Source of the DNA: Haladaptatus cibarius D43
GTDB taxonomy: Archaea > Halobacteriota > Halobacteria > Halobacteriales > Haladaptataceae
DNA length: 64,000 nt
Direction: 5' to 3'
Assembly (NCBI RefSeq): GCF_000710615.1
Contig: NZ_JDTH01000002.1
Span: forward strand, 62,001-126,000
This document shows positions 1 through 64,000 of the stretch, piece after piece. Position numbers and translations under genes: made by a program. The first letter of the stretch is position 1, and each line of letters starts with the position of its first letter. The notes under the pieces are model-generated. The model was given only the letters and a program-made list of their open reading frames with translations. It was not told the origin of the DNA and ran no database searches.

Positions 1-622
1 AGCCGAGGGCGGCCTCAACGAGTCCTTCGACTGCCACGGCGATGAGAATCAGACTGGCGAGCAGCATGAGCCATTCGCGGGCGGGATTGATATCCTCGGG
101 CGCGTCCTCGGCGTCGTGGTCTTGGGTGTCCTGATACTGCGTGAAGACGTAGACCCCGTAGAAGGCAATCGGGATGAGCGCGAGTTGCCACGTCACTGTC
201 CCACCGAGTCGCATATCCGCGACTGGGTAGTAGATGACCGCCATTGCGAAGGTGATGATGAGCACCGAAACGGCAATCATGTAGAACTGCGCCTCCTTGT
301 AGACGACCGAGCGGTCGGCTTTCACGCCGTCCGAGAAGATGCCCGACAGTGCTGGAATGACGAGCAGGTTGAAGATTGCCGACCCGACGATGGCGCTCAC
401 CCCCAAATCGAACGTTCCGTGACGCCACGTCGAGATGACGACGCTCGCCAATTCCGGGAAACTCGACCCGATTGCGACGACGATAGCACCCTGCACGATT
501 GCGGGCAGGCCGTAATAGGCCGATAATCGCTTGCTCGACTGTTCGAGCCAACTGCTTGCCTTCCAGATGGCGACCGTAGCGATGACAGCGAGGATGGAGT
601 ACTCTGCGACTTCGACGAGCAT
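1..622 (-). CDS. Sodium/calcium exchanger-like membrane protein (C-terminus cut by window edge)
   Basis: An open frame on the minus strand starts with ATG at 622 and runs off the left edge, giving 207 visible residues. The visible part is very hydrophobic, with about five membrane segments. It carries the alpha-repeat signature of the CaCA (cation:calcium antiporter) superfamily: GSSFPELASV near residue 52, followed by GSAIFNLLVIPALSG. A polar acidic loop rich in Asp and Glu lies near residues 163-178. Members exchange sodium or protons for calcium across the membrane. Only one repeat is seen here, so the second half lies outside the window or the protein is a half-size member. Ion specificity cannot be told. 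Confidence 0.85.
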   Translation of the reverse strand, partial: MLVEVAEYSILAVIATVAIWKASSWLEQSSKRLSAYYGLPAIVQGAIVVAIGSSFPELASVVISTWRHGTFDLGVSAIVGSAIFNLLVIPALSGIFSDGVKADRSVVYKEAQFYMIAVSVLIITFAMAVIYYPVADMRLGGTVTWQLALIPIAFYGVYVFTQYQDTQDHDAEDAPEDINPAREWLMLLASLILIAVAVEGLVEAALG

Positions 623-711
623 TCGGCTGGACGTTTACAGTGTCGCACGATAAAACGGGGCTGTCTCGTTCTTTCTCAGAATTTTTACAGGTCGTCCGAA
701 AAGAACTTGTC

Positions 712-894
712 ATGTCCTCCCAATCGAGGCCGCTTGAGTACGCTGACGTGGTCGCGTTCGTCGTCGCTCTCGCTGGCTTCACCGTCCACGGTTGGGTGCG
801 CTCCGACGGTGTTTACGACACCGGAACGACGATGCTCGGTGCGTTTGGCCTCGTCGTAACTGTCGTCCTCACGATACAAGTCTGGCTTCGATAG
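712..894 (+). CDS. Small two-helix membrane protein
   Basis: A 60-residue frame starts at ATG 712 with MSSQSRPLEY. Two hydrophobic stretches fit membrane helices: VVAFVVALAGFTVHGWV, and the C-terminal run LGAFGLVVTVVLTIQVWL. The frame opens further upstream to 640, but that part overlaps the likely promoter of the divergent exchanger gene, so the internal ATG is preferred. It ends 18 bases before the convergent GINS51 gene. No family is recognised and no function is assigned. Confidence 0.6.
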   Translation: MSSQSRPLEYADVVAFVVALAGFTVHGWVRSDGVYDTGTTMLGAFGLVVTVVLTIQVWLR

Positions 895-912
895 GACGCT
901 TCGACGGGACTG

Positions 913-1800
913 CTACTCCAACTTTTCGGCAGCGTCGCGCTCGATAAGCGGCCCGGCGTTTTCCGCGGGAAGCGTCACCACGTCTTCGGTTGCGAGGTCG
1001 TACTCGCGCTCGTCCACGCCGAGGATTTCGCCGATGTCGCGGGTGATTCGAACCGTAGTTCGTTCGTCGGAGAGCGACGGTTCCGAGTCGTCCGCCGCCG
1101 CTTCGCTTTCCTCGGCACTCGTCTCGCTTTCCGGCCCGTCCGGGGTTTCGGTCGAGGACGCAGTTCCGGCAGAAGCGGCGTCCTCGGAATCACCCGCGAT
1201 TGCCGCCGCTTCCGCAGACGGTCGGTGGTCGTCGGATGCGGAGTTCGGTTCGGAACCGGTCGTTTCCGTTTTCGATGATTCCGTTCCCGGACTTGTCTCC
1301 GCCGTCCGCGATTCGGCCGACTCCGCTCCGGTCGGAGTGGAGTTGGCGTGTTCCGTTCCAGTTGGCTCGGAACTCATCGTTTCGGTCGGACTGCTATCGG
1401 ACTGGTTCGGTTCCTCACCGGACAACACGTCGAGGACGGTCGATTTGTTGGATTCGATTCGTTCCACGAGGTCGGAAAATAGTTCCTGTTCCTCGTTCGT
1501 CAGCCCCTCTTCGTCCGCCGGAATCCCGGCGGCGGAGAGGCTCGCGCGCTTGACGACTTTGCCGACGCGTCGTTCGTATATCGCTTCGACGACATCCTCT
1601 GCTGTCTGGATTTCGTCGGTCAGTCGGTTGACTTCGCTCGAATCGAACGGGTTGTCCGCTCGCTCCGCGGCTCGCTCGCGTTCGTCGCGCAAACTCCCGA
1701 TGTAGCTCCCCACGTCCTCGTAGAAGGATTCGCGCAGATGCTGTAGGCTATCCTTCGAGCGCTCCTTGCTCTGGACACTGCGGAGTTCGTCGAGATTCAT
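913..1800 (-). CDS. GINS complex subunit Gins51-like replication protein
   Basis: The 295-residue protein has a helical N-terminal A domain (about residues 1-118, starting MNLDELRSVQSKE). A long Ser/Thr/Glu/Ala-rich linker follows (about 120-235), then a small C-terminal B domain containing TTVRITRDIGEILGVDE. This A-linker-B layout is that of archaeal Gins51, a subunit of the GINS complex that with GAN and MCM forms the archaeal replicative helicase. The start codon overlaps the stop of the upstream primase gene by four bases. That is the conserved GINS-PriS pairing of archaea and indicates one transcript with translational coupling. The linker is unusually long and low in complexity, a common acid-rich trait in halophiles. 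Confidence 0.85.
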   Translation of the reverse strand: MNLDELRSVQSKERSKDSLQHLRESFYEDVGSYIGSLRDERERAAERADNPFDSSEVNRLTDEIQTAEDVVEAIYERRVGKVVKRASLSAAGIPADEEGLTNEEQELFSDLVERIESNKSTVLDVLSGEEPNQSDSSPTETMSSEPTGTEHANSTPTGAESAESRTAETSPGTESSKTETTGSEPNSASDDHRPSAEAAAIAGDSEDAASAGTASSTETPDGPESETSAEESEAAADDSEPSLSDERTTVRITRDIGEILGVDEREYDLATEDVVTLPAENAGPLIERDAAEKLE

Positions 1801-2969
1801 TCTTTCCCTTTTTCTGCCCGGCCACGGGCCATGAGAAAGTTGGCCACGTATTCCGGAGTTGATACATCTCCCGCCGGAAGCCTAAAGCTTTCGCCAGCGA
1901 GTTCGACCTGTGCTGTTTCGTCCAGTTCAATCGTCACGTCGTGTCGCGTGAACGTCTCGGGAACCGCATCCCGAAGCGGGTCGAAGTCGGCCAGTTCGTC
2001 GTGCGGAATCCGTGTGACTTCCAAACTGCTTCCGCCGTGGAGACTGCCGGGAAGGCGGATGAGTCGATGCGTGTCCGTCGTCACGGGTTCGTCCACCGCG
2101 GCGGTTTCGGATTCGAACACGTCCGCTGCGAGAATCTTCGCTAAACCGTAAAACGCCGGATGTACGTCCACGTTGCCGCGCTTGATTTCCGCGTGGTTGT
2201 TTTTCGCGGCTTTGTACGCGCCCGCCGCCTTCCCCGCGCCGATGCCGTCGAACTCTTGGAGGCGTTCGAGCGCGTTCTCCTCGTCCATCGCCAGCAGTTC
2301 GTCCACGAACGAACAGAGGTGGTCGTGAACCCGCCCGCCCCACCCGCTGTCGGTCGGAAGCGTGCGCTTTTGCGTCGGATTTTTGAGGCCGATTCCGGCG
2401 ACCGCTTCGGATTGGATGAGCGACTCGAAATCCGCGTCCGCCGCCCGAATGTAGTCTACGATTTCGCGGCGTGCCTCGCGGTCTAATTCGAGAACGCCCT
2501 CGTCCCGAACGTGAACGTGGTAGCCTCGACCACCTGAAAAGACGACCGTCATATCCTCGAAGCCGAAATCCCGGTCGAGCAAATCGATCAAGTCTACTAG
2601 TTCCTCTTTCCCTCGCGCCAGCATCTCGGCGTAGGGTGTCTCGGGAGTGACGCCGGGCAGGTGGTCTGCGTCCAAATCGAACACGAGGTCTGCGCTTCGC
2701 CAGCCCTTCCCGTCCATCGTTCCCGCACCGGGATTTCTGTACTGTCCGGTGGAGAAATACACGTGGCGCGGACGCTCGCGTTCGAGGAACCCGCGAAGGG
2801 TTCCGAGGTCGAGCAGCGAGTTGTGGCGAACCATCGTCGTTCCCGTCCCGGACGTCCACGGAATGTAGCCCCACTCGCGCTCGTCCGCGGCGGGCGGGAG
2901 TTCCGGTTTTACCGTCCGGTAGTGGTCGCGGAACCGTCCCCGAAGATACGCTCGCGTCCGCGCTTCCAT
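1797..2969 (-). CDS. priS: DNA primase small (catalytic) subunit PriS
   Basis: This is the archaeo-eukaryotic primase catalytic subunit, which makes RNA or DNA primers together with PriL. Read from ATG 2969 it has 390 residues. The metal-binding DLDAD motif lies near residues 98-102. The SGGRGYHVHV motif binds the nucleotide, and a C-terminal TDTHRLIRLPGSLHGG stretch supplies the third acidic residue and the conserved RxPGSLH. A longer frame starts at 2987. The shorter ATG is preferred because it matches the usual family start (MEARTRAYLRGRF) and because a TATA-like CTTTAACC lies about 27 bases upstream on the minus strand. Its stop overlaps the GINS51 start. Confidence 0.93.
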   Translation of the reverse strand: MEARTRAYLRGRFRDHYRTVKPELPPAADEREWGYIPWTSGTGTTMVRHNSLLDLGTLRGFLERERPRHVYFSTGQYRNPGAGTMDGKGWRSADLVFDLDADHLPGVTPETPYAEMLARGKEELVDLIDLLDRDFGFEDMTVVFSGGRGYHVHVRDEGVLELDREARREIVDYIRAADADFESLIQSEAVAGIGLKNPTQKRTLPTDSGWGGRVHDHLCSFVDELLAMDEENALERLQEFDGIGAGKAAGAYKAAKNNHAEIKRGNVDVHPAFYGLAKILAADVFESETAAVDEPVTTDTHRLIRLPGSLHGGSSLEVTRIPHDELADFDPLRDAVPETFTRHDVTIELDETAQVELAGESFRLPAGDVSTPEYVANFLMARGRAEKGKE

Positions 2970-2992
2970 CGTCAGTGGCAAAAACACCGAGT

Positions 2993-3000
2993 GGTTAAAG
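2993..3000 (-). promoter_or_regulatory. TATA-like box for priS-GINS51
   Basis: On the minus strand the bases read CTTTAACC, centred about 27 bases upstream of the preferred priS ATG at 2969. That spacing is typical of leaderless haloarchaeal transcripts and helps choose this start. The call rests on spacing and AT content only. Confidence 0.4.
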
Positions 3001-3221
3001 CGTTGTTTCTTCGCTTCAAGCAGCCGTTTCGATTTGGAAATCGAGATGCTGCGGGAGAGTGGCGGATTTTGGACAAATTCCGAGATAGCTCTGCTGGCGA
3101 AATTCGGTCGACCCGAGAACGTGGAGTAATGCGACGTTACTCGCAGATGTGAGAAAACGAATCCAAAAGTGAAACCACAGACGGAAGCTGTCCGGAAAAA
3201 CGAAACCGCAGTCGTCCGGTT

Positions 3222-3710
3222 TTATCCGCGCATGAAGTCAGAAAGACGCTTCGTGATGCTCTCTTCTTCGCCCAGTCGGAGGTAGAACGCGTCACCGCCG
3301 TCTTCGTAATAGTTGTCGATTCGGCGTTCGACGGAAAAGCCGAGATGCCGGTAGAAGTCGAGTGCGTTCTGGTTCGTACTCCGCGCGTGGCAGGTGACGG
3401 TCGCGTGGTTTTTCGCAACCCGTGCGACCAATCGCTGGCCGAAGCCCTCGCCGCGGAAGTCGGGATTGACCGCGAGAAAGAGGATGTAGCCGTCCCGGCG
3501 CACCGCCGCAAATCCAACGATTTGTTCGCCCCCCTCGCCGTCGGTGAGGTAGCAGTAGACGGTCGACCGGCGGTATGCGTCGGTAAAGAACCCTCGCCGT
3601 TGTTTCAGCACGTCCTCGCTCTGCCGGATTTTCTCCTTCAACTGCCACGCCTCCTCGACGTAGCGGTTGTCGCCCGGCGAGACGACGCGCGTGTCAATGT
3701 TTACACTCAC
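3222..3710 (-). CDS. GNAT-family N-acetyltransferase
   Basis: From a GTG at 3710 the protein has 162 residues. It shows the GNAT fold signature: the beta-strand YILFLAVNPDFRGEGFGQRLV contains the acetyl-CoA pyrophosphate loop RGEGFGQ, and the later NALDFYRHLGFSVERRI is the usual C-terminal GNAT motif. The substrate is unknown. The frame stays open to 3989, but the extension is Arg-rich and lies over the opposing archease promoter. An ATTATA stretch about 25 bases upstream supports the GTG start. An inverted repeat covers the start codon, so translation or transcription may be controlled there. Confidence 0.85.
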   Translation of the reverse strand: MSVNIDTRVVSPGDNRYVEEAWQLKEKIRQSEDVLKQRRGFFTDAYRRSTVYCYLTDGEGGEQIVGFAAVRRDGYILFLAVNPDFRGEGFGQRLVARVAKNHATVTCHARSTNQNALDFYRHLGFSVERRIDNYYEDGGDAFYLRLGEEESITKRLSDFMRG

Positions 3711-3721
3711 TGAGAGTGAGT
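3705..3721. promoter_or_regulatory. Inverted repeat over the GNAT start codon
   Basis: ACTCAC at 3705-3710 and GTGAGT at 3716-3721 form a six-base-pair perfect inverted repeat with a five-base centre. It covers the GTG start of the acetyltransferase gene. It could be an operator or a start-codon hairpin, and chance cannot be excluded at this length. Confidence 0.3.
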
Positions 3722-3814
3722 AGCAGACAGGTGAATATAATTCCACCGGCATCGCTCGCGGTTTCCAGACTCCGTTTGGCAAGCCTGATACCCACAGCGA
3801 CCGAGATTTCACCA

Positions 3815-4225
3815 ATGACCTACGCGCTCCGCGAGCATACCGCCGACGTTGCGGTCGAAGCCACGGGAAAATCCCTTTCCGCCGTTTTCGCCGCCGTCGC
3901 CGACGGACTGGCCGCCGCGATGTGCGACGACATACCCGATGCAGGCGAGCGATTCGACATCGAAGTGAGCGCCGAAAATCGGGAGGCATTGCTGTTCGAT
4001 TATCTTGACGAACTTATCTACGAACGCGATGTTCGGGCCGTCCTCCCGGTGGAAAACGAGGCGAGCGTCCACGACGCCAACGGCGAGTGGACGCTCGCGG
4101 GAAGCGCGCGAGGTGTGCCCCTCTCTGGACTCGGGGCACGCGAAATCAAAGCCGTGACGTACTCCGAGATGGCAATCGAGGAAACGGCAGATGGATGGCG
4201 CGCCTACGTCGTTTTCGACGTGTAA
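3815..4225 (+). CDS. Archease (RtcB activator protein)
   Basis: ATG 3815 gives 136 residues beginning MTYALREHTADVAVEATG, the typical archease N-terminus (xxEHTADxxxxxxG). The metal-binding residues are Asp in HTAD, the DYLDELIYERD stretch in the middle, and the C-terminal Asp in VVFDV. Archease is a small cofactor that speeds guanylylation and turnover of the RNA ligase RtcB and widens its nucleotide use. The rtcB gene follows on the same strand after 107 bases, which agrees with this role in tRNA splicing and RNA repair. Confidence 0.92.
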   Translation: MTYALREHTADVAVEATGKSLSAVFAAVADGLAAAMCDDIPDAGERFDIEVSAENREALLFDYLDELIYERDVRAVLPVENEASVHDANGEWTLAGSARGVPLSGLGAREIKAVTYSEMAIEETADGWRAYVVFDV

Positions 4226-4287
4226 ACCACTCACGTCGTTTTCGATGTCTGATTTATTTTCCTTCCTGCGGGGACGGTAACCGCCAA

Positions 4288-4316
4288 CCGAACCCCGAAA
4301 CGTCTTCGGGGTTCGG
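4288..4316 (+). other. Strong hairpin between archease and rtcB
   Basis: CCGAACCCCGAA at 4288-4299 and TTCGGGGTTCGG at 4305-4316 are perfect reverse complements around the five-base loop ACGTC. The 12-base-pair stem ends 16 bases before the rtcB ATG at 4333. In RNA it would be a very stable stem-loop in the rtcB leader or the archease 3' end. It has no T tract after it, so a simple terminator is less likely. Confidence 0.75.
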
Positions 4317-4332
4317 GCATCTACCTTCGAGT

Positions 4333-5790
4333 ATGAACACGTACACCGCGGGAGACATCACGCTCGAACAGGTTCGAGAGTACGTCTGGGAAATCCCGCA
4401 AGAAGGGGACATGGGGACGCCAGCGCGGGTGTTCGCCAGCGAAGAGCTACTGGAACAAATCGCGGACGACAAGACGTTAGAACAGTTGAAAAACACGACC
4501 CACCTACCGGGCGTCCAGAAGTACGCCCTCTGCATGCCGGACGGCCATCAGGGGTACGGGTTCCCCGTCGGTGGGGTCGCCGGAATCGACGCCGAAAACG
4601 GCTGTATTTCGCCGGGCGCGGTCGGCTACGACATCAACTGCGGGGTTCGGATGATGCGGACGAACCTCACCTACGACGATTTGCACGGAAAAGAAGAGGA
4701 ACTCGTGGACGCCCTCTTCGCCAACATCCCGTCGGGACTCGGCGGCGGCGGCGTCGTGGAAGGCGACATCGACGCCGTCAACGACGTTCTCGACCGGGGG
4801 ATGGCGTGGGCGCTGGACGAAGGCTACGCGACGGAAGCTGATTTGGCTCACTGCGAGGATGAAGGAGTCCGACAGGAAAGCGACCCCGCTGCCATCTCAC
4901 AGAAGGCGAAAGACCGCGGCAAAAACCAGTTGGGAAGCCTCGGCAGTGGCAACCACTTCCTCGAAGTCCAGCGCGTGACCGACGTGTTCCGCGAGGATGT
5001 CGCCGAGGCCTACAGCCTCTCGGAAGACCAAATCGTCGTCCTCATCCACTGTGGTAGTCGGGGATTGGGCCATCAGGTCTGTAACGACTACCTGCGGAAA
5101 ATCGAGAAAACCCACTCGGGCCTGCTATCGAAACTCCCGGACAAGGAACTCGCCGCGGCCCCTGCGGGAAGCCAACTCGCAGAGGAGTACTATCAGGCGA
5201 TGGGCGCGGCAATCAACTTCGCGTGGGTGAACCGCCAACTCATCATGCACCGAACGCGGCAGGTCTTTTCGCGCGTGTTCGGCCAGTCGTGGGAGGCCAT
5301 GGAGATGGAACTGCTGTACGACGTGGCCCACAACATTGCGAAAAAGGAAACCCACGACGTGAACGGCGAGGAAAAAGAACTGTTCGTTCACCGAAAAGGT
5401 GCAACACGCGCATTCCCGGCAGGCCATCCCGAGGTGCCCGGCGCATACATCGACGTGGGGCAACCAATCATCATCCCCGGAAGCATGGGCGCGGGAAGCT
5501 ACGTCCTCTGTGGCGGCGAGGAGTCCATGAACCTCAGTTTCGGTTCGACTGCCCATGGAGCAGGCCGGGTGATGAGTCGGACGCAGGCGAAAAAGGATTA
5601 CTGGGGCGGCGACGTGCAGGACGAACTGGAACAAGAACACATCTACGTCAAAGCCCAAAGCGGCGCGACAGTCGCGGAGGAAGCGCCGGGCGTCTACAAG
5701 GACGTGGACGAGGTCGTGAAAGTATCCGACGCGCTCGGAATCGGCGACAAGGTGGTTCGGACGTATCCCGTCTGCAACATCAAGGGGTAG
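4333..5790 (+). CDS. rtcB: RNA 3'-phosphate/5'-hydroxyl ligase RtcB
   Basis: The 485-residue protein starts at ATG 4333 (MNTYTAGDITLEQVREY). RtcB joins RNA 2',3'-cyclic phosphate or 3'-phosphate ends to 5'-OH ends using GTP and Mn2+, and is the archaeal tRNA-splicing ligase. The active-site set is visible. DINCGVR places Asp100 and Cys103 where Pyrococcus RtcB has its metal-binding Asp95 and Cys98. GNHFLEVQ and HCGSRGLGHQ supply further metal ligands, and STAHGAGR holds the histidine that becomes guanylylated. Length is normal for the family (about 480). No intein is present. Archease lies just upstream. Confidence 0.95.
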   Translation: MNTYTAGDITLEQVREYVWEIPQEGDMGTPARVFASEELLEQIADDKTLEQLKNTTHLPGVQKYALCMPDGHQGYGFPVGGVAGIDAENGCISPGAVGYDINCGVRMMRTNLTYDDLHGKEEELVDALFANIPSGLGGGGVVEGDIDAVNDVLDRGMAWALDEGYATEADLAHCEDEGVRQESDPAAISQKAKDRGKNQLGSLGSGNHFLEVQRVTDVFREDVAEAYSLSEDQIVVLIHCGSRGLGHQVCNDYLRKIEKTHSGLLSKLPDKELAAAPAGSQLAEEYYQAMGAAINFAWVNRQLIMHRTRQVFSRVFGQSWEAMEMELLYDVAHNIAKKETHDVNGEEKELFVHRKGATRAFPAGHPEVPGAYIDVGQPIIIPGSMGAGSYVLCGGEESMNLSFGSTAHGAGRVMSRTQAKKDYWGGDVQDELEQEHIYVKAQSGATVAEEAPGVYKDVDEVVKVSDALGIGDKVVRTYPVCNIKG

Positions 5791-5822
5791 ATGAAGAGAT
5801 AGGTAAAACACTTCTTTCACTA

Positions 5823-5838
5823 ATCAAAAGCTTTTGAT
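5823..5838. promoter_or_regulatory. Perfect 16-base palindrome before lipoprotein gene
   Basis: ATCAAAAGCTTTTGAT at 5823-5838 is a perfect palindrome. It sits about 24-39 bases before the lipoprotein ATG at 5862 and 33 bases after the rtcB stop, where a TATA box would be expected. It could be a promoter-overlapping operator or the end of rtcB transcription. Confidence 0.4.
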
Positions 5839-5861
5839 ACCTCTTGTGACGAAAGAAGAGT

Positions 5862-6401
5862 ATGCGACGACGAGCGGTGCTCAGCACGCTGGCCACGGGT
5901 ACCACCGCTGGCTGTATCGGTGGGATTCTCGGACTGTCATCGGACGACTCTCGATTCACCATCGAGAACGATTCGGTGCCGGACGGACTGCCAGCGACGC
6001 TTTCCGCGACGCTCGTTTCGGGTGCGACTGCGGAGCATCCGCCGATGCTCCGCGTAACGTTCGAATGTACCGCAGAATCCAAACAGGCGATTCGATTCGG
6101 CTACCCCAGTCCGTTTTCGGATGTCGTCAGCGCCGACACGGATGGGTCGAGACTCGTCCTCCAGTACAAACCCGATTCGAACGACAGACGTAACGGATGC
6201 TGGCAAAGCGGCCACCTCGGCGGGCGGGGAACGACCGAGCGACAGACGCTCGAACCCGGCGAGAAATCACAGGTCGAATGGGCAGTTCTTAGTTACGCGA
6301 AAAACGAATCGTGCTTTCCGAGCGGTCGCTACCGATTCGAAGACCAGTACAGCGTCGGTGGCGAAACGTACAGTTGGGGATTCTGGTTCCGAGTACGGTG
6401 A
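5862..6401 (+). CDS. Secreted lipoprotein of unknown function
   Basis: The 179-residue protein begins MRRRAVLSTLATGTTAGC. The twin-arginine start, short hydrophobic stretch and TAGC lipobox (Cys18) indicate Tat export followed by lipid attachment, as is usual for haloarchaeal lipoproteins. The mature part is beta-rich and contains two further cysteines (GCWQSG and ESCFPSG), possibly a disulfide. The spacing and the aromatic C-terminus (YSWGFWFRV) suggest an immunoglobulin-like or beta-sandwich fold, which is inference. No specific family is recognised. Confidence 0.75.
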   Translation: MRRRAVLSTLATGTTAGCIGGILGLSSDDSRFTIENDSVPDGLPATLSATLVSGATAEHPPMLRVTFECTAESKQAIRFGYPSPFSDVVSADTDGSRLVLQYKPDSNDRRNGCWQSGHLGGRGTTERQTLEPGEKSQVEWAVLSYAKNESCFPSGRYRFEDQYSVGGETYSWGFWFRVR

Positions 6402-6425
6402 ATCTGCTGGACGAGTGTTGCGTTC

Positions 6426-6731
6426 TCAGGTTCTGAAATCGAAGTTCGGCGCGTCTTCTGGCCTGAGTGGAACGTGTGGGTCAAGTTCCTCGCCGTCTTC
6501 GAATTTGATGAAGTTGAGGTAGTACAGTTCGCCACAGCCATCTTCGTCGGTTTCACTCGCTCCGCAAACGATTTGCACGCCGTCCGCGTCCTCGAAATCG
6601 TCGTAGGCGTTTTCGTACTCCCAGCCATCTAAGGGGTCTGCGGTCACCGACTTGTCGGCGAGGTTGGCGTCGCGTTCCAGTGTGACGATTGCGCCGCAGT
6701 GAGGGCAGTAGTAGCGGACAGGGACAGTCAT
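6426..6731 (-). CDS. Small zinc-ribbon protein
   Basis: ATG 6731 gives 101 residues starting MTVPVRYYCPHCGAIV. A CPHC knuckle near residue 9 and a second pair of cysteines in IVCGASETDEDGCGELYY can bind one zinc. The remainder is acidic (DPLDGWEYENAYDDFEDADG). A longer open frame reaches 6905 but overlaps the promoter of the divergent eIF-2B-like gene. Function is unknown. Zinc-ribbon proteins of this size in haloarchaea are often nucleic-acid or protein adaptors. Confidence 0.7.
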   Translation of the reverse strand: MTVPVRYYCPHCGAIVTLERDANLADKSVTADPLDGWEYENAYDDFEDADGVQIVCGASETDEDGCGELYYLNFIKFEDGEELDPHVPLRPEDAPNFDFRT

Positions 6732-6860
6732 CGTTGGAGGTTGGTGACGAACGGACGTAAACTGTGCGTCGGCGCGTCGGTTCGTCCCGGCGAACCGACG
6801 CGCCATTCGAGAAAGCGCAAACCCAGAACAATCTTGTAGCCCGGCGAACACCGTTAGTGC

Positions 6861-7712
6861 ATGATAGACGAGACAGTCGAGGAGATACAGGAGATGCAAA
6901 CGCACAGCTCCTCGACCGTCGCGGTCAAGGCTGCCCGCGCGTTAGAAGACCTCCTTAGCCGTGATTTCGAGACGGTCGAAGAGTTCGAGCGAGCGCTCGA
7001 CCACAACAGCAACGCCCTCCGTCGTGCGAATCCCTCTCATGCATCGCTCGTCACGACACAGAGGGCAATCGTAAAGATGGTTACGGACGCAGAAAGCGAA
7101 TCGGTCGAGCAGTCAAAAGACCAGATGCAACAGGCCATCGACAGCGTGGTCGAACAGGTCGTCACGGCAAAGCGTCGGGCCGCCGAAAACGCCACCCCGC
7201 AGTTCGAGGACGGGATGACCGTCATGACTCACGACTACTCCTCGACGGTGCTTGAGGCGGTCGAAAACGCCGTCACCAAGGGTTCCTATCTCGACGTGTA
7301 CGTGCTGGAAGCCAGACCGCGCTACCTCGGACGCAAAACCGCCCGCGTCCTCGGCGAAATCGACCAAGTCGATGTGACGCTCATCATCGACAGCGCGGCG
7401 GGCCACTATCTGCCCAAGTGTGACCGCGTGTTCACCGGGATGGACTGTATCGTTGACGGAACCCTCTACAACCGCGTCGGGACGTTCCCGCTCGTCGCCA
7501 CCGCGAACGAGGTGAACGTTCCCGTCACTACCGTCGGTTCCAGCGCGAAAATCGTCGGCGAGGCGTTCCGCTTCGAGAACGATTTCAGGTCGGCCAGCGA
7601 AGTCATTCGAGAACCGGCCGAAGGGTTTTCCGTGGAGAATCCTGCCTACGATGCAACTCCCACTAACATGCTCGATTCCGTCGTGACGGACGAGGGAACG
7701 TGGGAATACTGA
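6861..7712 (+). CDS. eIF-2B alpha/beta/delta-family protein
   Basis: The 283-residue protein has the helical N-terminal part and Rossmann-like C-terminal domain of the eIF-2B alpha/beta/delta and methylthioribose-1-phosphate isomerase superfamily. Visible motifs include the LDVYVLEARPRYLGR strand (normally VxVxESRPxxxG) and VFTGMDCIVDGTLYNRVGTFPLV, which is close to the conserved GADxIxxDGxVxNKxGTxxxA. Archaeal members include ribose-1,5-bisphosphate isomerase and eIF-2B-like factors of uncertain role. Which activity applies here cannot be decided: DCIVDG retains the acidic residue used in catalysis. It stands alone rather than next to AMP phosphorylase or Rubisco genes. Confidence 0.85.
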   Translation: MIDETVEEIQEMQTHSSSTVAVKAARALEDLLSRDFETVEEFERALDHNSNALRRANPSHASLVTTQRAIVKMVTDAESESVEQSKDQMQQAIDSVVEQVVTAKRRAAENATPQFEDGMTVMTHDYSSTVLEAVENAVTKGSYLDVYVLEARPRYLGRKTARVLGEIDQVDVTLIIDSAAGHYLPKCDRVFTGMDCIVDGTLYNRVGTFPLVATANEVNVPVTTVGSSAKIVGEAFRFENDFRSASEVIREPAEGFSVENPAYDATPTNMLDSVVTDEGTWEY

Positions 7713-7745
7713 ACTGAAACGGTCGTTATTCTACTCGACGTTTAC

Positions 7746-8846
7746 CTACTCGACGTTCACCCACTCGCCGTTTTCATCACTTCTCTCAATCGTATTCAAC
7801 ACCTTCTGCACTTTTAGCCCGTCCGCGAAGTTCGGATGATATTCCTCCTCCGAATCGACTGCGGAGAGGAACTCGTAATTCTCGTGGACGAAGGTGTGTT
7901 CCCACCCGATGACGTGGCCCGGCGGCCACCAGTGGTCGATGTAGGGGTCGGATTCGTCGGTGACGAGAATTGTCTCATAGCCCCGGTTGTCGTCCCGCAG
8001 GAGTTCCAGTTCATTGAGGCGTTCGAGCGAGAACTTCAGGCTTCCTTCCGAGCCGTGAACCTCGATTGTGTGGTCGTTTTTGTGTCCCGTGGCGAACCGG
8101 GAAGCTTCGAACGTTCCCATTACGCCGCCTTCCAGTTCAGCCTGCGCGGAGTAGGCGTCGTCCACCGTGACTGGTTTAGTTTCGTCTTCTCCTTCTACCG
8201 GGCGCTCGCCCACGAAGGTTCGGAGGTGACCCGACACGCGCTCTACGTCGCCCACGAGGAACTGCGCGAGGTCGATGGTGTGCGCGCCGAGGTCGCCGAG
8301 CGCGCCACTGCCCGCCAACTCCGCGTCGTTGCGCCACGACCACGGAGCTTCGGGGTCAACCAGCCAGTCCTGCAAGTACGTTCCTCGGAACTGGTGAATC
8401 TCGCCGAGTTCGCTGTCCTCGATGAGTTGCTTAGCGTACCGAATCGCCGGAACGAACCGATAGTTGAACGCAGTCGCGGTCGGTACCCCCGCCGATTCCG
8501 CCGCGTCGGCCATTCGCTCCGCGTCTGAGAGGTTTGCGGCCAGTGGTTTTTCCGAGAGAACCGGGGTGCCTGCTTCCAGCGCGGCGATGGAGGGTTCTGC
8601 GTGGACGAAATTTGGCCCAAGGTTGTAGAACACGTCCACCTCGGCTACGACTTCCTCCCAGTCCGTGCTGGTGTTTTCGAATCCGAGGCGGTCTGCGGCC
8701 TCCGTCAGTGCTTTTTCGTCTCTCCCGACGAGAACGTGGCGCTCTACGTCCGGCGCGTCCGGGAAGAACATCGGTAGGCGGGCGAGGGCGTTCGCGTGGG
8801 CTTTCCCCATGAATCGGTAGCCTAACACTCCGACTTTGAGACTCAT
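7746..8846 (-). CDS. Gfo/Idh/MocA-family NAD(P)-dependent oxidoreductase
   Basis: ATG 8846 gives 366 residues starting MSLKVGVLGYRFMGKAHANA, a Rossmann NAD-binding start. The EKPLAAN motif (residues near 100) holds the catalytic lysine, and GDLGAHTIDLAQF is the conserved C-terminal-domain motif with the catalytic His. The family oxidises sugars and polyols, for example myo-inositol, glucose-6-phosphate or aminosugars. A second paralogue at 12017-13084 and an IolE-like isomerase at 9957-10940 suggest a carbohydrate or inositol-type pathway. The open frame extends to 9002, but the extra residues are not family-like and enter the repeat element. Confidence 0.88.
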   Translation of the reverse strand: MSLKVGVLGYRFMGKAHANALARLPMFFPDAPDVERHVLVGRDEKALTEAADRLGFENTSTDWEEVVAEVDVFYNLGPNFVHAEPSIAALEAGTPVLSEKPLAANLSDAERMADAAESAGVPTATAFNYRFVPAIRYAKQLIEDSELGEIHQFRGTYLQDWLVDPEAPWSWRNDAELAGSGALGDLGAHTIDLAQFLVGDVERVSGHLRTFVGERPVEGEDETKPVTVDDAYSAQAELEGGVMGTFEASRFATGHKNDHTIEVHGSEGSLKFSLERLNELELLRDDNRGYETILVTDESDPYIDHWWPPGHVIGWEHTFVHENYEFLSAVDSEEEYHPNFADGLKVQKVLNTIERSDENGEWVNVE

Positions 8847-8979
8847 GGGTTGGGGTACTTTGTGCGACCGCTTAGTGTTTGATGGCCCGCGATGAATTCG
8901 TGGTCGAGAGTAGATTGGTTTCGTTGGTGTAAAAACGGCTTTTCGACCCTCTGTTTGTTCGATTTTGCTAGTTGTTGCT

Positions 8980-9434
8980 GACTCCAATGACACTACACGC
9001 ATGACGGAATAGCAGTACTAGATTCGAGTCAGTGTCTGTTTGTCGGTAGCAAGTCACGACTCCAATCATACCGCCACCGTCAGTATCCCCACTCCTCCCC
9101 GCCAGCGCGGGAATGCACTCACGCCTCACTGTCGTTCGGCATTCGTGCGAATCGAGCTGGCGCACCCTTGTGGTTAGTCAATCAAGCGATATGGCGCGCG
9201 CTGGCGTGGCATCGAGGAGTTCACCTCCGAGAAGGTGAGCCAAAGCCGCGCGAGGGATGACTGAGGAACGCAGTGACGAAAGAATCGGTTGGGGAGGCGT
9301 GTGGCGAACGAGATTTCGAAGAAATCTCGAACGCGAGTAGCGCGGAACTGTGTTCCGCGGACAGTCGAGCGGCGAAGCCGCGAGACGACGGTGCAACCGC
9401 GAGCAGGCGGTGCGGCGGCAGTTTCATTGGAGTC
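8980..9434. repeat. Noncoding hairpin mosaic element A
   Basis: The 455-base span is bounded by GACTCCAATGA at 8980-8990 and its exact complement TCATTGGAGTC at 9424-9434. No credible gene lies inside. It contains hairpins such as 9309-9317/9321-9329 (stem CGAGATTTC) and 9341-9348/9352-9359 (stem CGCGGAAC). Read in reverse it aligns along its whole length with the element at 19462-19909, sharing blocks such as GGTTGCACCG, CACGCCTCCCCAA, GGGTGCGCCAGC, CCGCGCTGG and GTGGCGGTAT. It differs by whole-hairpin insertions or swaps. It looks like a non-autonomous repetitive or structured element. No transposase is present. Confidence 0.75.
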
Positions 9435-9510
9435 GGCATCAGTCTCCGCCAATCGAAACATCACAATCTTCTTGACATTTGTCCGATTATCGTCGTTCCT
9501 CACGAAATCC

Positions 9511-9942
9511 ATGTTCGAAAATCACATTCGCGTCTCGGCCCGAGGACTCGTCTGGCGGGACGACGAACTACTCGTCGCTCGGGACGAGAAACCGGGAGAG
9601 GACAAGCCATTTTACTACCCTGTCGGCGGCGCGGTCGAGTTCGGGGAATACAGTGAGGACGCCCTTCGCAGGGAGTTCAAGGAGGAATTGGGCGTCTCAC
9701 TCACGAACGTCACCTACCGCGAAACCTACGAAGGACTGTTCACGTTCGACGGCAATCCCGCGCACGAACTTTGGCGCGTCTACGAAGCGAACATCGTGGA
9801 ATCGTGGCCCTACGAGCAAGACGAGTTTTCCGGCTACGAAGCCGAGTTCGACGAAGAAATCGAGTGCTTCTGGAAATCCCCGACCGAGTTTTCGGAGGGG
9901 AAAGAGACGTTCTATCCCGAACAGATTCTCCCAGATTTGTAG
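9511..9942 (+). CDS. NUDIX hydrolase
   Basis: ATG 9511 gives 143 residues beginning MFENHIRVSARGLVWRDDEL. The Nudix box is complete: GGAVEFGEYSEDALRREF continues into KEELGV, matching GX5EX7REUXEEXGU. These enzymes hydrolyse nucleoside diphosphates linked to other groups, such as damaged nucleotides or ADP-ribose, and need Mg2+ bound by the box glutamates. The substrate cannot be told. The ATG lies 76 bases past the end of repeat element A. Any start further upstream would translate the repeat and is rejected. Confidence 0.9.
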   Translation: MFENHIRVSARGLVWRDDELLVARDEKPGEDKPFYYPVGGAVEFGEYSEDALRREFKEELGVSLTNVTYRETYEGLFTFDGNPAHELWRVYEANIVESWPYEQDEFSGYEAEFDEEIECFWKSPTEFSEGKETFYPEQILPDL

Positions 9943-9956
9943 TCTTCTAATTCGCT

Positions 9957-10940
9957 CTATTCCGCCCAGTAGGCTTCGCCAGGCGTCGTCCTGAACACCA
10001 CGCGTTCTACCATCTCGACGGCCTTCTCCAACCCTTCGTTCGAACTGGTCAGCGAATCCTCGTGTTCGATGGAGAGGGTGCCGTCGTACTCAATCATCCT
10101 GAGCGCACTGACGATGTCCTTCCAGTGCTCTTCGCCGTGGCCGTAGCCGACGGAGCGGAACAGCCACGAGCGGTTCGCTTCCTCGTCGTAGGGCGTCGTG
10201 TCGAGGACGCCTTTGTAGCGGGCTTGGGACTCGTAGACTTTCGTGTCCTTGGCGTGGAAGTGGTGGATTGCGTCGTGTTCGCCGAGGAAGCGGATGGCTT
10301 CGACGACGTCGATTCCTTGCCAGTAGAGGTGGCTCGGGTCGAAGTTCGTCCCGATTCGTTCGTTCGTCGCGTTCCGAAGTTCGAGCATCCCGACGGGTTC
10401 GTGGACGAGCATGTTCGGGTGCATCTCGATTGCCACGTCCACGCCGTGGTCTGCCGCGTGCTCCGCCAAATCGCGCCAGTAGGGGATGGCGACTTCTTCC
10501 CACTGGTAGGTGTGCGCCTCGTCGTGTTCCGATGGCCACGGGGCGGTAATCCAGTTCGGCACCTCGTCGTTCGGGCCGCCAGCAGGGAGTCCGGAGAAGC
10601 AGGTTACTGTGTCGACACTGAGTTGGTCGGCCAACTGAATTGCCTCGCGGAGTTCGGTGTCGGCTTCTTCTGCCTGCTCGTCGTCGGGATGAAGTGGATT
10701 GTTGTGGGTTGCCAGCGCGCTTACGTGCATGTCGTGTTCGGCCAGCAGGGAGTGCAACTCTCCCTGTGCGTCGTCATCGTCCAGATATTCGTCGCGCGGG
10801 AGGTGGGTGTCGCCGGGATAGCCGCCGACGCCGGGTTCGATAGCGTCCACGCCGATATCATCGAGATACGCGAGCGCGTCGGAAAGCGATTCACCGTACA
10901 GTGGCGGAGTGTGAACGCCGATGTCCATAGCATGAACCAT
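9957..10940 (-). CDS. Sugar phosphate isomerase/epimerase (IolE-like TIM barrel)
   Basis: From ATG 10940 the protein has 327 residues (MVHAMDIGVHTPPLYGESL). An internal ATG at 10928 is equally possible. It shows the AP-endonuclease-2 / xylose-isomerase-like TIM barrel: GVDAIEPGVGGYPG early, VDVAIEMHPNM with a metal-binding Glu, IGTNFDPSHLYWQGID, HHFHAKDTKV, and SIEHEDSLT near the end (Glu, Asp, His, Glu metal site). Relatives act on inosose, hydroxypyruvate, tagatose or 3-keto-sugars. Two Gfo/Idh/MocA dehydrogenase genes flank it within 3 kb, a pairing often seen in inositol or keto-glycoside breakdown. Confidence 0.85.
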   Translation of the reverse strand: MVHAMDIGVHTPPLYGESLSDALAYLDDIGVDAIEPGVGGYPGDTHLPRDEYLDDDDAQGELHSLLAEHDMHVSALATHNNPLHPDDEQAEEADTELREAIQLADQLSVDTVTCFSGLPAGGPNDEVPNWITAPWPSEHDEAHTYQWEEVAIPYWRDLAEHAADHGVDVAIEMHPNMLVHEPVGMLELRNATNERIGTNFDPSHLYWQGIDVVEAIRFLGEHDAIHHFHAKDTKVYESQARYKGVLDTTPYDEEANRSWLFRSVGYGHGEEHWKDIVSALRMIEYDGTLSIEHEDSLTSSNEGLEKAVEMVERVVFRTTPGEAYWAE

Positions 10941-11004
10941 TACTTCGGTCGGGAATAAAATTTCGGTGGCAACGCTTACGCCCCCGGTCTTCCATTCTCC
11001 GAAC

Positions 11005-12015
11005 ATGAGCCTTGCCGAGCAGTTCGAGTGGTTCGCTGACTGGTGTGTTGGAACGTCGCCCCTGTACGAGGGGATTTCGCGCGAAATCGCGGACGACCCG
11101 GAGCTGCTCGCGCTCGCGGAGGAAATCCCGCCGAAGCGCGGCACGCCGAACATTTTGTTTGCGGCGGTGCACTGGCACCTCCTCGGTGGTGTTGACCACG
11201 AACTCGCAGAGTACTATCCGACTCTTACGGACGACCCAAAATCGGGAAATCCGTTTCCAGCATTTCGGGAGTTCTGTCTCGAATACGAAACTGAACTACT
11301 CCCCCTCCTGCGCAACCGCAGAACCCAGACGAACGCGGTTCGGCGCTGTACCGCCCTCTTCCCGGCATTCTTTCGTGTCTCCCGCGAAGTCGGCGGCGAA
11401 CCCCTCGCATTGATCGAACTCGGCCCCAGCGGCGGACTCAACCTCTGCTGGAACCAGTACGCCTACGATTACGGCGATGCTGGCCAGTTCGGGACGAGCG
11501 ACTGCGTCCTCGATTCGGAACTCCGGGGAGAGAAAACCCTCCCCGTCTCGGACGACTTTCCCGCAATCGCTTCCCGCATCGGAATCGACCTGAATCCGCT
11601 TTCCGTACAGGACGAAAAAGACGTTCGCTGGCTCCGCGCGCTCATCTGGCCGGAACACGAAGACCGCCACCGACTGCTTCAGCAGGCCGCGGATGTGGCA
11701 CAGCAGCATCCGCCCGACCTCCGGCAGGGTGACGCAATCGAGGAACTGCCGGACGTGCTTGCCGAGATTCCGAACGACGTTCCGGTCTGCGTTTTCGACA
11801 CGCAGATGCGCTATCAACTGCCCGACTCGACCCAAGACCGCCTCCGGGCACATATCGAATCCGCGGCAGAACGCCGAGAACTGCACTGGTTGTCGGGCCA
11901 CGAATCGACTGACGAGTGGGATAACGCCTTCACGCTCGACTGGTTCGACGGCGAGGAGTACACGCCGCTCGTCGCCTACGAACAACACGGAAAATGGCTT
12001 CGATGGTTGCAGTAA
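11005..12015 (+). CDS. DUF2332-family protein
   Basis: ATG 11005 (MSLAEQFEWFADWC) gives 336 residues. The sequence has the DUF2332 layout: an N-terminal helical part containing TSPLYEGISREIADDPELL, then NILFAAVHWHLLGG, and a centre LIELGPSGGLNLCWNQYAYDYG that resembles a methyltransferase glycine-rich loop. The C-terminal half has VCVFDTQMRYQLPDSTQDRL and ends HGKWLRWLQ. The biochemical role of DUF2332 is not known. It is divergent from the isomerase gene and meets the 12017 dehydrogenase tail to tail with one base between stops. Confidence 0.8.
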   Translation: MSLAEQFEWFADWCVGTSPLYEGISREIADDPELLALAEEIPPKRGTPNILFAAVHWHLLGGVDHELAEYYPTLTDDPKSGNPFPAFREFCLEYETELLPLLRNRRTQTNAVRRCTALFPAFFRVSREVGGEPLALIELGPSGGLNLCWNQYAYDYGDAGQFGTSDCVLDSELRGEKTLPVSDDFPAIASRIGIDLNPLSVQDEKDVRWLRALIWPEHEDRHRLLQQAADVAQQHPPDLRQGDAIEELPDVLAEIPNDVPVCVFDTQMRYQLPDSTQDRLRAHIESAAERRELHWLSGHESTDEWDNAFTLDWFDGEEYTPLVAYEQHGKWLRWLQ

Positions 12016-12016
12016 T

Positions 12017-13084
12017 CTATTCCAACTGCACTGCCTGTTCGTTCTTCGAGGAACGATAGACAGCGTCGATGACGCGCTGAACCGTCAGCGCTTGCTCGAT
12101 GGTGTTCATCTTCGGCGCGACGCCGTCACGAACAGCTTCGAAGAAGACGCGCTGTTCCGCTTTATGGGCGTCTTCCTGTCGGGTTCTGACGCTGGTGTCC
12201 GAGAAGTGGTCTGCACCGACCATGCTCGTCTCGTACATCGTGAGCGAGTCGTCGCTCTTGTCGAAACTCGCACCGGCGTCGGTTCCGCGGACGTGGTATT
12301 TTTCACTGGATTCGCGGTTCGCGGCCCACGCGACTTCGAGTGCGATAGTTTTCCCGCCTTCACAGCGGATGAACGCGCTCACCGAGTCGTCAACCGTGAA
12401 CGTGCCGGATTCGGTGTCGTCGCCCCACATTTCGAGGTAGGTGTAATCCTCTCGGCTTCCGAACTGAGAACGAACTTCGCCGCTGACTTCTTTGACGTTC
12501 GGGAAGTCATGAAGGTGCAGTGCGAGGTCGATAGCGTGGACGCCGATGTCGATGAGCGCGCCGCCACCCGCCACGTCGCGGTTCGTGAACCACGAACCGC
12601 GACCCGGAATGCCTCGGCGTCGGATGTAGTTCGCTTCGACGTGGCGCGTCTTACCGAATCGTCCCTCGTGTTGGTAGCCCTTGATGACTTCGACAGGGTT
12701 GCGGAATCGGTTATGGAAGCCGACCATACAGAAACCGTCGGCGTTCCGGGCCGCTTCCGCGATTCGCTCCGCGCTCTCCAGCGTGTGCGCGAGCGGTTTT
12801 TCGAGCAGCACGTCGAGTCCCGCGTTCAGCGCGGCGACGGCGTACTCCTCGTGAAACTTGTTCGGTGTCGTGACGATGACACAATCGACGTCTGCTTCGT
12901 ACAGTTCTTCGTAGCTCTCGAACGAGCGGGTGTCGTATTTCTCGGCAAACCGCGCACGGGCGTCGGGATTAATATCGACGCCACCGACGATTTCGTGACG
13001 CAAATCAGTGATTCTATCAGCGTGATAATGTCCAATATTTCCGAGACCGACGAACCCAACTCGAACCGGCTCACTGGCACTCAT
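12017..13084 (-). CDS. Gfo/Idh/MocA-family oxidoreductase, downstream of sugar ABC operon
   Basis: The 355-residue protein starts MSASEPVRVGFVGLGNIGHYHAD, a dinucleotide-binding GLGNIG fingerprint. LLEKPLAHTLE carries the catalytic Lys, and GALIDIGVHAIDLALHL the conserved His of the C-terminal domain. This is a NAD(P)-dependent sugar or polyol dehydrogenase. It is on the same strand as and downstream of the ABC transporter genes, separated by 128 bases from a small membrane protein gene, so it probably acts on the imported compound. It is distinct from the paralogue at 7746-8846. Confidence 0.88.
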   Translation of the reverse strand: MSASEPVRVGFVGLGNIGHYHADRITDLRHEIVGGVDINPDARARFAEKYDTRSFESYEELYEADVDCVIVTTPNKFHEEYAVAALNAGLDVLLEKPLAHTLESAERIAEAARNADGFCMVGFHNRFRNPVEVIKGYQHEGRFGKTRHVEANYIRRRGIPGRGSWFTNRDVAGGGALIDIGVHAIDLALHLHDFPNVKEVSGEVRSQFGSREDYTYLEMWGDDTESGTFTVDDSVSAFIRCEGGKTIALEVAWAANRESSEKYHVRGTDAGASFDKSDDSLTMYETSMVGADHFSDTSVRTRQEDAHKAEQRVFFEAVRDGVAPKMNTIEQALTVQRVIDAVYRSSKNEQAVQLE

Positions 13085-13212
13085 ACTTACGGCTCACCTG
13101 TGAGACGGTGTTATTCTTTTCCTTTTGCTCGCTCGGTTTTACCGAGCTGGTACTTTCGCTTCGAAAACGGAACGATTGTCCGACACAGTTCTGATGGTCG
13201 CGGGGAGTCACG

Positions 13213-13416
13213 TCAGTACAACTGCTGTTTTTTGTCTTCGCGTTCGCGCTCCCGCTCCTCTTCCGCTTTCTGTGCACGCCGATTTTCGATGAGTGTTCGG
13301 AGGCCGGGGATGATTTTGTTTTTCAAATCGAGGACGAACGAGACGATACCGTACGCCCAGAAGAAAAACAGGAGCGTCCCCGCCCCGAAATACACCACTC
13401 CGAACTCCACCGCCAT
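13213..13416 (-). CDS. Small single-helix membrane protein linked to sugar ABC transporter
   Basis: ATG 13416 gives 67 residues: MAVEFGVVYFGAGTLLFFFW, a hydrophobic helix to about residue 30, then a charged helix IENRRAQKAEEEREREREDKK. Its start lies one base after the stop of the ABC ATPase gene, so the two are almost certainly co-translated. The topology suggests a membrane anchor with a long cytoplasmic coiled helix. It may belong to the transporter or a regulatory subunit. No named family is recognised. Confidence 0.65.
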   Translation of the reverse strand: MAVEFGVVYFGAGTLLFFFWAYGIVSFVLDLKNKIIPGLRTLIENRRAQKAEEEREREREDKKQQLY

Positions 13417-13417
13417 C

Positions 13418-14605
13418 TCAGTCGTCCCCCTCCGCCTCGGTGCTGGTAGGTCCTGCTTCGACGGGCGCAAATTCGAGGCCGTGTGCGATGGCATCGCCCG
13501 TCTCGGTGTCGAACAGGTGAATCCGCTCCCTGTCGAGGACGATTTCCACGTCTTCGTCCGTATCGATGTCTTTGTCCGGGTTGACGCTCATCAGCAGTTG
13601 ATGAGCGTCGTCAGCCTCGGCGTCCATTCCCACCGTCTCACCCTCACCGGTGAGGATGTAGACGAAGATTTCGTCGCCCATTGGTTCCAGCACGTCCGTC
13701 CGGGCGTCGACGCGACTGGTCGGGTTCGACACGTTGCCAGCGTCCTCCACGAGATACACGTCTTCGGGGCGGACACCCATCGTCAGCGTGTCGTCCACCG
13801 ACACGCTGTTGAGTTGGCCGGTGTCGAACTCGACGTGGTAGTCCGGTGTCTGGAGTCCGTTGGAATCGACGACGCCCTCCACGAAGTTCATGCTCGGCGA
13901 CCCGATGAAGCCCGCGACGAACAGGTTCTTCGGTTCGTTGTAGCAGTCGAGCGGCGGGTCGAACTGCTGAAGTTCACCTTTGTTGATGACTGCGACGCGG
14001 TCGGACATCGTCATCGCCTCTGCCTGGTCGTGCGTGACGTAGATGATGGTCGCGTCGAGTTCCTTGTGGAGTCGCTGGAGTTCGGTGCGCATGTGAACGC
14101 GCAGTTTTGCGTCCAGATTCGCCAGCGGTTCGTCCATCAGGAACACGTCGGGTTCGCGCACGATTGCACGCGCAATGGCGACACGCTGGCGCTGACCACC
14201 GGACATCTCGTCGGGCATTCTGTCGAGCATGCCTTCGAGTTGGACGATTTCCGCCGCGTTCTCGACGCGACGGTCGACTTCTTCTTTCTCGTAGTTTCTG
14301 AGTCTCAGCCCGAAACTGATGTTGTCGTACACGTCCATGTGCGGGAACAACGCGATGTTTTGGAACACCATCGCAATGCCGCGGTCTTTCGGCGGAAGTT
14401 TGGTTACTTCTCGCCCCGCGATGGAAATCGTCCCGTCCGACGGAATCGTCAGCCCCGCGATGGTTTCGAGCGTCGTGGATTTGCCACACCCCGACGGCCC
14501 GACGAGCGTGACGAACTCGCCGTCCCGAATATCGAGGTTCATGTCATCGACTGCCGTTACATCGTCGTACCGTTTCGAAACGTGTTCTAAGTTGACTTCA
14601 CCCAT
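13418..14605 (-). CDS. Sugar ABC transporter ATP-binding protein (MalK/UgpC type)
   Basis: The 395-residue protein has Walker A GPSGCGKST near residue 37, the ABC signature MSGGQRQRVAIARA, Walker B VFLMDEPLANLD and the switch His in YVTHDQAEAMT. After residue about 240 a C-terminal OB-fold (TOBE) regulatory domain follows, with MGVRPEDVYLVE, typical of MalK, MsmK and UgpC ATPases that energise sugar or glycerol-phosphate import. It is the fourth gene of a same-strand series (binding protein, two permeases, ATPase) with gaps of 0-12 bases. Confidence 0.93.
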   Translation of the reverse strand: MGEVNLEHVSKRYDDVTAVDDMNLDIRDGEFVTLVGPSGCGKSTTLETIAGLTIPSDGTISIAGREVTKLPPKDRGIAMVFQNIALFPHMDVYDNISFGLRLRNYEKEEVDRRVENAAEIVQLEGMLDRMPDEMSGGQRQRVAIARAIVREPDVFLMDEPLANLDAKLRVHMRTELQRLHKELDATIIYVTHDQAEAMTMSDRVAVINKGELQQFDPPLDCYNEPKNLFVAGFIGSPSMNFVEGVVDSNGLQTPDYHVEFDTGQLNSVSVDDTLTMGVRPEDVYLVEDAGNVSNPTSRVDARTDVLEPMGDEIFVYILTGEGETVGMDAEADDAHQLLMSVNPDKDIDTDEDVEIVLDRERIHLFDTETGDAIAHGLEFAPVEAGPTSTEAEGDD

Positions 14606-14611
14606 TGTGTA

Positions 14612-15559
14612 TCACTCCTTCAGCGCGCCAGCGGTGAGACCGCTGACGATTTTTTCCTGTGCGATGACGACGAGGATTGCGATGGGCAGGACGCCCACGA
14701 TGCTCGCCGCCGCCATCAAGTTGTAGAACTCCGCGTACTGGCCTTGGTACCCCAGAATCCCCCACAGCAGTGGTGCCCAGTTCTGTACCTCCCCGTTGGT
14801 CATGAGGAACGAGAAGAAGAACTCGTTGTACACCGAGATAAATGTTAGCACTCCTGCGGTGGCCACGCCCGGCGCGGACAGCGGGATGATGACTCGGAAC
14901 AGCGCGCCGAGTCGGGTCGTCCCCTCGATTCGCGCGGCGTCCTCCAAGCCGTCCGGAATCTGGCCGTAGAACGTCGTCAGGATGAATATCGAGAGGGGCA
15001 TGAACAACGCGCTGAACGGGAGCACCATCGCGCCCGGCGTGTTGTACAGCATCGGACTGCTAAGGCCGAATATCTCGACGTTCCCCGTGAACAACCGGAA
15101 CAACGGCAGTAGGAACGCCGCTGGCGGGAAGTACGAGATGGCGAGGATGAGCAGCATCAACGCACCCCGTCCCGGGAACGACAGTCGCCCGAAGACGTAG
15201 CCAGCGAGGCTCGCTAACACCAACACGATTGCCGTGGTGACGAGCGCGAGCACGAAACTGTTGAACATGTACAGATGGAACGGTAACTGCTCGAAGATTT
15301 CTACGAACACGCCGGGGTTGAATCCTTTCGGTAGGAACCAGACGTTTATAATCGACTCGCGCGGCGTCAGCGCCAGCACGAGGAGCCAGTAGAATGGGAA
15401 CAGTGTGGTGAACAGGAAGAAAATCGTCACCACGTAGAACATCGCCTGATAGGTTCGTTCCGGATCCTGAATCGACCCCTGCACCCATCGCTGGAACGGC
15501 CCTTGCGTCGTCTCTGCCTGCTGCCGACCGTCGGTTTGTGTTTGTTCTGTTTGTGCCAT
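14612..15559 (-). CDS. Sugar ABC transporter permease (MalG type)
   Basis: The 315-residue protein has six predicted membrane helices after a polar, Gln-rich N-terminus. The cytoplasmic EAA loop that docks to the ATPase is clear: DAARIEGTTRLGALFRVIIP, followed by LSAPGVATAG. This is the carbohydrate-uptake transporter-1 MalG-type second permease. Its start is directly adjacent to the stop of the upstream MalF-like gene, with no gap. It would form the heterodimeric channel with that protein. Confidence 0.92.
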   Translation of the reverse strand: MAQTEQTQTDGRQQAETTQGPFQRWVQGSIQDPERTYQAMFYVVTIFFLFTTLFPFYWLLVLALTPRESIINVWFLPKGFNPGVFVEIFEQLPFHLYMFNSFVLALVTTAIVLVLASLAGYVFGRLSFPGRGALMLLILAISYFPPAAFLLPLFRLFTGNVEIFGLSSPMLYNTPGAMVLPFSALFMPLSIFILTTFYGQIPDGLEDAARIEGTTRLGALFRVIIPLSAPGVATAGVLTFISVYNEFFFSFLMTNGEVQNWAPLLWGILGYQGQYAEFYNLMAAASIVGVLPIAILVVIAQEKIVSGLTAGALKE

Positions 15560-16540
15560 TCAGAATCCTCCCTGCGAGTCGCGGAATTTCACGATGTATA
15601 TCGACACCACGATTCCGATGATTGCCGCCGTGACGAACGCGACTGCCGCCGCAGTGCCGTATCGTCGCGTACTGAACGTTGTGACGACCAGACAGGACAG
15701 CGACGGAACCGTCGTACAGCCGGAGACGGTTTCGATGAGTCCGTACACCCGCATCGCCGCGATGGTGCGGAACAGTAGGGCAACGAGCACCGTCGGAAGT
15801 ACGAGCGGTAAGGTAATCATCCGGAACTGTTGCCATTTCGACGCACCTGCGACCTTCGCCACGTCGTAGAGACTCCGGTCGATGCTCTGGAGTCCGGCGA
15901 GGATGAGCAACGCCATGAACGCCGTCGTCTTCCAGATGTCCGCGAGAATAATGATACCCAGCGCGGAACTGCTGTTGGCCAGCGGCGTGCTGGTTAACCC
16001 TATCATCTCGGTGAGATTCGCACCGAACCCGATGCCCGGTTGGAACATCAGGTAGAAAATCATGCCCTGAATGACGATGGGAACCGCCCACGGAATGATG
16101 ATTGCCACGCGCACCCAGCGTCGCCCACGGAAGTCTTGGTCGAGAACGAGTGCCTGTCCGAAGCCGATAATCGTCTCGATGAGGACGCTTGCTATCGTGA
16201 AGATGAACGTCACGATGAGCGCGCTTTTGAACGGTTGGCTGAAGTCGATAAACGGTTGTGGCAGTGCCACCGTGTCCAGCTTTCCGGTCAACAGGTCGGT
16301 GTAGTTCTGGAGGCCGACGAACTCCCCGACTTGTGATGCGCCGCGAAGGCTGTCGGCACGAAGGGACATCTCGAACGTGCTTAGCAGTGGCCAGAACGCG
16401 ATGACGCCGAGCAGTAACAGTGCGGGCGTCAACAGCAGGTAGGCGAACTGCGTTTCGCTCAGATTCTCTATCCATCTGACCGCGCCAGCGTACGCCCCTG
16501 ACTCTTCCTGTGGTTTTTCGGTCGCTTGTTCGGTTGACAT
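15560..16540 (-). CDS. Sugar ABC transporter permease (MalF type)
   Basis: The 326-residue protein has six membrane helices, including FAYLLLTPALLLLGVIAFW and a last helix AAVAFVTAAIIGIVVSIYIV. The EAA motif is DVAKVAGASKWQQFRMITLP. The first permease of a carbohydrate importer normally looks like this. It sits 12 bases after the substrate-binding protein gene and directly before the MalG-type gene, as usual for such operons. Confidence 0.92.
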   Translation of the reverse strand: MSTEQATEKPQEESGAYAGAVRWIENLSETQFAYLLLTPALLLLGVIAFWPLLSTFEMSLRADSLRGASQVGEFVGLQNYTDLLTGKLDTVALPQPFIDFSQPFKSALIVTFIFTIASVLIETIIGFGQALVLDQDFRGRRWVRVAIIIPWAVPIVIQGMIFYLMFQPGIGFGANLTEMIGLTSTPLANSSSALGIIILADIWKTTAFMALLILAGLQSIDRSLYDVAKVAGASKWQQFRMITLPLVLPTVLVALLFRTIAAMRVYGLIETVSGCTTVPSLSCLVVTTFSTRRYGTAAAVAFVTAAIIGIVVSIYIVKFRDSQGGF

Positions 16541-16552
16541 TCTTCGCTACCT

Positions 16553-18022
16553 CTACTCGTTGTACTCCTCGATTTCCGTGATTTGCCTGTTCAATGTTGA
16601 CATCGCCTGTTGTGGGGACTGATCGCCCGCATAGGACGCGAAAACGCTCTGTGCAATCTTCCCGGATTCTTGCGGCCAGACGACCGAAACGGGGCGCGGA
16701 AGCGCGTTCTGTCCCGCGACTTTCAACGTATCGACGTAGCGACCCATGATGGGTACGTCTCTCGCTCGTTGTGTTTCGAGCAGGTCTGGCTCGGGCGGAA
16801 TCCACCCGATGATTTCGAACAGTTTGAGCTTGAAACTCTCCGACGTCATCGCTTCGAGAACTTGTAACGCCTTGTCTTTCTTTCTCGTGTTCGGGTTAAT
16901 AGCGACGTTCCATCCGCCGAGGGCGGACGCGACGCCGCCGAGTCCTTGTTTGTTTATCTGTCCCGCTTCGACGCCATACGGAATCGGCATAACGCCGAGG
17001 TTTTCACCGAATCCGCCTTCCGATTTCGGAGCACCGTTGATGTTGATGGAGTAGGGCCAGTTGCGGTGCATTACCGCGTTTCCGTTGCTGAACGGCGCGC
17101 GTGAGGTTTCTTCGATCCAGCTGAGGACGGCCCGCGGTGCGATACCGCCCTCGAAATCGTTCAACGTGTTCGGCGCATTGTTGCCGTGGATGAACGTCCG
17201 AATCATCTTGATGGAGTCGATAACGTGCTGTGAGTCCAAGGTCACGGGGCGGTTTCCGACCGGCCCGAGCAAGTTATCGACACTGCCGAAGTACGTCCCG
17301 CCCCAACTGGTCATGAACTCGTTGAAGTCACAGCAGGACAGTCCCTCGTAGGCGCTCGCTTGGAAGGTAAATCCGTAATCGATGTTCTGGTTATCTTGGA
17401 GGACTTTCTTCGTAACTTGCGAAAACTTCTTCCACGAAATCCCCTCCGTCGCCCAGTTTTCCTGATCCGGATTAAATCCTGACTGCCGTACCAAATCCTT
17501 ACGATACTGTATCGTTCCGAAGTCGGAAAACAGCGGGATTGCGTAGAGGTCGCCGTCGTTCGATTTACCGGTGGTGACGCTCCCCTGAAAATAATCGTTG
17601 TTGACCTTATTGAGCGCCTCGCTCGCAAGGTTGTCGCTCAAATTGAGCAGTTGACGGCGTGCGATGAACGGAATCGCCCACCCGCTGTCCACGAGCAACA
17701 AGTCGGGTTCTTCGAGATTCGCGGACAGCCACCGTTGGTATTGGGACTGGCGAGCACCAGTCTGTTCGTTTCCCGCGAGAACTTCGAGCCTGATGTTCTC
17801 GTCGAGTCCTGCTTCGTGCAGTGCAGTTTCTATCGCGTCTTTGTTGGTTCTGACGTCGTCATCGGCGGCCCACTGTATTACGTTGGGGTTACTGCTGCTC
17901 CCCCGTCCAGTACAGCCAGCAAGACCCGCGGCGGCACCGGATGCCCCGACAGCTTTCACGAACTTCCGTCGTGAAACGCCGTCTCGCCGACGACGGTCAT
18001 CACCCTCGCTAACACCAACCAT
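16553..18022 (-). CDS. Sugar ABC transporter substrate-binding lipoprotein
   Basis: The 489-residue protein begins MVGVSEGDDRRRRDGVSRRKFVKAVG. The twin-arginine motif SRRKFVK and lipobox LAGC (Cys near 37) predict Tat export and lipid anchoring outside the cell. The rest is a solute-binding protein family 1 fold, with LLLVDSGWAIPFIARRQLLNLS early and LGGWNVAINPNTRKKDKALQVLEAM late. It captures a sugar or similar solute for the MalF/MalG-type permeases encoded just downstream. The ligand is not known. It is the first gene of the operon and has its own TATA-like box. Confidence 0.93.
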   Translation of the reverse strand: MVGVSEGDDRRRRDGVSRRKFVKAVGASGAAAGLAGCTGRGSSSNPNVIQWAADDDVRTNKDAIETALHEAGLDENIRLEVLAGNEQTGARQSQYQRWLSANLEEPDLLLVDSGWAIPFIARRQLLNLSDNLASEALNKVNNDYFQGSVTTGKSNDGDLYAIPLFSDFGTIQYRKDLVRQSGFNPDQENWATEGISWKKFSQVTKKVLQDNQNIDYGFTFQASAYEGLSCCDFNEFMTSWGGTYFGSVDNLLGPVGNRPVTLDSQHVIDSIKMIRTFIHGNNAPNTLNDFEGGIAPRAVLSWIEETSRAPFSNGNAVMHRNWPYSININGAPKSEGGFGENLGVMPIPYGVEAGQINKQGLGGVASALGGWNVAINPNTRKKDKALQVLEAMTSESFKLKLFEIIGWIPPEPDLLETQRARDVPIMGRYVDTLKVAGQNALPRPVSVVWPQESGKIAQSVFASYAGDQSPQQAMSTLNRQITEIEEYNE

Positions 18023-18044
18023 ACGGTTGTAGGACGGAAGGATT

Positions 18045-18055
18045 GCATTTATAAC
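18045..18055 (-). promoter_or_regulatory. TATA-like box of the sugar ABC operon
   Basis: On the minus strand the bases read GTTATAAATGC, centred about 28 bases before the binding-protein ATG at 18022. This predicts a leaderless transcript. No convincing TrmB-type TACT-N7/8-GAGTA site was found by eye in the adjoining 200 bases. Confidence 0.55.
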
Positions 18056-18280
18056 TTTGGTGCGATTGACTACTTGCGTTGTTATCTTTTCCGACCACGA
18101 ACTATCACTTTCGTGCAGATTGAGTAGATGATGAGTAAAACTATTTATGGCCGAACAGTATCACTTCAGCGGATAACTACCCGAAAAAGTGGCGGTAGTC
18201 GTATTGTCCGTCTCTGGTACAGTCAAGCGCTAGTACATCTTTCGCTCGGCTTCGTTTCCTCGAATCGCAGAACCTCTTCG

Positions 18281-19267
18281 TTACAACCCGGCGATTTCCC
18301 GCGACCAGACCGGTGATTTCGGCGATTCGAGCCGTTCCAGTTCGGAATCGGAGAGTGCGACATCGAGCGACGACACGTTCTCCGCAAGATGCTCTCCGGT
18401 TCGCGGGCCGATAATCGGCGAATCAACGACGGGTTTGTGCAGTAACCACGCCAGACTCACCTGCGCTGGCGTCACACCTTTCTCCTCGGCAATGGCGCGA
18501 ACCTCGTCCAACACGGCCCAGTTTTCGTCGGTGAACCGCGCCTCCGTGTGGTCGTCCTCCGTCGCCCGCCCCTCGGTCGGTTCCTCGTCACGGTTGTACT
18601 TCCCGGTCAAAAACCCGCCCGCGAGCGGCGACCACGGAATGACGCCGACGCCTTCCGACTCGCAGACGGGCAGAACGTTTTCTTCCTCGTGGCGGTCTAC
18701 GAGGTTGTACTCCGGTTGCATGCAGGTGAATCGCTCGTAGTCTTGCAGGTCGCTCTCGGAGAGGGCTTTCGAGAACTGCCAGCCAGCCATCGAACTCGCG
18801 CCGATGTAGCGAACTTTGCCCGACTCTACGAGGTAATCCAGCGTGGACAGCGTCTCCTCGATTGGGGTTTCGTCGTCCCAGCGATGGATTTGGTAGAGGT
18901 CGATGTAGTCGGTTCCCAGTCGGTCGAGGCTGGCTTCCGCTTGGTCGAGAATATGCTTTCGGGAGAGGCCCTGTCCGTTTGGATAATCACCCATCTTCCC
19001 GAACACCTTCGTCGCAATCACGAGTTCGTCGCGGTTTCGCCCCTCGATTGCTTTGCCGACGATTTCTTCGCTCTCCCCCCGCGAGTAGACGTTTGCGGTG
19101 TCGAGGAAGTTGATACCCATCTCCAGCGCGTCGTCGAGCAATTCCAGACTGGCCTCCTCGTCGTTCATCATCCACGGCTGACTGCTTCCGAAGTTCATAC
19201 AGCCGAGACAGAGGCGCGAGACATCGAGGCCGGTGTCGCCGAGTTTGGTGTACTCCATTTCGGTCAT
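18281..19267 (-). CDS. Aldo/keto reductase
   Basis: The 328-residue protein starts MTEMEYTKLGDTGLDVSRLCLG, the typical N-terminus of this (beta/alpha)8 family. The catalytic tetrad is visible: Asp and Tyr in DTANVYSRG, Lys in VIATKVFGK and His in LYQIHRWDD. NADPH-binding residues lie in the C-terminal IIGPRTGEHLAENV. It reduces sugars or other carbonyls with NAD(P)H. It lies upstream of the sugar transporter operon on the same strand but 258 bases away, so it is probably a separate unit of the same carbohydrate region. Confidence 0.9.
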   Translation of the reverse strand: MTEMEYTKLGDTGLDVSRLCLGCMNFGSSQPWMMNDEEASLELLDDALEMGINFLDTANVYSRGESEEIVGKAIEGRNRDELVIATKVFGKMGDYPNGQGLSRKHILDQAEASLDRLGTDYIDLYQIHRWDDETPIEETLSTLDYLVESGKVRYIGASSMAGWQFSKALSESDLQDYERFTCMQPEYNLVDRHEEENVLPVCESEGVGVIPWSPLAGGFLTGKYNRDEEPTEGRATEDDHTEARFTDENWAVLDEVRAIAEEKGVTPAQVSLAWLLHKPVVDSPIIGPRTGEHLAENVSSLDVALSDSELERLESPKSPVWSREIAGL

Positions 19268-19461
19268 GGTTCGCTAGATTGGTTCTTTGGGGGTCGGTAA
19301 ATGGCTGTGGGCAGATGGCGTGAATCGCTTGTCGTCAGCGTTTTTCAGGTGGGAGTTGGGGGAGTTCACTGCCAACGTTGCCGACACCACTGAAACCGCA
19401 CCGCGACAAAAATTACTATTTCTGAGACGAACTGGTTTCGAACAAGTTGATTGCAGTTCCC

Positions 19462-19909
19462 GACTCCAATGAAAACCGCAACCGCACCGCCTGCTCACGG
19501 TTGCACCGTTCGCCATCGAGATTTCTCCGAAATCTCGTACCCGCCTACACGCCTCCCCAATCGATTCCTTCGTCACTGCAGTCCTCGGTTATCCATCGTC
19601 GGAGACAAGCTCCGACGCGCCATTCGTTCGCTCCGCTCACGAAGACTTCGCGCGGGCGAACCTCCGGTTCGCCTTCGCGCACCACATCGCTTGCTTACTC
19701 AGTCGGAAGGGTGCGCCAGCGCGTTCGCGCGAACGGTAAGCGAAGCGAACCGTAAGCGCATCTCCGCGCTGGTGGGGAGGAAAGGGGAAACTGCGTTGCG
19801 GTGCGGAGGCAGTGGCGGTATCAGTGGAGTCGTGATTTGCTCCCGACAACTACCCTCGTATAAATCCTGTACTACTCGTTTCGTCGTCGTGGTTGTTTTC
19901 ATTGGAGTC
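19462..19909. repeat. Noncoding hairpin mosaic element B
   Basis: The 448-base span is bounded by GACTCCAATGA at 19462-19472 and TCATTGGAGTC at 19899-19909. It is a relative of element A (8980-9434) in the opposite orientation. Hairpins include 19517-19525/19529-19537 (stem CGAGATTTC, same stem as A) and 19597-19604/19610-19617 (stem CGTCGGAG). The second hairpin and the following CATTCGTTCGCT..CGCTCACGAAGAC block recur at 22030-22080. The surrounding 19268-20020 holds no credible gene. The flank GATTGCAGTTCCC just outside the left end is also shared, in reverse, with the right end of the element at 58142-58486. Confidence 0.78.
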
Positions 19910-20020
19910 GGCGACAGATAGGGACACAGCAAACAGCTTGAAAAATAACACACCGACAATCGTTCGAACTCTTTCTCATTGCCCGAACACTGAAACGAGC
20001 GGCCCACCAACCAGCCAACA

Positions 20021-20824
20021 ATGCTGGAACGACTCCGGAAGTCGGAGTACACCGGAGAAAACCGATGTTGGCCGTGTACCGTACTGAACACCATCCTCCT
20101 TCTTCTCGCGTGCGCAGTGATAACAGTGTTCCCGAAAACGCGCACTCGCCGCCTCGGCCTCGCCTCGGCGCTCGGCCTCGTCGGCGGTTTCGCAATCGCC
20201 CTCCGTGGCTACTTCATCCCGGGGACGCCGCACGTCGCACCCCGACTGGCCGAGCGTCTCGGTTTCGAACCCGAAAAAACGAAGCGCCAGCCAACCGAAG
20301 CCGGGTCGCTCGCGAGCGATTCGAGCGAGGTGTCCGGCGACCACGCAGTCGAAACGCTCCTCGATTCGGGCGTCATCCACGCGGTCGGCGAGACGCTCCA
20401 TCTGGACGAAAACTTCCGCGCGGACTGGCGACAGGAGATGGAACGGGCAAGAGATGGCGACCTCAAAAAACACGTCCGGAAAGTCGTGCCCGACACCGCG
20501 GCGGTGGAACTGGTCGAAGACGGCGATTGGGTCGTCGTCTCGGCGGGCGGCCCGGAAAGCGAACAGTGGCTTTCGCGACCCGTCGCAATCGCCGAGGTCG
20601 CGGGGGTGCGTGCGCTGGCCGACCATGATATCGACCGAGACGTTCGAATGCAATCCGCGTCGGCACTGCGGGCGTTCCTCTACGACTGTCCGGACTGTGA
20701 CGAACGACTCGAAGAAACCACCGCCAGTCGGTGCTGTGGCAGTGGCACGGGTACCAGTCCGCTGTCGCCGCCGGACGAAGTGCTTGCGTGTCCGGCCTGC
20801 CGTCAGCACGTCTTTACCTTTTAG
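20021..20824 (+). CDS. Membrane-anchored protein with C-terminal zinc-finger-like cysteines
   Basis: The 267-residue protein starts MLERLRKSEYTGENRCWPCT. Two membrane helices lie near residues 22-36 (VLNTILLLLACAVITVF) and 46-64. A soluble alpha/beta domain follows, and the C-terminus carries CPDC, CC and CPAC cysteine pairs (YDCPDCDERL, ASRCCGSG, LACPACRQH) able to bind zinc. The pattern of N-terminal helices with a C-terminal zinc ribbon is common in haloarchaeal membrane proteins. No function is known. Confidence 0.7.
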   Translation: MLERLRKSEYTGENRCWPCTVLNTILLLLACAVITVFPKTRTRRLGLASALGLVGGFAIALRGYFIPGTPHVAPRLAERLGFEPEKTKRQPTEAGSLASDSSEVSGDHAVETLLDSGVIHAVGETLHLDENFRADWRQEMERARDGDLKKHVRKVVPDTAAVELVEDGDWVVVSAGGPESEQWLSRPVAIAEVAGVRALADHDIDRDVRMQSASALRAFLYDCPDCDERLEETTASRCCGSGTGTSPLSPPDEVLACPACRQHVFTF

Positions 20825-20839
20825 TTCTCACTCTGTCAT

Positions 20840-21901
20840 CTACCGCTCGTAGGCGGGCGGTTCGTCGGTTCCGATTCGAATCTCGTGGGCTTCGATGTCC
20901 TCCAGTGCGGCGACCTGCCCGCCGACCGTGACGACGCCGTTCTCCGTTTCGACCGACATCCCGGCAACTCGCTCGCCGCCCTCGAAGGAGAAGCCGACGA
21001 CTTTCCCGCGGATGACTCGTTCCGCGCCGCTTTCGATGTCTCGGCCTTTGATGGTCGCGTAGAAGTCACCCTCCATTCCCTGAATCTCTTTCACACAGCG
21101 CCGAATCGAAGCGTATCGGCGAGGGAAGGTTCGCCCGTCGCCGTCGGTCGAGAGGGTGCGTTCCGCAGTCGTCCAGAGCACGGTACCGAAAAAGCCGGAG
21201 ACGAGGAAGCCGAGTGCCGAGCGATTGAAGATGACGCCGTATCGGTCGCGGTCGTCGCGCAGGGCGTCCTGCGTGGCGTACATCGAATACTCGCCGTCTG
21301 CGACTGCGATGACGGGCGTCGTGATTCCGCGTCGAGCGCGGGCAGTCGTCGCCACCGATTCGTAATCGAACTCCTCGGGGTCAGGCGCTTCCGAGGCGGG
21401 CGTGACGAGCAGTTCGATGCTCACGCCGGAGTCGATTGCGTTTTTCAAGTCGTCTCTGAACCGGACGAGCAGGTCGGGCGTCAGCGACAGTGCGACTTCG
21501 TACTCGGCAGTGTCGATAACGTCTTCGAGATAGCGAAGGATGGTCGAGCGCGATTTGACGAGGGAGACGGCTTCCGTGTCCCGCGTCGGCGCGGTGTAGC
21601 GCGCTTCGAGGTTCGTTATCATGTCGTCGAGCGACGACTGCACGTCGGAGAACGCCTCTTCGGGGTCGATTGCGATGACTTTCATCGGTCGGGATTCACG
21701 AAGTTCGACCAATCCCCGGTCGCTCAAACTGCGGACGGTGTCGTACACCCGCGGTTGCGGAATGTCCGTGTTGTCTGCGATTTGGCTCGCAGTCAGTCGT
21801 CCGTGTTCGAGTACCGTGAGGTATGCGTCGATTTCGTACTCCCCGAGATTGAACCGTTCTCCGACTCGTTCGAGCGTCAGATAGAGGTCGTCGGAGGCCA
21901 T
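20840..21901 (-). CDS. TrmB-family sugar-sensing transcriptional regulator
   Basis: ATG 21901 gives 353 residues. The N-terminal winged helix-turn-helix (about 20-85) contains [24 protein letters not shown], the usual TrmB recognition helix. A short coiled segment and a phospholipase-D-like sugar-binding domain follow, with a C-terminal beta domain ([20 protein letters not shown]). TrmB proteins bind sugars and control sugar uptake and glycolysis or gluconeogenesis. In Halobacterium the orthologue acts on many metabolic promoters. It is monocistronic here and lies near, not within, the sugar ABC operon, so that link is only suggestive. Confidence 0.88.
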
Positions 21902-21968
21902 TACCCAAAGCAAATCAACGAGGGCCTATAGTACCACCTTTTCGCCTCCACCTTTTACGACGGTCGAG

Positions 21969-22003
21969 AGACAAAGCCAGCGCGAATCGCGCTGGCTCTG
22001 TCT
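21969..22003. other. Long hairpin upstream of trmB
   Basis: AGCCAGCGCGA at 21975-21985 pairs perfectly with TCGCGCTGGCT at 21987-21997 around a single base. The arms extend outward to GAGAC/GTCTC with one mismatch, covering 21969-22003. It lies about 70 bases upstream of the trmB start, between its promoter region and element D. It may end transcription that enters from the element, or be the outermost hairpin of that element. Confidence 0.6.
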
Positions 22004-22009
22004 CCCTGT

Positions 22010-22363
22010 AAAAGCTGGATCAAAAGCACCGTCAGAGGCAAGCTCTGACGAGCCATTCGTTCGCTTCGCTCACGAAGACACTCCTCCTTCACTCCATTCA
22101 GTTGTCGGCCCGCTCACTTCGCTCGCGGAGAGTATGCTTGTCACTACAAATTTAGCCAGCTTACCGCTCCCGATGGTCGCTGGCGCGGACAGCGAACGGA
22201 GCGAGCGATAGGCCGGTGACACAACCGCACAAAATCAGCAACCTCCACACACCAGGATTCGGCAATTGACACAACTGCCCGGAGCAAGCAGTTCACCGCG
22301 AGCGAAGCGAGCGGGCCGAGGAGTGACCGAAGGGAGCGACGAGTGCTTTTGGTCCAGATTTTT
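22010..22363. repeat. Noncoding hairpin mosaic element D
   Basis: AAAAGCTGGATCAAAAGCAC at 22010-22029 is matched in inverted form by GTGCTTTTGGTCCAGATTTTT at 22343-22363. These ends differ from those of elements A-C. Inside, CGTCAGAG/CTCTGACG forms a hairpin near 22031-22050 and is followed by CATTCGTTCGCTTCGCTCACGAAGAC, nearly the same cassette as in element B. More small palindromes of the GCGAGCGAAGCGAGCGG type follow. No gene is credible in 21902-22409. Confidence 0.7.
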
Positions 22364-22402
22364 ATCGAGGGTCGCAAACCGCGCGACCCTCGCAATAAAA
22401 AG
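22361..22402. terminator. Possible bidirectional terminator hairpin
   Basis: CGAGGGTCGC at 22366-22375 and GCGACCCTCG at 22383-22392 form a ten-base-pair stem with a seven-base loop. TTTTTAT precedes the stem and ATAAAAA follows it, so either strand would read a hairpin then a T tract. It lies just past the stop of the PAC2 gene (22410, minus strand), where a terminator would be expected. Confidence 0.55.
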
Positions 22403-22409
22403 GTGGTAT

Positions 22410-23156
22410 CTACATGTACATCCGGTCGTCCGGTCTGTCCGATTCGCGGGCGGATTCGACGCGGGCGGCGAGTTCGGAGTAGTATTCGCCGACTTCTTCG
22501 GCGAAGGCTTCGAGCGGGCCGGTATCGACCGACAGGTCGTACACGTCGGCGATGGTTTCGGTGAGTCGCAGGGCAGCCTCCACGTCCGGCGTCTGGGCGT
22601 GAACCGGCGTGACGAAGACGCCAGTTTCGAGGTGGGTGTCCATGCCGCGCCTGACCAACGTGGCGTTCACGCCATCGAGGAAGCCACGGCCCATGCCCGG
22701 AACGTCGGTTCCGGCGAGTCGCTTTTCGTGATAATCTTCCGTTGCGATGTAGAATACGCGGTGTTCCTCCGGGCCGTGGGGTACGGGCACGCCGGAGAGG
22801 ACGGCGATTTCCTCGACGCCGTTGTCGCCCGTCCAGTCGAGGATTGCGTTTGCGAACGACCCGGCGGCCCAAACGGGAACGAACAGTTCGCCGACGAGGA
22901 CGGTCACGTCGAGGTCTGGCCGGGAAAACAGCCTCGTGTGGTGACGCGGCCTGCCGTTTTCGAACGGCGTGATTGTGGGCAACTGCTCGGCAGTGACGTG
23001 ACCAGTCTCTTCGAGGGAAAGGTGTTCGACCAGATATTCGACCGCGGTCAGTCCTGCGAGTCCGAACTCCGAAATCCCGACGAGCAGTGTTTCACTCGGT
23101 TCCCCGTCGGCGGTAATTTCGAACGATGTACGGGGCGAGCGCGATTCCCAAGACAT
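22410..23156 (-). CDS. PAC2-family (proteasome assembly chaperone-like) protein
   Basis: The 248-residue protein has the PAC2 family pattern: SETLLVGISEFGLAGLTAVEYLVEHL early, a basic and aromatic centre, then the VLVGELFVPVWAAGSFANAILDW and EEIAVLSGVPVPHG strands, and GMGRGFLDGVNATLVRRGMD. Archaeal homologues are proposed to help proteasome assembly by analogy with eukaryotic PAC2, but biochemical proof is limited. It is transcribed alone, with a strong hairpin after its stop. Confidence 0.85.
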   Translation of the reverse strand: MSWESRSPRTSFEITADGEPSETLLVGISEFGLAGLTAVEYLVEHLSLEETGHVTAEQLPTITPFENGRPRHHTRLFSRPDLDVTVLVGELFVPVWAAGSFANAILDWTGDNGVEEIAVLSGVPVPHGPEEHRVFYIATEDYHEKRLAGTDVPGMGRGFLDGVNATLVRRGMDTHLETGVFVTPVHAQTPDVEAALRLTETIADVYDLSVDTGPLEAFAEEVGEYYSELAARVESARESDRPDDRMYM

Positions 23157-23286
23157 GCATCCTGTTCGACGCGGTGGGTCTTAGTTCGTACTCCCGTCCT
23201 CCGGTCGCTCCGGCTTCCATCGCCCCAGAGATACGTCAAATCCGGAAATAGCCGGGTTTTACTTGTCCGGGTGAGAGGAGGAAGTC

Positions 23287-24276
23287 ATGCCGACGCTCGA
23301 AGATAGACTCGCCGGAGTGCTCCAATGGTTTGGAGAAATTGGCGGGTGGGAGGTGCTGGGACGGGGGAAAGGCGACCCCGTTATCGTCACCGAACTCGTC
23401 CTCGCGGCGCTGTATCTCCTCCTCGGGTGGTACGTCTCGCAGTTAGTCGTCAGCCTCATCGGGCGGCAGGTCGCCCGCCGGTTCCGCAGACCCAGCGTGA
23501 CGAAGACGATTCTGCGGAGCGTGCGCGGGGTCGTTCTGTTCGTGGCGATATTGTTCGCGGCGGCGCAGGTCGGCCTCGGAACGTCGAACATCTTCGTGTC
23601 GGTGACGGTGTTCTCCGCCGTCATCGGCCTCGTGCTCGCGCCAATCGTCGGGAGCGTCATCAACGGTTTGTTCGTGCTGGCAGACCAACCCTACGAAATC
23701 GGCGACCTGATAGAACTGGTCGGCAACGGGCCGGACGGCGGAACCCGGGGCTACGTCGAAGATATGACTCTGCGATACACGAAGATTTTTACGCTGGAAA
23801 ATACGTTCATCGTTATTCCGAACGCGACCATGCGCGAGCGCGACGTGATAAATTACTCCGCGGAGGACACTCGCTCTCGACTGTCGCTGAAACTACAGGT
23901 GACCTACGAGGGCGACCTCGAAAAGGCGCGAGCGATACTGGAACGGGCCGCCCGCGAAACGCCGGAGGTCGTCGCGTCCGGGCCGGATATTCGCATCGGA
24001 AGCGCCCGGTATCCGAGCGCCCCAGTCGCACAAATCCGCGATTTCGCCGACCACGGCGTCCTCCTCGAACTGCGCTACTGGGTGAAAGACCCCTACTACA
24101 TGGGCAGAGTCGAATCGAAAATTCGAGAGCGTATCTGGGCCGAAATCGAGGACGCGGACGTGGAAATGGCGTATCCCCACTCCCACCTCGTGTTCGACGA
24201 TACGAGCGGAACCGCGCAGGTGTCGGTCGAAGCGCAACAGCAACAGTCTCGTCCGGTTGAGTTCGACGAACGATAG
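23287..24276 (+). CDS. MscS-family mechanosensitive ion channel
   Basis: The 329-residue protein has three membrane helices (about 32-56, 75-95 and 98-128). The third, pore-lining one runs ..FSAVIGLVLAPIVGSVINGLFVL and is followed by the MscS beta domain with QPYEIGDLIEL and NTFIVIPNATM. The C-terminal domain ends with a Gln-rich tail (EAQQQQSRPVE). It would open on membrane tension to release solutes during osmotic down-shock, relevant for a halophile. The small-channel length is normal. Confidence 0.9.
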   Translation: MPTLEDRLAGVLQWFGEIGGWEVLGRGKGDPVIVTELVLAALYLLLGWYVSQLVVSLIGRQVARRFRRPSVTKTILRSVRGVVLFVAILFAAAQVGLGTSNIFVSVTVFSAVIGLVLAPIVGSVINGLFVLADQPYEIGDLIELVGNGPDGGTRGYVEDMTLRYTKIFTLENTFIVIPNATMRERDVINYSAEDTRSRLSLKLQVTYEGDLEKARAILERAARETPEVVASGPDIRIGSARYPSAPVAQIRDFADHGVLLELRYWVKDPYYMGRVESKIRERIWAEIEDADVEMAYPHSHLVFDDTSGTAQVSVEAQQQQSRPVEFDER

Positions 24277-24299
24277 CAAAGCGCCGACAACCGGTCACC

Positions 24300-24698
24300 T
24301 CATCCGACCGTAATCAGTTCGCAGTCGATTTTTTCGCGAAGGAAGTTCTCGATGTTCGGGTCGTCCACGAGTCGGCGAATCGCCCGCCGCCAGCGACCCA
24401 TCTGTTTTCGACCGATGACGACCACGTCGGCGCGCGTCGCCGCAACTTCTTCGAGGATAGTCTCCTCGACCAGAAAGCCACTTCGGACGACGTACCGGGC
24501 GTTTGCGAGGCCGCCAAAGGCCTGCTCGACGGTGCGCTTCAGGTCGGTTCGGTTCGTCTCGTTTCCGCGATGATAGAGATTGACGTGAAGGATCGTGAGG
24601 TCTGCGCCACGCTCTTCGGCCACGCGAATGGCTTCGGAGAGCGTCCGTTGGGAGTGTTCTGACAGCGGGTATCGAACTGGAACGAGGACGCGAGTCAT
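24300..24698 (-). CDS. Universal stress protein (UspA fold) with degenerate nucleotide motif
   Basis: The 132-residue protein has a UspA-like alpha/beta fold: MTRVLVPVRYPLSEHSQRTL, DLTILHVNLYHRG, and ADVVVIGRKQMGRWRRAI. In ATP-binding Usp proteins the last part reads GxxGxxxxxxxxGSxS. Here the region after VVIG is KQMGRWRRAIRRLVDDPNIE, so the full glycine-rich motif is missing. It may therefore belong to the non-ATP-binding group. It converges with the MscS channel gene. Confidence 0.82.
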   Translation of the reverse strand: MTRVLVPVRYPLSEHSQRTLSEAIRVAEERGADLTILHVNLYHRGNETNRTDLKRTVEQAFGGLANARYVVRSGFLVEETILEEVAATRADVVVIGRKQMGRWRRAIRRLVDDPNIENFLREKIDCELITVG

Positions 24699-24739
24699 GT
24701 GGAGTCGAATGGGGTCGGCGGGGGAGAACCTTCCGCCTT

Positions 24740-26095
24740 CTACTGGCGCGTGATTCGCCCGTCGATTTCCGGGTCGATACCGAACTCGCGGGCGTAGTCG
24801 GCCAACACCTCGTACTGCACGTCGCCGGTTTCGACGCGGTGACCTTCGTGGAGCGCGGGAAATTCCTCGTCAGTGTGTAGCAGGTACTCCGTCGTAGCGA
24901 CGGAGTAGGTTTCATCTTCGCACACTCGCTCGCCACCGACGGCGACTGATTCGATGTCGCGCTTGGCACGGTTCCAGACGAGTTCGACACCGCTCACGTG
25001 CGCGTGCCACCAGCCGGGTTCGCCGAACCCGATGGTGGCGTCGTGGGCCTGTCGGAACACGTTGCACAGTCCCGCGCCGGAGAGTTCCGCGACTGCGACG
25101 TTTTCCTGAAACGGAATGACGCTCACGAGGTCGGCGACGGTCACGTCGCCGACCAGCGGTTTCCCTTCGCGGATGCCGCCGCTGTTTTGCAAGCCGATGT
25201 CCGCCTCGGTCGCCCAGCGGTAGGCGTCCGCGACGAAGTTGCCGATACGACTTTCGCCGTGAAACATCGTCGTCTCGGTTCGTTCGATTGCGGTTTCCAC
25301 GGTCGCAACGGTCGTGTCGAGTCCCGTCGTTGCCATCGTGTCCGCCATTGCGTCCGCGATTTCGTCGTCCACGGGAGCGTCCACGATTCGGTGGCGACTG
25401 ACGGTCGGTTCGGAATTCAGTTCGATTTCGAGGAGAACGTGGCCGTTTACGCCGGGGCGGGTGACGACCGTTCCCTCGATTTGCTCGACTCGCTCGGAGT
25501 GGACGTGTCCCCCGAGAATGACGTCGATGTCGAGTTGTTTTGCGAGGTCGTGGTCACCCTGTCCGAGGTGCGAGAGGGCGACGACGTAGTCGGCACCCAA
25601 GTCGCGGAGCGTCGAAACAGCTTTTCGGGCGATTGGAAGCGGGTCGAGAAAGTCGAGGTCGTTCACGTTCGGGTTCAGTGCTGGCGTTTTCGGCGTCGTC
25701 AGGCCGAAAAACCCGACCGTCACACCACCGAGTTCACGGATTTCGTGTGAGGCGGTTCCGGCATCGACCGCGAATCGGTCGCCGTTTTCGCGGACGTTCG
25801 CCGTGAGCCACGTTTGCGGCGAGTTTCGAACGAGTTCGCGGGCACGGTCGGTGCCGTAATCGAAATCGTGGTTTCCGAAGGTGTCGAAATCCGGGGCGAC
25901 CGCGTCGAAGAAATCGAGTGCCTGCCCACCCTCGGTTACGAGCGAGAGGACGCCCGGTGCGGTGTTGTCACCCGTCCCGACAACGAGGGTTTTGTCATCG
26001 CGTAGAGAGTGGATACAGCCAGCGAGTCGGCCGATATGGTCGGGGTCGTCGTAGGCGTTTTCGACGTCAGAGTAGTGAAGCAGACGGAGCGCCAT
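24740..26095 (-). CDS. Bifunctional metallophosphatase / 5'-nucleotidase
   Basis: The 451-residue protein has a calcineurin-like metallophosphatase domain (about 1-230): LLHYSDVEN in place of the usual DxHG, VVGTGDNTAPG, DTFGNHDFDYG (metal-binding GNHD), and VILGGHVHSE (GHxH). The 5'-nucleotidase C-terminal domain follows, with GNFVADAYRWATEADIGLQNSGGIR carrying the NSGG substrate motif. The Asp-His pair of the first metal site is altered (SDVEN), which is unusual for secreted bacterial UshA enzymes. No signal peptide is seen, so it should act in the cytoplasm on nucleotides. Confidence 0.85.
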   Translation of the reverse strand: MALRLLHYSDVENAYDDPDHIGRLAGCIHSLRDDKTLVVGTGDNTAPGVLSLVTEGGQALDFFDAVAPDFDTFGNHDFDYGTDRARELVRNSPQTWLTANVRENGDRFAVDAGTASHEIRELGGVTVGFFGLTTPKTPALNPNVNDLDFLDPLPIARKAVSTLRDLGADYVVALSHLGQGDHDLAKQLDIDVILGGHVHSERVEQIEGTVVTRPGVNGHVLLEIELNSEPTVSRHRIVDAPVDDEIADAMADTMATTGLDTTVATVETAIERTETTMFHGESRIGNFVADAYRWATEADIGLQNSGGIREGKPLVGDVTVADLVSVIPFQENVAVAELSGAGLCNVFRQAHDATIGFGEPGWWHAHVSGVELVWNRAKRDIESVAVGGERVCEDETYSVATTEYLLHTDEEFPALHEGHRVETGDVQYEVLADYAREFGIDPEIDGRITRQ

Positions 26096-26172
26096 CGACG
26101 GGGAATCTCAGCCGGGGGACATGACTCCTTCGATGGACACTGATAAATCGGTGGGCCGATAACCCGTTGTCG

Positions 26173-26412
26173 ATGGACGAAACGACGACAGCGAACGGTG
26201 AAACGGTCTACATCAGTCGGTCGGAGGGAACTCGTGGGTCGAACGGGCCGTTTTTCGTCGTCTATCGCACCCCCGAGGGTGAGCGACGATACGGCTATTT
26301 CTGTGGGAACTGCGAGACGCTGGACAACGCGATGGATTCCATGGGTCGAATCGAATGCAACGAGTGTGGAAACCTCCGAAAGGCGACGGAGTGGGACGCG
26401 GCCCACGAATAG
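26173..26412 (+). CDS. Small zinc-ribbon protein (DUF5816-like)
   Basis: ATG 26173 gives 79 residues (MDETTTANGETVYISRSEG). Two cysteine pairs, FCGNCETLD and ECNECGNLR, can bind zinc. The ending KATEWDAAHE and the middle GPFFVVYRTPEGERRYGYF resemble a small family widespread in haloarchaea, which I recall as DUF5816. The family name is from memory. A TTG two codons earlier could also be used. Function is unknown. Confidence 0.7.
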   Translation: MDETTTANGETVYISRSEGTRGSNGPFFVVYRTPEGERRYGYFCGNCETLDNAMDSMGRIECNECGNLRKATEWDAAHE

Positions 26413-26454
26413 GTTGGCCAGTCTTTTTAGGGACGTTCGAATCGGAGTACGGAT

Positions 26455-27006
26455 ATGAGTTCGACTGACGGAGAAATCGTCGCCGAATTGGAAGAGCGGA
26501 TGGACACACTACTGTTGCCCGACGCGGTGCGACTCATCGAAATGAAACACACCGGGCGTGACGATACGTCGGGTGTCGAACGCGATGTGTTGGAAACCTA
26601 TCTCGACGAAGCGGGATACGGGATGGAGGCGTTTCCATCGTCGTTCGACGAGTCGGTGACGAAATCGGATTCGTGGCAAAGCGGTCGGACGATTTACCAA
26701 CTGGAGGATGGTCTGCTGAGTGCGTTCCCTGCACGGTGGCACGAGGAACTCCGTGACTCGACAGACTTGCACGAATATCTCCGCGTTATCTGTGCGGATA
26801 TGCCGGATGGCGACGGCGATGGAACCAACGAAGACAGCGAAATAACGGAAAACGGCGTGGCCGAACAGTTGCTTTTGGACGCCGCCGTCGCAATCGGTGG
26901 GATGGAACGCCAAGATGCTAGAACGCAACTCAAGGAACTCCGAGATGAGGGCAAAATAGAGGAGTATCCGTCCCAGCACGCGAACCCGTGGGTACAGCTT
27001 TCCTGA
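26455..27006 (+). CDS. Acidic protein of unknown function
   Basis: The 183-residue protein begins MSSTDGEIVAELEERMDTLL. It is soluble, with an N-terminal alpha-helical part and an acidic low-complexity linker DMPDGDGDGTNEDSE near 125-140. The C-terminal part (VAEQLLLDAAVAIGGMERQDARTQLKELRDEGKI) looks like a small winged-helix or helical bundle. It lies 42 bases after the zinc-ribbon gene on the same strand and may be co-transcribed. No family is recognised. Confidence 0.65.
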   Translation: MSSTDGEIVAELEERMDTLLLPDAVRLIEMKHTGRDDTSGVERDVLETYLDEAGYGMEAFPSSFDESVTKSDSWQSGRTIYQLEDGLLSAFPARWHEELRDSTDLHEYLRVICADMPDGDGDGTNEDSEITENGVAEQLLLDAAVAIGGMERQDARTQLKELRDEGKIEEYPSQHANPWVQLS

Positions 27007-27150
27007 CGTTTGTAGTACATTTCTGCCCATGTCTCGCCAGCGATTCGTTTATTCCCGAACGAGATTCGTTTCGAATTTTCCAAATGTCAATCTATCTGCG
27101 TCCAAATCCGCAAGAACATTTATTATGTGGTGTGTATTACGTTCAACTGG

Positions 27151-27468
27151 ATGGCCCCTGTTAGCACACCACCCATGAAGGAGGCCAGGTCGATTTTCAA
27201 CAACCTCGGTTACGAGGTCGTTGATGATGGTGACGAATTCCGGGCCAAACGGAAGTGGCGAGAAGTACGGGTTACGGCATGCGCGGACTCCACGACAGCA
27301 CCGAAACGCGGAGAACTTCGTTGTTTCGTCGCGTGGGAAGAGAACGCGGCACGACTGAGCCAGCAGTTACGCGAATCGAACCCCGAGTACGAATGGGCAG
27401 TTATCGCAGTTCGGGAAGGCGGCGACTACGAGGTCGCAAGAGTACCGCCGAGTAAGATCGCAGTGTAA
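27151..27468 (+). CDS. Haloarchaeal conserved hypothetical protein
   Basis: The preferred ATG at 27151 (MAPVSTPPMKEARSIFNNLG) gives 105 residues. The frame is open from 27127, but that upstream part overlaps a TTTATTAT promoter-like sequence. The protein is a small alpha/beta domain with FNNLGYEVVDDGDEFRAKRKWREVRV, resembling haloarchaeal proteins annotated only as conserved hypothetical. There is no membrane helix or signal peptide. Function is unknown. Confidence 0.7.
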   Translation: MAPVSTPPMKEARSIFNNLGYEVVDDGDEFRAKRKWREVRVTACADSTTAPKRGELRCFVAWEENAARLSQQLRESNPEYEWAVIAVREGGDYEVARVPPSKIAV

Positions 27469-27593
27469 CCGTCGCGTCTCACAAGAGATGTGATTTTCTC
27501 CGATTTTTCGTCCGACGGTCGGCCATCGGACGATAACTCCTGTACAGTTACGACACCGAGGGAATTACACAACTTCGAACAGAACCATTGAAT

Positions 27594-28082
27594 ATGGACG
27601 ATCACACGCGTGACCCGACCGCAGACCCGCCGCCAGCCCAGCTGACTCCGGCAGGGTGGCTCCCGGAAAAAGAACTGTGGGAACACGGAACACTTCGTCG
27701 GGCGGTGATTCACGGCGTTCGTCTGTTCAACTCCGGGGAGTTCCACGAGAGCCACGATTGCTTCGAAGACGAGTGGTACAACTACGGAAACGGCAGTACG
27801 GAAAGTGCGTTCCTGCACGGAATGGTACAGGTCGCGGCAGGCGCGTACAAACACTTCGACTTCGAGGACGACGACGGCATGCGCTCGCTCTTTCGAACCG
27901 CGCTCCAGTATCTTCACGGCGTGCCGCGGGATTTCTACGGCGTTGACGTGACGGACGTTCGGACGAAGATGACGAACGCACTGTCCGACCCGACGGTGCT
28001 TCACGGATGGAAAATCCCTCTCGATGGCGAGTTTCCGACGGCGCGCGAGGAGGATTTCAGCTACGCGGAATCGCTGGAATAG
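27594..28082 (+). CDS. DUF309-family protein
   Basis: ATG 27594 gives 162 residues. The family hallmark is the paired helix motif [20 protein letters not shown] followed by [16 protein letters not shown], seen in DUF309 proteins of bacteria and archaea, where the conserved Glu-His and Glu-Trp lie in a small helical fold. No enzymatic role is established. The C-terminus ([16 protein letters not shown]) is acidic. It stands alone between divergent small genes. Confidence 0.82.
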
Positions 28083-28133
28083 TGCGGAAAGCCAGAATAC
28101 TGCGAAAAATCACTGACTGCTGTAGATGGAAAC

Positions 28134-28379
28134 CTATCCGCTGCTTGCGACTTCGATGTGATATTCCCCGTACTGAAATCCGGCGGTGCCGACGCTATCT
28201 CGTTTCTCTCCGCTGACTTCCGGGCCGAAGAAGGCGTCTTCGAGGGCGGCCATATCGACACCGTCGTACAGAAATGGTTGGGTGATTTCGGTCGGGGAAA
28301 CCCTCTCGTAGTCGGCAATCGCGGCGGTAATTGTCGTCGTGAGGTCGTGGTCGTCGCCATGCTCACTCACCATTACCAT
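28134..28379 (-). CDS. HalOD1 (halobacterial output domain 1) protein
   Basis: From ATG 28379 the protein has 81 residues (an ATG at 28373 is also possible). It is a stand-alone HalOD1 domain: ITAAIADYERVSPTEITQ, LYDGVDMAALEDAFFGPE and GFQYGEYHIEVASSG match the domain's pattern of an N-terminal helix and a final beta hairpin. HalOD1 is found only in haloarchaea, often at the end of signalling proteins such as the one at 39537-40733. Its output is unknown. Confidence 0.8.
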   Translation of the reverse strand: MVMVSEHGDDHDLTTTITAAIADYERVSPTEITQPFLYDGVDMAALEDAFFGPEVSGEKRDSVGTAGFQYGEYHIEVASSG

Positions 28380-28603
28380 TCCCCAATCACACATTCGAAC
28401 CCCCACTTGAATAACTCGGTAGTTTTGACAAAATATTGATATAGATGAAACCCCCGGACGGCACCGTGAAAGAAGTTTATTTGCAGTTCGTTCTCAAACA
28501 AATACGATACGTTTCGAATATTATCCGTTTGTTCGGCTAATAACCATTATTCAGTTAGTCAGCTTACATCGAAGTGGACACGGCCTGTGTCCAAGGTGTT
28601 TCA

Positions 28604-29502
28604 ATGACGTTTGGAAGACGAAGTGTCGTACTCATGACGGTGTTCCTGCTAACAGCAGGGAGTGGCGTTGCATTTGCAACGACAGTCATGTCCAAGACAC
28701 AGATGGCGCAGTATCGAGCGTTTCTGATGATGTAGACGAAGACGCCGACGGCGACGAGATGACGGCGGATGAAGTCGTCTAGGAGGCGACTGAATCCTAC
28801 GAGAATATCGACTCGTTCAAAGCGACACTAACGACACAGTCCTCGGCGGGCGAAGTCTCGACCGAGACGAAAGCAACGCTCTGGTACGCGAAAGACGACA
28901 AGTACCGCATCGAGTACAAAGAGTCGGAATACTTAGACGAAACCACGATGGTTTGGGACGGTTCGGAGTACACGGTCTACAACGAATCTTCCAACACCGT
29001 CTACAAGATGGATTCGTCTGACGACCAAGACATGGGCATGGATATGAACTTCTTCGAATCCCTCGGCACTGGACTTGAGGAAGCCAACCTGACCTACGAG
29101 GGCACGGCGACTGTGGACGGCCACGAGACTCACGTCCTCGAAGTTCACGGTGAAACCGAGGATAACGCGACCTCGATGATTTACCTCGACGCGGACAACT
29201 ACATTCCGCGAAAATCCGTGAGTGAAACCTCCTACGATGGAGAAACCATAAGCTCGTCCACCATCTTTTCGGACATCGCCATCAACTGCGTTTCGGACGA
29301 CACGTTCACGTTCGAAGCACCCGAGGACGCGGAAGTCGTTGACATGACCGAGGACGACTCGGACAGCGACGACAGCAGCTCCGACGACGGAAACAACTGG
29401 GACGGCGGCGAGTCCGACCAGTCTGATGAGTGGGACGACTGTGAAGAGGAGATGAACGACGATGACGCGAAAGAGGGCGACTCCGACAGCGACGGCGCAT
29501 AA
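28604..29502 (+). pseudogene. Broken LolA-like outer lipoprotein carrier/sensor gene
   Basis: An exported protein gene is damaged. ATG 28604 reads a signal peptide (MTFGRRSVVLMTVFLL) but soon goes out of frame. The continuing frame, D-S-H-V-Q-D-T-D-G-A.. from 28681, is followed by ADEVV, then a TAG stop at 28780-28782, then EATESYENIDSFKATLTT. The rest (from 28948) is intact: it has the LolA/LolB-like fold typical of haloarchaeal proteins, with WYAKDDKYRIEYK, VWDGSEYTVYN and LEVHGETEDNATSMIYLD, and an acidic Asp/Ser tail. A frameshift plus a nonsense codon make function unlikely unless the sequence has errors. Confidence 0.8.
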
Positions 29503-29617
29503 GCGCCACACTCCATCCGCGTTCGACCGCTGAATCTGCCAGCCGAACGTGTCACACTTTTTTTGCCGGGCGCACGAGTGTAAAGCGCTTTCAGGCTTCG
29601 ACACCTGCCTTCGTTAA

Positions 29618-30424
29618 ATGCGAATCGAGCAGTTAGGTGACGGAACGCCGGAAGTCGCCGTCGTCGCCGGAATCCACGGCGACGAACCGTGCGGCCCGCG
29701 CGCTGTCGAGCGATTAGTGAAGGAAAATCCGGACGTAGAGCGACCGGTGAAGCTAGTTATCGTGAACGAACGCGCGCTGGAGCGCGGCGTTCGGTACATC
29801 AACGAGGATTTGAACCGTGTGTTCCCGGGCGACCCGGACGCAGAAAACTACGAACGACGGTTGGCCCACGAACTGCTGGGCGAACTCGGCGACTGTACCG
29901 TCCTCTCGCTTCACTCTACACAGTCCTACGCGCGCCCGTTCGCGCTCGTGGACAAAGTGAACGCCGTCGCGCGTTCCATCTGTCCGTATCTCCCCGTCTC
30001 GGAACTGGTCGAAACCGACCGCTTCACCAAGGGGAAACTCATCTCGCACCCGCACACGCTGGAAGTCGAATGTGGACTCCAAGGAACGGACGAGGCCGCC
30101 GAAAACGCCTACGACCTAATTCGTGGGTTCCTCGCCGGAACCGGCGCACTTCCGCTTCCCGAGGGAGAAAACCCCGTGGAGGCAGGCAAACGCGACGAAG
30201 TGATAGTTTACCGGATGGACCAACCGGTGCTCAAAAACGGCGGGTCGGAGTTCGAGGTGCTGGTCGATAACTTCACACCGGTCGAGAAAGGTGAGGAGTT
30301 CGCCACGACCGACGGAGAGGAGTTAGTCGCAGAAGAGACGTTCGTCCCGGTGCTGATGTCGGCCTACGGCTACGAGGACATCTTCGGCTACACCGCGGAA
30401 CACATCGGCGTTCTCGGAAACTGA
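29618..30424 (+). CDS. Succinylglutamate desuccinylase/aspartoacylase-family metalloprotein
   Basis: The 268-residue protein begins MRIEQLGDGTPEVAVVAGIHGDEPCGPRA. The HGDE motif gives two zinc ligands and SLHSTQSYARPFA the histidine of the third. LNRVFPGDPDAE is the substrate-binding DLNRxFPG. The C-terminal beta domain (FTPVEKGEEFATTDGEE) is typical of the AstE/AspA group. It removes an acyl group from an amino acid or similar substrate, unspecified here. A second, longer member lies at 53352-54428. Confidence 0.86.
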   Translation: MRIEQLGDGTPEVAVVAGIHGDEPCGPRAVERLVKENPDVERPVKLVIVNERALERGVRYINEDLNRVFPGDPDAENYERRLAHELLGELGDCTVLSLHSTQSYARPFALVDKVNAVARSICPYLPVSELVETDRFTKGKLISHPHTLEVECGLQGTDEAAENAYDLIRGFLAGTGALPLPEGENPVEAGKRDEVIVYRMDQPVLKNGGSEFEVLVDNFTPVEKGEEFATTDGEELVAEETFVPVLMSAYGYEDIFGYTAEHIGVLGN

Positions 30425-30874
30425 TTACTTTTTTTTCTCCGCGAACTCGACCAGCGTCAGGTCGCGGTCTAACATGCAATAGTCGTGTGGTGGGTCGCCG
30501 ACGATTGTGGCGATTTGGTACTCCTCGTCGAAGTCGGCTCCGGCGGGTTCACAGAACTCGTGGCTCGGGCATTCGACGTGGGGGCACGGCCCTTCGAGTT
30601 TCGACTTGCTTCCGGCGTAGGCGTTCCGCGCGGAGACGTTCGCCGTGACCGTCGTGGGTTCGACTTCGACGGCGGTGACGCCGTCGTCGTGGACGCCACA
30701 GGGAAGCGTCTGTGCGCCCGAGCGGACATCCGTCACCTCGTATTTGATTCCCTCCGTGAGGTTGAGACACTGATTTCTGTACGGACAGCCTTCGCAGGCG
30801 CTCGCTTCTCCTTCGTAGACGAACTCTTGACCGGGTTCGGCGAGTCGGGTTCCGATGAGCGTGATGGTGGACAT
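30425..30874 (-). CDS. UPF0179-family protein
   Basis: The 149-residue protein matches the archaeal UPF0179 family. MSTITLIGTRLAEPGQEFVY is the usual start, with two cysteine clusters, ACEGCPYRNQCLNLTEG and PCPHVECPSHEFCEPAG. These eight or so cysteines probably hold zinc or an iron-sulfur cluster. No function is established. The stop meets the end of the AstE-like gene head-on without overlap. Confidence 0.9.
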   Translation of the reverse strand: MSTITLIGTRLAEPGQEFVYEGEASACEGCPYRNQCLNLTEGIKYEVTDVRSGAQTLPCGVHDDGVTAVEVEPTTVTANVSARNAYAGSKSKLEGPCPHVECPSHEFCEPAGADFDEEYQIATIVGDPPHDYCMLDRDLTLVEFAEKKK

Positions 30875-30969
30875 ACGAGAGTCTAGGAAGGGGGGTCGGT
30901 TAAGCCCCTCGTCCCGGCAGTCCGTCTGCTCGTCCTGCCAACTCGTCTACTACCGACGAGTCGCCTCAG

Positions 30970-31353
30970 CTACTCACTCCTAGTCAACTCGTCTAGCTTG
31001 TCGAGGTACTCCTCACGAGGAATCTGATAGGCGTCTCGATACGCTATTTCACCGCGGTCGAACTCGCGAGCGAGTTCGACCGCCGCTTCGAGCGCTTCCT
31101 CTCGGGTCGGAAATCGAGGTGTCTTCGGAAGCGATACGTCCGGTTCGAGGAAAAACTCGAAATACCACGAATCGGTCGCACGGCGTTCCTGTGCGGGACG
31201 GTTCGGCGTTCCTTGAGTGACGTAAATCGTGGGGAGACAGGACGGCGGGAACTGTTTCGTGTCGAATACATCTGGGCGGTACGCGAGGATACACCGACCG
31301 TTGGGTTCATCGTTCCAGACGACCCATGACTCTGGAAGGGTTTCGAGTGACAT
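30970..31353 (-). CDS. Haloarchaeal hypothetical protein (DUF5820-like)
   Basis: The 127-residue protein starts MSLETLPESWVVWNDEPNGR. A small domain carries CILAYRPDVFD, CLPTIYVTQGT and WYFEFFLEPDV, then a helical end (REEALEAAVELAREFDRG). It resembles a conserved haloarchaeal family that I recall as DUF5820, with no known role. It is monocistronic and divergent from the PrkA operon across a 519-base gap. Confidence 0.65.
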   Translation of the reverse strand: MSLETLPESWVVWNDEPNGRCILAYRPDVFDTKQFPPSCLPTIYVTQGTPNRPAQERRATDSWYFEFFLEPDVSLPKTPRFPTREEALEAAVELAREFDRGEIAYRDAYQIPREEYLDKLDELTRSE

Positions 31354-31872
31354 ATTCGACGGTTAGTGACGGACGTGGGTAAGGCTTCTCAGTCCGACGA
31401 AAATAGGATTTTATATAAAGAGGATTTAAATGCTATATTTGTGAAACAGACGATTCCGACTTTGTAGGGCCTCTATCGTGCATAATTGGTTATTTCGATT
31501 CGTTAATCCAAATCAAAAGAATCTTGTCTATGGGCAACAGTTATATATGTCCTCGTCCTATCTATTAAACAGTATCGGGTGGTAGTTGCCCACACGATGC
31601 ATGGTCTAGAATCACACACCTCTCACGACGAGACGAGATGGCGACGCTGACTGGTTCATAGAGGTGGTGGATGGCACGCACATGATTACCCGACAGAGGC
31701 AGGAGTCTCTCTGGGCACGCTCGTCGTTGCCCGGTTCGCCCCCTGTAAGTGCCATCTGGGTGTTCCGACCGACACTACTTTGTGAGTGTATGCCGACTAC
31801 GTATTTCCCGCCGGTATCGGGCCGCCCGGTCGGTTTCTCTCACTTCCCCGGTCCATCTCATAGCCCCAAACA
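31354..31872 (+). promoter_or_regulatory. Long untranslated/promoter region before the prkA operon
   Basis: No gene is credible in these 519 bases. A TATA-like TTTATATAAAG lies near 31410 and a stronger TTATATATG at 31541-31549. If the second is used, the prkA leader is about 300 bases long, unusual for haloarchaea whose messages are mostly leaderless. TGGGCAAC at 31531-31538 and GTTGCCCA at 31585-31592 form a perfect inverted repeat around that box. From 31600 to 31870 the DNA is less AT-rich and has no obvious frame. A regulatory RNA leader or a small noncoding RNA is possible. Confidence 0.5.
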
Positions 31873-33957
31873 ATGCGTGATACAATGAAAGGTGACATGG
31901 AAACGCTGGACGACCTCAGTCGAAGCTACCAGGAATCGATGCCGGAAGACCTCCGTGAAACGAAATCGTTCGACTGGTACCTAAAAGAGGTGTACGAGCA
32001 TCCGAAAGTCGCTCGAAACGCCCACCAGCGAGTCGCCGATATGTTCGATTACTACGGCACGGAGTACGACGAAGACTCCGGCGTCGTCGAGTACCGACTC
32101 GCGTCCGAAGACCCCCTGCACGACGGGGAGAACACGTTTTACGGACGCGAGATTCACCGCGCGATGCACGAGTTCGTCAACAAAGTAAAAAGCGGTGCCC
32201 GCGGACTTGGTCCCGAAAAGCGCATCAAACTGCTGCTCGGGCCGGTCGGTTCGGGTAAATCCGACTTCGACCGACAGGTTCGCAAATATTTCGAAGATTA
32301 CACGCTCCGCGACGAGGGGCGACTGTACACCTTCCGGTGGACGAACCTCTGCGATGTCATCGTTGATCAAGACCCGGCGGACGACGTGGTTCGTTCCCCG
32401 ATGAACCAAGACCCACTCGTCTTGGTTCCCCACGAACAGCGTCAGACCGTCATCGACGACATCAACGAGGAGTTAGACGCGCCGTACTCCATCAAAAACG
32501 AACAGGCGTTAGACCCCGCGAGCGAGTTCTACATGGACGAACTGCTCGCGTACTACGACGACGACATCAAACAAGTACTCGAAAATCACATCGAAATCAT
32601 CCGCCTCGTCGCCGACGAGAACAAGCGCCAAGCCGTCGAGACGTTCGAGCCGAAAGACAAGAAAAATCAGGACGAAACCGAACTCACGGGCGACGTCAAC
32701 TACTCGAAAATCGCCATCTACGGCGAATCCGACCCGCGAGCGTTCGACTACTCCGGCGCGTTCTGTAACGCGAACCGGGGAATCTTCAGCGGTGAGGAAC
32801 TGCTGAAACTCCAACGGGAGTTCCTCTACGACTTCCTGCACGCGACGCAGGAACAGACGATTAAGCCGAAAAACAACCCGCGAATCGACATCGACCAGGT
32901 CATCGTCGGCCGGACGAACATGCCCGAATACCGGGACAAGAAGGGCGACGAGAAGATGGAGGCGTTCAACGACCGAACGAAACGCATCGACTTCCCCTAC
33001 GTCTTAGAATACGAGTCCGAAGCCGACATCTACCGGAAGATGCTCCGGAACGCCGACGTTCCGGACGTACACATCGAACCGCATACCCTCGAAATGGCGG
33101 GCCTCTTCGGCGTGCTGACGCGCATCGAGGAACCCGACACCGAGATGGTTGACCTGCTCCAGAAGGCAAAAGCCTACAACGGCGAAACCGAGGACGGCGA
33201 CGACATCGACGTGAAGAAACTCCGCGAGGAGGCCGAAGAGAAAGCCGACATCGGCGAGGGCATGGAGGGCGTTTCGGCCCGGTTCATCGGCGACGAAATC
33301 GCCGAGGCTATCATGAACTCCACGCACCGCAGTCGCGGCTTCTTGAGTCCGCTGTCGGTGTTCAACCACTTCGAGGAGAACCTCGAAAATCACGGTTCGA
33401 TTCCAGAAGAGAACTTCGAGACCTACTACCGCTACCTCGAAAGCGTTCGCGGTGAGTACCGCGAACGCGCCATCGAGGACGTGCGCCACGCGCTGGCCTA
33501 CGACATCGACGAGATCCAGCGACAGGGCGAGAAGTACATGGACCACGTCATGGCGTACATCGACAACGCCACCGTGGAGGACGAACTGACGGGGCGCGAG
33601 CAGGAACCCGACGAGAGTTTCCTCCGCGCAGTCGAGGAGAAGTTGGAAGTTCCCCGCGACCGCAAGGACGATTTCCGACAGGAAGTGTCCAACTGGGTGT
33701 CGCGGCGCGCCCGCGAGGGGTCGCCGTTCAACCCGCAGGACAACGAGCGCCTGCGCCGCGCGTTGGAGCGCAAACTGTGGGAGGACAAGAAACACAACAT
33801 CAACTTCTCGGCGTTGGTGTCGGCCAACGAAATGGACAACGACGAACAGAACGCGTGGGTGGATGCGCTGATTGAACAGGGCTACTCGCGCGACGGTGCG
33901 AAGGAGGTGCTCGAATTTGCCGGGGCGGAAGTCGCCCGCGCGGAAATGGAGGACTGA
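31873..33957 (+). CDS. prkA: PrkA-type AAA+ protein 1
   Basis: The 694-residue protein (ATG 31873, with later ATGs at 31885 and 31897) is a PrkA family member. The N-terminal AAA+ domain has Walker A GPVGSGKS at 123-130 and a long insertion. The body contains TFRWTNLCDVI, NRGIFSGEELLKLQREFLYDFLHATQEQ and VIVGRTNMPEYRD, which are sensor-like motifs. The C-terminal PrkA domain includes AEAIMNSTHRSRGFLSPLSVFNHFEENL. PrkA was described as a serine protein kinase in Bacillus, but AAA+ ATPase or protease activity has also been proposed. It leads a four-gene operon with a PrkA paralogue, a YhbH-type protein and SpoVR. Confidence 0.9.
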   Translation: MRDTMKGDMETLDDLSRSYQESMPEDLRETKSFDWYLKEVYEHPKVARNAHQRVADMFDYYGTEYDEDSGVVEYRLASEDPLHDGENTFYGREIHRAMHEFVNKVKSGARGLGPEKRIKLLLGPVGSGKSDFDRQVRKYFEDYTLRDEGRLYTFRWTNLCDVIVDQDPADDVVRSPMNQDPLVLVPHEQRQTVIDDINEELDAPYSIKNEQALDPASEFYMDELLAYYDDDIKQVLENHIEIIRLVADENKRQAVETFEPKDKKNQDETELTGDVNYSKIAIYGESDPRAFDYSGAFCNANRGIFSGEELLKLQREFLYDFLHATQEQTIKPKNNPRIDIDQVIVGRTNMPEYRDKKGDEKMEAFNDRTKRIDFPYVLEYESEADIYRKMLRNADVPDVHIEPHTLEMAGLFGVLTRIEEPDTEMVDLLQKAKAYNGETEDGDDIDVKKLREEAEEKADIGEGMEGVSARFIGDEIAEAIMNSTHRSRGFLSPLSVFNHFEENLENHGSIPEENFETYYRYLESVRGEYRERAIEDVRHALAYDIDEIQRQGEKYMDHVMAYIDNATVEDELTGREQEPDESFLRAVEEKLEVPRDRKDDFRQEVSNWVSRRAREGSPFNPQDNERLRRALERKLWEDKKHNINFSALVSANEMDNDEQNAWVDALIEQGYSRDGAKEVLEFAGAEVARAEMED

Positions 33958-33961
33958 CACA

Positions 33962-36247
33962 GTGTCCGAAGGAAACGACTACATCACGGATGCCGACCAC
34001 GAACTCCGCGAAACCTACGAGGAGCCGATGAGCCTCGCGGAGTACGTGGATTCGGCGTTCGAGAACCCGACGATTGCCTCGCACGCGAGCAAGTACCTGT
34101 TAGAGGCTATCGAGTCGATGGGCACCCGGACGGTCATCGAGGAAGGCGACGAAAAAGAACGCTACAAATTTTTCGACGACCCGCACAACGACGGCGAACA
34201 CGCCATCCTCGGAAACACAGAGGTGCTGAACGCCTTCGTTGATGACCTGCGCTCGATTGCCGCACGACGCGGCAAAGAGGAGAAGATCATCTGGTTCGCC
34301 GGGCCGACCGCGACCGGAAAATCCGAACTCAAACGCTGTCTGGTCAACGGCCTGCGCGAATATTCGAAAACACCCGAAGGGCGGCGGTACACCATCGAAT
34401 GGAACATCGCCACCGCAACAGAGTCGCCGGGACTCAGCTACGGCGACGACGTGACGGCGACGAGCGAGGAAAACTGGTACGCGAGTCCTGTCCAGTCGCA
34501 TCCACTGCTCGTCTTTCCGCCAGCGGTGCGCGAGGAACTGCTCTCCCAACTGAACGGCAACTTGGGCGACCACATCGACGTGCTGGTGGACGGCAAACTC
34601 GACCCATTCAGCCGAGAGGCGTACAACTATCTGGAAGAGCAGTACCGCAGAAACGGCGAGGAGGAACTGTTTTCGGCCATCACCGACCCGGCACACCTCC
34701 GAGTGAAAAACTACGTCGTGGACATCGGCGAGGGAATCGGCGTCCTCCACTCGGAGGACAGCGGCAGGCCGAAACAGCGACTCGTCGGCAGTTGGATGCA
34801 GGGAATGTTGCAGGAGTTGGATTCGCGCGGACGCAAAAATCCGCAGGCGTTCAGCTACGACGGCGTCCTCTCGCAGGGCAACGGCCTGCTGACCATCGTG
34901 GAGGATGCGGCCCAACACGCCGACTTGCTCCAGAAACTGCTCAACGTCCCCGATGAAAAATCGGTGAAGCTAGACAAAGGGATTCAGATGGACATCGACA
35001 CGCAGTTGGTCATCATCTCGAATCCCGACCTCGAAGCGCAGTTGAATCAGCACGCGGATGCAGGTGGGGCCGACCCCCTCCGTGCGCTGAAGCGCCGACT
35101 CGACCGGCGCGAGTTCGGGTATCTGACCAACCTCAGTTTGGAGTCCGAACTCATCCGGCGCGAACTCACGAACGAGACGCCCGTCTGGGAGGCCGACGTG
35201 TACGACGAACTCGAAGCGTGGATTCGAGAGCCAATTTCGATTCGTGTCCGTGACGACGATGGTGTCGGAGAGCGAGAACTCTCGCCGCACGCCATCGAGG
35301 CCGCCGCGCTCTACAGCGTCGTGTCGCGCCTCGACGGAAGCGATTTGCCCGCGGGACTAGACCTCGTGGACAAAGCCGTGCTGTTCGACCGGGGCTACCT
35401 GCTGGACGGCGACGAGCGAATCGACAAGGACGATTTCGACTTCGACGACGACGCGGCGGATGGGTCGGGCGGAATCCCGGTGACGTACACGCGAGACGTT
35501 ATCGCCGGACTGCTTCACGAAGTCCGCGACCGCCACCACCCCGACTATCCCGTCGAACAGGTTATCATGCCGCGGGACATCCTGAACGCGATGGCCGAGG
35601 GAATCGGGGACGCACCCGTGTTTTCCACGGCGGAGCGAACCGAGTACGAAAACCGACTCGTGCCGGTGAAAAACTACATCTTCCAACAGCAAGAGAGCGA
35701 CGTGCTAGACGCCATCATGCGCGACCGCCGAGTTGACGAGGGGACGGTCGCCGAGTACATCGAACACGTCTACGCGTGGGCGACGGGCGAGGACGTCGAA
35801 AACGACCGCGGCGAGCGCATCGAACCCGACGCGCTGAAGCTGAAGGTGTTCGAGACGGAGCATCTGGGCCGGTTCGGACCGGACGCCTACGAAGTCAACC
35901 ACGAACCCGGCCCTGCGGTGGCCGAGTTCCGGCGAAACAAGGTCATCACTGCACTGAACCGTCACGCGTGGGAGAGTCGAAACGAGGACTTCGAGGTGAG
36001 CGACATCGACCCGAAGGAGGTGCCGATAATCAAAACCGTACTTGCGAGTAACGACTGGGAGGACGTGCGACGAGTGTACGAGGATTTCAACCCGAGCCAG
36101 TGGGAGAATCCGCCGACGAACACCGAGACGGCCGAGGTGAAATCGGAGACGATAGAGAACCTACAGGAGATGTTCGGCTACTCCGCGGCCTCCGCAGAAC
36201 TGACCAGCCAACACGTCATGAATCAGGTGAGCTACAAATGGGACTAA
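33962..36247 (+). CDS. PrkA-type AAA+ protein 2 (divergent paralogue)
   Basis: From GTG 33962, four bases after the first prkA stop, the protein has 761 residues. It is a divergent PrkA relative. Walker A is GPTATGKS at 114-121. The AAA+ body keeps [25 protein letters not shown] and [14 protein letters not shown], and the C-terminal part has [11 protein letters not shown] and [13 protein letters not shown]. Compared with copy 1 it is 67 residues longer, with an acidic insert [15 protein letters not shown]. Two unequal PrkA proteins in one operon suggest a hetero-oligomeric ATPase, which is inference. Its stop overlaps the next start by ten bases. Confidence 0.85.
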
Positions 36248-37545
36248 GAGACGACCTCGAACGATACCGTGAAGTCGGGGAGGAGCGCCGCGAAGACCTC
36301 GCGGAGTTCATCCAATACGGCGACCTCGGACAGAGCCTCCCCGACGAGATTCACATTCCCATCAAAATCGTGGATTTGCCGGAGTTCCGCTACGACCAAC
36401 GCGACAGAGGTGGCGTTGGACAAGGCGACCCGGACGTGGGCGACCCGGTCGGCCAGCCACAGCCACAACCCGGCGACGACGGCGAAGAGGGCGACCCCGG
36501 CGACGAATCGGGCGACCACGATTACTACGAGATGGATCCGGAGGAGTTCGCCCAAGAGTTGGACGACGAACTCGGCCTCGAACTCGAACCGAAAGGAAAA
36601 GAGGTCGTAGAGGAAACCGAGGGCGATTTCACCGACGTGACGAAAACCGGCCCCGACAGCACGCTCGACTTCGAGCGCATGTTCAAAGAAGGGCTAAAAC
36701 GCAAACTGGCGATGGACTTCGACCCGAACTACGTCCGAGAGGCGATGGGCGTCGAAGGCTGGGGGCCTGACGAGGTGTTCGAGTGGGCGCGCGAGAAGAG
36801 TCTCACCGTATCGAAACGCTGGGTCGAGGAGAACTACGATGCGCTTTCGGCGGACGAACGAACCAAGTGGGAGAGCATCGAGGAGATGGAAAATCGGGTG
36901 ACGCCGATGAGTACGGCTCAGAAGATTCGGGAAGAAGGAATTCGCCACGTCCCATTCCGACGCGAGGACGAACGCTATCGCTACCCCGAAATCATCGAAG
37001 AGCGGGAAAAGAACGTCGTCGTCGTCAACATCCGCGACGTGTCCGGGTCGATGCGCGAGAAAAAGCGCGAACTGGTCGAGCGCACCTTCACGCCGCTCGA
37101 CTGGTATCTGACGGGCAAGTACGACAACGCGGAGTTCGTCTACATCGCTCACGATGCGGAGGCGTGGCGAGTCGAGCGAAGCGAGTTCTTCGGCATTCGT
37201 TCCGGCGGCGGGACGAAAATCTCGTCCGCCTACGAACTCGCCGCCGCGATTTTGGAAGAAGAGTTCCCGTGGGGGGACTGGAACCGCTACGTGTTCGCTG
37301 CGGGTGACAGCGAAAACAGTCGGAACGACACCGAGGAGAACGTCGTCCCGATGATGGAGAAAATTCCGGCGAACCTCCACGCCTACGTGGAGACGCAACC
37401 GGAAGGCAAGGCCATCAACGCGACTCACGCCGAGGAAGTGGAGCGTCACTTCGCCGAAGCAAACGACGTCGCGGTCAGTTACGTCAACGGGCCGGAGGAC
37501 GTGACGAAGGCGATTTACGAAATCCTGAGCACGGAGGCAGAATGA
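36238..37545 (+). CDS. YhbH/YeaH-type (DUF444) VWA-domain protein
   Basis: ATG 36238 gives 435 residues. The N-terminus is a short helical part, then a Gly/Asp/Pro/Gln-rich linker (about 55-95). The C-terminal half is a von Willebrand A domain with an intact MIDAS: DVSGS at 267-271, GGGTKISSA and the Asp in [14 protein letters not shown]444 proteins are encoded with PrkA in many bacteria (for example yeaG-yeaH in E. coli), where the pair acts in stress or sporulation responses. The start overlaps the upstream PrkA2 stop and the stop overlaps the SpoVR start, so coupling is strong. Confidence 0.9.
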
Positions 37546-39530
37546 ACGAACGAACCGAAACCAAACGCGAGGCGGAACGGGTGCAAGAACCGGTCGTGGA
37601 AGCGCGGAAACTCGCCAAAAAACTCGGCCTCGACCCGTATCCGGTGAAGTACTGGATAATCGACTACGACGAGATGAACGAACTCATCGCCTACGACGGG
37701 TTCCAAGAGCGGTATCCACACTGGCGATGGGGGATGAAATACGACCGCCAGCAAAAACAAACCCAGTACGCGGGCGGGAAAGCGTTCGAAATCGTCATCA
37801 ACGACGACCCGGCCCACGCCTTCTTACAGCAATCGAACAGCCTCGCCGACCAGAAGGCGGTCATCACGCACGTCGAAGCCCACTCGGATTTCTTCGCCAA
37901 CAACCGCTGGTACCGGATGTTCGCCGACGAACTCGATGCGGCGGCCCTTCTCTCCCGCCACGCAGACCGCGTTCGCTCCATCATGGCCGACGCGGAAATC
38001 GACCGGGAGGCGGTCGAAAAGTGGATAGACAACGTGCTCTGTCTACAGGACAACATCGACCAGCATCAGGCGTTCAAAAACCAGCATCGGGTTCGGGAGG
38101 ACGAGGATGACCACGACACGGACGAAATTTCCGACCAACTCGCGGATATGAACTTGAGCGACGAGGTACGGGACGAGGTGTTCGACGAGGAGTGGTTGGA
38201 AGCACAGCGCGAGAAACAGGCCGGAAAACTCGAAGAACCCGAGAAGGACTTGCTCGCGTTCTTCCGCGACCACGGTCGGGCCTACGACCCGGAAGAGGGC
38301 AAAGCCGTCGAGATGGAAGACTGGCAGAGAGAAGTCCTCGAAATGCTCAGAACCGAATCGTACTACTTCGCGGCACAGAAGACGACGAAGGTGATGAACG
38401 AGGGATGGGCCGCGTACTGGGAATCCATGATGATGGGCGAGGAATCCTTCGCGGGAACGGACGAGTTCATCGAATACGCAGACCACCAAGCGCGCGTTCT
38501 CGGGTCGCCGGGACTGAACCCCTACAAACTCGGCAAACAGTTGTGGGAGTACATCGAGAACACCGAAAACCGTCGAGAAGTCGTGCGGAAACTCATGCGT
38601 GTAAAAGGAATTACGTGGCGGAACTTCCACGACGTGGTGGATTTCGACGAAGTGAACGAACTCATCGAACCGCATCCGGCGCTCGAATCGGTGAACTCCG
38701 AGACGCTCTCCGATCTCGAATCCGTGTCGTCCGAGAAAGTCGATTCGGAGGGATTAGAACGAGCGAAGGCGGGCGAAATCGACGTCGACCGCCATCCGTG
38801 GAAGGTGCTCTCCTACGAAGGCCTCGCGGAGCGTCATTTCTCGCTCAACAAACTCCAAAATCGCGGGTTCTTGGAATCCATCGGACAGCAGACGTTGGAA
38901 CAGTACGCCCGCTATCTGATGGACGACGAACGATACGAGAGCGTCGCGGAGGCGATGGCGGACGTGGACTTCGCCGTCGGGTGGAATCGGATGTACGAGG
39001 TTCGGGCGAGCCACAACGACGTGACGTTCTTGGATGGCTTCCTGACGAAGGAGTTCGTCACCGACAACAACTACTTCACCTACGAGTTCAGCCAGACGAC
39101 GGGCGACTACCGCGTGACCAGTTCGGAGTACGAGGACGTAAAAAAGAAGTTGATGCTCCAGTTCACCAACTTCGGCAAGCCCACTATCGCGGTGTACGAC
39201 GGCAACTACGACAACCGCAACGAACTACTGCTGGGCCACCACTACAACGGCGTCATGCTCGACATCGGGCAGGCGACGCGAACCTTAGAGCGCATCTACG
39301 ACCTGTGGGGTCGTCCGGTGAACCTAAAAACCATCGTGAAGGAAATCGACGAACGGGACGCGGAAATCGCCCGACGACGCGACCGCGAACCGGAACCGGA
39401 AGAGAAAGGAAAGCTCCTGCGTTACGACGGCGATGAGTTCGAGATGCACGACCTCCCGTGGAGCGAAGTCGAAGACATCACGGCCACGGAAGTCGATTAC
39501 GACACGAAACCGGACGAGTGGCTCGCCTGA
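37542..39530 (+). CDS. SpoVR-family protein
   Basis: The 662-residue protein starts [20 protein letters not shown], overlapping the YhbH stop by four bases (ATGA). SpoVR signatures are [39 protein letters not shown] (conserved His and aromatic residues), [15 protein letters not shown], and the C-terminal [15 protein letters not shown]. In Bacillus SpoVR affects spore cortex formation and in E. coli (YcgB) stationary-phase fitness. No enzyme activity is firmly known. An acidic insert ([13 protein letters not shown]) is halophile-type. It is the last gene of the prkA operon. Confidence 0.92.
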
Positions 39531-39536
39531 GGTTTT

Positions 39537-40733
39537 TTAGTTCGATTCGTACAGGCGAATCTCCCCACCGTCCACGACCACTTCATATTCGTCGTAGTTA
39601 AACGTCGCGTAGACGGAGGTTTCTTCGCGCTCGGCGAGTCGCTGGAGGGCGTCGATGTCCACGACGTCGTAAAGCACGGGTTGGAGTTTCGTCGGACGCA
39701 CGTCCGAGACGGTTCCGAGTGCCCGCGCTAGCGTCACGACGACCGAATCTCGGTCGGTGCCGTACACCGTCCAGTAAGCTTCGTCCGATTTGTCCTTCGA
39801 GGGGATTCTCCCCGCCAATCCGTCGCCGTTCGAGATGGTCGGTTCCGTCTCGGAATCGGATTCTCCCTGCCCTGCGATTCGGCAGTATCGTTCCAGTTCT
39901 TCGGTGCCTATTTTCGATACGACGGTTTCGCCGTCGAGTTCGACCACGCCCGTTTCGACCAATTTCGGTAGGTGAACGTGTCGAAGCGTTATGTGAATTC
40001 GCTCCTGCGTGTCCTCGCTCGGCATGGTTTCGGATTCCCGTTTTGCGATTTGGTCAGCGATGGCGGACACGTCCGCAGTGTCCGCGATTTCGGCGAGGTA
40101 TCGGCAGACGGAACGCCGACGAGGAGAATCGAGAAGCACCGAAAGCGCCTCCGGTGAGATTTCTGAGCCAGTGTCCGGTGGGCCGTCGATGACCGTGTCG
40201 AACAGCGGGCGGAACATGGCAACCGTCTCCACATCGTGTGCCTCGGGGTGCATGTGAAAATGCGCGGTTACGTCGATTCTGTGAAGCGACTCGGTCAACG
40301 AGTGAACGAACCGAAAGGCGGTCATTCGGTTGACGTGGCGGAGCATCGACGTAATCGAATCGAAACAGAGCACCGACTGCCCGTCGGCCGCCGACCACTG
40401 TTCGAGATAGATATACATCGCGGTTTGAAGCCGTCCGAGACAGTCGGGGCGAGCGAGCGAGACGACGTTCTGGTCGTTTTCCGTCTGACTCGCCGAACCC
40501 TGCGTTCCGACGGCAATGATACCGAACGACGCCGGGTCGTCGCCGAACTGCTCTCGCCAGCCTTCGAGTAGTGTCTCGGGGGACTGTCTGTAAGAAACGA
40601 ACAGGGCATTTGTCGCGCTCGGGTTGGCTGTGGACAGTCGAGAAACGCATTCCTCGTCGGCTTGGTTTCCGATAGCGGGGCTAAAAACGAGAACGTTCCC
40701 GGGAGATGGGGTCGAATCGGCGGCAGTTTTCAT
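39537..40733 (-). CDS. Haloarchaeal signalling protein: DUF7504 + DUF7344 HTH + HalOD1
   Basis: The 398-residue protein has three parts. The N-terminal RecA-like domain (about 1-190) lacks a Walker A motif but keeps NVLVFSPAIGNQADEEC, NALFVSYRQSPETLL and SVLCFDSITSMLRHV, as in haloarchaeal DUF7504 proteins. A winged-helix DUF7344 follows (about 190-290; LLDSPRRRSVCRYLAEIAD, HVHLPKLVETGVVE). A C-terminal HalOD1 domain (about 320-398) ends with YATFNYDEYEVVVDGGEIRLYE. It probably senses a signal and binds DNA or a partner. It converges with spoVR, six bases from that gene's end. Confidence 0.8.
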   Translation of the reverse strand: MKTAADSTPSPGNVLVFSPAIGNQADEECVSRLSTANPSATNALFVSYRQSPETLLEGWREQFGDDPASFGIIAVGTQGSASQTENDQNVVSLARPDCLGRLQTAMYIYLEQWSAADGQSVLCFDSITSMLRHVNRMTAFRFVHSLTESLHRIDVTAHFHMHPEAHDVETVAMFRPLFDTVIDGPPDTGSEISPEALSVLLDSPRRRSVCRYLAEIADTADVSAIADQIAKRESETMPSEDTQERIHITLRHVHLPKLVETGVVELDGETVVSKIGTEELERYCRIAGQGESDSETEPTISNGDGLAGRIPSKDKSDEAYWTVYGTDRDSVVVTLARALGTVSDVRPTKLQPVLYDVVDIDALQRLAEREETSVYATFNYDEYEVVVDGGEIRLYESN

Positions 40734-40961
40734 AGCATTGGTACTGATGGTTTGTTTCGTTCATACTGACGAGTAGCCATCGTCAGACAATATCAAATAG
40801 AAGCGTTCCAGAATAATAAAGATATTCACTAGATAAACTGAACTGTCGAAATAGGTACGTCGCCTTTCGGGCGTCTTTATCCAGTTTTCAACGCTCTTAG
40901 TCATTAGGAATTGCTAGCACAGTAATGATATTTTTGAGAATACGCTACTGATAGAACGATC

Positions 40962-41132
40962 CTACTTTGTAGATTTAATGAGTATTTCGCCGTCACGTTC
41001 AACGAACATGACTCTATCTCCCTCTTCGAGCTCGACGCCCTGTTCGTCGAACGCTTCTCGCACGTCTTTGATGAGACTGATTCGCCATCGTTGGGCGATT
41101 TTCGTCGTCCCCAAGATTTCTTCGTCGGTCAT
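40962..41132 (-). CDS. AbrB/SpoVT-type DNA-binding protein (short)
   Basis: This 56-residue frame starts at ATG 41132: MTDEEILGTTKIAQRWRISL continues into a KDVREAF stretch and ends GDRVMFVERDGEILIKSTK. The pattern of a first strand, Ile-Lys-Arg turn and the second strand matches the AbrB/MazE/SpoVT swapped-hairpin fold, a dimeric DNA binder used as a transition-state regulator or antitoxin. It lies 39 bases downstream of the secreted protein gene on the same strand. No toxin gene is next to it, so a regulator role is more likely. Confidence 0.78.
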   Translation of the reverse strand: MTDEEILGTTKIAQRWRISLIKDVREAFDEQGVELEEGDRVMFVERDGEILIKSTK

Positions 41133-41171
41133 GGGAAAGGCTTCGAAAGTGACGGTGTCATGGATTTGTAG

Positions 41172-41552
41172 CTATATCGCCGATTGTGATGGCAGTGGCA
41201 CAATGGAGCTGTTCTCCTCAGGATTTTGCTCGTTTCGGTCGTGGGTCTGTGATTGGTGGCTCGAACCATCGAAGTTCACCGAGTCGAACACGACGGTATC
41301 CTCGTTCCGTCTATCGCTCGGAGAAGCATCCGTAACGAACCGTAGAACCGGTGTTGACCTGTCGTTATTGTCGCGGACGACCGCAAAGCGGTCACCCGCG
41401 ACTGTTTCGTCCGGCTGGGAGTCGAATTCGAAATGGCTCAAATTCGCCTCCGCATACTGCCCTTTTTTGTCCGTCTGCTCCGCCGCGACAGTGCCGGAGA
41501 AAATCACACCCAAAACTGTGACTACCAAAAGCAGTTTTGCACCTCGGTTCAT
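41172..41552 (-). CDS. Secreted protein of unknown function
   Basis: The 126-residue protein starts MNRGAKLLLVVTVLGVIFSGTVAAEQTD, a Sec-type signal peptide with cleavage likely after VAA. The mature part is polar and beta-rich, with FEFDSQPDETVAGDRFAVV and TPVLRFVTDASPSDRRNED, and a disordered acidic tail (NPEENSSIVPLPSQSAI). No transmembrane helix follows. Together with the AbrB-like gene it may form a two-gene transcript. Family and role are unknown. Confidence 0.6.
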   Translation of the reverse strand: MNRGAKLLLVVTVLGVIFSGTVAAEQTDKKGQYAEANLSHFEFDSQPDETVAGDRFAVVRDNNDRSTPVLRFVTDASPSDRRNEDTVVFDSVNFDGSSHQSQTHDRNEQNPEENSSIVPLPSQSAI

Positions 41553-41688
41553 CGCTATTCGAACCGCAACGAGGAGTGGCTTTAACCGCGGCTATCGTTC
41601 GTGCTGTTCAAACGTGGGTAATCGTCGTCACTCGGGTGAAACGGAGAATGAGAGGAAATCTGTTGCTGATTGGTATTGAAATCGTAGA

Positions 41689-41711
41689 AATGCTCGGTAG
41701 GGGATTTGAAC
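41689..41711 (-). other. Duplicated tRNA-Glu 3' end (possible attachment-site remnant)
   Basis: AATGCTCGGTAGGGGATTTGAAC at 41689-41711 is repeated exactly at 41815-41837, where it forms the 3' end of tRNA-Glu. The copy keeps only the T-loop and acceptor end, so it is not a tRNA gene. A third, inverted piece, TAGTTCAAATCCC at 41762-41774, pairs with GGGATTTGAACTA at 41701-41713. The 103 bases between the direct repeats contain no gene. This resembles the displaced 3' end left when an element integrates into a tRNA gene and is later deleted. Confidence 0.6.
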
Positions 41712-41816
41712 TACGCCCAGACGTTCCGGGTCGCTACCGCTTCCCGGGCGTGCGACTGGTCTAGTTCAAATCCCGTACGCTGCGCTACTTCTTCGTCACG
41801 TTGTTCCTCAGAAGAA

Positions 41817-41891
<75 letters not shown>

Positions 41892-42025
41892 GTGTTGCGC
41901 TTCCTGCGCACTCATTGCTTTCTGCCGTACTAGTTTAAGCCTTGCGTTATCGACCGACAGCGGCAGTGTTTCACGGGGGAGTCGGTGTCACCCCGGAGGC
42001 CGATTTCGATTCCTGTCGCGTTCGC

Positions 42026-43990
42026 TTATTTCCCTTCGAACTCGGGGTCGCGCTTGCTCATGAAGGCCGTGACGCCCTCCATCAAATCGTCAGTGCTCAT
42101 GAGGTGGCCGAAGGCTTGAGCTTCGATTTCGAGGCCTGCGTCGGTGCTCTCCCAGCCCTTGAGCATGGCGCGTTTCGTGTACTCCTGTGCGATTGGCGGG
42201 CCGCCAGCGAGTTTGCTGGCGAGTTCGAACGCCTTCTCTTCGAACTCGTCGTTCGAGACGACTTCGTTCACGAAGCCGTAGTCCGCCATCGTCTCGGGGT
42301 CGAATCGGTCTGCGGTGAAGATGATCTCCTTCGCGCGACCTTCGCCGACGATGTGCTGGAGGCGCTGGGTGCCTCCCCAGCCGGGAAGCAGTCCGAGGTC
42401 GTGCTCTGGCTGGCCGAGTTCCGAGCGCTCGCTGGCGATTCGGAGGTCGGCACAGGTTGCGAGTTCCATCCCGCCGCCGAGACAGTAGCCGTCGATTCCG
42501 GCGACCACGGGCATCGGACAGGATTCGAGTTTGCCGAACGTCTCTTGACCTTTGCGCGAGAGGTCGATGGCCTGAATCGGGTCTGCTCCGCCCGCGGCCA
42601 TGCTCTGTACGTCCGCTCCGGCGGAGAACGCTTTGTCGCCCTCGCCTGTGAGCAGAATTGCGCGAACCTCGTCGTCCTCGACGACTTGGTCGATTGCGAC
42701 CGACAGTTCACCGAGCAGTTGCGAGCTAATCGTGTTCATCCGGTGTGGGCGGTCGATGACGATGTTGCCCACCATGTCGCCGGGTTTCTCGATGCGAACG
42801 GTTTCGAATTCGACGCTGTCCTCGTCGCTCTGCTCGTAGAATCCAACGTCGGCACGCTCTCGGAGATACTCCGCAGGTTCGTATCGCTCTGCACCCGTTT
42901 CCTCGTGGAGGTCTTCTAAGGTTTCGAGGAGCACGTCCAGCCCTGCGTCGTCGGCCATTCGTGCTGGGCCTTCGGGGAAGCCAGCGCCGAGCATGACTGC
43001 TTCGTCGATTTCGTCCGCGGGCGCGACCTCGTTGCCGACGAGTTTCGCCACTTCGTTGGCCATCACGGCTTGGAGTCGGTGAACGACCGCCTCGCTTCCG
43101 GCGTCGGTCGGCACGTCCACGCCGCCGTTTTCGTAGTCGTAGAAGCCTTTGTCGGTCTTCTTGCCGAGGTTGCCCTCTTCGACTTTTCCGGCGAGGAGCG
43201 GGCACGGTTCGTAGGCGTCACCGAGAACGTCGTGCATGTATTCTAAGACGTGGTAGCCCACGTCGATGCCGACTTGGTCTGCGAGTTCGAAGCTTCCCAT
43301 CGGCAGGCCGATGTCGAACTTCGTCGCGCTGTCCACTTCTTCGATGGTTGCGTCGCCGGATTCGACCATCCACGCCGCCTCGTTCATCAGGGGGACGAGG
43401 ACGCGGTTGACGATGAAGCCGGGACTATCTTTGCGCACGCGAACGGGCGTTTTGCCCATCTCCTCGGCTAACTCCTCGGTTACGTCGAGGACGCCGTCCT
43501 CCGTGTGTGCGCCCGTGATGACTTCGACCAACTGCATCCGGACTGGTGGGTTGAAAAAGTGCATTCCACAGAACTGCTCGGGGCGGTTCGTCACCTCGGA
43601 GAGTTCCGTAATCGAGAGGCTGGAGGTGTTCGTGGCGAAGATGGTGTGGTCGGGCGCGTGTTCTTCCATCTCGGAGTACACGTCCTTTTTGATATCCATC
43701 TTTTCGGGGACTGCTTCGATGACGAAGTCCGCATCCGAGACGGCCTCGCCGAAATCGACGATTGGCGTAACCCGCTCCAGCGCGGCGTCGGCCTCGGCCT
43801 CGCTGAGTTGGTCTTTCTCGGCGAGTTTGCCGAGGCTCCATTCGATTTGGTCGTAGCCGTTCTGGACGAACTCCTCTTTGATGTCGCGCAGGTTCACGTC
43901 GTACCCCGCGAGCGCGGCGACTTCCGCGATTCCGTGGCCCATGTTTCCGGCACCGAGAACCGCGATAGTGTTGATTTCTTCTAGCTCCAT
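42026..43990 (-). CDS. Bifunctional 3-hydroxyacyl-CoA dehydrogenase / enoyl-CoA hydratase
   Basis: The 654-residue protein joins two fatty-acid oxidation enzymes. The N-terminal part (about 1-375) is 3-hydroxyacyl-CoA dehydrogenase: NAD-binding GAGNMGHGIAEVAA, TNTSSLSITEL, and the conserved GMHFFNPPVRMQLVEV with the catalytic His. The C-terminal part (about 395-654) is a crotonase-fold enoyl-CoA hydratase, with GDKAFSAGADVQSM, GYCLGGGMELATCADLRI and the QPEHDLGLLPGWGGTQRL loop. Haloarchaea commonly use this dehydrogenase-first fusion. It is divergent from an acyl-CoA dehydrogenase gene, and an inverted repeat ACCCTC/GAGGGT lies before its start. Confidence 0.93.
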   Translation of the reverse strand: MELEEINTIAVLGAGNMGHGIAEVAALAGYDVNLRDIKEEFVQNGYDQIEWSLGKLAEKDQLSEAEADAALERVTPIVDFGEAVSDADFVIEAVPEKMDIKKDVYSEMEEHAPDHTIFATNTSSLSITELSEVTNRPEQFCGMHFFNPPVRMQLVEVITGAHTEDGVLDVTEELAEEMGKTPVRVRKDSPGFIVNRVLVPLMNEAAWMVESGDATIEEVDSATKFDIGLPMGSFELADQVGIDVGYHVLEYMHDVLGDAYEPCPLLAGKVEEGNLGKKTDKGFYDYENGGVDVPTDAGSEAVVHRLQAVMANEVAKLVGNEVAPADEIDEAVMLGAGFPEGPARMADDAGLDVLLETLEDLHEETGAERYEPAEYLRERADVGFYEQSDEDSVEFETVRIEKPGDMVGNIVIDRPHRMNTISSQLLGELSVAIDQVVEDDEVRAILLTGEGDKAFSAGADVQSMAAGGADPIQAIDLSRKGQETFGKLESCPMPVVAGIDGYCLGGGMELATCADLRIASERSELGQPEHDLGLLPGWGGTQRLQHIVGEGRAKEIIFTADRFDPETMADYGFVNEVVSNDEFEEKAFELASKLAGGPPIAQEYTKRAMLKGWESTDAGLEIEAQAFGHLMSTDDLMEGVTAFMSKRDPEFEGK

Positions 43991-44105
43991 GCAAATACCC
44001 TCTACATGAGGGTGTTTTAACGTTTCTCTCTCCGAACCAATAAACTTTGAATGAGTTTATATCCGGTTACAAAACGATTTATCCATGGCCCCGTAACTCG
44101 TTGCC

Positions 44106-45260
44106 ATGGACTTCGAACTGACAAAAGAACAGCAAGCCATTCGAGACGAAGTGCGCAAGTTCGCGGAAAACGAGGTCGCCCCGGTTGCCAAGGAGTACGA
44201 CCAGAAAGAGGAGTATCCGTGGGAAATCATCGACAAAGCCGCCGAGATGGGCCTGACCGGCGCGAACATCCCAATCGAGTACGGTGGCGCGGGCTACTCG
44301 CCGCTCGAAGTCGCAATCATCGTAGAAGAACTGTTCGCCGTTGACGCAGGTATCGGCCTCTGTATCACGAGCACCGCGTTCGGTGGCGACGCCATCCGGG
44401 AGTTCGGAACCGAAGAACAGAAAAACGAGTACCTCACGCCAGTTGCAGAAGGCGAAGCCGTCATGGGTACCGCCATCAGCGAACCCGACACCGGTTCCGA
44501 CGTGTCGTCCGTCTCCACGACCGCCGAAAAAGATGGCGACGAATGGGTCGTAAACGGTAACAAAATGTGGATTACGAACGGCACCGTCGGCGACTTCTTC
44601 GTCGTGATGTGCAAGACCGACCCCGAGGCCGAAGACCGCTACTCCGGTTTCTCCCAAATCATCGTGGAATCCGACCGCGACGGCTTCGAGGCCGACAAGA
44701 TTACGGGCAAACTCGGCATTCGGGCTTCCGACACTGCCGAACTCATCTTCGACGACGTGCGCGTTCCTGAGGAAAATCTCGTCGGCACGCGCGGCATGGG
44801 CTTCCTTCAGCTTATGCAGTTCTTCGACGAAACTCGAACCGCAGTCGCAGCGCAGGGTGTCGGTATCGCCAAGGGTGCCTGCGAACAGGCGCTTTCCTAC
44901 GCAGAGGAACGCGAGCAGTTCGGTCGCTCCATCAGCGACTTCCAAGCCATTCAGCACAAACTCGCCGACATGCACACGAAGACGGAAGCGGCGCGCAACC
45001 TCACGTACAAGTCCGCGTGGAGTGTGGCGAACGAGGACGGCCAACTGACGCAACTCGCGTCGATGGCGAAAGAGTTCTCCTCGCGCATCGCAGTCGAATG
45101 CGCCGACGAAGCAGTGCAGATTCACGGCGGGTCGGGCTACGTCAACGACTTCGACGCGGAGCGGTTCTACCGGGACGCCAAGATCACCCAGATTTACGAG
45201 GGAACGACGGAAATCCAGAAAAACATCATCGCGCGCGAACTCCTCGGCAAAGGGTTCTAA
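44106..45260 (+). CDS. Acyl-CoA dehydrogenase
   Basis: The 384-residue flavoprotein catalyses the first step of beta-oxidation. MDFELTKEQQAIRDEVRKF is the usual start. The middle beta domain has GTAISEPDTGSDVSS and NGNKMWITNG. The C-terminal helical domain includes REQFGRSISDFQAIQHKLADM and the signature QIHGGSGYVNDFDAERFYRD. The conserved YEGTTEIQKN near the end carries the catalytic glutamate. It is divergently transcribed from the hydroxyacyl-CoA dehydrogenase/hydratase gene, so both may share one control region. An ATTTATCC box lies about 25 bases before the start. Confidence 0.93.
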   Translation: MDFELTKEQQAIRDEVRKFAENEVAPVAKEYDQKEEYPWEIIDKAAEMGLTGANIPIEYGGAGYSPLEVAIIVEELFAVDAGIGLCITSTAFGGDAIREFGTEEQKNEYLTPVAEGEAVMGTAISEPDTGSDVSSVSTTAEKDGDEWVVNGNKMWITNGTVGDFFVVMCKTDPEAEDRYSGFSQIIVESDRDGFEADKITGKLGIRASDTAELIFDDVRVPEENLVGTRGMGFLQLMQFFDETRTAVAAQGVGIAKGACEQALSYAEEREQFGRSISDFQAIQHKLADMHTKTEAARNLTYKSAWSVANEDGQLTQLASMAKEFSSRIAVECADEAVQIHGGSGYVNDFDAERFYRDAKITQIYEGTTEIQKNIIARELLGKGF

Positions 45261-45329
45261 CTCGCGCCCAGCGATTGCCTAAGTGCTTAGGCGTTGCCCT
45301 TTTTATGGTATGTGACGACTACGCAGACG

Positions 45330-45683
45330 ATGAGCTCTGACTCGACAGACCTGCCGAGTACAGGCACGAACAGCATTGGGTCAGACGACCTTGACGCCTT
45401 GATGGAATTGCTCGCGGATCATCGCCGTCGATACGCGCTCTACTACCTTCAAAATCAGGAGTCCGAGGTCGAGATAGACGAACTCGCCGGTCGAATCGCG
45501 GAGTGGGATTCGGATGCGAATGACAGAGAACGCATCCTAACCGAATTACGACACAAACATCTGCCGAAGATGGAAGAAGTCGGCATTATCGAACGAGACG
45601 GCGACGAAGTACGGCGTGAGGACGCAAACGACCCAATCGACCGGTATCTCGACCTCGCTGGCGAGGTCGAAGAACTCCCGTAA
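45330..45683 (+). CDS. DUF7344-type winged-helix protein
   Basis: ATG 45330 gives 117 residues. After a Ser/Thr-rich start, the sequence DALMELLADHRRRYALYYLQNQE is the standard beginning of the haloarchaeal DUF7344 winged helix, followed by EIDELAGRIAEWDSDAND, RERILTELRHKHLPKMEEVGIIERDGDEV and a short acidic tail. It is a putative DNA-binding regulator, as in the central domain of the 39537-40733 protein. It lies 69 bases after the acyl-CoA dehydrogenase and may control nearby genes. Confidence 0.8.
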   Translation: MSSDSTDLPSTGTNSIGSDDLDALMELLADHRRRYALYYLQNQESEVEIDELAGRIAEWDSDANDRERILTELRHKHLPKMEEVGIIERDGDEVRREDANDPIDRYLDLAGEVEELP

Positions 45684-45912
45684 TTTTTCTATCGCGTGTG
45701 GTAGTTGGAGAATATTCTGGAAGTGTCTGAATAAATCGGAAAAATGCCCTAATACACACAAAAATATAAAATATCACCAAACAATTATTTTCTATCTGTT
45801 TTCTCTGCCGTTTATCCCCTTATTGGTGTCGTTTCTGTAGAACCGCTGCACTAATCTAGACGCTAACATCTATCACAATATTAAAGTTAATATAAATTTA
45901 TATTAGAGTAAA

Positions 45913-46812
45913 CATCGGAAAATCCAACGAGACGTTCCTTTTTGAAGGGCGCAGGGGCCGCTCTAGGCGGACTTGCACTGACGACACCGACCGTTTCGGC
46001 GAGCGCATCCGAAGACCGGTATATCATCGGCCTGCAATCGGCGACGGAAAGCGATTTGGCCGGACTCGACATCGTCCATCGACTCGACCAAATCGATATT
46101 GCCATCGTCAAAGGTGAGGACGCACAGGTTCGGGGTACGCGCTACTCGAAAGACGTGGACGTCGCGCACACGCTTCCCGAAGTTGAGTTCGACGCCCGGG
46201 GACGATACGGCCGCGGGTAACGATTCCACGAACCTCGACGCCGACGGCGACGTCATCAGCCTCCCGAACGAGGCGGACAACGTCATGAGTATCAGCGCGA
46301 CCGGTTCAATCGGCTACCGCTGGGACGACCCCGGCAACAGCGGCGAGAATCGGAACTATCGTGCCGCACTCCGTCACCTCCGCGAACCGACGACCGAACC
46401 GGCATTCTACACGAACTACGGGGCGGAAGCGGTGGACATCAGCGCGCCCGGCGGAAACGCCGACCAATCGGCTATCGGTACGGACGTGAACTGGCAGTAC
46501 GACCTCGTGCTAAACACCATTTTCTCCGAAGAAAATGGCGAACGAGTTGCCGATTACGGCTGGAAGGCAGGAACCAACATGGCCGCCCCACAGGTGACCG
46601 CAGTGGCTGCACTGGTTAAAAGCGTCAATCCGTCTGCAACGCCGAAAGAAATCAGAGCGCACCTCGAATCGACGGCGCGCGACCTCGACAACCCGACCTA
46701 TCACGGCGAGGGGTACCTCAATACGGTGCGCGCCGTGTGGAAGGAAATCAGAGACGACCATGACGATGACCGCGGACGACACCATCGGGGCGGTCACGAC
46801 CGCGACGACTGA
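45913..46812 (+). pseudogene. Subtilisin-like (S8) protease pseudogene, tandem copy 1
   Basis: This is a decayed copy of the intact protease at 46921-48375. The start region matches the Tat signal of copy 2, but the ATG is lost and one base is missing. The propeptide-like part (SEDRYIIGLQSATESDLAGL..DIVHRLDQIDIAIVKGEDAQV) is in one frame and ends at 46220. A deletion of about 570 bases relative to copy 2 removed the catalytic Asp and His region. The C-terminal part resumes in another frame (NEADNVMSISATGSIGYRWDD). The catalytic serine position reads AGTNMAAPQV instead of GTSMA. It cannot make an active protease. Confidence 0.85.
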
Positions 46813-46892
46813 TCAGTTTACGATCTGTCGCTTTTAGTACAAACTTCAGTAAACGTTCTCCTATTTCAATCAATATGAAGTATTAACACTGA

Positions 46893-46899
46893 TATATAT
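46893..46899 (+). promoter_or_regulatory. TATA-like box of the intact subtilase gene
   Basis: TATATAT at 46893-46899 lies about 25 bases before ATG 46921, predicting a leaderless message. Copy 3 has a related GATATAG about 27 bases before its start, and both copies share the bases AAGTGG or AGTGG directly before the ATG. Confidence 0.5.
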
Positions 46900-46920
46900 G
46901 AAGCCATATTCAACAAGTGG

Positions 46921-48375
46921 ATGTCAAAAGATACCACACGACGCTCCTTTTTGAAGGGTGCAGGAATGGCACTGGGTGGCCTCGCACTGACGACGCAGTC
47001 GGTTTCGGCAAGTTCGACGGAAGACAGATATATCATCGACCTTGAAGACGCATCGGACGGCGTTCTCGATGGTCTGACCGTCGTCCACCGACTAGACCAA
47101 ATCGGTATCGCAGTGGTCGAAGGCGAGGAAAGTCAGGTGCAGGGCACGCGCTACTCCAAAGACGTTGAGATGGAACTCAGTCAGGCGGACAAGGAGTACG
47201 ACGAGGACGATGACGACGATGATGAGGATGACGACGAAGATGGCTCGTCCAAACCCTCGCGCTTCGACCTTCAATGGGACAAGCAGGCCCAAGAAGTGCT
47301 CGAAGCACACGAGGAAACTCGTGGCGAGGGAACTCGTGTCTCGGTCATCGACTCGGGTGCCTTGGAAACGCACCCAGACCTCGCTGGCGTCCTCAACACC
47401 GACCTTTCGAAGAACTTCACGGGCGATGGTGGGGACTACAACCCGATTATCAGCGACCACGGCACCCACGTCTCCGGAATCATCGCCGCAGATGGGTCGA
47501 GCGAGGACGGTATCCTCGGTACTGCGCCGGAAACCGACCTCGTCGCGCTTCGAGTGTTTACCGGCCCGTTCGCCACCTTCGGCGACATCATCGCGGCGAT
47601 GGTGTTCAGCGCGGACATCGAATCCGACGTGGCCAACATGAGTCTCGGTGCGTACCCACTCCCGAAGGACGCTGACACGGCACTACTCCGAGACTCCATC
47701 GAACGTGCATCCAGCTACGCAAACGAGCAGGGGACGCTCATCGTCGCGGCGGCGGGCAACGACGGCGTCAACCTCGACACCGACGGCGACGTTATCAGTC
47801 TGCCGAACGAGGCGGACAACGTCATGAGTATCAGCGCGACCGGCCCAATCGGCTACCGCTGGGACGACGTGCCGAAAGAGGAGGAAGACGACGAAGACGA
47901 GGACGATGACGCGCTCGAAAACCTGAGAAAGCCGACGACGACGCCAGCACCGTACACAAACTACGGTGAGAAGGCGGTGGACATGAGCGCACCCGGCGGC
48001 AACTACGACGAAAGCGCGCCGGACACGGAGAACTGGCAGTACGACATGGTTCTCAGTACGATTTTCGAGTGGGGCGACAATGGAATGGTTCCCGCCTACG
48101 GCTGGAAATCCGGAACCAGCATGGCCGCGCCGCAGGTTGCGGCGACTGCCGCACTCGTGAAAAGTGAGAATCCGAACGCGACACCCGCTCAAATCCGCAG
48201 ACACCTCATAGCGACCGCCGAGGACGTTGACCAGCCGACCTACAGCGGCGAGGGTCACCTTGACACGGAAGAGGCAGTCGAGGAAGAAATCGAGGATTCC
48301 GACGATGACGAGGACGACTACGAAGACGATGACGAGGACTACGATGACGACAACCACGAGGAAGACGACGACTGA
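46921..48375 (+). CDS. Subtilisin-like serine protease (halolysin-type), intact copy 2
   Basis: The 484-residue protein has a twin-arginine signal (TTRRSFLKGAG..). A propeptide-like domain (about 33-90) follows, then an acidic run (residues 94-107), then the S8 catalytic domain. The triad and oxyanion residue are visible: Asp144 in VSVIDSGALETHPD, His180 in DHGTHVSG, Asn280 in VAAAGNDGV and Ser400 in KSGTSMAAPQ. Two more Asp/Glu-rich stretches occur near 320-331 and 458-484. It should be exported folded and act outside the cell. It is flanked on both sides by decayed relatives, and no C-terminal PPC or polycystic domain is present, unlike classical halolysins. Confidence 0.9.
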   Translation: MSKDTTRRSFLKGAGMALGGLALTTQSVSASSTEDRYIIDLEDASDGVLDGLTVVHRLDQIGIAVVEGEESQVQGTRYSKDVEMELSQADKEYDEDDDDDDEDDDEDGSSKPSRFDLQWDKQAQEVLEAHEETRGEGTRVSVIDSGALETHPDLAGVLNTDLSKNFTGDGGDYNPIISDHGTHVSGIIAADGSSEDGILGTAPETDLVALRVFTGPFATFGDIIAAMVFSADIESDVANMSLGAYPLPKDADTALLRDSIERASSYANEQGTLIVAAAGNDGVNLDTDGDVISLPNEADNVMSISATGPIGYRWDDVPKEEEDDEDEDDDALENLRKPTTTPAPYTNYGEKAVDMSAPGGNYDESAPDTENWQYDMVLSTIFEWGDNGMVPAYGWKSGTSMAAPQVAATAALVKSENPNATPAQIRRHLIATAEDVDQPTYSGEGHLDTEEAVEEEIEDSDDDEDDYEDDDEDYDDDNHEEDDD

Positions 48376-48478
48376 TTCGGTTCGTCGTTCGTCGTTGGCA
48401 TAAAATTTCTCGTCCAGTTTCTATATAAATCATGTTATATGTAACCACTGATATAGTGCCACACAAATGTGAAAGTGG

Positions 48479-49823
48479 ATGTCAAAAGATACCACACGAC
48501 GTTCTTTCTTGAAATCCGCAGGGGTGGCATTGAGCAGTCTTGCACTGACGACGCAGTCGGTTTCGGCGAGTTCGACGGAAAACAGATATATCATCGACCT
48601 CGAAGACGCATCGGACGACGTTCTTTCCGATCTCACCGTCGTCCATCGACTCGACCAAATCGGCATCGCGGTCGTTGAAGGCGAAGAGAGTCAGGTGAGT
48701 GGCACGCGCTACTCCAAAGACGTCGAGATGGAACTCAATCAAGCAGAAGTCGAGGACAATGGGAACGGCGACGAACCCGGCCCGCACAAGCTTTCACAAC
48801 TTCAGTGGGACAAACAGGCCCAAGGAACCGACGGCGTTCACGGTACCACGCGTGGCGGGGGAACCCGCGTGTCGGTCATCGACTCGGGTGCCTTGGAAAC
48901 GCACCCAGCCCTCGCTAGCGTCCTCAACACCGACCTTTCGAAGAACTTCACGGGCGACGGGGGGACTACAACCCGATTATCAGCGACCACGGCATCCACG
49001 TCTCCGGAATCATCGCGGGAGACGACACTAACGGGAGTGGAATCTTCGGCACCGCACCCGGAACCGACCTCGTCGCGCTTCGGGTGTTTACCGGCCGTTC
49101 GCCACCTTCGGCGACATCATCGCGGCGATGGTGTTTAGCGCGGATATCGAATCCGACGTGGCCAACATGAGTCTCGGCGCATATCCACTGCCGGACAGCA
49201 CCGACACCGAACTGCTTCAGGAGTCCATCGAGCGCGCATCGAGCTACGCAAACGAGCAGGGGACGCTCATCGTCGCGGCGGCGGGCAACGACGGCGTCAA
49301 CCTCGACACCGACGGCGACGTTATCAGTCTGCCGAACGAGGCGGACAACGTCATGAGCATCAGCGCGACTGGCTCAATCGGCTACCGCTGGAACGACCCC
49401 GGCAACGGACGACGGATTCGGAACTACCACGCCGCGTTCAACCATCTTGAGGAACCGACGACGACGCCAGCGCCCTACACGAACTACGGCGAGGAGGCTA
49501 TCGACATCAGCGCGGAGGGTGGCAACGCCATCCCTTCGGAACCCGAGGGTGAGAACTGGCAGTACAACATGGTTCTCAGTACGATTTTCGAGTGGGGAGA
49601 CGATGGAATGGTTCCCGCCTACGGCTGGAAAGCCGGAAGCAGCATGGCCGCACCACAGGTTTCGGCCGCCGCCGCGCTCGTCAAGAGCGTCAATCCAGAC
49701 GCCACGCCGAGCCAAATCCGTACTCATCTTGAATCGACCGGCGAGGACGTTGGACAGCCAAGTTACAGCGGCAAGGGTCACCTCGACGCCCGCGCGGCAG
49801 TCGATACGGAAATCGACAACTGA
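48479..49823 (+). pseudogene. Subtilisin-like protease copy 3 with two frameshifts
   Basis: It is closely related to copy 2 along its whole length. Reading from ATG 48479 the signal, propeptide and catalytic Asp region (VSVIDSGALETHPALAS) are in frame. One base is missing at a run of six Gs (48959-48964), and another at 49095-49096, where CCG replaces CCCG. The second shift leads to the frame that ends at 49823. The His region reads DHGIHVSG (Thr to Ile next to the catalytic His) and the Ser region AGSSMAAPQV. Both losses are in short homopolymers, so sequencing error is a real alternative to true decay. Confidence 0.75.
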
Positions 49824-49939
49824 ACGGTTACTCTGGTAGTCAACTATTTTATTCGGATAATCGCTTGAATGCGTCTGAACTAGTAACCCTGTACAAAACT
49901 TTTATTCCCATTTCTTATACTGCATCCAATAGACACAGT

Positions 49940-50340
49940 ATGGCACAAAATACAGAGAGAGTTGTCCGAGAAGAATTCGGCCGAACAGCGATATGGCTCT
50001 TCTTCAGTCTTCTTGGCTGGAGTTTGATTATCCAGTACACTCCCGATTTCGAACCACGACTGATAATCTATATTGGAATCGTAATTGCCACAGCTATCGC
50101 TATGTCCATTGTTGTCGTTGCTATCCGACTAATGACCGGTAAGGAACTCAAAGGCGGAACTGAATCAAAGGATTTGATTCTCATAACGACCTCGTTTCGG
50201 AATACAGTATCGCTACATTCTTCGTCGACTGGCGGTGGGCGTTCGCTCCCCTTGCAATCGGTTCTGCGCTCGGAACGCTTGCGATGCTCCGACTTCGAGT
50301 ACTTCCGGACGCCGAAAAGCTCGCGGGCGGGAACCGCTGA
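49940..50340 (+). pseudogene. Frameshifted small membrane protein
   Basis: ATG 49940 (MAQNTERVVREEFGRTAIWL) begins a protein with two membrane helices (WLFFSLLGWSLIIQ and IGIVIATAIAMSIVVVAI). After GTESK near 50168 the frame becomes implausible. A frame shifted by one base reads GFDSHNDLVSEYSIATFF and a third helix WAFAPLAIGSALGTLAML, ending at TGA 50338-50340. One A lost from AAAA at 50167-50169 would explain it. Function is unknown. The error-or-decay question is the same as for the neighbouring protease. Confidence 0.65.
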
Positions 50341-50362
50341 TTGTCTTTTTCTTGGCTCTACC

Positions 50363-50953
50363 TCAGTCAGCCTCGTACTCCGCCCAGATGTATCGCGTCG
50401 CCAGCGACCGATACGGCCGCCACGCCTCGGCGATGTCGCGCATCTCCGCGCGAGTCATCTCCTCGCCGTCGCCGTACAGTTGTTCGATACCGCGCCGAAC
50501 CGCGAGGTCACCGAGGGGAAGCACGTCCTCGCGTTCGAGGACGAACAGGAGGTACATCCGGGCAGTCCAGTCGCCGACGCCCTTGATTTCGGTGAGTCGG
50601 GAGACGACTTCTTCGTCCGAGCAGTCGGCCAATCCGGATTTAGTGTAGTCGTCGCGCTGGAAGGCTCGGGCCGAGTTTTTGATGTACTCTACTTTCGTGC
50701 GCGAGAGGCCCGCATCCCGAAGTTTTTCCTCGCTCGCGGCCAGCACGGTTTCGGGCGTCACCTCGTGGTCTAGCACGTCGAAGACCCGCTTTTTGACGGC
50801 CTTCGCGCTCGCCGTCGAGAGCTGTTGGTTGATAATCGAAATACAGAGTCGTTCGAATTCGCTCCAACTGCGCTCCGTGTGCGGGTCGTGTTTGTCGAGC
50901 AGAGCCGCCATCACCGGGTCAGTTCGGAGCGTGGAAAGGGCATCGTCGTTCAT
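50363..50953 (-). CDS. DNA-3-methyladenine glycosylase (AlkA/HhH-GPD family)
   Basis: ATG 50953 gives 196 residues. The helix-hairpin-helix plus GPD motif is clear: EIKGVGDWTARMYLLFVLER, followed by LPLGDLAVRRG, where the Asp is the catalytic residue. It starts MNDDALSTLRTDPVMAALLD and contains LCISIINQQLSTASAKAVKKR, the usual QQLS..A segment. The enzyme removes alkylated purines from DNA in base excision repair. A longer frame to 51292 exists, but its N-terminal part is not family-like. Confidence 0.88.
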   Translation of the reverse strand: MNDDALSTLRTDPVMAALLDKHDPHTERSWSEFERLCISIINQQLSTASAKAVKKRVFDVLDHEVTPETVLAASEEKLRDAGLSRTKVEYIKNSARAFQRDDYTKSGLADCSDEEVVSRLTEIKGVGDWTARMYLLFVLEREDVLPLGDLAVRRGIEQLYGDGEEMTRAEMRDIAEAWRPYRSLATRYIWAEYEAD

Positions 50954-51033
50954 GAGTTGTCGTGTCACTGGTCGCGTTCGACAGTCGGTAGGGACGAGTC
51001 GAGAAAAGGTGTTTCTATCCGGTTCGCGTTTCG

Positions 51034-51837
51034 TTACGACGACGAACGTGGGTCTTCCGCGAGAAACCACGTCGCAAAACCGTTCGGGTTCGGCTCCGTT
51101 TCGGCTCGGTACTTCGACCATTCGATGAAAACCTTTCCGAGAACGACCAACGTCACGAACGACAGTACGACGGCTTCGTCGGGGATATGCAGGTTCGTTT
51201 GTTGAATAATCGCGCCGATGGCGAGAAGACAGAGAACACCGACGAAGAGCAGACACATGACGTAACAGAATGCAAAGAAGATGACTCGGCATGGTATTTC
51301 GAGAACCATGTGGGCGGACATCTCCTCGTACTGCCGGTCGGCGAAGAACTCACGCCGGAGTTCGAACAGATGCGACCCGGCGATTGCGACGGCTGTTCCG
51401 GCGAGTGAAAGGGAGTGCGTTGACAGGAGGTTGAGGGTGTTATCGAACATGAGCACAGGTTGGACTAACAGGCCGATTCCCCAAACGAGGGACAGCCCGG
51501 TAAGGCGGAAATTCCGGGGATACATCGGTGGCAACGATTCGAAGAGGGAGATGGTTCGCGGTTCGCCACCCCATCGGGATTCGTCGCGCGCTTTATCCCG
51601 ACTGACGCCGGGGAGCGTCATCGTGCGACCCTTCGCTATGAGTGGGCGCTGGGCGAACAGCGCCGCACTGCCGTAGGTGAACAGGAGTATCCATATCTCT
51701 ATCCAGTAAATGGCGAACAACTCGCTGATTCGCCAGTCCAACCAGATGATACCACCTAGCGGGAGAAGATTCGCAAGAAGGGTTGGTGCAAATCCGACAC
51801 GAGATGCAGGTGTGTTTTCGTGTCTGTTCGCTTGCAT
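51034..51837 (-). CDS. Polytopic membrane protein (DUF6498-like)
   Basis: The 267-residue protein has five to seven predicted membrane helices, including LLANLLPLGGIIWLDW, LFAIYWIEIWILLFTYG, and IFFAFCYVMCLLFVGVLCLL. The WRISELFAIYWIEIWILL core is a hallmark of a haloarchaeal and bacterial membrane family that I recall as DUF6498. The C-terminus is soluble (AEDPRSSS). It is on the same strand as the RimK-like gene and 17 bases downstream of it, so they could be co-transcribed. Function is unknown. Confidence 0.72.
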   Translation of the reverse strand: MQANRHENTPASRVGFAPTLLANLLPLGGIIWLDWRISELFAIYWIEIWILLFTYGSAALFAQRPLIAKGRTMTLPGVSRDKARDESRWGGEPRTISLFESLPPMYPRNFRLTGLSLVWGIGLLVQPVLMFDNTLNLLSTHSLSLAGTAVAIAGSHLFELRREFFADRQYEEMSAHMVLEIPCRVIFFAFCYVMCLLFVGVLCLLAIGAIIQQTNLHIPDEAVVLSFVTLVVLGKVFIEWSKYRAETEPNPNGFATWFLAEDPRSSS

Positions 51838-51854
51838 TCGTCTTCTGTCGCTCG

Positions 51855-53216
51855 TTACTCCAGTCGCTCTTCTTCTTCCTCTTCCATCTCGACTTCGTCG
51901 TCGTCGTCCACGCGACGGCGCACGTCAACTTGGTAGTGTTTCAGGATGTCGCGGCCCAGCAGCACCGGGTAGTCCATGTGGCTCCGGTCTTCGATGCTCG
52001 CGGTAACCGTGTGGCGGTTGCCGCCGACGCCGACGACGACGTCCACGACCGGACGCGACTTGCTGGATTTTCGGCTTCCGGATTTGACTCGCGTCATGCT
52101 CTTGATTGGGCCTGCGCCGATTTGGGCCGCGAGCTTCGTGTCGATGCTCGTCCGGGTTGCGCCCGTGTCGGATTTTGCGAGAACGGTTTCGGAACCGCTG
52201 GTTCCGCCCACCAGCACGTCTTCGGTGTAACCGATGACGATGGTTTCCGTCGGGTCAGGACTGGTGCTGACGGGCTTACACGACGGAACCGAATCGTCCA
52301 GTGTGACGGATAGTTCGTCGACACGGTCGTGGTCGACTTCGCCGCCTGCGGCTTCGATAGCGGCCTTCGCTATGTACGGGGCCGCGCTCCGACCAGTTGC
52401 TTTGTACAGTCCTTTGAATCCCGCAGTCGGGTTGACTTCGAGGACGTACCAGCCGTCGTTACCTTCGATGAGGTCAACGCCGGCGTAGTCGAGTCCGATA
52501 ACGTCGGTCGCTCGGCGAGCGATATCGACGACTTCGTCCGGCAGTTCGTGGGTCATGTCCTCCACGTCGCCGCCGAGCGCGACATTCGTTCGCCAGTCGT
52601 TTTCCGGCGCGTAGCGGTTCATCGCCCCGATGATTTGGTCACCGACGACGTAGACGCGAAGGTCGCGGTGTCGTCCCTCGTCTCGCTCGATGAGTTTCTG
52701 CAAGAACGCTTGTCGTTCCCCGACCCGCGGGTTGACCATCTCGTCCGCACCGACCTTCCACGTTCCGCCCCCGTGGGTTCCGATTGCGGTTTTGTACACC
52801 GCTTCGTCACCGAAATCCGGACGACCGTTGTTCAGTCGGTTGGTGTCGAGCGCGAGAAGTGCGTCTGGAACGGCGATACCGGCGTCGGCGAGTCTCGATG
52901 CGGTCGAGAATTTGTGAATCGCCGTCATCACGGCACACGGTCGATTGAGAACTGGGACGAGAGAGTCGTAGATGTTCGCTAACCCGAGTGCCTCGGATGG
53001 CTGTTCGGTGTTCGAAAGGAGAAGTCGGTTGGCGACAATATCAATATCTGGTTCGAGCGTGACCGCTCCGTCGTTGATGTCCACTGCTGTATTCTCGTGT
53101 CGAAGCCACTCCGGCTTGTGACCGAGGTCTTCGACAGCGTTACAGATTGCTTTCGTTTCCTTGCTGTTGTGTAGACTGAGTACCCCAACGCGAACAGGTG
53201 AGCCGTCGGCAGGCAT
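51855..53216 (-). CDS. RimK-type ATP-grasp ligase fused to retropepsin-like (RimB/zinc protease) domain
   Basis: The 453-residue protein joins two domains. Residues about 1-295 are a RimK-like ATP-grasp ligase: PDIDIVANRLLLSN, the lysine-containing AVYKTAIGTHGGGTWKV loop, and the Mg-binding DYAGVDLIEG and WYVLEVNPTAGF. Residues about 325-435 resemble the ATP-dependent zinc protease (RimB) family, a retropepsin-like fold, with DTGA at 350-353 and LLGRD at 419-423. In bacteria RimK adds glutamates to a ribosomal protein and RimB is a separate protein. Here they form one chain. A divergent aspartoacylase-like gene starts 136 bases away, echoing bacterial rimK neighbourhoods. The Glu-rich C-terminus is EMEEEEEERLE. 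Confidence 0.82.
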   Translation of the reverse strand: MPADGSPVRVGVLSLHNSKETKAICNAVEDLGHKPEWLRHENTAVDINDGAVTLEPDIDIVANRLLLSNTEQPSEALGLANIYDSLVPVLNRPCAVMTAIHKFSTASRLADAGIAVPDALLALDTNRLNNGRPDFGDEAVYKTAIGTHGGGTWKVGADEMVNPRVGERQAFLQKLIERDEGRHRDLRVYVVGDQIIGAMNRYAPENDWRTNVALGGDVEDMTHELPDEVVDIARRATDVIGLDYAGVDLIEGNDGWYVLEVNPTAGFKGLYKATGRSAAPYIAKAAIEAAGGEVDHDRVDELSVTLDDSVPSCKPVSTSPDPTETIVIGYTEDVLVGGTSGSETVLAKSDTGATRTSIDTKLAAQIGAGPIKSMTRVKSGSRKSSKSRPVVDVVVGVGGNRHTVTASIEDRSHMDYPVLLGRDILKHYQVDVRRRVDDDDEVEMEEEEEERLE

Positions 53217-53323
53217 GTATAGTACATTTCGGGGGTCCCGTCTTAAATCGTTCCCAGTCGATTTGAAGCGCCAACGAGCCTCATGCTAATAGTTTCGGCG
53301 ATGGACATGTGTAGTAGTATGTT

Positions 53324-53331
53324 TTTATACG
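53324..53331 (+). promoter_or_regulatory. TATA-like box for the aspartoacylase-like gene
   Basis: TTTATACG at 53324-53331 is centred about 25 bases before the ATG at 53352. The spacing predicts a leaderless transcript and supports the choice of that ATG over earlier ones in the same frame. Confidence 0.5.
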
Positions 53332-53351
53332 GTGACCCCCGAGTGCTGTAC

Positions 53352-54428
53352 ATGACTGGGGACGAGGCTGAACCGTTTACGTACAATGGCGGTATCGTAG
53401 AGCCGGGCGAGACGCAAAATATCCGGTACGGAATCAGTGAGACGTATCTCGGTGACCCGGTGCGCATTCCCGTAACTATCATCAACGGTGAACATCCCGG
53501 CCCGACGATTTTTCTCTCGGCGGCGGCCCACGGCGACGAACTCAACGGCATCGAAGTGGTTCGTGAAGTCGCCCACGACTGGAATCACGACGACCTGCAC
53601 GGAACCATCGTCTGTCTCCCCGTGCTGAACGTCCCCGGATTTCTCGCCCAACAGCGCTACCTCCCCATCTACGACCGCGACCTGAATCGCTCGTTCCCGG
53701 GGCGCGAGGACTCCACCAGCGCGAAGCGGATGGCCGACCAGATTTATCGCAACTTCCTCGAACCGTGTGACCTCGGTATCGATTTCCACACGTCTACGCG
53801 GGGACGAACGAACATGCTCCACGTTCGAGCGGACATGCAAGACCCGGAAGCCGCGCGCCTCGCACGGGCGTTCGGTTCGAACGTCATCATCTCATCTACC
53901 GGCCCGTCCGGAACGCTTCGCCGAGAAGTTTCGGAGGGCGGCGCGCCGACCATCACCATCGAGATGGGCGAAGCCCACCGCTTCCAGCGACATTTCATCG
54001 ACCGGGCGCTCGAAGGCGTGATGAGCGTCTTCGCGGAGTACAACATCCACCCAGACGACCCGGTAAAGTGGCCCGGTTGGCGCACGGTCATCGACGACGA
54101 GAAGGAAAAAACGTGGCTCCGCGCGGACGCGGGCGGACTGGTCGAGATGCACTACGACAGGGGGTCGCTCGTCTACGAGGGGACGCCCATCTGCACCATC
54201 ACGAACCCGTTCAAAACCGAAAACGAACACGTCGAGGCACCCTTTACCGGCCTGCTCGTGGGTGTCCTCGAAAATCCCGTCGTCTACCCCGGCAATCCGC
54301 TGTGTCACATCGTCGAACTGAACGCCGACACCCGCCGGGCGCTCAAACGTGACCGCGCACACGCGGAATCCGAGGGCGACGTGCAACCGCCGGGCTACGT
54401 GGGAACGCCGGAATCAGTGGAGCAGTAG
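53352..54428 (+). CDS. Succinylglutamate desuccinylase/aspartoacylase-family protein (long form)
   Basis: From ATG 53352 the protein has 358 residues. Zinc ligands are in AAAHGDELNGIE (HGDE) and LGIDFHTSTRG (His), and DRDLNRSFPGRE is the family's DLNRxFPG. The C-terminal domain (ADAGGLVEMHYDRGSLV and APFTGLLVGVLENPVVYPGNP) is a lipoyl-like beta barrel present in the longer group found near RimK in bacteria. It is transcribed opposite to the RimK-retropepsin gene, which suggests a shared process of adding and removing glutamyl-type groups. That link is inference. Confidence 0.87.
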   Translation: MTGDEAEPFTYNGGIVEPGETQNIRYGISETYLGDPVRIPVTIINGEHPGPTIFLSAAAHGDELNGIEVVREVAHDWNHDDLHGTIVCLPVLNVPGFLAQQRYLPIYDRDLNRSFPGREDSTSAKRMADQIYRNFLEPCDLGIDFHTSTRGRTNMLHVRADMQDPEAARLARAFGSNVIISSTGPSGTLRREVSEGGAPTITIEMGEAHRFQRHFIDRALEGVMSVFAEYNIHPDDPVKWPGWRTVIDDEKEKTWLRADAGGLVEMHYDRGSLVYEGTPICTITNPFKTENEHVEAPFTGLLVGVLENPVVYPGNPLCHIVELNADTRRALKRDRAHAESEGDVQPPGYVGTPESVEQ

Positions 54429-54528
54429 GACGGTAGAAAATCACTTCTAATCGACATTTCAATATACCGGCGAGAACGGCGGCAGGTAGTAACTTCTATT
54501 TGCCCCCGGTACCGACCATCCGACTGGA

Positions 54529-54921
54529 ATGAGTCAATCGTACAACCGGGGCCTCGTCGAGGACTTCGGCCGATGGCGGGAATTTTCGGCCGGAATGTGG
54601 GCCTGGATTTTCCACAAATTCACCGGGTGGGTGCTTATCGGCTACCTGTTCACGCATATTGCCGTGCTAAGCACGTCCACTGCGGGTCCAGAAACCTACA
54701 CCGCGACGATTCAGGGTCTCGAAAGCATATTTCTCGTCCGAGTCGGCGAAGTCGGACTGCTCGCCGTTGCCGTGTTCCATATCTTGAACGGCGTCAGACT
54801 CCTCTTCGTTGACCTCGGCATGGGACTGGAATCGCAGGACAAGAGCTTCTACGCCTCGCTCGTGGTGACCGCGGTCATCGTGCTTGCGAGTGTCCCGACC
54901 TTCATGCAGGGGGCGTTCTGA
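54529..54921 (+). CDS. sdhC: Succinate dehydrogenase cytochrome b subunit SdhC
   Basis: The 130-residue protein has three membrane helices and the SdhC pattern: [20 protein letters not shown], with His residues that can bind heme b, and [19 protein letters not shown]. It anchors succinate dehydrogenase (complex II) to the membrane and passes electrons to menaquinone. It is the first gene of sdhCDBA. Its stop overlaps the sdhD start by one base. Confidence 0.9.
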
Positions 54922-55286
54922 TGGCAGAGCGATATTCGTCGTTCCAGAGCGGAAGCATGACGTGGTTCCTCCAGCGTGTCACGGCGGCGTTCCTCGTCGT
55001 GGTGCTGGCGTTCCACTTCTTCCTGCTCCATTTCGTCCACCATCCGGCGGACATCACGTTTGCGGATACGCAGGGACGGATGTCTGACTGGGGCTACTTC
55101 CTCACGATGACCCTGTTCCTCATCACGGCGACGTTCCACGGTGTGAACGGCGTCTACGCAGCCCTCGTGAACCAAGGACTGTCCGGCGGTCAGCAGACCG
55201 CCGTGAAGTGGGTGCTGGTCGTTGCTGGCCTCCTGCTCGCGGGACAGGGAACCTACGTCGCACTCGTCATGAACGGACTGATTTAA
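54921..55286 (+). CDS. sdhD: Succinate dehydrogenase membrane anchor SdhD
   Basis: The 121-residue protein has three membrane helices, starting with [19 protein letters not shown] and AAFLVVVLAFHFFLLHFVHH. ITATFHGVNGVYAAL carries the conserved His of the quinone-site region. It is the second membrane anchor of complex II. It lies directly between sdhC (one base overlap) and sdhB (start follows its stop without a gap). Confidence 0.9.
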   Translation: MAERYSSFQSGSMTWFLQRVTAAFLVVVLAFHFFLLHFVHHPADITFADTQGRMSDWGYFLTMTLFLITATFHGVNGVYAALVNQGLSGGQQTAVKWVLVVAGLLLAGQGTYVALVMNGLI

Positions 55287-56165
55287 ATGAGCACGCAAGT
55301 ACCCGAAAAAGCCGAATCAGAGACCGAATCCGAAACCGAACCGGAGCGCACAGAAACCCCCGGTGACCGCAGACGGGCCGAAAAACGCGCCCGACAGCAG
55401 GAATCAACCGAGGTGCAGGAGACGACCGAGACGGAAGAAGAGTCAATTCACCTCAAGGTGTTCCGCTACGACCCCGAAATCGAGGGGAAGATGGAACCCC
55501 GATTCGACGACTTCCACGTTCCCTTCACGAAGGGAATGACCGTCTTGGACGCGCTCATGCTGGCGCGCGACCGATTCGACACGACGCTGACGTTCCGTCA
55601 CTCGTGCCGTCAGGCCATCTGTGGCAGTGACGCGCTGTTCATCAACGGCACCCAGCGACTGGGTTGCAAGACCCAGATTTCGGACTTGGAAGAGCCAGTT
55701 CGCGTGGAACCGCTCCCGCACGCCGAAGTCGTCAAAGACCTCGTCGTGGACATGGAGCATTTCTACGACCAGATGCACGCGGTGGAGCCGTATTTCCAGA
55801 CGAACGAGGCTCCGAGCGACGAACTCCAAGAACAGCATCAGACGCGCGAAAACCGCGAGAAAGTGAAGATGTCCACGCGCTGTATCTGGTGTGGTGCGTG
55901 TATGTCCTCGTGTAACATCGCGGCAGGAGACAACGAATATCTCGGCCCGGCGGCGCTGAACAAGGCGTTCCGATTCGCCATGGACGAGCGCGAAGGCGAG
56001 GATATGCGCGAACACCGTTTCAAAATTCTCGACCAAGAACACGGCGTCTGGCGCTGTCAGACCCAGTTCTCCTGTACGAACGTCTGTCCGAAAGACATCC
56101 CGCTGACCGAGCACATTCAGGAACTCAAACGCTCGGCAGTGAAGAACAACCTCAAGTTCTGGTAA
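55287..56165 (+). CDS. sdhB: Succinate dehydrogenase iron-sulfur subunit SdhB
   Basis: The 292-residue protein carries the three clusters of complex II. The [2Fe-2S] ligands are in HSCRQAICGSDALFINGTQRLGC, where Asp replaces the third Cys, as in E. coli SdhB. CIWCGACMSSC and CQTQFSCTNVCPKDIP supply the [4Fe-4S] and [3Fe-4S] sites. An extra N-terminal tail of about 50 residues, very rich in Glu and Thr (ESETESETEPERTETPGD), precedes the ferredoxin-like domain. It transfers electrons from SdhA to the membrane part. Confidence 0.94.
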   Translation: MSTQVPEKAESETESETEPERTETPGDRRRAEKRARQQESTEVQETTETEEESIHLKVFRYDPEIEGKMEPRFDDFHVPFTKGMTVLDALMLARDRFDTTLTFRHSCRQAICGSDALFINGTQRLGCKTQISDLEEPVRVEPLPHAEVVKDLVVDMEHFYDQMHAVEPYFQTNEAPSDELQEQHQTRENREKVKMSTRCIWCGACMSSCNIAAGDNEYLGPAALNKAFRFAMDEREGEDMREHRFKILDQEHGVWRCQTQFSCTNVCPKDIPLTEHIQELKRSAVKNNLKFW

Positions 56166-56181
56166 GCCTAATTTAGCAACA

Positions 56182-58014
56182 ATGTACGAACACGACGTAA
56201 TCGTCGTCGGTGCGGGCGGTGCGGGACTTCGCGCGGCCATCGCGGCCCACGAAGAGGGCGCGGACGTTGCCCTCGTCACGAAGCTTCACCCCGTGCGAAG
56301 CCACACCGGCGCGGCGGAAGGCGGTATCAACGCGGCGATTCGAGACGGCGACTCGTGGGAAGACCACGCCTACGACACGATGAAGGGGTCTGACTATCTC
56401 GGTGACGCCCCGGCAATCGAAACGCTGTGTCAGGACAGTCCGAAAGAAACCATCCAACTCGAACACTGGGGAATGGCATTCTCGCGCGAAGAGGACGGAA
56501 GCGTCTCCCAGCGACCGTTCGGTGGCCTCTCGTTCCCACGAACGACCTACGCGGGGGCGGAGACGGGACACCACCTGCTCCACACGATGTACGAGCAAGT
56601 CGTCAAACGCGGCATTCAGGTGTACGACGAGTGGTACGTTTCCCGACTCGCTGTCACGAACCACGACGACCCCACAGAGCGCGACTGCCACGGCGTCATC
56701 GCCTACGACATCAAATCGGGCGAGGTGCAGGGCTTCACGGCCAAAAACGGCGTCATCCTGGCGACCGGCGGACTCGGACAGGTCTTCGACCACACGACGA
56801 ATGCCGTGGCGAACACCGGCGACGGGGCCGCGATGGCCTACCGCGCTGGCGTCCCGCTGGAGGACATGGAGTTCATCCAGTTTCACCCGACGACGCTTCC
56901 TTCGACTGGAGTGCTGATTTCCGAAGGTGTGCGCGGTGAGGGTGGTATCCTCTACAACAGCGAGGGAGAACGGTTCATGTTCGAACACGGCTACGCGAAC
57001 AACGAGGGGGAACTCGCGTCCCGCGACGTGGTCGCCCGCGCCGAACTGACCGAAGTGAACAACGGACGGGGCGTCAACGACGAGTACGTCCACCTCGACA
57101 TGCGCCACCTCGGGGAGGAGCGCATCACCGACCGCCTCGAAAACATCCTCCACCTCGCGGAGGACTTCGAGGGCGTCAATGCGCTCGAAGAACCGATGCC
57201 CGTCAAACCCGGCCAGCACTACGCCATGGGCGGCGTCGAAACGGACGAAAACGGCGAAACCTGCATCTCTGGGCTGTACGCCGCGGGCGAATGCGCCTGC
57301 GTGTCGGTTCACGGCGCGAACCGACTCGGCGGGAACGCCCTGCCCGAACTCATCGTCTTCGGTGCGCGCGCGGGTCGCCACGCCGCAGGGAAAGACCTCG
57401 GCGAGCCTGAAATCACGACCGGCAAGACCGAGGACAGCGAACTCGGCCAAGTCGATACGCCCGTCGAACCCGGTGCAGTCGGCACGCCGGAAGACGCAGT
57501 GGCGGACGGCGGAACCGCGGTTACCGAACCGTCACAGACCGTCGAAACCGCGCTCGAAGCCGAGCGCGCTCGCGTCGAGAACCTCATCGAGAAGGACGAA
57601 GGCGTCCAGCAGGCCGAACTGCGCGCCAAACTCCAGAAGTCGATGACCCAGAACGTCAACGTCTTCCGGAACGAAGACGGCCTCAAGCAGGCGCTCCGCG
57701 ACATCCGCGACGTGCGCGAGGAGTTCGAGAACGTCTACGTCAACGACCCGTCGCGGACGTTCAACACCGACCTCATCCACACCATCGAGATGCGCAACCT
57801 CATCGACCTCGCGGAGGCCATCACCCTCGGCGCACTCGCCCGCGACGAGTTCCGTGGTGCCCACTGGCGACAGGAACATCAGGAGCGCAGGGACGAAAAC
57901 TGGCTCAAACACACGCTCCTCTCGTGGAACAACGGCACGCCTGAACTCTGGTTCAAGCCGTCCATCCTCGAAGGTGCGGAGAAGAAGTACGAACCGAAGA
58001 TTCGAAGCTACTAA
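56182..58014 (+). CDS. sdhA: Succinate dehydrogenase flavoprotein SdhA
   Basis: The 610-residue FAD subunit oxidises succinate to fumarate. It starts MYEHDVIVVGAGGAGLRAAI, the FAD-binding loop. VRSHTGAAEGGINAA contains the His for covalent FAD attachment. FHPTTLPSTGVLISEG, MRHLGEERI and the C-terminal AVEPF-region equivalents EMRNLIDLAEAITLGAL follow. An insert near 400-440 (EPGAVGTPEDAVADGG) is Asp/Glu/Ala-rich. It lies 16 bases after sdhB. T-rich bases after the stop may end the operon transcript. Confidence 0.95.
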   Translation: MYEHDVIVVGAGGAGLRAAIAAHEEGADVALVTKLHPVRSHTGAAEGGINAAIRDGDSWEDHAYDTMKGSDYLGDAPAIETLCQDSPKETIQLEHWGMAFSREEDGSVSQRPFGGLSFPRTTYAGAETGHHLLHTMYEQVVKRGIQVYDEWYVSRLAVTNHDDPTERDCHGVIAYDIKSGEVQGFTAKNGVILATGGLGQVFDHTTNAVANTGDGAAMAYRAGVPLEDMEFIQFHPTTLPSTGVLISEGVRGEGGILYNSEGERFMFEHGYANNEGELASRDVVARAELTEVNNGRGVNDEYVHLDMRHLGEERITDRLENILHLAEDFEGVNALEEPMPVKPGQHYAMGGVETDENGETCISGLYAAGECACVSVHGANRLGGNALPELIVFGARAGRHAAGKDLGEPEITTGKTEDSELGQVDTPVEPGAVGTPEDAVADGGTAVTEPSQTVETALEAERARVENLIEKDEGVQQAELRAKLQKSMTQNVNVFRNEDGLKQALRDIRDVREEFENVYVNDPSRTFNTDLIHTIEMRNLIDLAEAITLGALARDEFRGAHWRQEHQERRDENWLKHTLLSWNNGTPELWFKPSILEGAEKKYEPKIRSY

Positions 58015-58141
58015 GTTCGACTTTTTCGGTGTTTTGGTGGTTTCACCATATTTTGAATTTTTGCTTCGGTGAGCGTTTGAATAACAATTTTGGGTTTGGA
58101 AGTTCTTGCATTCGTTTTGACTTGGTAGTTTTGCAACTGCC

Positions 58142-58486
58142 GACTCCAAGTCACGCCCTCGCTCGTCATTCGCTCCTTACAGTCGCTTATTCCTCGCTTC
58201 GCCCGTTGCCACCAGGACAGCAAGAGGGCCGAGTGCGTCGCACTCGGCCCTCAACTGATTGCTCGGCTTTCCGCCGTAGGTTGGAAAATAAGTTTCCGAA
58301 AAAACGGCTGGTCGGTCTTGGGTTGGGCGGGCAGGCCGCTGGCCTGCCCGCCCTGCTGACCTGGTGTCTCGAAAACGCAGAGCGTTTTCAACGGCAGGAA
58401 AGAGCGTGTCTCTTTCCGTGGATACGGGCGAACGAGGAGTGAGCGACTGCAAGGAGCGAGTGACGAGGGAGGGTGGGTTTGGAGTC
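58142..58486. repeat. Noncoding hairpin mosaic element C
   Basis: The 345-base span is bounded by GACTCCAA at 58142-58149 and TTGGAGTC at 58479-58486, inside a longer imperfect inverted repeat with TGCAA on both outer sides. It contains at least four perfect stem-loops: 58224-58237/58239-58252 (14 bp), 58325-58337/58341-58353 (13 bp), 58371-58378/58382-58389 (8 bp) and 58397-58404/58410-58417 (8 bp). It shares only the ends with elements A and B. The gap 58015-58601 has no credible gene. Confidence 0.78.
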
Positions 58487-58601
58487 GGGAATTGCAATCG
58501 ATTACCACACAAAGCACCGACTATCCATTGTGAAAACCTACAATCGCAGTTTCAAGCGTAACCGAAAACACGGCTACAGTTCGCCAATCCTCTTTTAGTC
58601 G

Positions 58602-58792
58602 CTAGCCCGAGATTCCGAGTTTGGTCAGTAGATCGACGGTCCACCCCATCGTTTCGACGATGAGGTATCCGAGGTAGATGCCGATGATGCCGGGGAGTTT
58701 TGGCGGGCGGGAATCGGCACGCCGAGGGAGTGAAACAGTCCCCCGGTGATGACGCCGGTCAGCAGTGCAAGCACCGTCAGTGTGAGATTCAT
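58602..58792 (-). pseudogene. XapX-family small membrane protein, one-base frameshift
   Basis: From ATG 58792 the minus strand reads MNLTLTVLALLTGVITGGLF, then HSLGVPIPA, before the frame breaks. The next frame continues PPKLPGIIGIYLGYLIVETMG and ends at 58602. The joined product, with GVPIPAPPKLPGIIGIYLGY, is a typical XapX (DUF1427) protein of about 63 residues with two membrane helices. A single C missing from a short run (58705-58707 on the plus strand as GGG) explains the break. Sequencing error or true decay cannot be separated. Confidence 0.75.
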
Positions 58793-58834
58793 TGTGAATC
58801 CTCTGCGGACAGCGCAGTAAAAAGTAGTTTGGAG

Positions 58835-58957
58835 TTAGCGCCACTGCGAGATGACCTGCGATTCCGAGGCCGGCATCGAAATCCACGCCTCATCTCGTGT
58901 CACGTCCGCGATGACGGCGAGTTCATCCCCATTCTCGTCTTCGTCTAGTGCGAACAT
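58835..58957 (-). CDS. Small acidic haloarchaeal protein (DUF7556-like)
   Basis: A 40-residue frame from ATG 58957 reads MFALDEDENGDELAVIADVT, then DEAWISMPASESQVISQWR. The core VIADVTRDEAW..P resembles a family of very small haloarchaeal proteins that I recall as DUF7556. Further upstream the same frame stays open without ATG or GTG (..DDFEAQVPDDEV), while a neighbouring frame starts MVIYSELDTLS at about 59027, so a frameshift may also affect this gene. Function is unknown. Confidence 0.45.
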   Translation of the reverse strand: MFALDEDENGDELAVIADVTRDEAWISMPASESQVISQWR

Positions 58958-59078
58958 GACTTCGTCGTCGGGAACCTGTGCCTCGAAATCGTCGGCTGAG
59001 CGTGTCCAATTCAGAGTAAATCACCATCGTTCGACTCGACCTTCGGCAAGGCAAGCAGACGACTATGGTGCCGTCTCA

Positions 59079-59211
59079 TACTTTGTTATGTCCCGCCTGC
59101 AACCCTACAGGGAGTGATTGTAATCCCGTGAAAGCGAGGTATTCCGGAGCAACGAACCGATAGCGGCGGTTCGAACCGTCGCCGAGGGAGTACGCGCAGG
59201 ATAACAAAGTA
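59079..59211. repeat. Inverted-repeat-bounded noncoding stretch
   Basis: TACTTTGTTAT at 59079-59089 and ATAACAAAGTA at 59201-59211 are perfect 11-base inverted repeats 133 bases apart, with GTCCCGCCTGC and GCGCAGG just inside. A small hairpin around GGTTCGAACC lies near 59168-59178. No gene is credible in 58958-59311. It could be a tiny MITE-like element or a structured RNA, and no direct-repeat target site was recognised. Confidence 0.45.
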
Positions 59212-59311
59212 CCATCGAGGAATATCCGAGTCACGGACTGATTTCGATGGTGTTTAGAGAACCAAAGACGGGACAGCACCGCGCGAAGACCGACGGTCGT
59301 TCGGGAACGAC

Positions 59312-60364
59312 ATGAGCCACGGAGCGAACGATTCGTGGTGGGCGAAACTCGCGCGCCCGGTACTTGAATTACCCCTCGACCTCGCGTTTCTCGGAACCGC
59401 AGTTGCGCTGGCCGCGTTCCCGCTCTATCAATCCGAAATTCATGGGACGCCGCTCGCCGCGGCGCTGGGACTTCCGGTCGCGCTATTTGCGCCGGGCTAC
59501 GCCGTCGTTTCGCTCCTGTTTCCCGGGAACGGGCCGTCGCGTCGTTCGGCCCGTTCTCTTCCGAATCGGCTTCGACGCGGCGGAATTACCGTAGGCGAGC
59601 GACTCGCGCTTTCGTTCGGCGTCAGTCTTAGCCTCCTCCCGCTGTTCGGTCTGGCACTCTCACTCGCTGGATTTTCATTCACGCTGTTTACCGTCCTCTT
59701 CGGCCTCGTTTCGCTCACGCTCGGTGTGACGGTTCTCGCAGTGATTCGCCGCCTCACTACGCACGCTGACGACCGGTTTTCCGTCTCGATTCGCGGCGGC
59801 GCTTCCCGACTCCACAGTTCCCTCTTCGACGCCGAAACCGGTGCGGATGTCGCCCTCAACATCGTTCTCGCGCTGTCCGTGGTCGTCGCACTGTCGGCAG
59901 TCGGCTACGCGTTCGTCGCGCCACAGGACGGCGAGCAGTTTTCCCAGCTGTCCCTGCTCACGCAAACCGACGACGGCGAGTTCGTCGCGGAGAACTACCC
60001 GGAATCGTTCACGCCGGGTGAGACGCAACCGGTGTACGTCTCGGTAGCGAACCACGAAGAAGAGCGAGTCGAATACACCGTCGTCGCGGAACTTCAGCGC
60101 GTCGAACAGCGACCTGACGGGAGCGCGCGCATCGTCGAAGAGGAGGGACTGGAGCGATTCGACCAGCGCGTTCCGGCGGGCGAATCGTGGCGAACCCAAC
60201 ACGACATCGCGCCGACGATGGCCGGTGACAACCTCCGGGTGGTATACCTGCTCTACACGGGCGACCCGCCGACCGACCCGACCATCGAAAACGCGGACGA
60301 ACACGCCTACATCTGGATAACCGTCGGTGTGAACGAGACCGAAACTACCACCGAGGCGGAATAA
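59312..60364 (+). CDS. DUF1616-family membrane protein
   Basis: The 350-residue protein has five membrane helices in its first 210 residues, with LDLAFLGTAVALAAFPLYQ, LGLPVALFAPGYAVVSLLFPG, and VGERLALSFGVSLSLLPLFGLAL, the conserved DUF1616 pattern. The exposed C-terminal domain (about 225-350) is beta-rich and contains the family's YVSVANHEEERVEYTVVAEL and MAGDNLRVVYLLYTGDPP. In haloarchaea and methanogens DUF1616 genes lie near surface polysaccharide or glycosylation genes. The stop overlaps the next start. Confidence 0.85.
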   Translation: MSHGANDSWWAKLARPVLELPLDLAFLGTAVALAAFPLYQSEIHGTPLAAALGLPVALFAPGYAVVSLLFPGNGPSRRSARSLPNRLRRGGITVGERLALSFGVSLSLLPLFGLALSLAGFSFTLFTVLFGLVSLTLGVTVLAVIRRLTTHADDRFSVSIRGGASRLHSSLFDAETGADVALNIVLALSVVVALSAVGYAFVAPQDGEQFSQLSLLTQTDDGEFVAENYPESFTPGETQPVYVSVANHEEERVEYTVVAELQRVEQRPDGSARIVEEEGLERFDQRVPAGESWRTQHDIAPTMAGDNLRVVYLLYTGDPPTDPTIENADEHAYIWITVGVNETETTTEAE

Positions 60365-60945
60365 TGTGGCCGTGGGAACACCTCGCGTTCGGCTATCTGG
60401 CCTACTCGGCTTCGAGGCGGCTCGTCACCGGAAAACCGCCGCGGAGCGACGCGGTCGTCGCTCTCGGAATCGCAACACAACTGCCCGACCTCGTGGACAA
60501 GCCCCTCGCGTGGACGCTTTCGATTCTTCCGAGCGGGCACTCGCTGGCCCATTCGCTGCTGACCGCGCTCCCGCTTTCTGCGGTCGCGCTGGTTTTGGCC
60601 CACCGCGCCCGTCGAACAGACATCGGCGTGGCGTTCACGGTTGGCTACCTCTCACACCTCGCTGGCGACATCATCTACCCGATTGCGGTCGGCAAAGACC
60701 CCGCACCGGGATTTCTGCTGTGGCCCCTCGTCTCCGTTCCGCAAGACCAGTCGAGTCTCGGCTTTTTGGCCCGGTTTCGCCAATACTTCGGCGACTACCT
60801 CACCTACCTGAACGACCCCGAGATTCAGAGCTATCTCGCACTCGAACTCGGCCTCCTGTTCTTCGTCTTCTTCCTGTGGCTAGTCGATGGGATGCCCGGC
60901 GTCCCGCGGAAAATTGTCCGTTACGCGCCGGTAATCGGTCGTTGA
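60364..60945 (+). CDS. Membrane-bound metal-dependent hydrolase (YdjM/LexA-binding type)
   Basis: The 193-residue protein has four membrane helices and conserved polar residues in them: MWPWEHLAFGYLAYS, ATQLPDLVDKPLAW, GHSLAHSLLTALPL and SHLAGDIIYP. The His/Asp pattern (H..., PDLxDKP, HSxxHS, H..xD) matches the YdjM family, annotated as membrane-bound metal-dependent hydrolases. The substrate is unknown. It overlaps the DUF1616 gene by one base and is probably co-translated with it. Confidence 0.82.
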   Translation: MWPWEHLAFGYLAYSASRRLVTGKPPRSDAVVALGIATQLPDLVDKPLAWTLSILPSGHSLAHSLLTALPLSAVALVLAHRARRTDIGVAFTVGYLSHLAGDIIYPIAVGKDPAPGFLLWPLVSVPQDQSSLGFLARFRQYFGDYLTYLNDPEIQSYLALELGLLFFVFFLWLVDGMPGVPRKIVRYAPVIGR

Positions 60946-60971
60946 TAACGGATTTTAAAACAAACTGTCGG

Positions 60972-61199
60972 CTATTCTTCCGGTAGTCTCGTTCCGCAGT
61001 GCTGACAAATATTGTCGTTACGGTCGATTTTCTTCCCACAGGTGGGACAGCCGTTCCACGACAGTCCATCGATTTGCACTGAAGACAGTCCGAGCGCGAC
61101 GAGAAGAAATCCGGCGATAAAAACACCGACCGGCCCGAACGAGATTCCAATCGACCACGCAATCAGTGCGAGGCCTGCCGCCACGAGTGGGTTTTCCAT
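60972..61199 (-). CDS. Small membrane protein with zinc ribbon
   Basis: The 75-residue protein has an N-terminal hydrophobic part with two helices (MENPLVAAGLALIAWSIGIS and GVFIAGFLLVALGLS) and a C-terminal zinc ribbon: NGCPTCGKKIDRNDNICQHCG. This helix-plus-ribbon layout is common among small haloarchaeal membrane proteins of unknown role. It is convergent with the preceding hydrolase gene. Confidence 0.75.
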   Translation of the reverse strand: MENPLVAAGLALIAWSIGISFGPVGVFIAGFLLVALGLSSVQIDGLSWNGCPTCGKKIDRNDNICQHCGTRLPEE

Positions 61200-61238
61200 A
61201 CGTGGTCGCTGTGACGGATAAACAAAAATTTTGTCAGT

Positions 61239-62255
61239 TCATCTAAATCGCTTGTACACGTCCGTCAGCAGGTTCATCATCCGGGTGCCGCGCTCCAAAC
61301 TGTAGTAGCGCACGAGTTCGGGGTTGAACTTCGCCTTGTAACCGCAGAGTCGGCGCTCGTTCGCGCCGACGAGGTCGTAGCGCGGGATTCCCTCGTCCAT
61401 CGCGTCGCGCATAATTTTCCAGTCCACGAGGTCGTTCACTGGCACGTCGTGGTCGTGTTTCGCGCCGCCCTGCCAACGATAGATTCGTTCGTCGTCCGCC
61501 AGCGCGACCATCCCGCCCGCGAACTCGCCATCGACTTCGCAGACGTAGGGCCGAACCGCGCCTTCAGGAAGGCTCTGGTAGAGGTCGGCGACGAAGTTTG
61601 CAGAGAGGCGGTAGGGTTCGTCCTGCGCGTCGTGGCGGTCTTTGACCTGCCGAATGATTCGTCGGATGGCGTCTACGCCGCCGATGCGGATGTCGAATTT
61701 GCTCTCATCGGTTCGGGTGTTGCTCCGGGCGTCACTGCTGAAACTCGAAAGCACGTCTTCTTCGCCGGGCGTGAGGTCAACTTCGTAGGTGTGCCGCGGA
61801 AGCACCTCGAACTCGTTCCACTCGAACGGACGAATGTCCTCGTATCGCCCGCCGGTTCGAACGTGGACGTACTTCGGCCCGTACTGGCTGTCCAACCAGT
61901 CGAGACAGCCGTCGATGAATCGGCGGTGTCTGCGCTCTGCTTTGCGTCGTTTCAACTTCTCCATGTTCAACAGCACCGGGCCGAGATGCGGAAGCCAGAG
62001 GTTCGGCGGCGGTGAGAAAGCAGTCGTGACGCCCCCCTTCGAAATCGTGAAGGCGGGAAACAGACCGACCGGTTCCTGTCCTTTGTAGCCGACTAGTGGG
62101 TGAAGCGTAGCTCCCGTGTGTTCCGCCTGCGCCCGCAGGGCGTCAAGTCGGTGGAACACGTCACCATGTGGCGACCGCTCCACGTAATCGTCCCAGCGGT
62201 CTACGTCGTCTGCGCGCTCTACTCTGATGCCGTTTTTTTCGATGGTTACACTCAT
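61239..62255 (-). CDS. FemAB-like (BioF2/GNAT-type) acyltransferase
   Basis: The 338-residue protein starts MSVTIEKNGIRVERADDVDR. It has the FemAB/peptidoglycan-interpeptide-like double-GNAT fold found in surface-polymer synthesis: WDDYVERSPHGDVFHRLDALR, GYKGQEPVGLFPAF, and the C-terminal CEVDGEFAGGMVALADDERIYRWQGGA, with LVDWKIMRDAMDEGIPRYDLVG and KAKFNPELVRYYSLERG. It may add an amino-acyl or acyl group to a glycan or lipid. The start overlaps the stop of the upstream phosphodiesterase gene by four bases. Confidence 0.85.
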   Translation of the reverse strand: MSVTIEKNGIRVERADDVDRWDDYVERSPHGDVFHRLDALRAQAEHTGATLHPLVGYKGQEPVGLFPAFTISKGGVTTAFSPPPNLWLPHLGPVLLNMEKLKRRKAERRHRRFIDGCLDWLDSQYGPKYVHVRTGGRYEDIRPFEWNEFEVLPRHTYEVDLTPGEEDVLSSFSSDARSNTRTDESKFDIRIGGVDAIRRIIRQVKDRHDAQDEPYRLSANFVADLYQSLPEGAVRPYVCEVDGEFAGGMVALADDERIYRWQGGAKHDHDVPVNDLVDWKIMRDAMDEGIPRYDLVGANERRLCGYKAKFNPELVRYYSLERGTRMMNLLTDVYKRFR

Positions 62256-63865
62256 TCGAGATATCCGAGGTCTGCGAGTCGCGCTTCCACGCGCTCGTCG
62301 TCGGTTTCAACCGTCTCACCCGCGTCGTAGGCGGGGTAGCTCTGCTCGCCGACTGCTTCCACAATGGGAAGGACGCGCCCGTCCATCCGGTCGCTCGCGG
62401 GAACGCCGAGGCTCGCCAGAATCGTCGGAGCCACGTCGAACAGATGGGCGTCCGAGAGGGTCGCGTCGGCGTCGATATTTGCTCCCGTGGCCGCAAAAAT
62501 TCCGTTCAGTTTGTGGTTCCACGGTTCGCGCGGCGGGCCGAACTGCTGGCCGCGCAGTTGTGCCGAAAGGAACTGGTCGAAGTCGGCAGGAACACAAACC
62601 ACGTCAACCGCCTCGTCGCTGTACGGCCCGGTGAAAAACGCCTCGCGGGGCGCAACCGTCTCGAAGACCGGTTTGCCGTCCGGCGTTCTGACGCTGTCCA
62701 GTTTCCCGACGAGTTCGGAACGAACCTCGTCGTACTTTTCCGGGGGGACGACGCCGTCGGGATCGCGCCCTTCGAGGTTGATTCGAACCCCGCATTCGAT
62801 TCTGTCGCGCATGAAGGCAGCGGAGTTCGAGAAATCGACCTGTTCGGTCGCGGCCCGGATGAAATTCTCCGGGACTCGTTTTGCGACGAACTCGTCCAGT
62901 CCCGCGCGAGCGAGGATGCTTCCGATTCGTTGGCTCGTAATGCCGACTTTCGCGGCGAGTGTGAGTCCCCGCTCGACTGCGCCCTGTTTTCGCGGTGAAC
63001 TTTCTTCTCCCTGCTGTAACTGGTTGCCTGCAATGGTAGACCACGACGGCATTCCTTCGCCGCCGCGAACCGTTTTCACGTAGCCTTCATCGCACAAGAA
63101 ATCGTTGACGCGGAACTCGTAGCCGGTGTATTCGCCGATTCCGTGGTCGCTGGCGACGATGACCGTATCCGGGTCGCAGTCGTCGAGAATTTCTCCGATT
63201 TGTTCGTCAACCGCTTCGTAGACGGCCCGAACGATGTCCTCCTCGCCCGGACACTCGTGAAAGACGGAGTCGGTGCTCTGAAACTGAACGAAGCCAAACT
63301 CCGGGTCGAAGCGATTTGCGAGGTATCGAAATGCGTCACCACGCATGCGCGTGAGACGCCGGTACCACTCGACCGACTTGTCTTTCGGAAGGTTTCGCGG
63401 GGCATACACCCGATAGCCGCCGATTTCGTTTCGCACATCGTTCAGCAGTCCTTCGGGGTGACAGCGAGGATTTTCCGGCGCGGTGTAGCCCGGGAGAACC
63501 GCCCCGTCGATTGCCCGCGGTGGATGTGTCACCGGAGCGTTGACGACGACGCTCGAACGGTCGTGGAAGTCGAGGAGTTCCCAGAGCGTGTGTTCGCGGA
63601 CTCGGCTCGCGTTCACGACATCCCAGTCGTAGCCGTCGAAGTCGAGGAAGCCGAAAACGCCGTGCTTACCGGGGTTGACCCCGGTGTACAGCGAGGGCCA
63701 CGCACTGGGTGTCCACGGCGGAATCTGCGATTCCAGTGGCCCTGACGACCCCTCGGCGAAAATCGACCGGAGGTGCGGAAGCGCGTCGTCCTCGAACAGT
63801 GGGTCGAGAACGGAGCGACACCCGGCGTCGATACCGACGAGGAGCGTCTGTAGTTGACAGTCCAT
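62252..63865 (-). CDS. Type I phosphodiesterase/alkaline phosphatase-family protein
   Basis: The 537-residue protein has the alkaline-phosphatase fold of type I phosphodiesterases: LLVGIDAGCRSVLDPL (metal Asp), TPSAWPSLYTGVNPGKHGVFGF (catalytic Ser or Thr nucleophile region, GxNPGKHG), VQFQSTDSVFH, and VIVASDHGIGEYTGYEFRVN (SDHG metal site). GIFAATGANI and DVAPTILASLGVP are the C-terminal motifs. Proteins of this kind in haloarchaea act on nucleotide sugars or phospholipid-type headgroups near glycosylation genes. Exact substrate is unknown. No signal peptide is seen. It forms an operon with the FemAB-like gene. Confidence 0.87.
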   Translation of the reverse strand: MDCQLQTLLVGIDAGCRSVLDPLFEDDALPHLRSIFAEGSSGPLESQIPPWTPSAWPSLYTGVNPGKHGVFGFLDFDGYDWDVVNASRVREHTLWELLDFHDRSSVVVNAPVTHPPRAIDGAVLPGYTAPENPRCHPEGLLNDVRNEIGGYRVYAPRNLPKDKSVEWYRRLTRMRGDAFRYLANRFDPEFGFVQFQSTDSVFHECPGEEDIVRAVYEAVDEQIGEILDDCDPDTVIVASDHGIGEYTGYEFRVNDFLCDEGYVKTVRGGEGMPSWSTIAGNQLQQGEESSPRKQGAVERGLTLAAKVGITSQRIGSILARAGLDEFVAKRVPENFIRAATEQVDFSNSAAFMRDRIECGVRINLEGRDPDGVVPPEKYDEVRSELVGKLDSVRTPDGKPVFETVAPREAFFTGPYSDEAVDVVCVPADFDQFLSAQLRGQQFGPPREPWNHKLNGIFAATGANIDADATLSDAHLFDVAPTILASLGVPASDRMDGRVLPIVEAVGEQSYPAYDAGETVETDDERVEARLADLGYLE

Positions 63866-64000
63866 GCTGTCTGCGAAAAACCCTTCTGCGTCCTTTGTTA
63901 TGCGCCGGTTTCTCCCGGTGCAGACTGGTCATACCGGCGATATTCGCCCAAACATCCGAGTCTGCGGTTACGTGTGATTCAATAGCACGTTTCCACGGGT

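Follow-up and report, generated by a model that had tools for sequence, protein, structure and literature searches.

What are the two palindrome-rich, noncoding elements, A (8980-9434) and B (19462-19909), that lie in opposite orientations in a 64,000-nucleotide stretch of the Haladaptatus cibarius D43 genome (the window), and how have they come to share some blocks and differ in others? An earlier note on this DNA had described them as homologous mosaics with hairpins as exchangeable units. The block-by-block correspondence is borne out: the reverse complement of A can be aligned with B along its full length with a score of 349.5, compared to 32.5 or less in 100 shuffles and 66.5 in the forward orientation. 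At the coordinates originally assigned, GACTCCAATGA starts and TCATTGGAGTC closes both elements, and direct reading together with the alignment reveals the same CGAGATTTC hairpin and the same connectors, CCGCGCTGG and GGTGCGCCAGC. The conserved ends extend about 17 bp beyond these limits, and each of the two elements has, in addition, a 78-bp outer unit that bears a second end. The block present in A and missing from B was given as about 60 bases and measures about 51; its two palindromes, the CGCGGAAC hairpin and the CGAGCGGCGAAGCCGCGAG palindrome, are indeed absent from B. The converse also holds, as B contains a hairpin missing from A and a different hairpin in its central slot (Table 1).

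Element A is flanked by divergent genes for a GFO/IDH/MocA oxidoreductase and a NUDIX protein, and B by divergent genes for an aldo-keto reductase and an ORF that matches no Pfam family; the Pfam search identified no transposase among these flanking genes. In a simple coding-potential scan, in which genes were called by a home-made hexamer score rather than taken from annotation, 44 of 48 family loci in the genome have no predicted ORF across them. In the remaining four, A included, a predicted ORF enters the element, in the case of A via over-extended start codons. The flanking genes occur in all relative orientations, and the orientation of the hairpins with respect to neighboring genes is random (18/24 and 19/23), which argues against terminators, leaders and 3' UTR elements; such roles are therefore disfavored.

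The terminal motif of the family, TGYYGNTAGCWRNTCMC-GACTCCAATGAAACCGC, is long, conserved and in inverted orientation. The family ends were represented by a sequence model, R1, and counted at a threshold of at least 18 bits. The genome of H. cibarius (G000, 3.93 Mb) contains 114 such matches; all listed matches form 92 clusters, 81 of which include a match of this strength, and grouped DNA-search matches to A or B yield about 48 loci, with identities between copies of mostly 68-87%. The further copies anticipated in haloarchaeal genomes are thus abundant, A-like DNA matches being found in 30 of the 40 genomes searched (own genome included). Among G000 clusters with exactly two opposed ends, 25 are inward-facing and 2 outward-facing. 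The inward ends are spaced 204-543 bp apart and R1 finds no inward pair at 560-4000 bp; therefore, G000 harbors no copy long enough for a transposase. No autonomous partner with the same ends was found in G000 or among the listed matches in H. pallidirubidus (G006), and eight other genomes have few ends or none; the partner transposon may have been lost or may lie outside the searched genomes. Ends of the GACTCC type are common in G000 and G006 and frequent in the loci read in a syntenic relative, G005. Six other Haladaptatus genomes have hardly any of them (0-2 each by R1, which would miss variant ends such as the GACAACA borne by G008). The end motif (e.g., at 9041-9079) holds a partial dyad, GYYG-N11-CGAC, which appears as TTGTCG...CGACAA in GACAACA-variant copies and is possibly a protein-binding site. 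In H. pallidirubidus, many family matches on contig C1 have a second occurrence exactly 551,849 bp away (e.g., 1792813 and 2344662), which suggests that a large segment is duplicated in the genome or its assembly.

Table 1. Positions of the elements and their component parts in the window.
Feature	Positions	Strand	Evidence and remarks
Element A with conserved outer part of both ends	8963..9451	+	core GACTCC to GGAGTC = 8980-9434
A outer left end	8965..8992	+	weak end-model match, 12.1 bits; exact GACTCCAATGA; end also at orthologous site in G005 and G006
A 78-bp outer unit between two GACTCC ends	8980..9057	+	same arrangement at orthologous locus in G005 and G006
A inner left end	9041..9079	+	end model R1, 41.9 bits
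A arm II, CGCCAGCGCGGG...GAGCTGGCGCACC, self-foldable	9100..9166	+	sequence; aligned with C2:1587021
A slot hairpin with GA/GA internal loop	9200..9245	+	covariance model R2, 57.5 bits, E 6e-13; covariation
A arm I, CGCGCGAGGGATGACTGAGG...AATCGGTTGGGGAGGCGTGTGG	9248..9304	+	sequence; in B in inverse orientation
104 consecutive bases of A identical to copy C2:1587021-1587425	9287..9390	+	sequence comparison
A CGAGATTTC hairpin	9309..9329	+	hairpin search
A CGCGGAAC hairpin, not in B	9341..9359	+	alignment, hairpin search
A CGAGCGGCGAAGCCGCGAG palindrome, not in B	9366..9384	+	sequence, alignment
A right end	9413..9450	-	end model R1, 29.1 bits
Solitary degenerate end left of B	19378..19402	+	end model R1, 15.6 bits; G005 has one too
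Element B with conserved outer part of both ends	19445..19926	-	core 19462-19909
B left end	19446..19483	+	end model R1, 32.3 bits
B CGAGATTTC hairpin	19517..19537	-	hairpin search
B arm I	19548..19600	-	sequence, alignment with A
B CGTCGGAGACAAGCTCCGACG hairpin, not in A	19597..19617	.	alignment, hairpin search
B GGCGAACC hairpin, in the slot occupied by the GA-loop hairpin in A	19655..19673	.	hairpin search
B arm II	19711..19782	-	sequence, alignment with A
B inner right end	19812..19848	-	end model R1, 36.8 bits
B 78-bp outer unit	19832..19909	-	missing at orthologous G005 locus
B outer right end	19895..19917	-	end model R1, 17.2 bits
Third member of end family, different interior of two 13-bp hairpins (58224-58252, 58325-58353)	58131..58501	.	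end model R1, 12.6 + 18.5 bits

The fate of these loci was assessed by comparison with G005, a sister species which is syntenic with G000 and shares about 92% DNA identity with it over the window segment. Forty G000 loci, A and B included, were paired with their G005 counterparts (one-way, i.e., G000 loci looked up in G005). At least 35 of the 40 orthologous intergenic regions contain a recognizable end, and two more hold a variant or remnant end. The G000 sequences were then cut into 60-bp windows, and the best match of each was scored as either the orthologue or a non-orthologous copy. In the flanks, 1698 windows are best matched by the orthologue and 2 by another locus; within the elements, 73 are best matched by the orthologue and 348 by another locus, a ratio favored by the roughly 80 other copies that compete with each single orthologue, although orthologue scores are often near zero. 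The non-orthologous best matches come from the same genome versus the other in 218 versus 137 windows, or 23 versus 12 loci, an excess that is not strong by locus. The 104-bp tract that A shares base for base with a copy on C2 is absent from the A locus of G005, and the other 30-column windows of the same comparison are mostly 60-80% identical. At the A locus, G000, G005 and G006 all retain the outer ends and a double end with a spacing of about 78-80 bp, and the interiors differ; the hairpin that fills the slot likewise differs between orthologous loci. In G008 neither element is present at the A and B loci, and the intergenic sequence there is too diverged to align for a precise empty site. 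The family ends show a TA preference beside them, and comparison of 43 end pairs for a target duplication gave weak signals, none of them clear.

Judged from these sequences, block exchange between dispersed copies would be the simplest account of fixed loci with changed interiors, a pattern more in line with sequence exchange in situ than with ongoing transposition; the data do not cleanly separate exchange from deletion-coupled insertion or from re-insertion. That the genome copies of polyploid haloarchaea undergo intermolecular gene conversion is established (PMC12186497), and gene conversion may act between the dispersed loci of the family as well. The earlier note, made from sequence alone, could not show the rewriting of interiors at fixed loci.

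We consider it probable that the family consists of old, MITE- or SMR-like non-autonomous elements which are now positionally fixed and whose interiors are rewritten by exchange between copies. The elements would have spread no later than in the common ancestor of the three end-rich species by means of a transposase; none with matching ends was found in the genomes searched. Since neither a target duplication nor a clean empty site could be resolved, we infer spread by transposition from the ends, the copy number and the absence from relatives. At present the family would have little or no mobility, and recombination or gene conversion would exchange interior blocks among the dispersed copies, the ends and arms that these have in common supplying the homology. 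In the least certain step, the hairpins would be kept for the sake of a folded single strand, either extruded DNA or a transcript, that is important for the element or for the exchange.

Several kinds of hairpin occupy the slot between CCCTCGCGCG and GCGCGCCA. The most common has two tiers, with about six pairs in the outer stem, four in the inner stem and a GA/GA internal loop between the two, and ends in a five-base tip. In 27 hand-aligned GA-loop hairpins, a subset of 37 chosen for fitting this geometry, 92.2% of the cells are paired and 56 are double-changed, compared to 19.8 in shuffles; all 37 together give 261 Watson-Crick cells, compared to 208 or fewer in 500 shuffles. In 70 distinct model-aligned hairpins, whose alignment was fitted to the structure itself, the corresponding values are 95.0% paired and 180 double-changed cells, versus 52.9 when shuffled. 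The GA/GA loop is almost invariant across copies, which would not be expected if palindromes were simply being corrected to perfection. The paired changes that the earlier note sought in the stems are thus strong in this module; the CGCGGAAC hairpin that it had named is nearly invariant, as is the neighboring palindrome, with double changes in only one pair. On the GA strand, GU mispairs outnumber AC mispairs by 13 to 5, 32 to 10 and 18 to 4 (the last in rows picked by flanking anchors with at least seven pairs), and by 49 to 34, which is not significant, when all anchored rows, including misaligned ones, are counted; the excess favors a folded single strand but is not decisive. Compared with dinucleotide shuffles, elements A and B form more stable folds on either strand (z between -5.3 and -7.3), and the third element has a z below -14, again on both strands. 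Elsewhere in the window, the intergenic region 21913-22410 contains perfect hairpins at 21975-21997 and 22030-22050, the latter resembling the B hairpin at 19597-19617; this region is without family ends.

Such compensatory pairing, together with the near-invariant GA/GA loop, the GU excess and the stability of whole elements, would be expected of a family of structured non-coding RNAs that are expressed at intergenic loci and have the GA-loop hairpin at their functional core. We nevertheless regard this reading of the sequences as unlikely. Rfam yielded no match at the gathering level and nothing credible up to an E value of 5, orientation to the neighboring genes is random, and the interiors, including the type of slot hairpin, differ between orthologous loci. 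Moreover, fully symmetric copies bear the hairpin twice in opposite orientations, so that no strand is favored, and the GU excess loses significance with all anchored rows. Of the two options originally put forward, non-autonomous DNA or structured RNA, the inverted ends, the random gene orientation and the lack of an Rfam match favor DNA, and the covariation and GU excess still leave room for a folded single strand, whether RNA or ssDNA. The broader claim of a modular structured element rather than random repeats is supported, because hairpins are exchanged between conserved connectors at about 80 loci and in several species. A variant that we hold with similar doubt is that the GA/GA-loop hairpin serves as a specific single-stranded recognition structure (ssDNA or RNA) of a dedicated system, which would copy interior blocks between fixed, end-bounded sites in a cassette-like exchange without transposition.

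The GA-loop hairpin model detected its target in eight of the nine genomes of the genus, the own genome included (42 matches in G000, 34 in G005, 28 in G006, 10 in G003, 7 in G004, 4 in G008, 2 in G002, 1 in G001 and 0 in G007), and the hairpin therefore reaches further than the GACTCC ends; a class-wide search with strict filters, in which few candidates were scored, returned the own genome only. Different ends, GGCCCCTTTCAGTCCCACC, enclose the same core of inverted arms and hairpins in several Haladaptatus species. Three loci (L261 in G002, L271 in G003 and L277 in G004) have the same arms and GA-loop hairpins within GGCCCCTTTCAGTCCCACC ends, in near-complete inverted repeats of about 280-430 bp. 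Hairpin runs resembling that of A are also present in genomes beyond the genus, and beyond the family Haladaptataceae. In another genus of that family, G015 loci L180-L184 contain four small hairpins with conserved connectors and an adjoining T-rich CCTTTTTTCTCGTCGG stretch just past predicted gene ends. The similar G015 copies (84-92% alike) were rejected as a recent transposon, because they form an array of hairpins close to gene ends; this array may represent a repeat class of its own. Plasmid records gave one weak Halorussus match and phage records none.

The largely conserved intergenic positions, the palindromic structure on both strands, the random orientation to genes and the partial dyad in the ends would also suit structural DNA sites for binding or recombination, comparable to BIMEs, which selection holds in intergenic regions and which have no mobile past. 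On the sequences at hand we find this quite improbable, since G008, of the same genus, lacks the elements at A and B, the end type is nearly absent from most of the genus, and the paired inverted ends at limited spacing resemble the termini of mobile elements. Least likely of all is that interiors differ through repeated insertion of new elements into old, with later copies targeting the ends of earlier ones: in its favor are the double ends with a spacing of about 78 bp at A, B, C2:961541/961618 and C2:1615840/1615915, as well as the Haloquadratum elements that target each other and the different sequences at identical positions there (PMC3119063), but G005, too, has elements at most of the G000 loci examined (in the G000-to-G005 direction), so that new loci seem rare, and the identical tract of A is internal rather than end to end.

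The favored reading, i.e., of old elements with rewritten interiors, can be set beside known systems. The SMR-A and SMR-B elements of Haloquadratum walsbyi (PMC3119063) are, like the present family, haloarchaeal and without a transposase, with no mover found for either. Their inverted terminal repeats match no known transposon, and our family has no partner in the genomes searched; target duplication was not seen in SMRs, nor clearly in our 43 end pairs; and double ends, which in SMRs suggest targeting of other elements, occur here too. In contrast, SMR-A is about 110 bp long (SMRs in general about 80-110 bp) with copies commonly >95% identical, compared to about 200-540 bp, mostly 68-87% likeness and modular hairpin interiors in our family. 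MITEs of haloarchaea and other prokaryotes are likewise short, non-coding, multi-copy and intergenic, with inverted ends and no transposase gene (PMC10969869, PMC3119063); unlike MITEs, the family shares its ends with no autonomous transposon found in the genomes searched and has its interiors replaced at fixed loci, and its 43 end pairs gave no clear target duplication. The PATEs of Haloquadratum resemble it in their palindromes near the termini and heterogeneous copies, but are related to IS605-type transposons and lack the inverted terminal repeats that our family possesses (PMC3119063). Bacterial REP/BIME mosaics also combine intergenic palindromic units (PMC2817692, PMC12306157), whereas the present elements are longer and have inverted terminal ends.

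In the open-access literature we found no description of the family itself, nor, in the available part of the SMR, MITE and SwitchRepeat literature (PMC3119063), of a modular hairpin interior. The spread of transposase-free SMRs is described there as enigmatic for Haloquadratum. On our reading, if it is correct, the elements of a haloarchaeal repeat family have had most of their interior replaced between sister species while the insertion sites have not moved, and exchange between dispersed copies would be measurable in natural genomes; the covarying hairpin with its conserved mismatch loop would offer a concrete structure for the study of transcription or protein binding. In Haloquadratum SwitchRepeats and deletion-coupled insertions, different repeats or sequences occupy one genomic position in relatives, as here; in our family, however, the ends and the element class stay and the interior changes, at many loci and between species rather than strains (PMC3119063). 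The closest known kinds are the Haloquadratum SMRs, the MITEs, and the SwitchRepeats and deletion-coupled insertions, and the family shares features of each.
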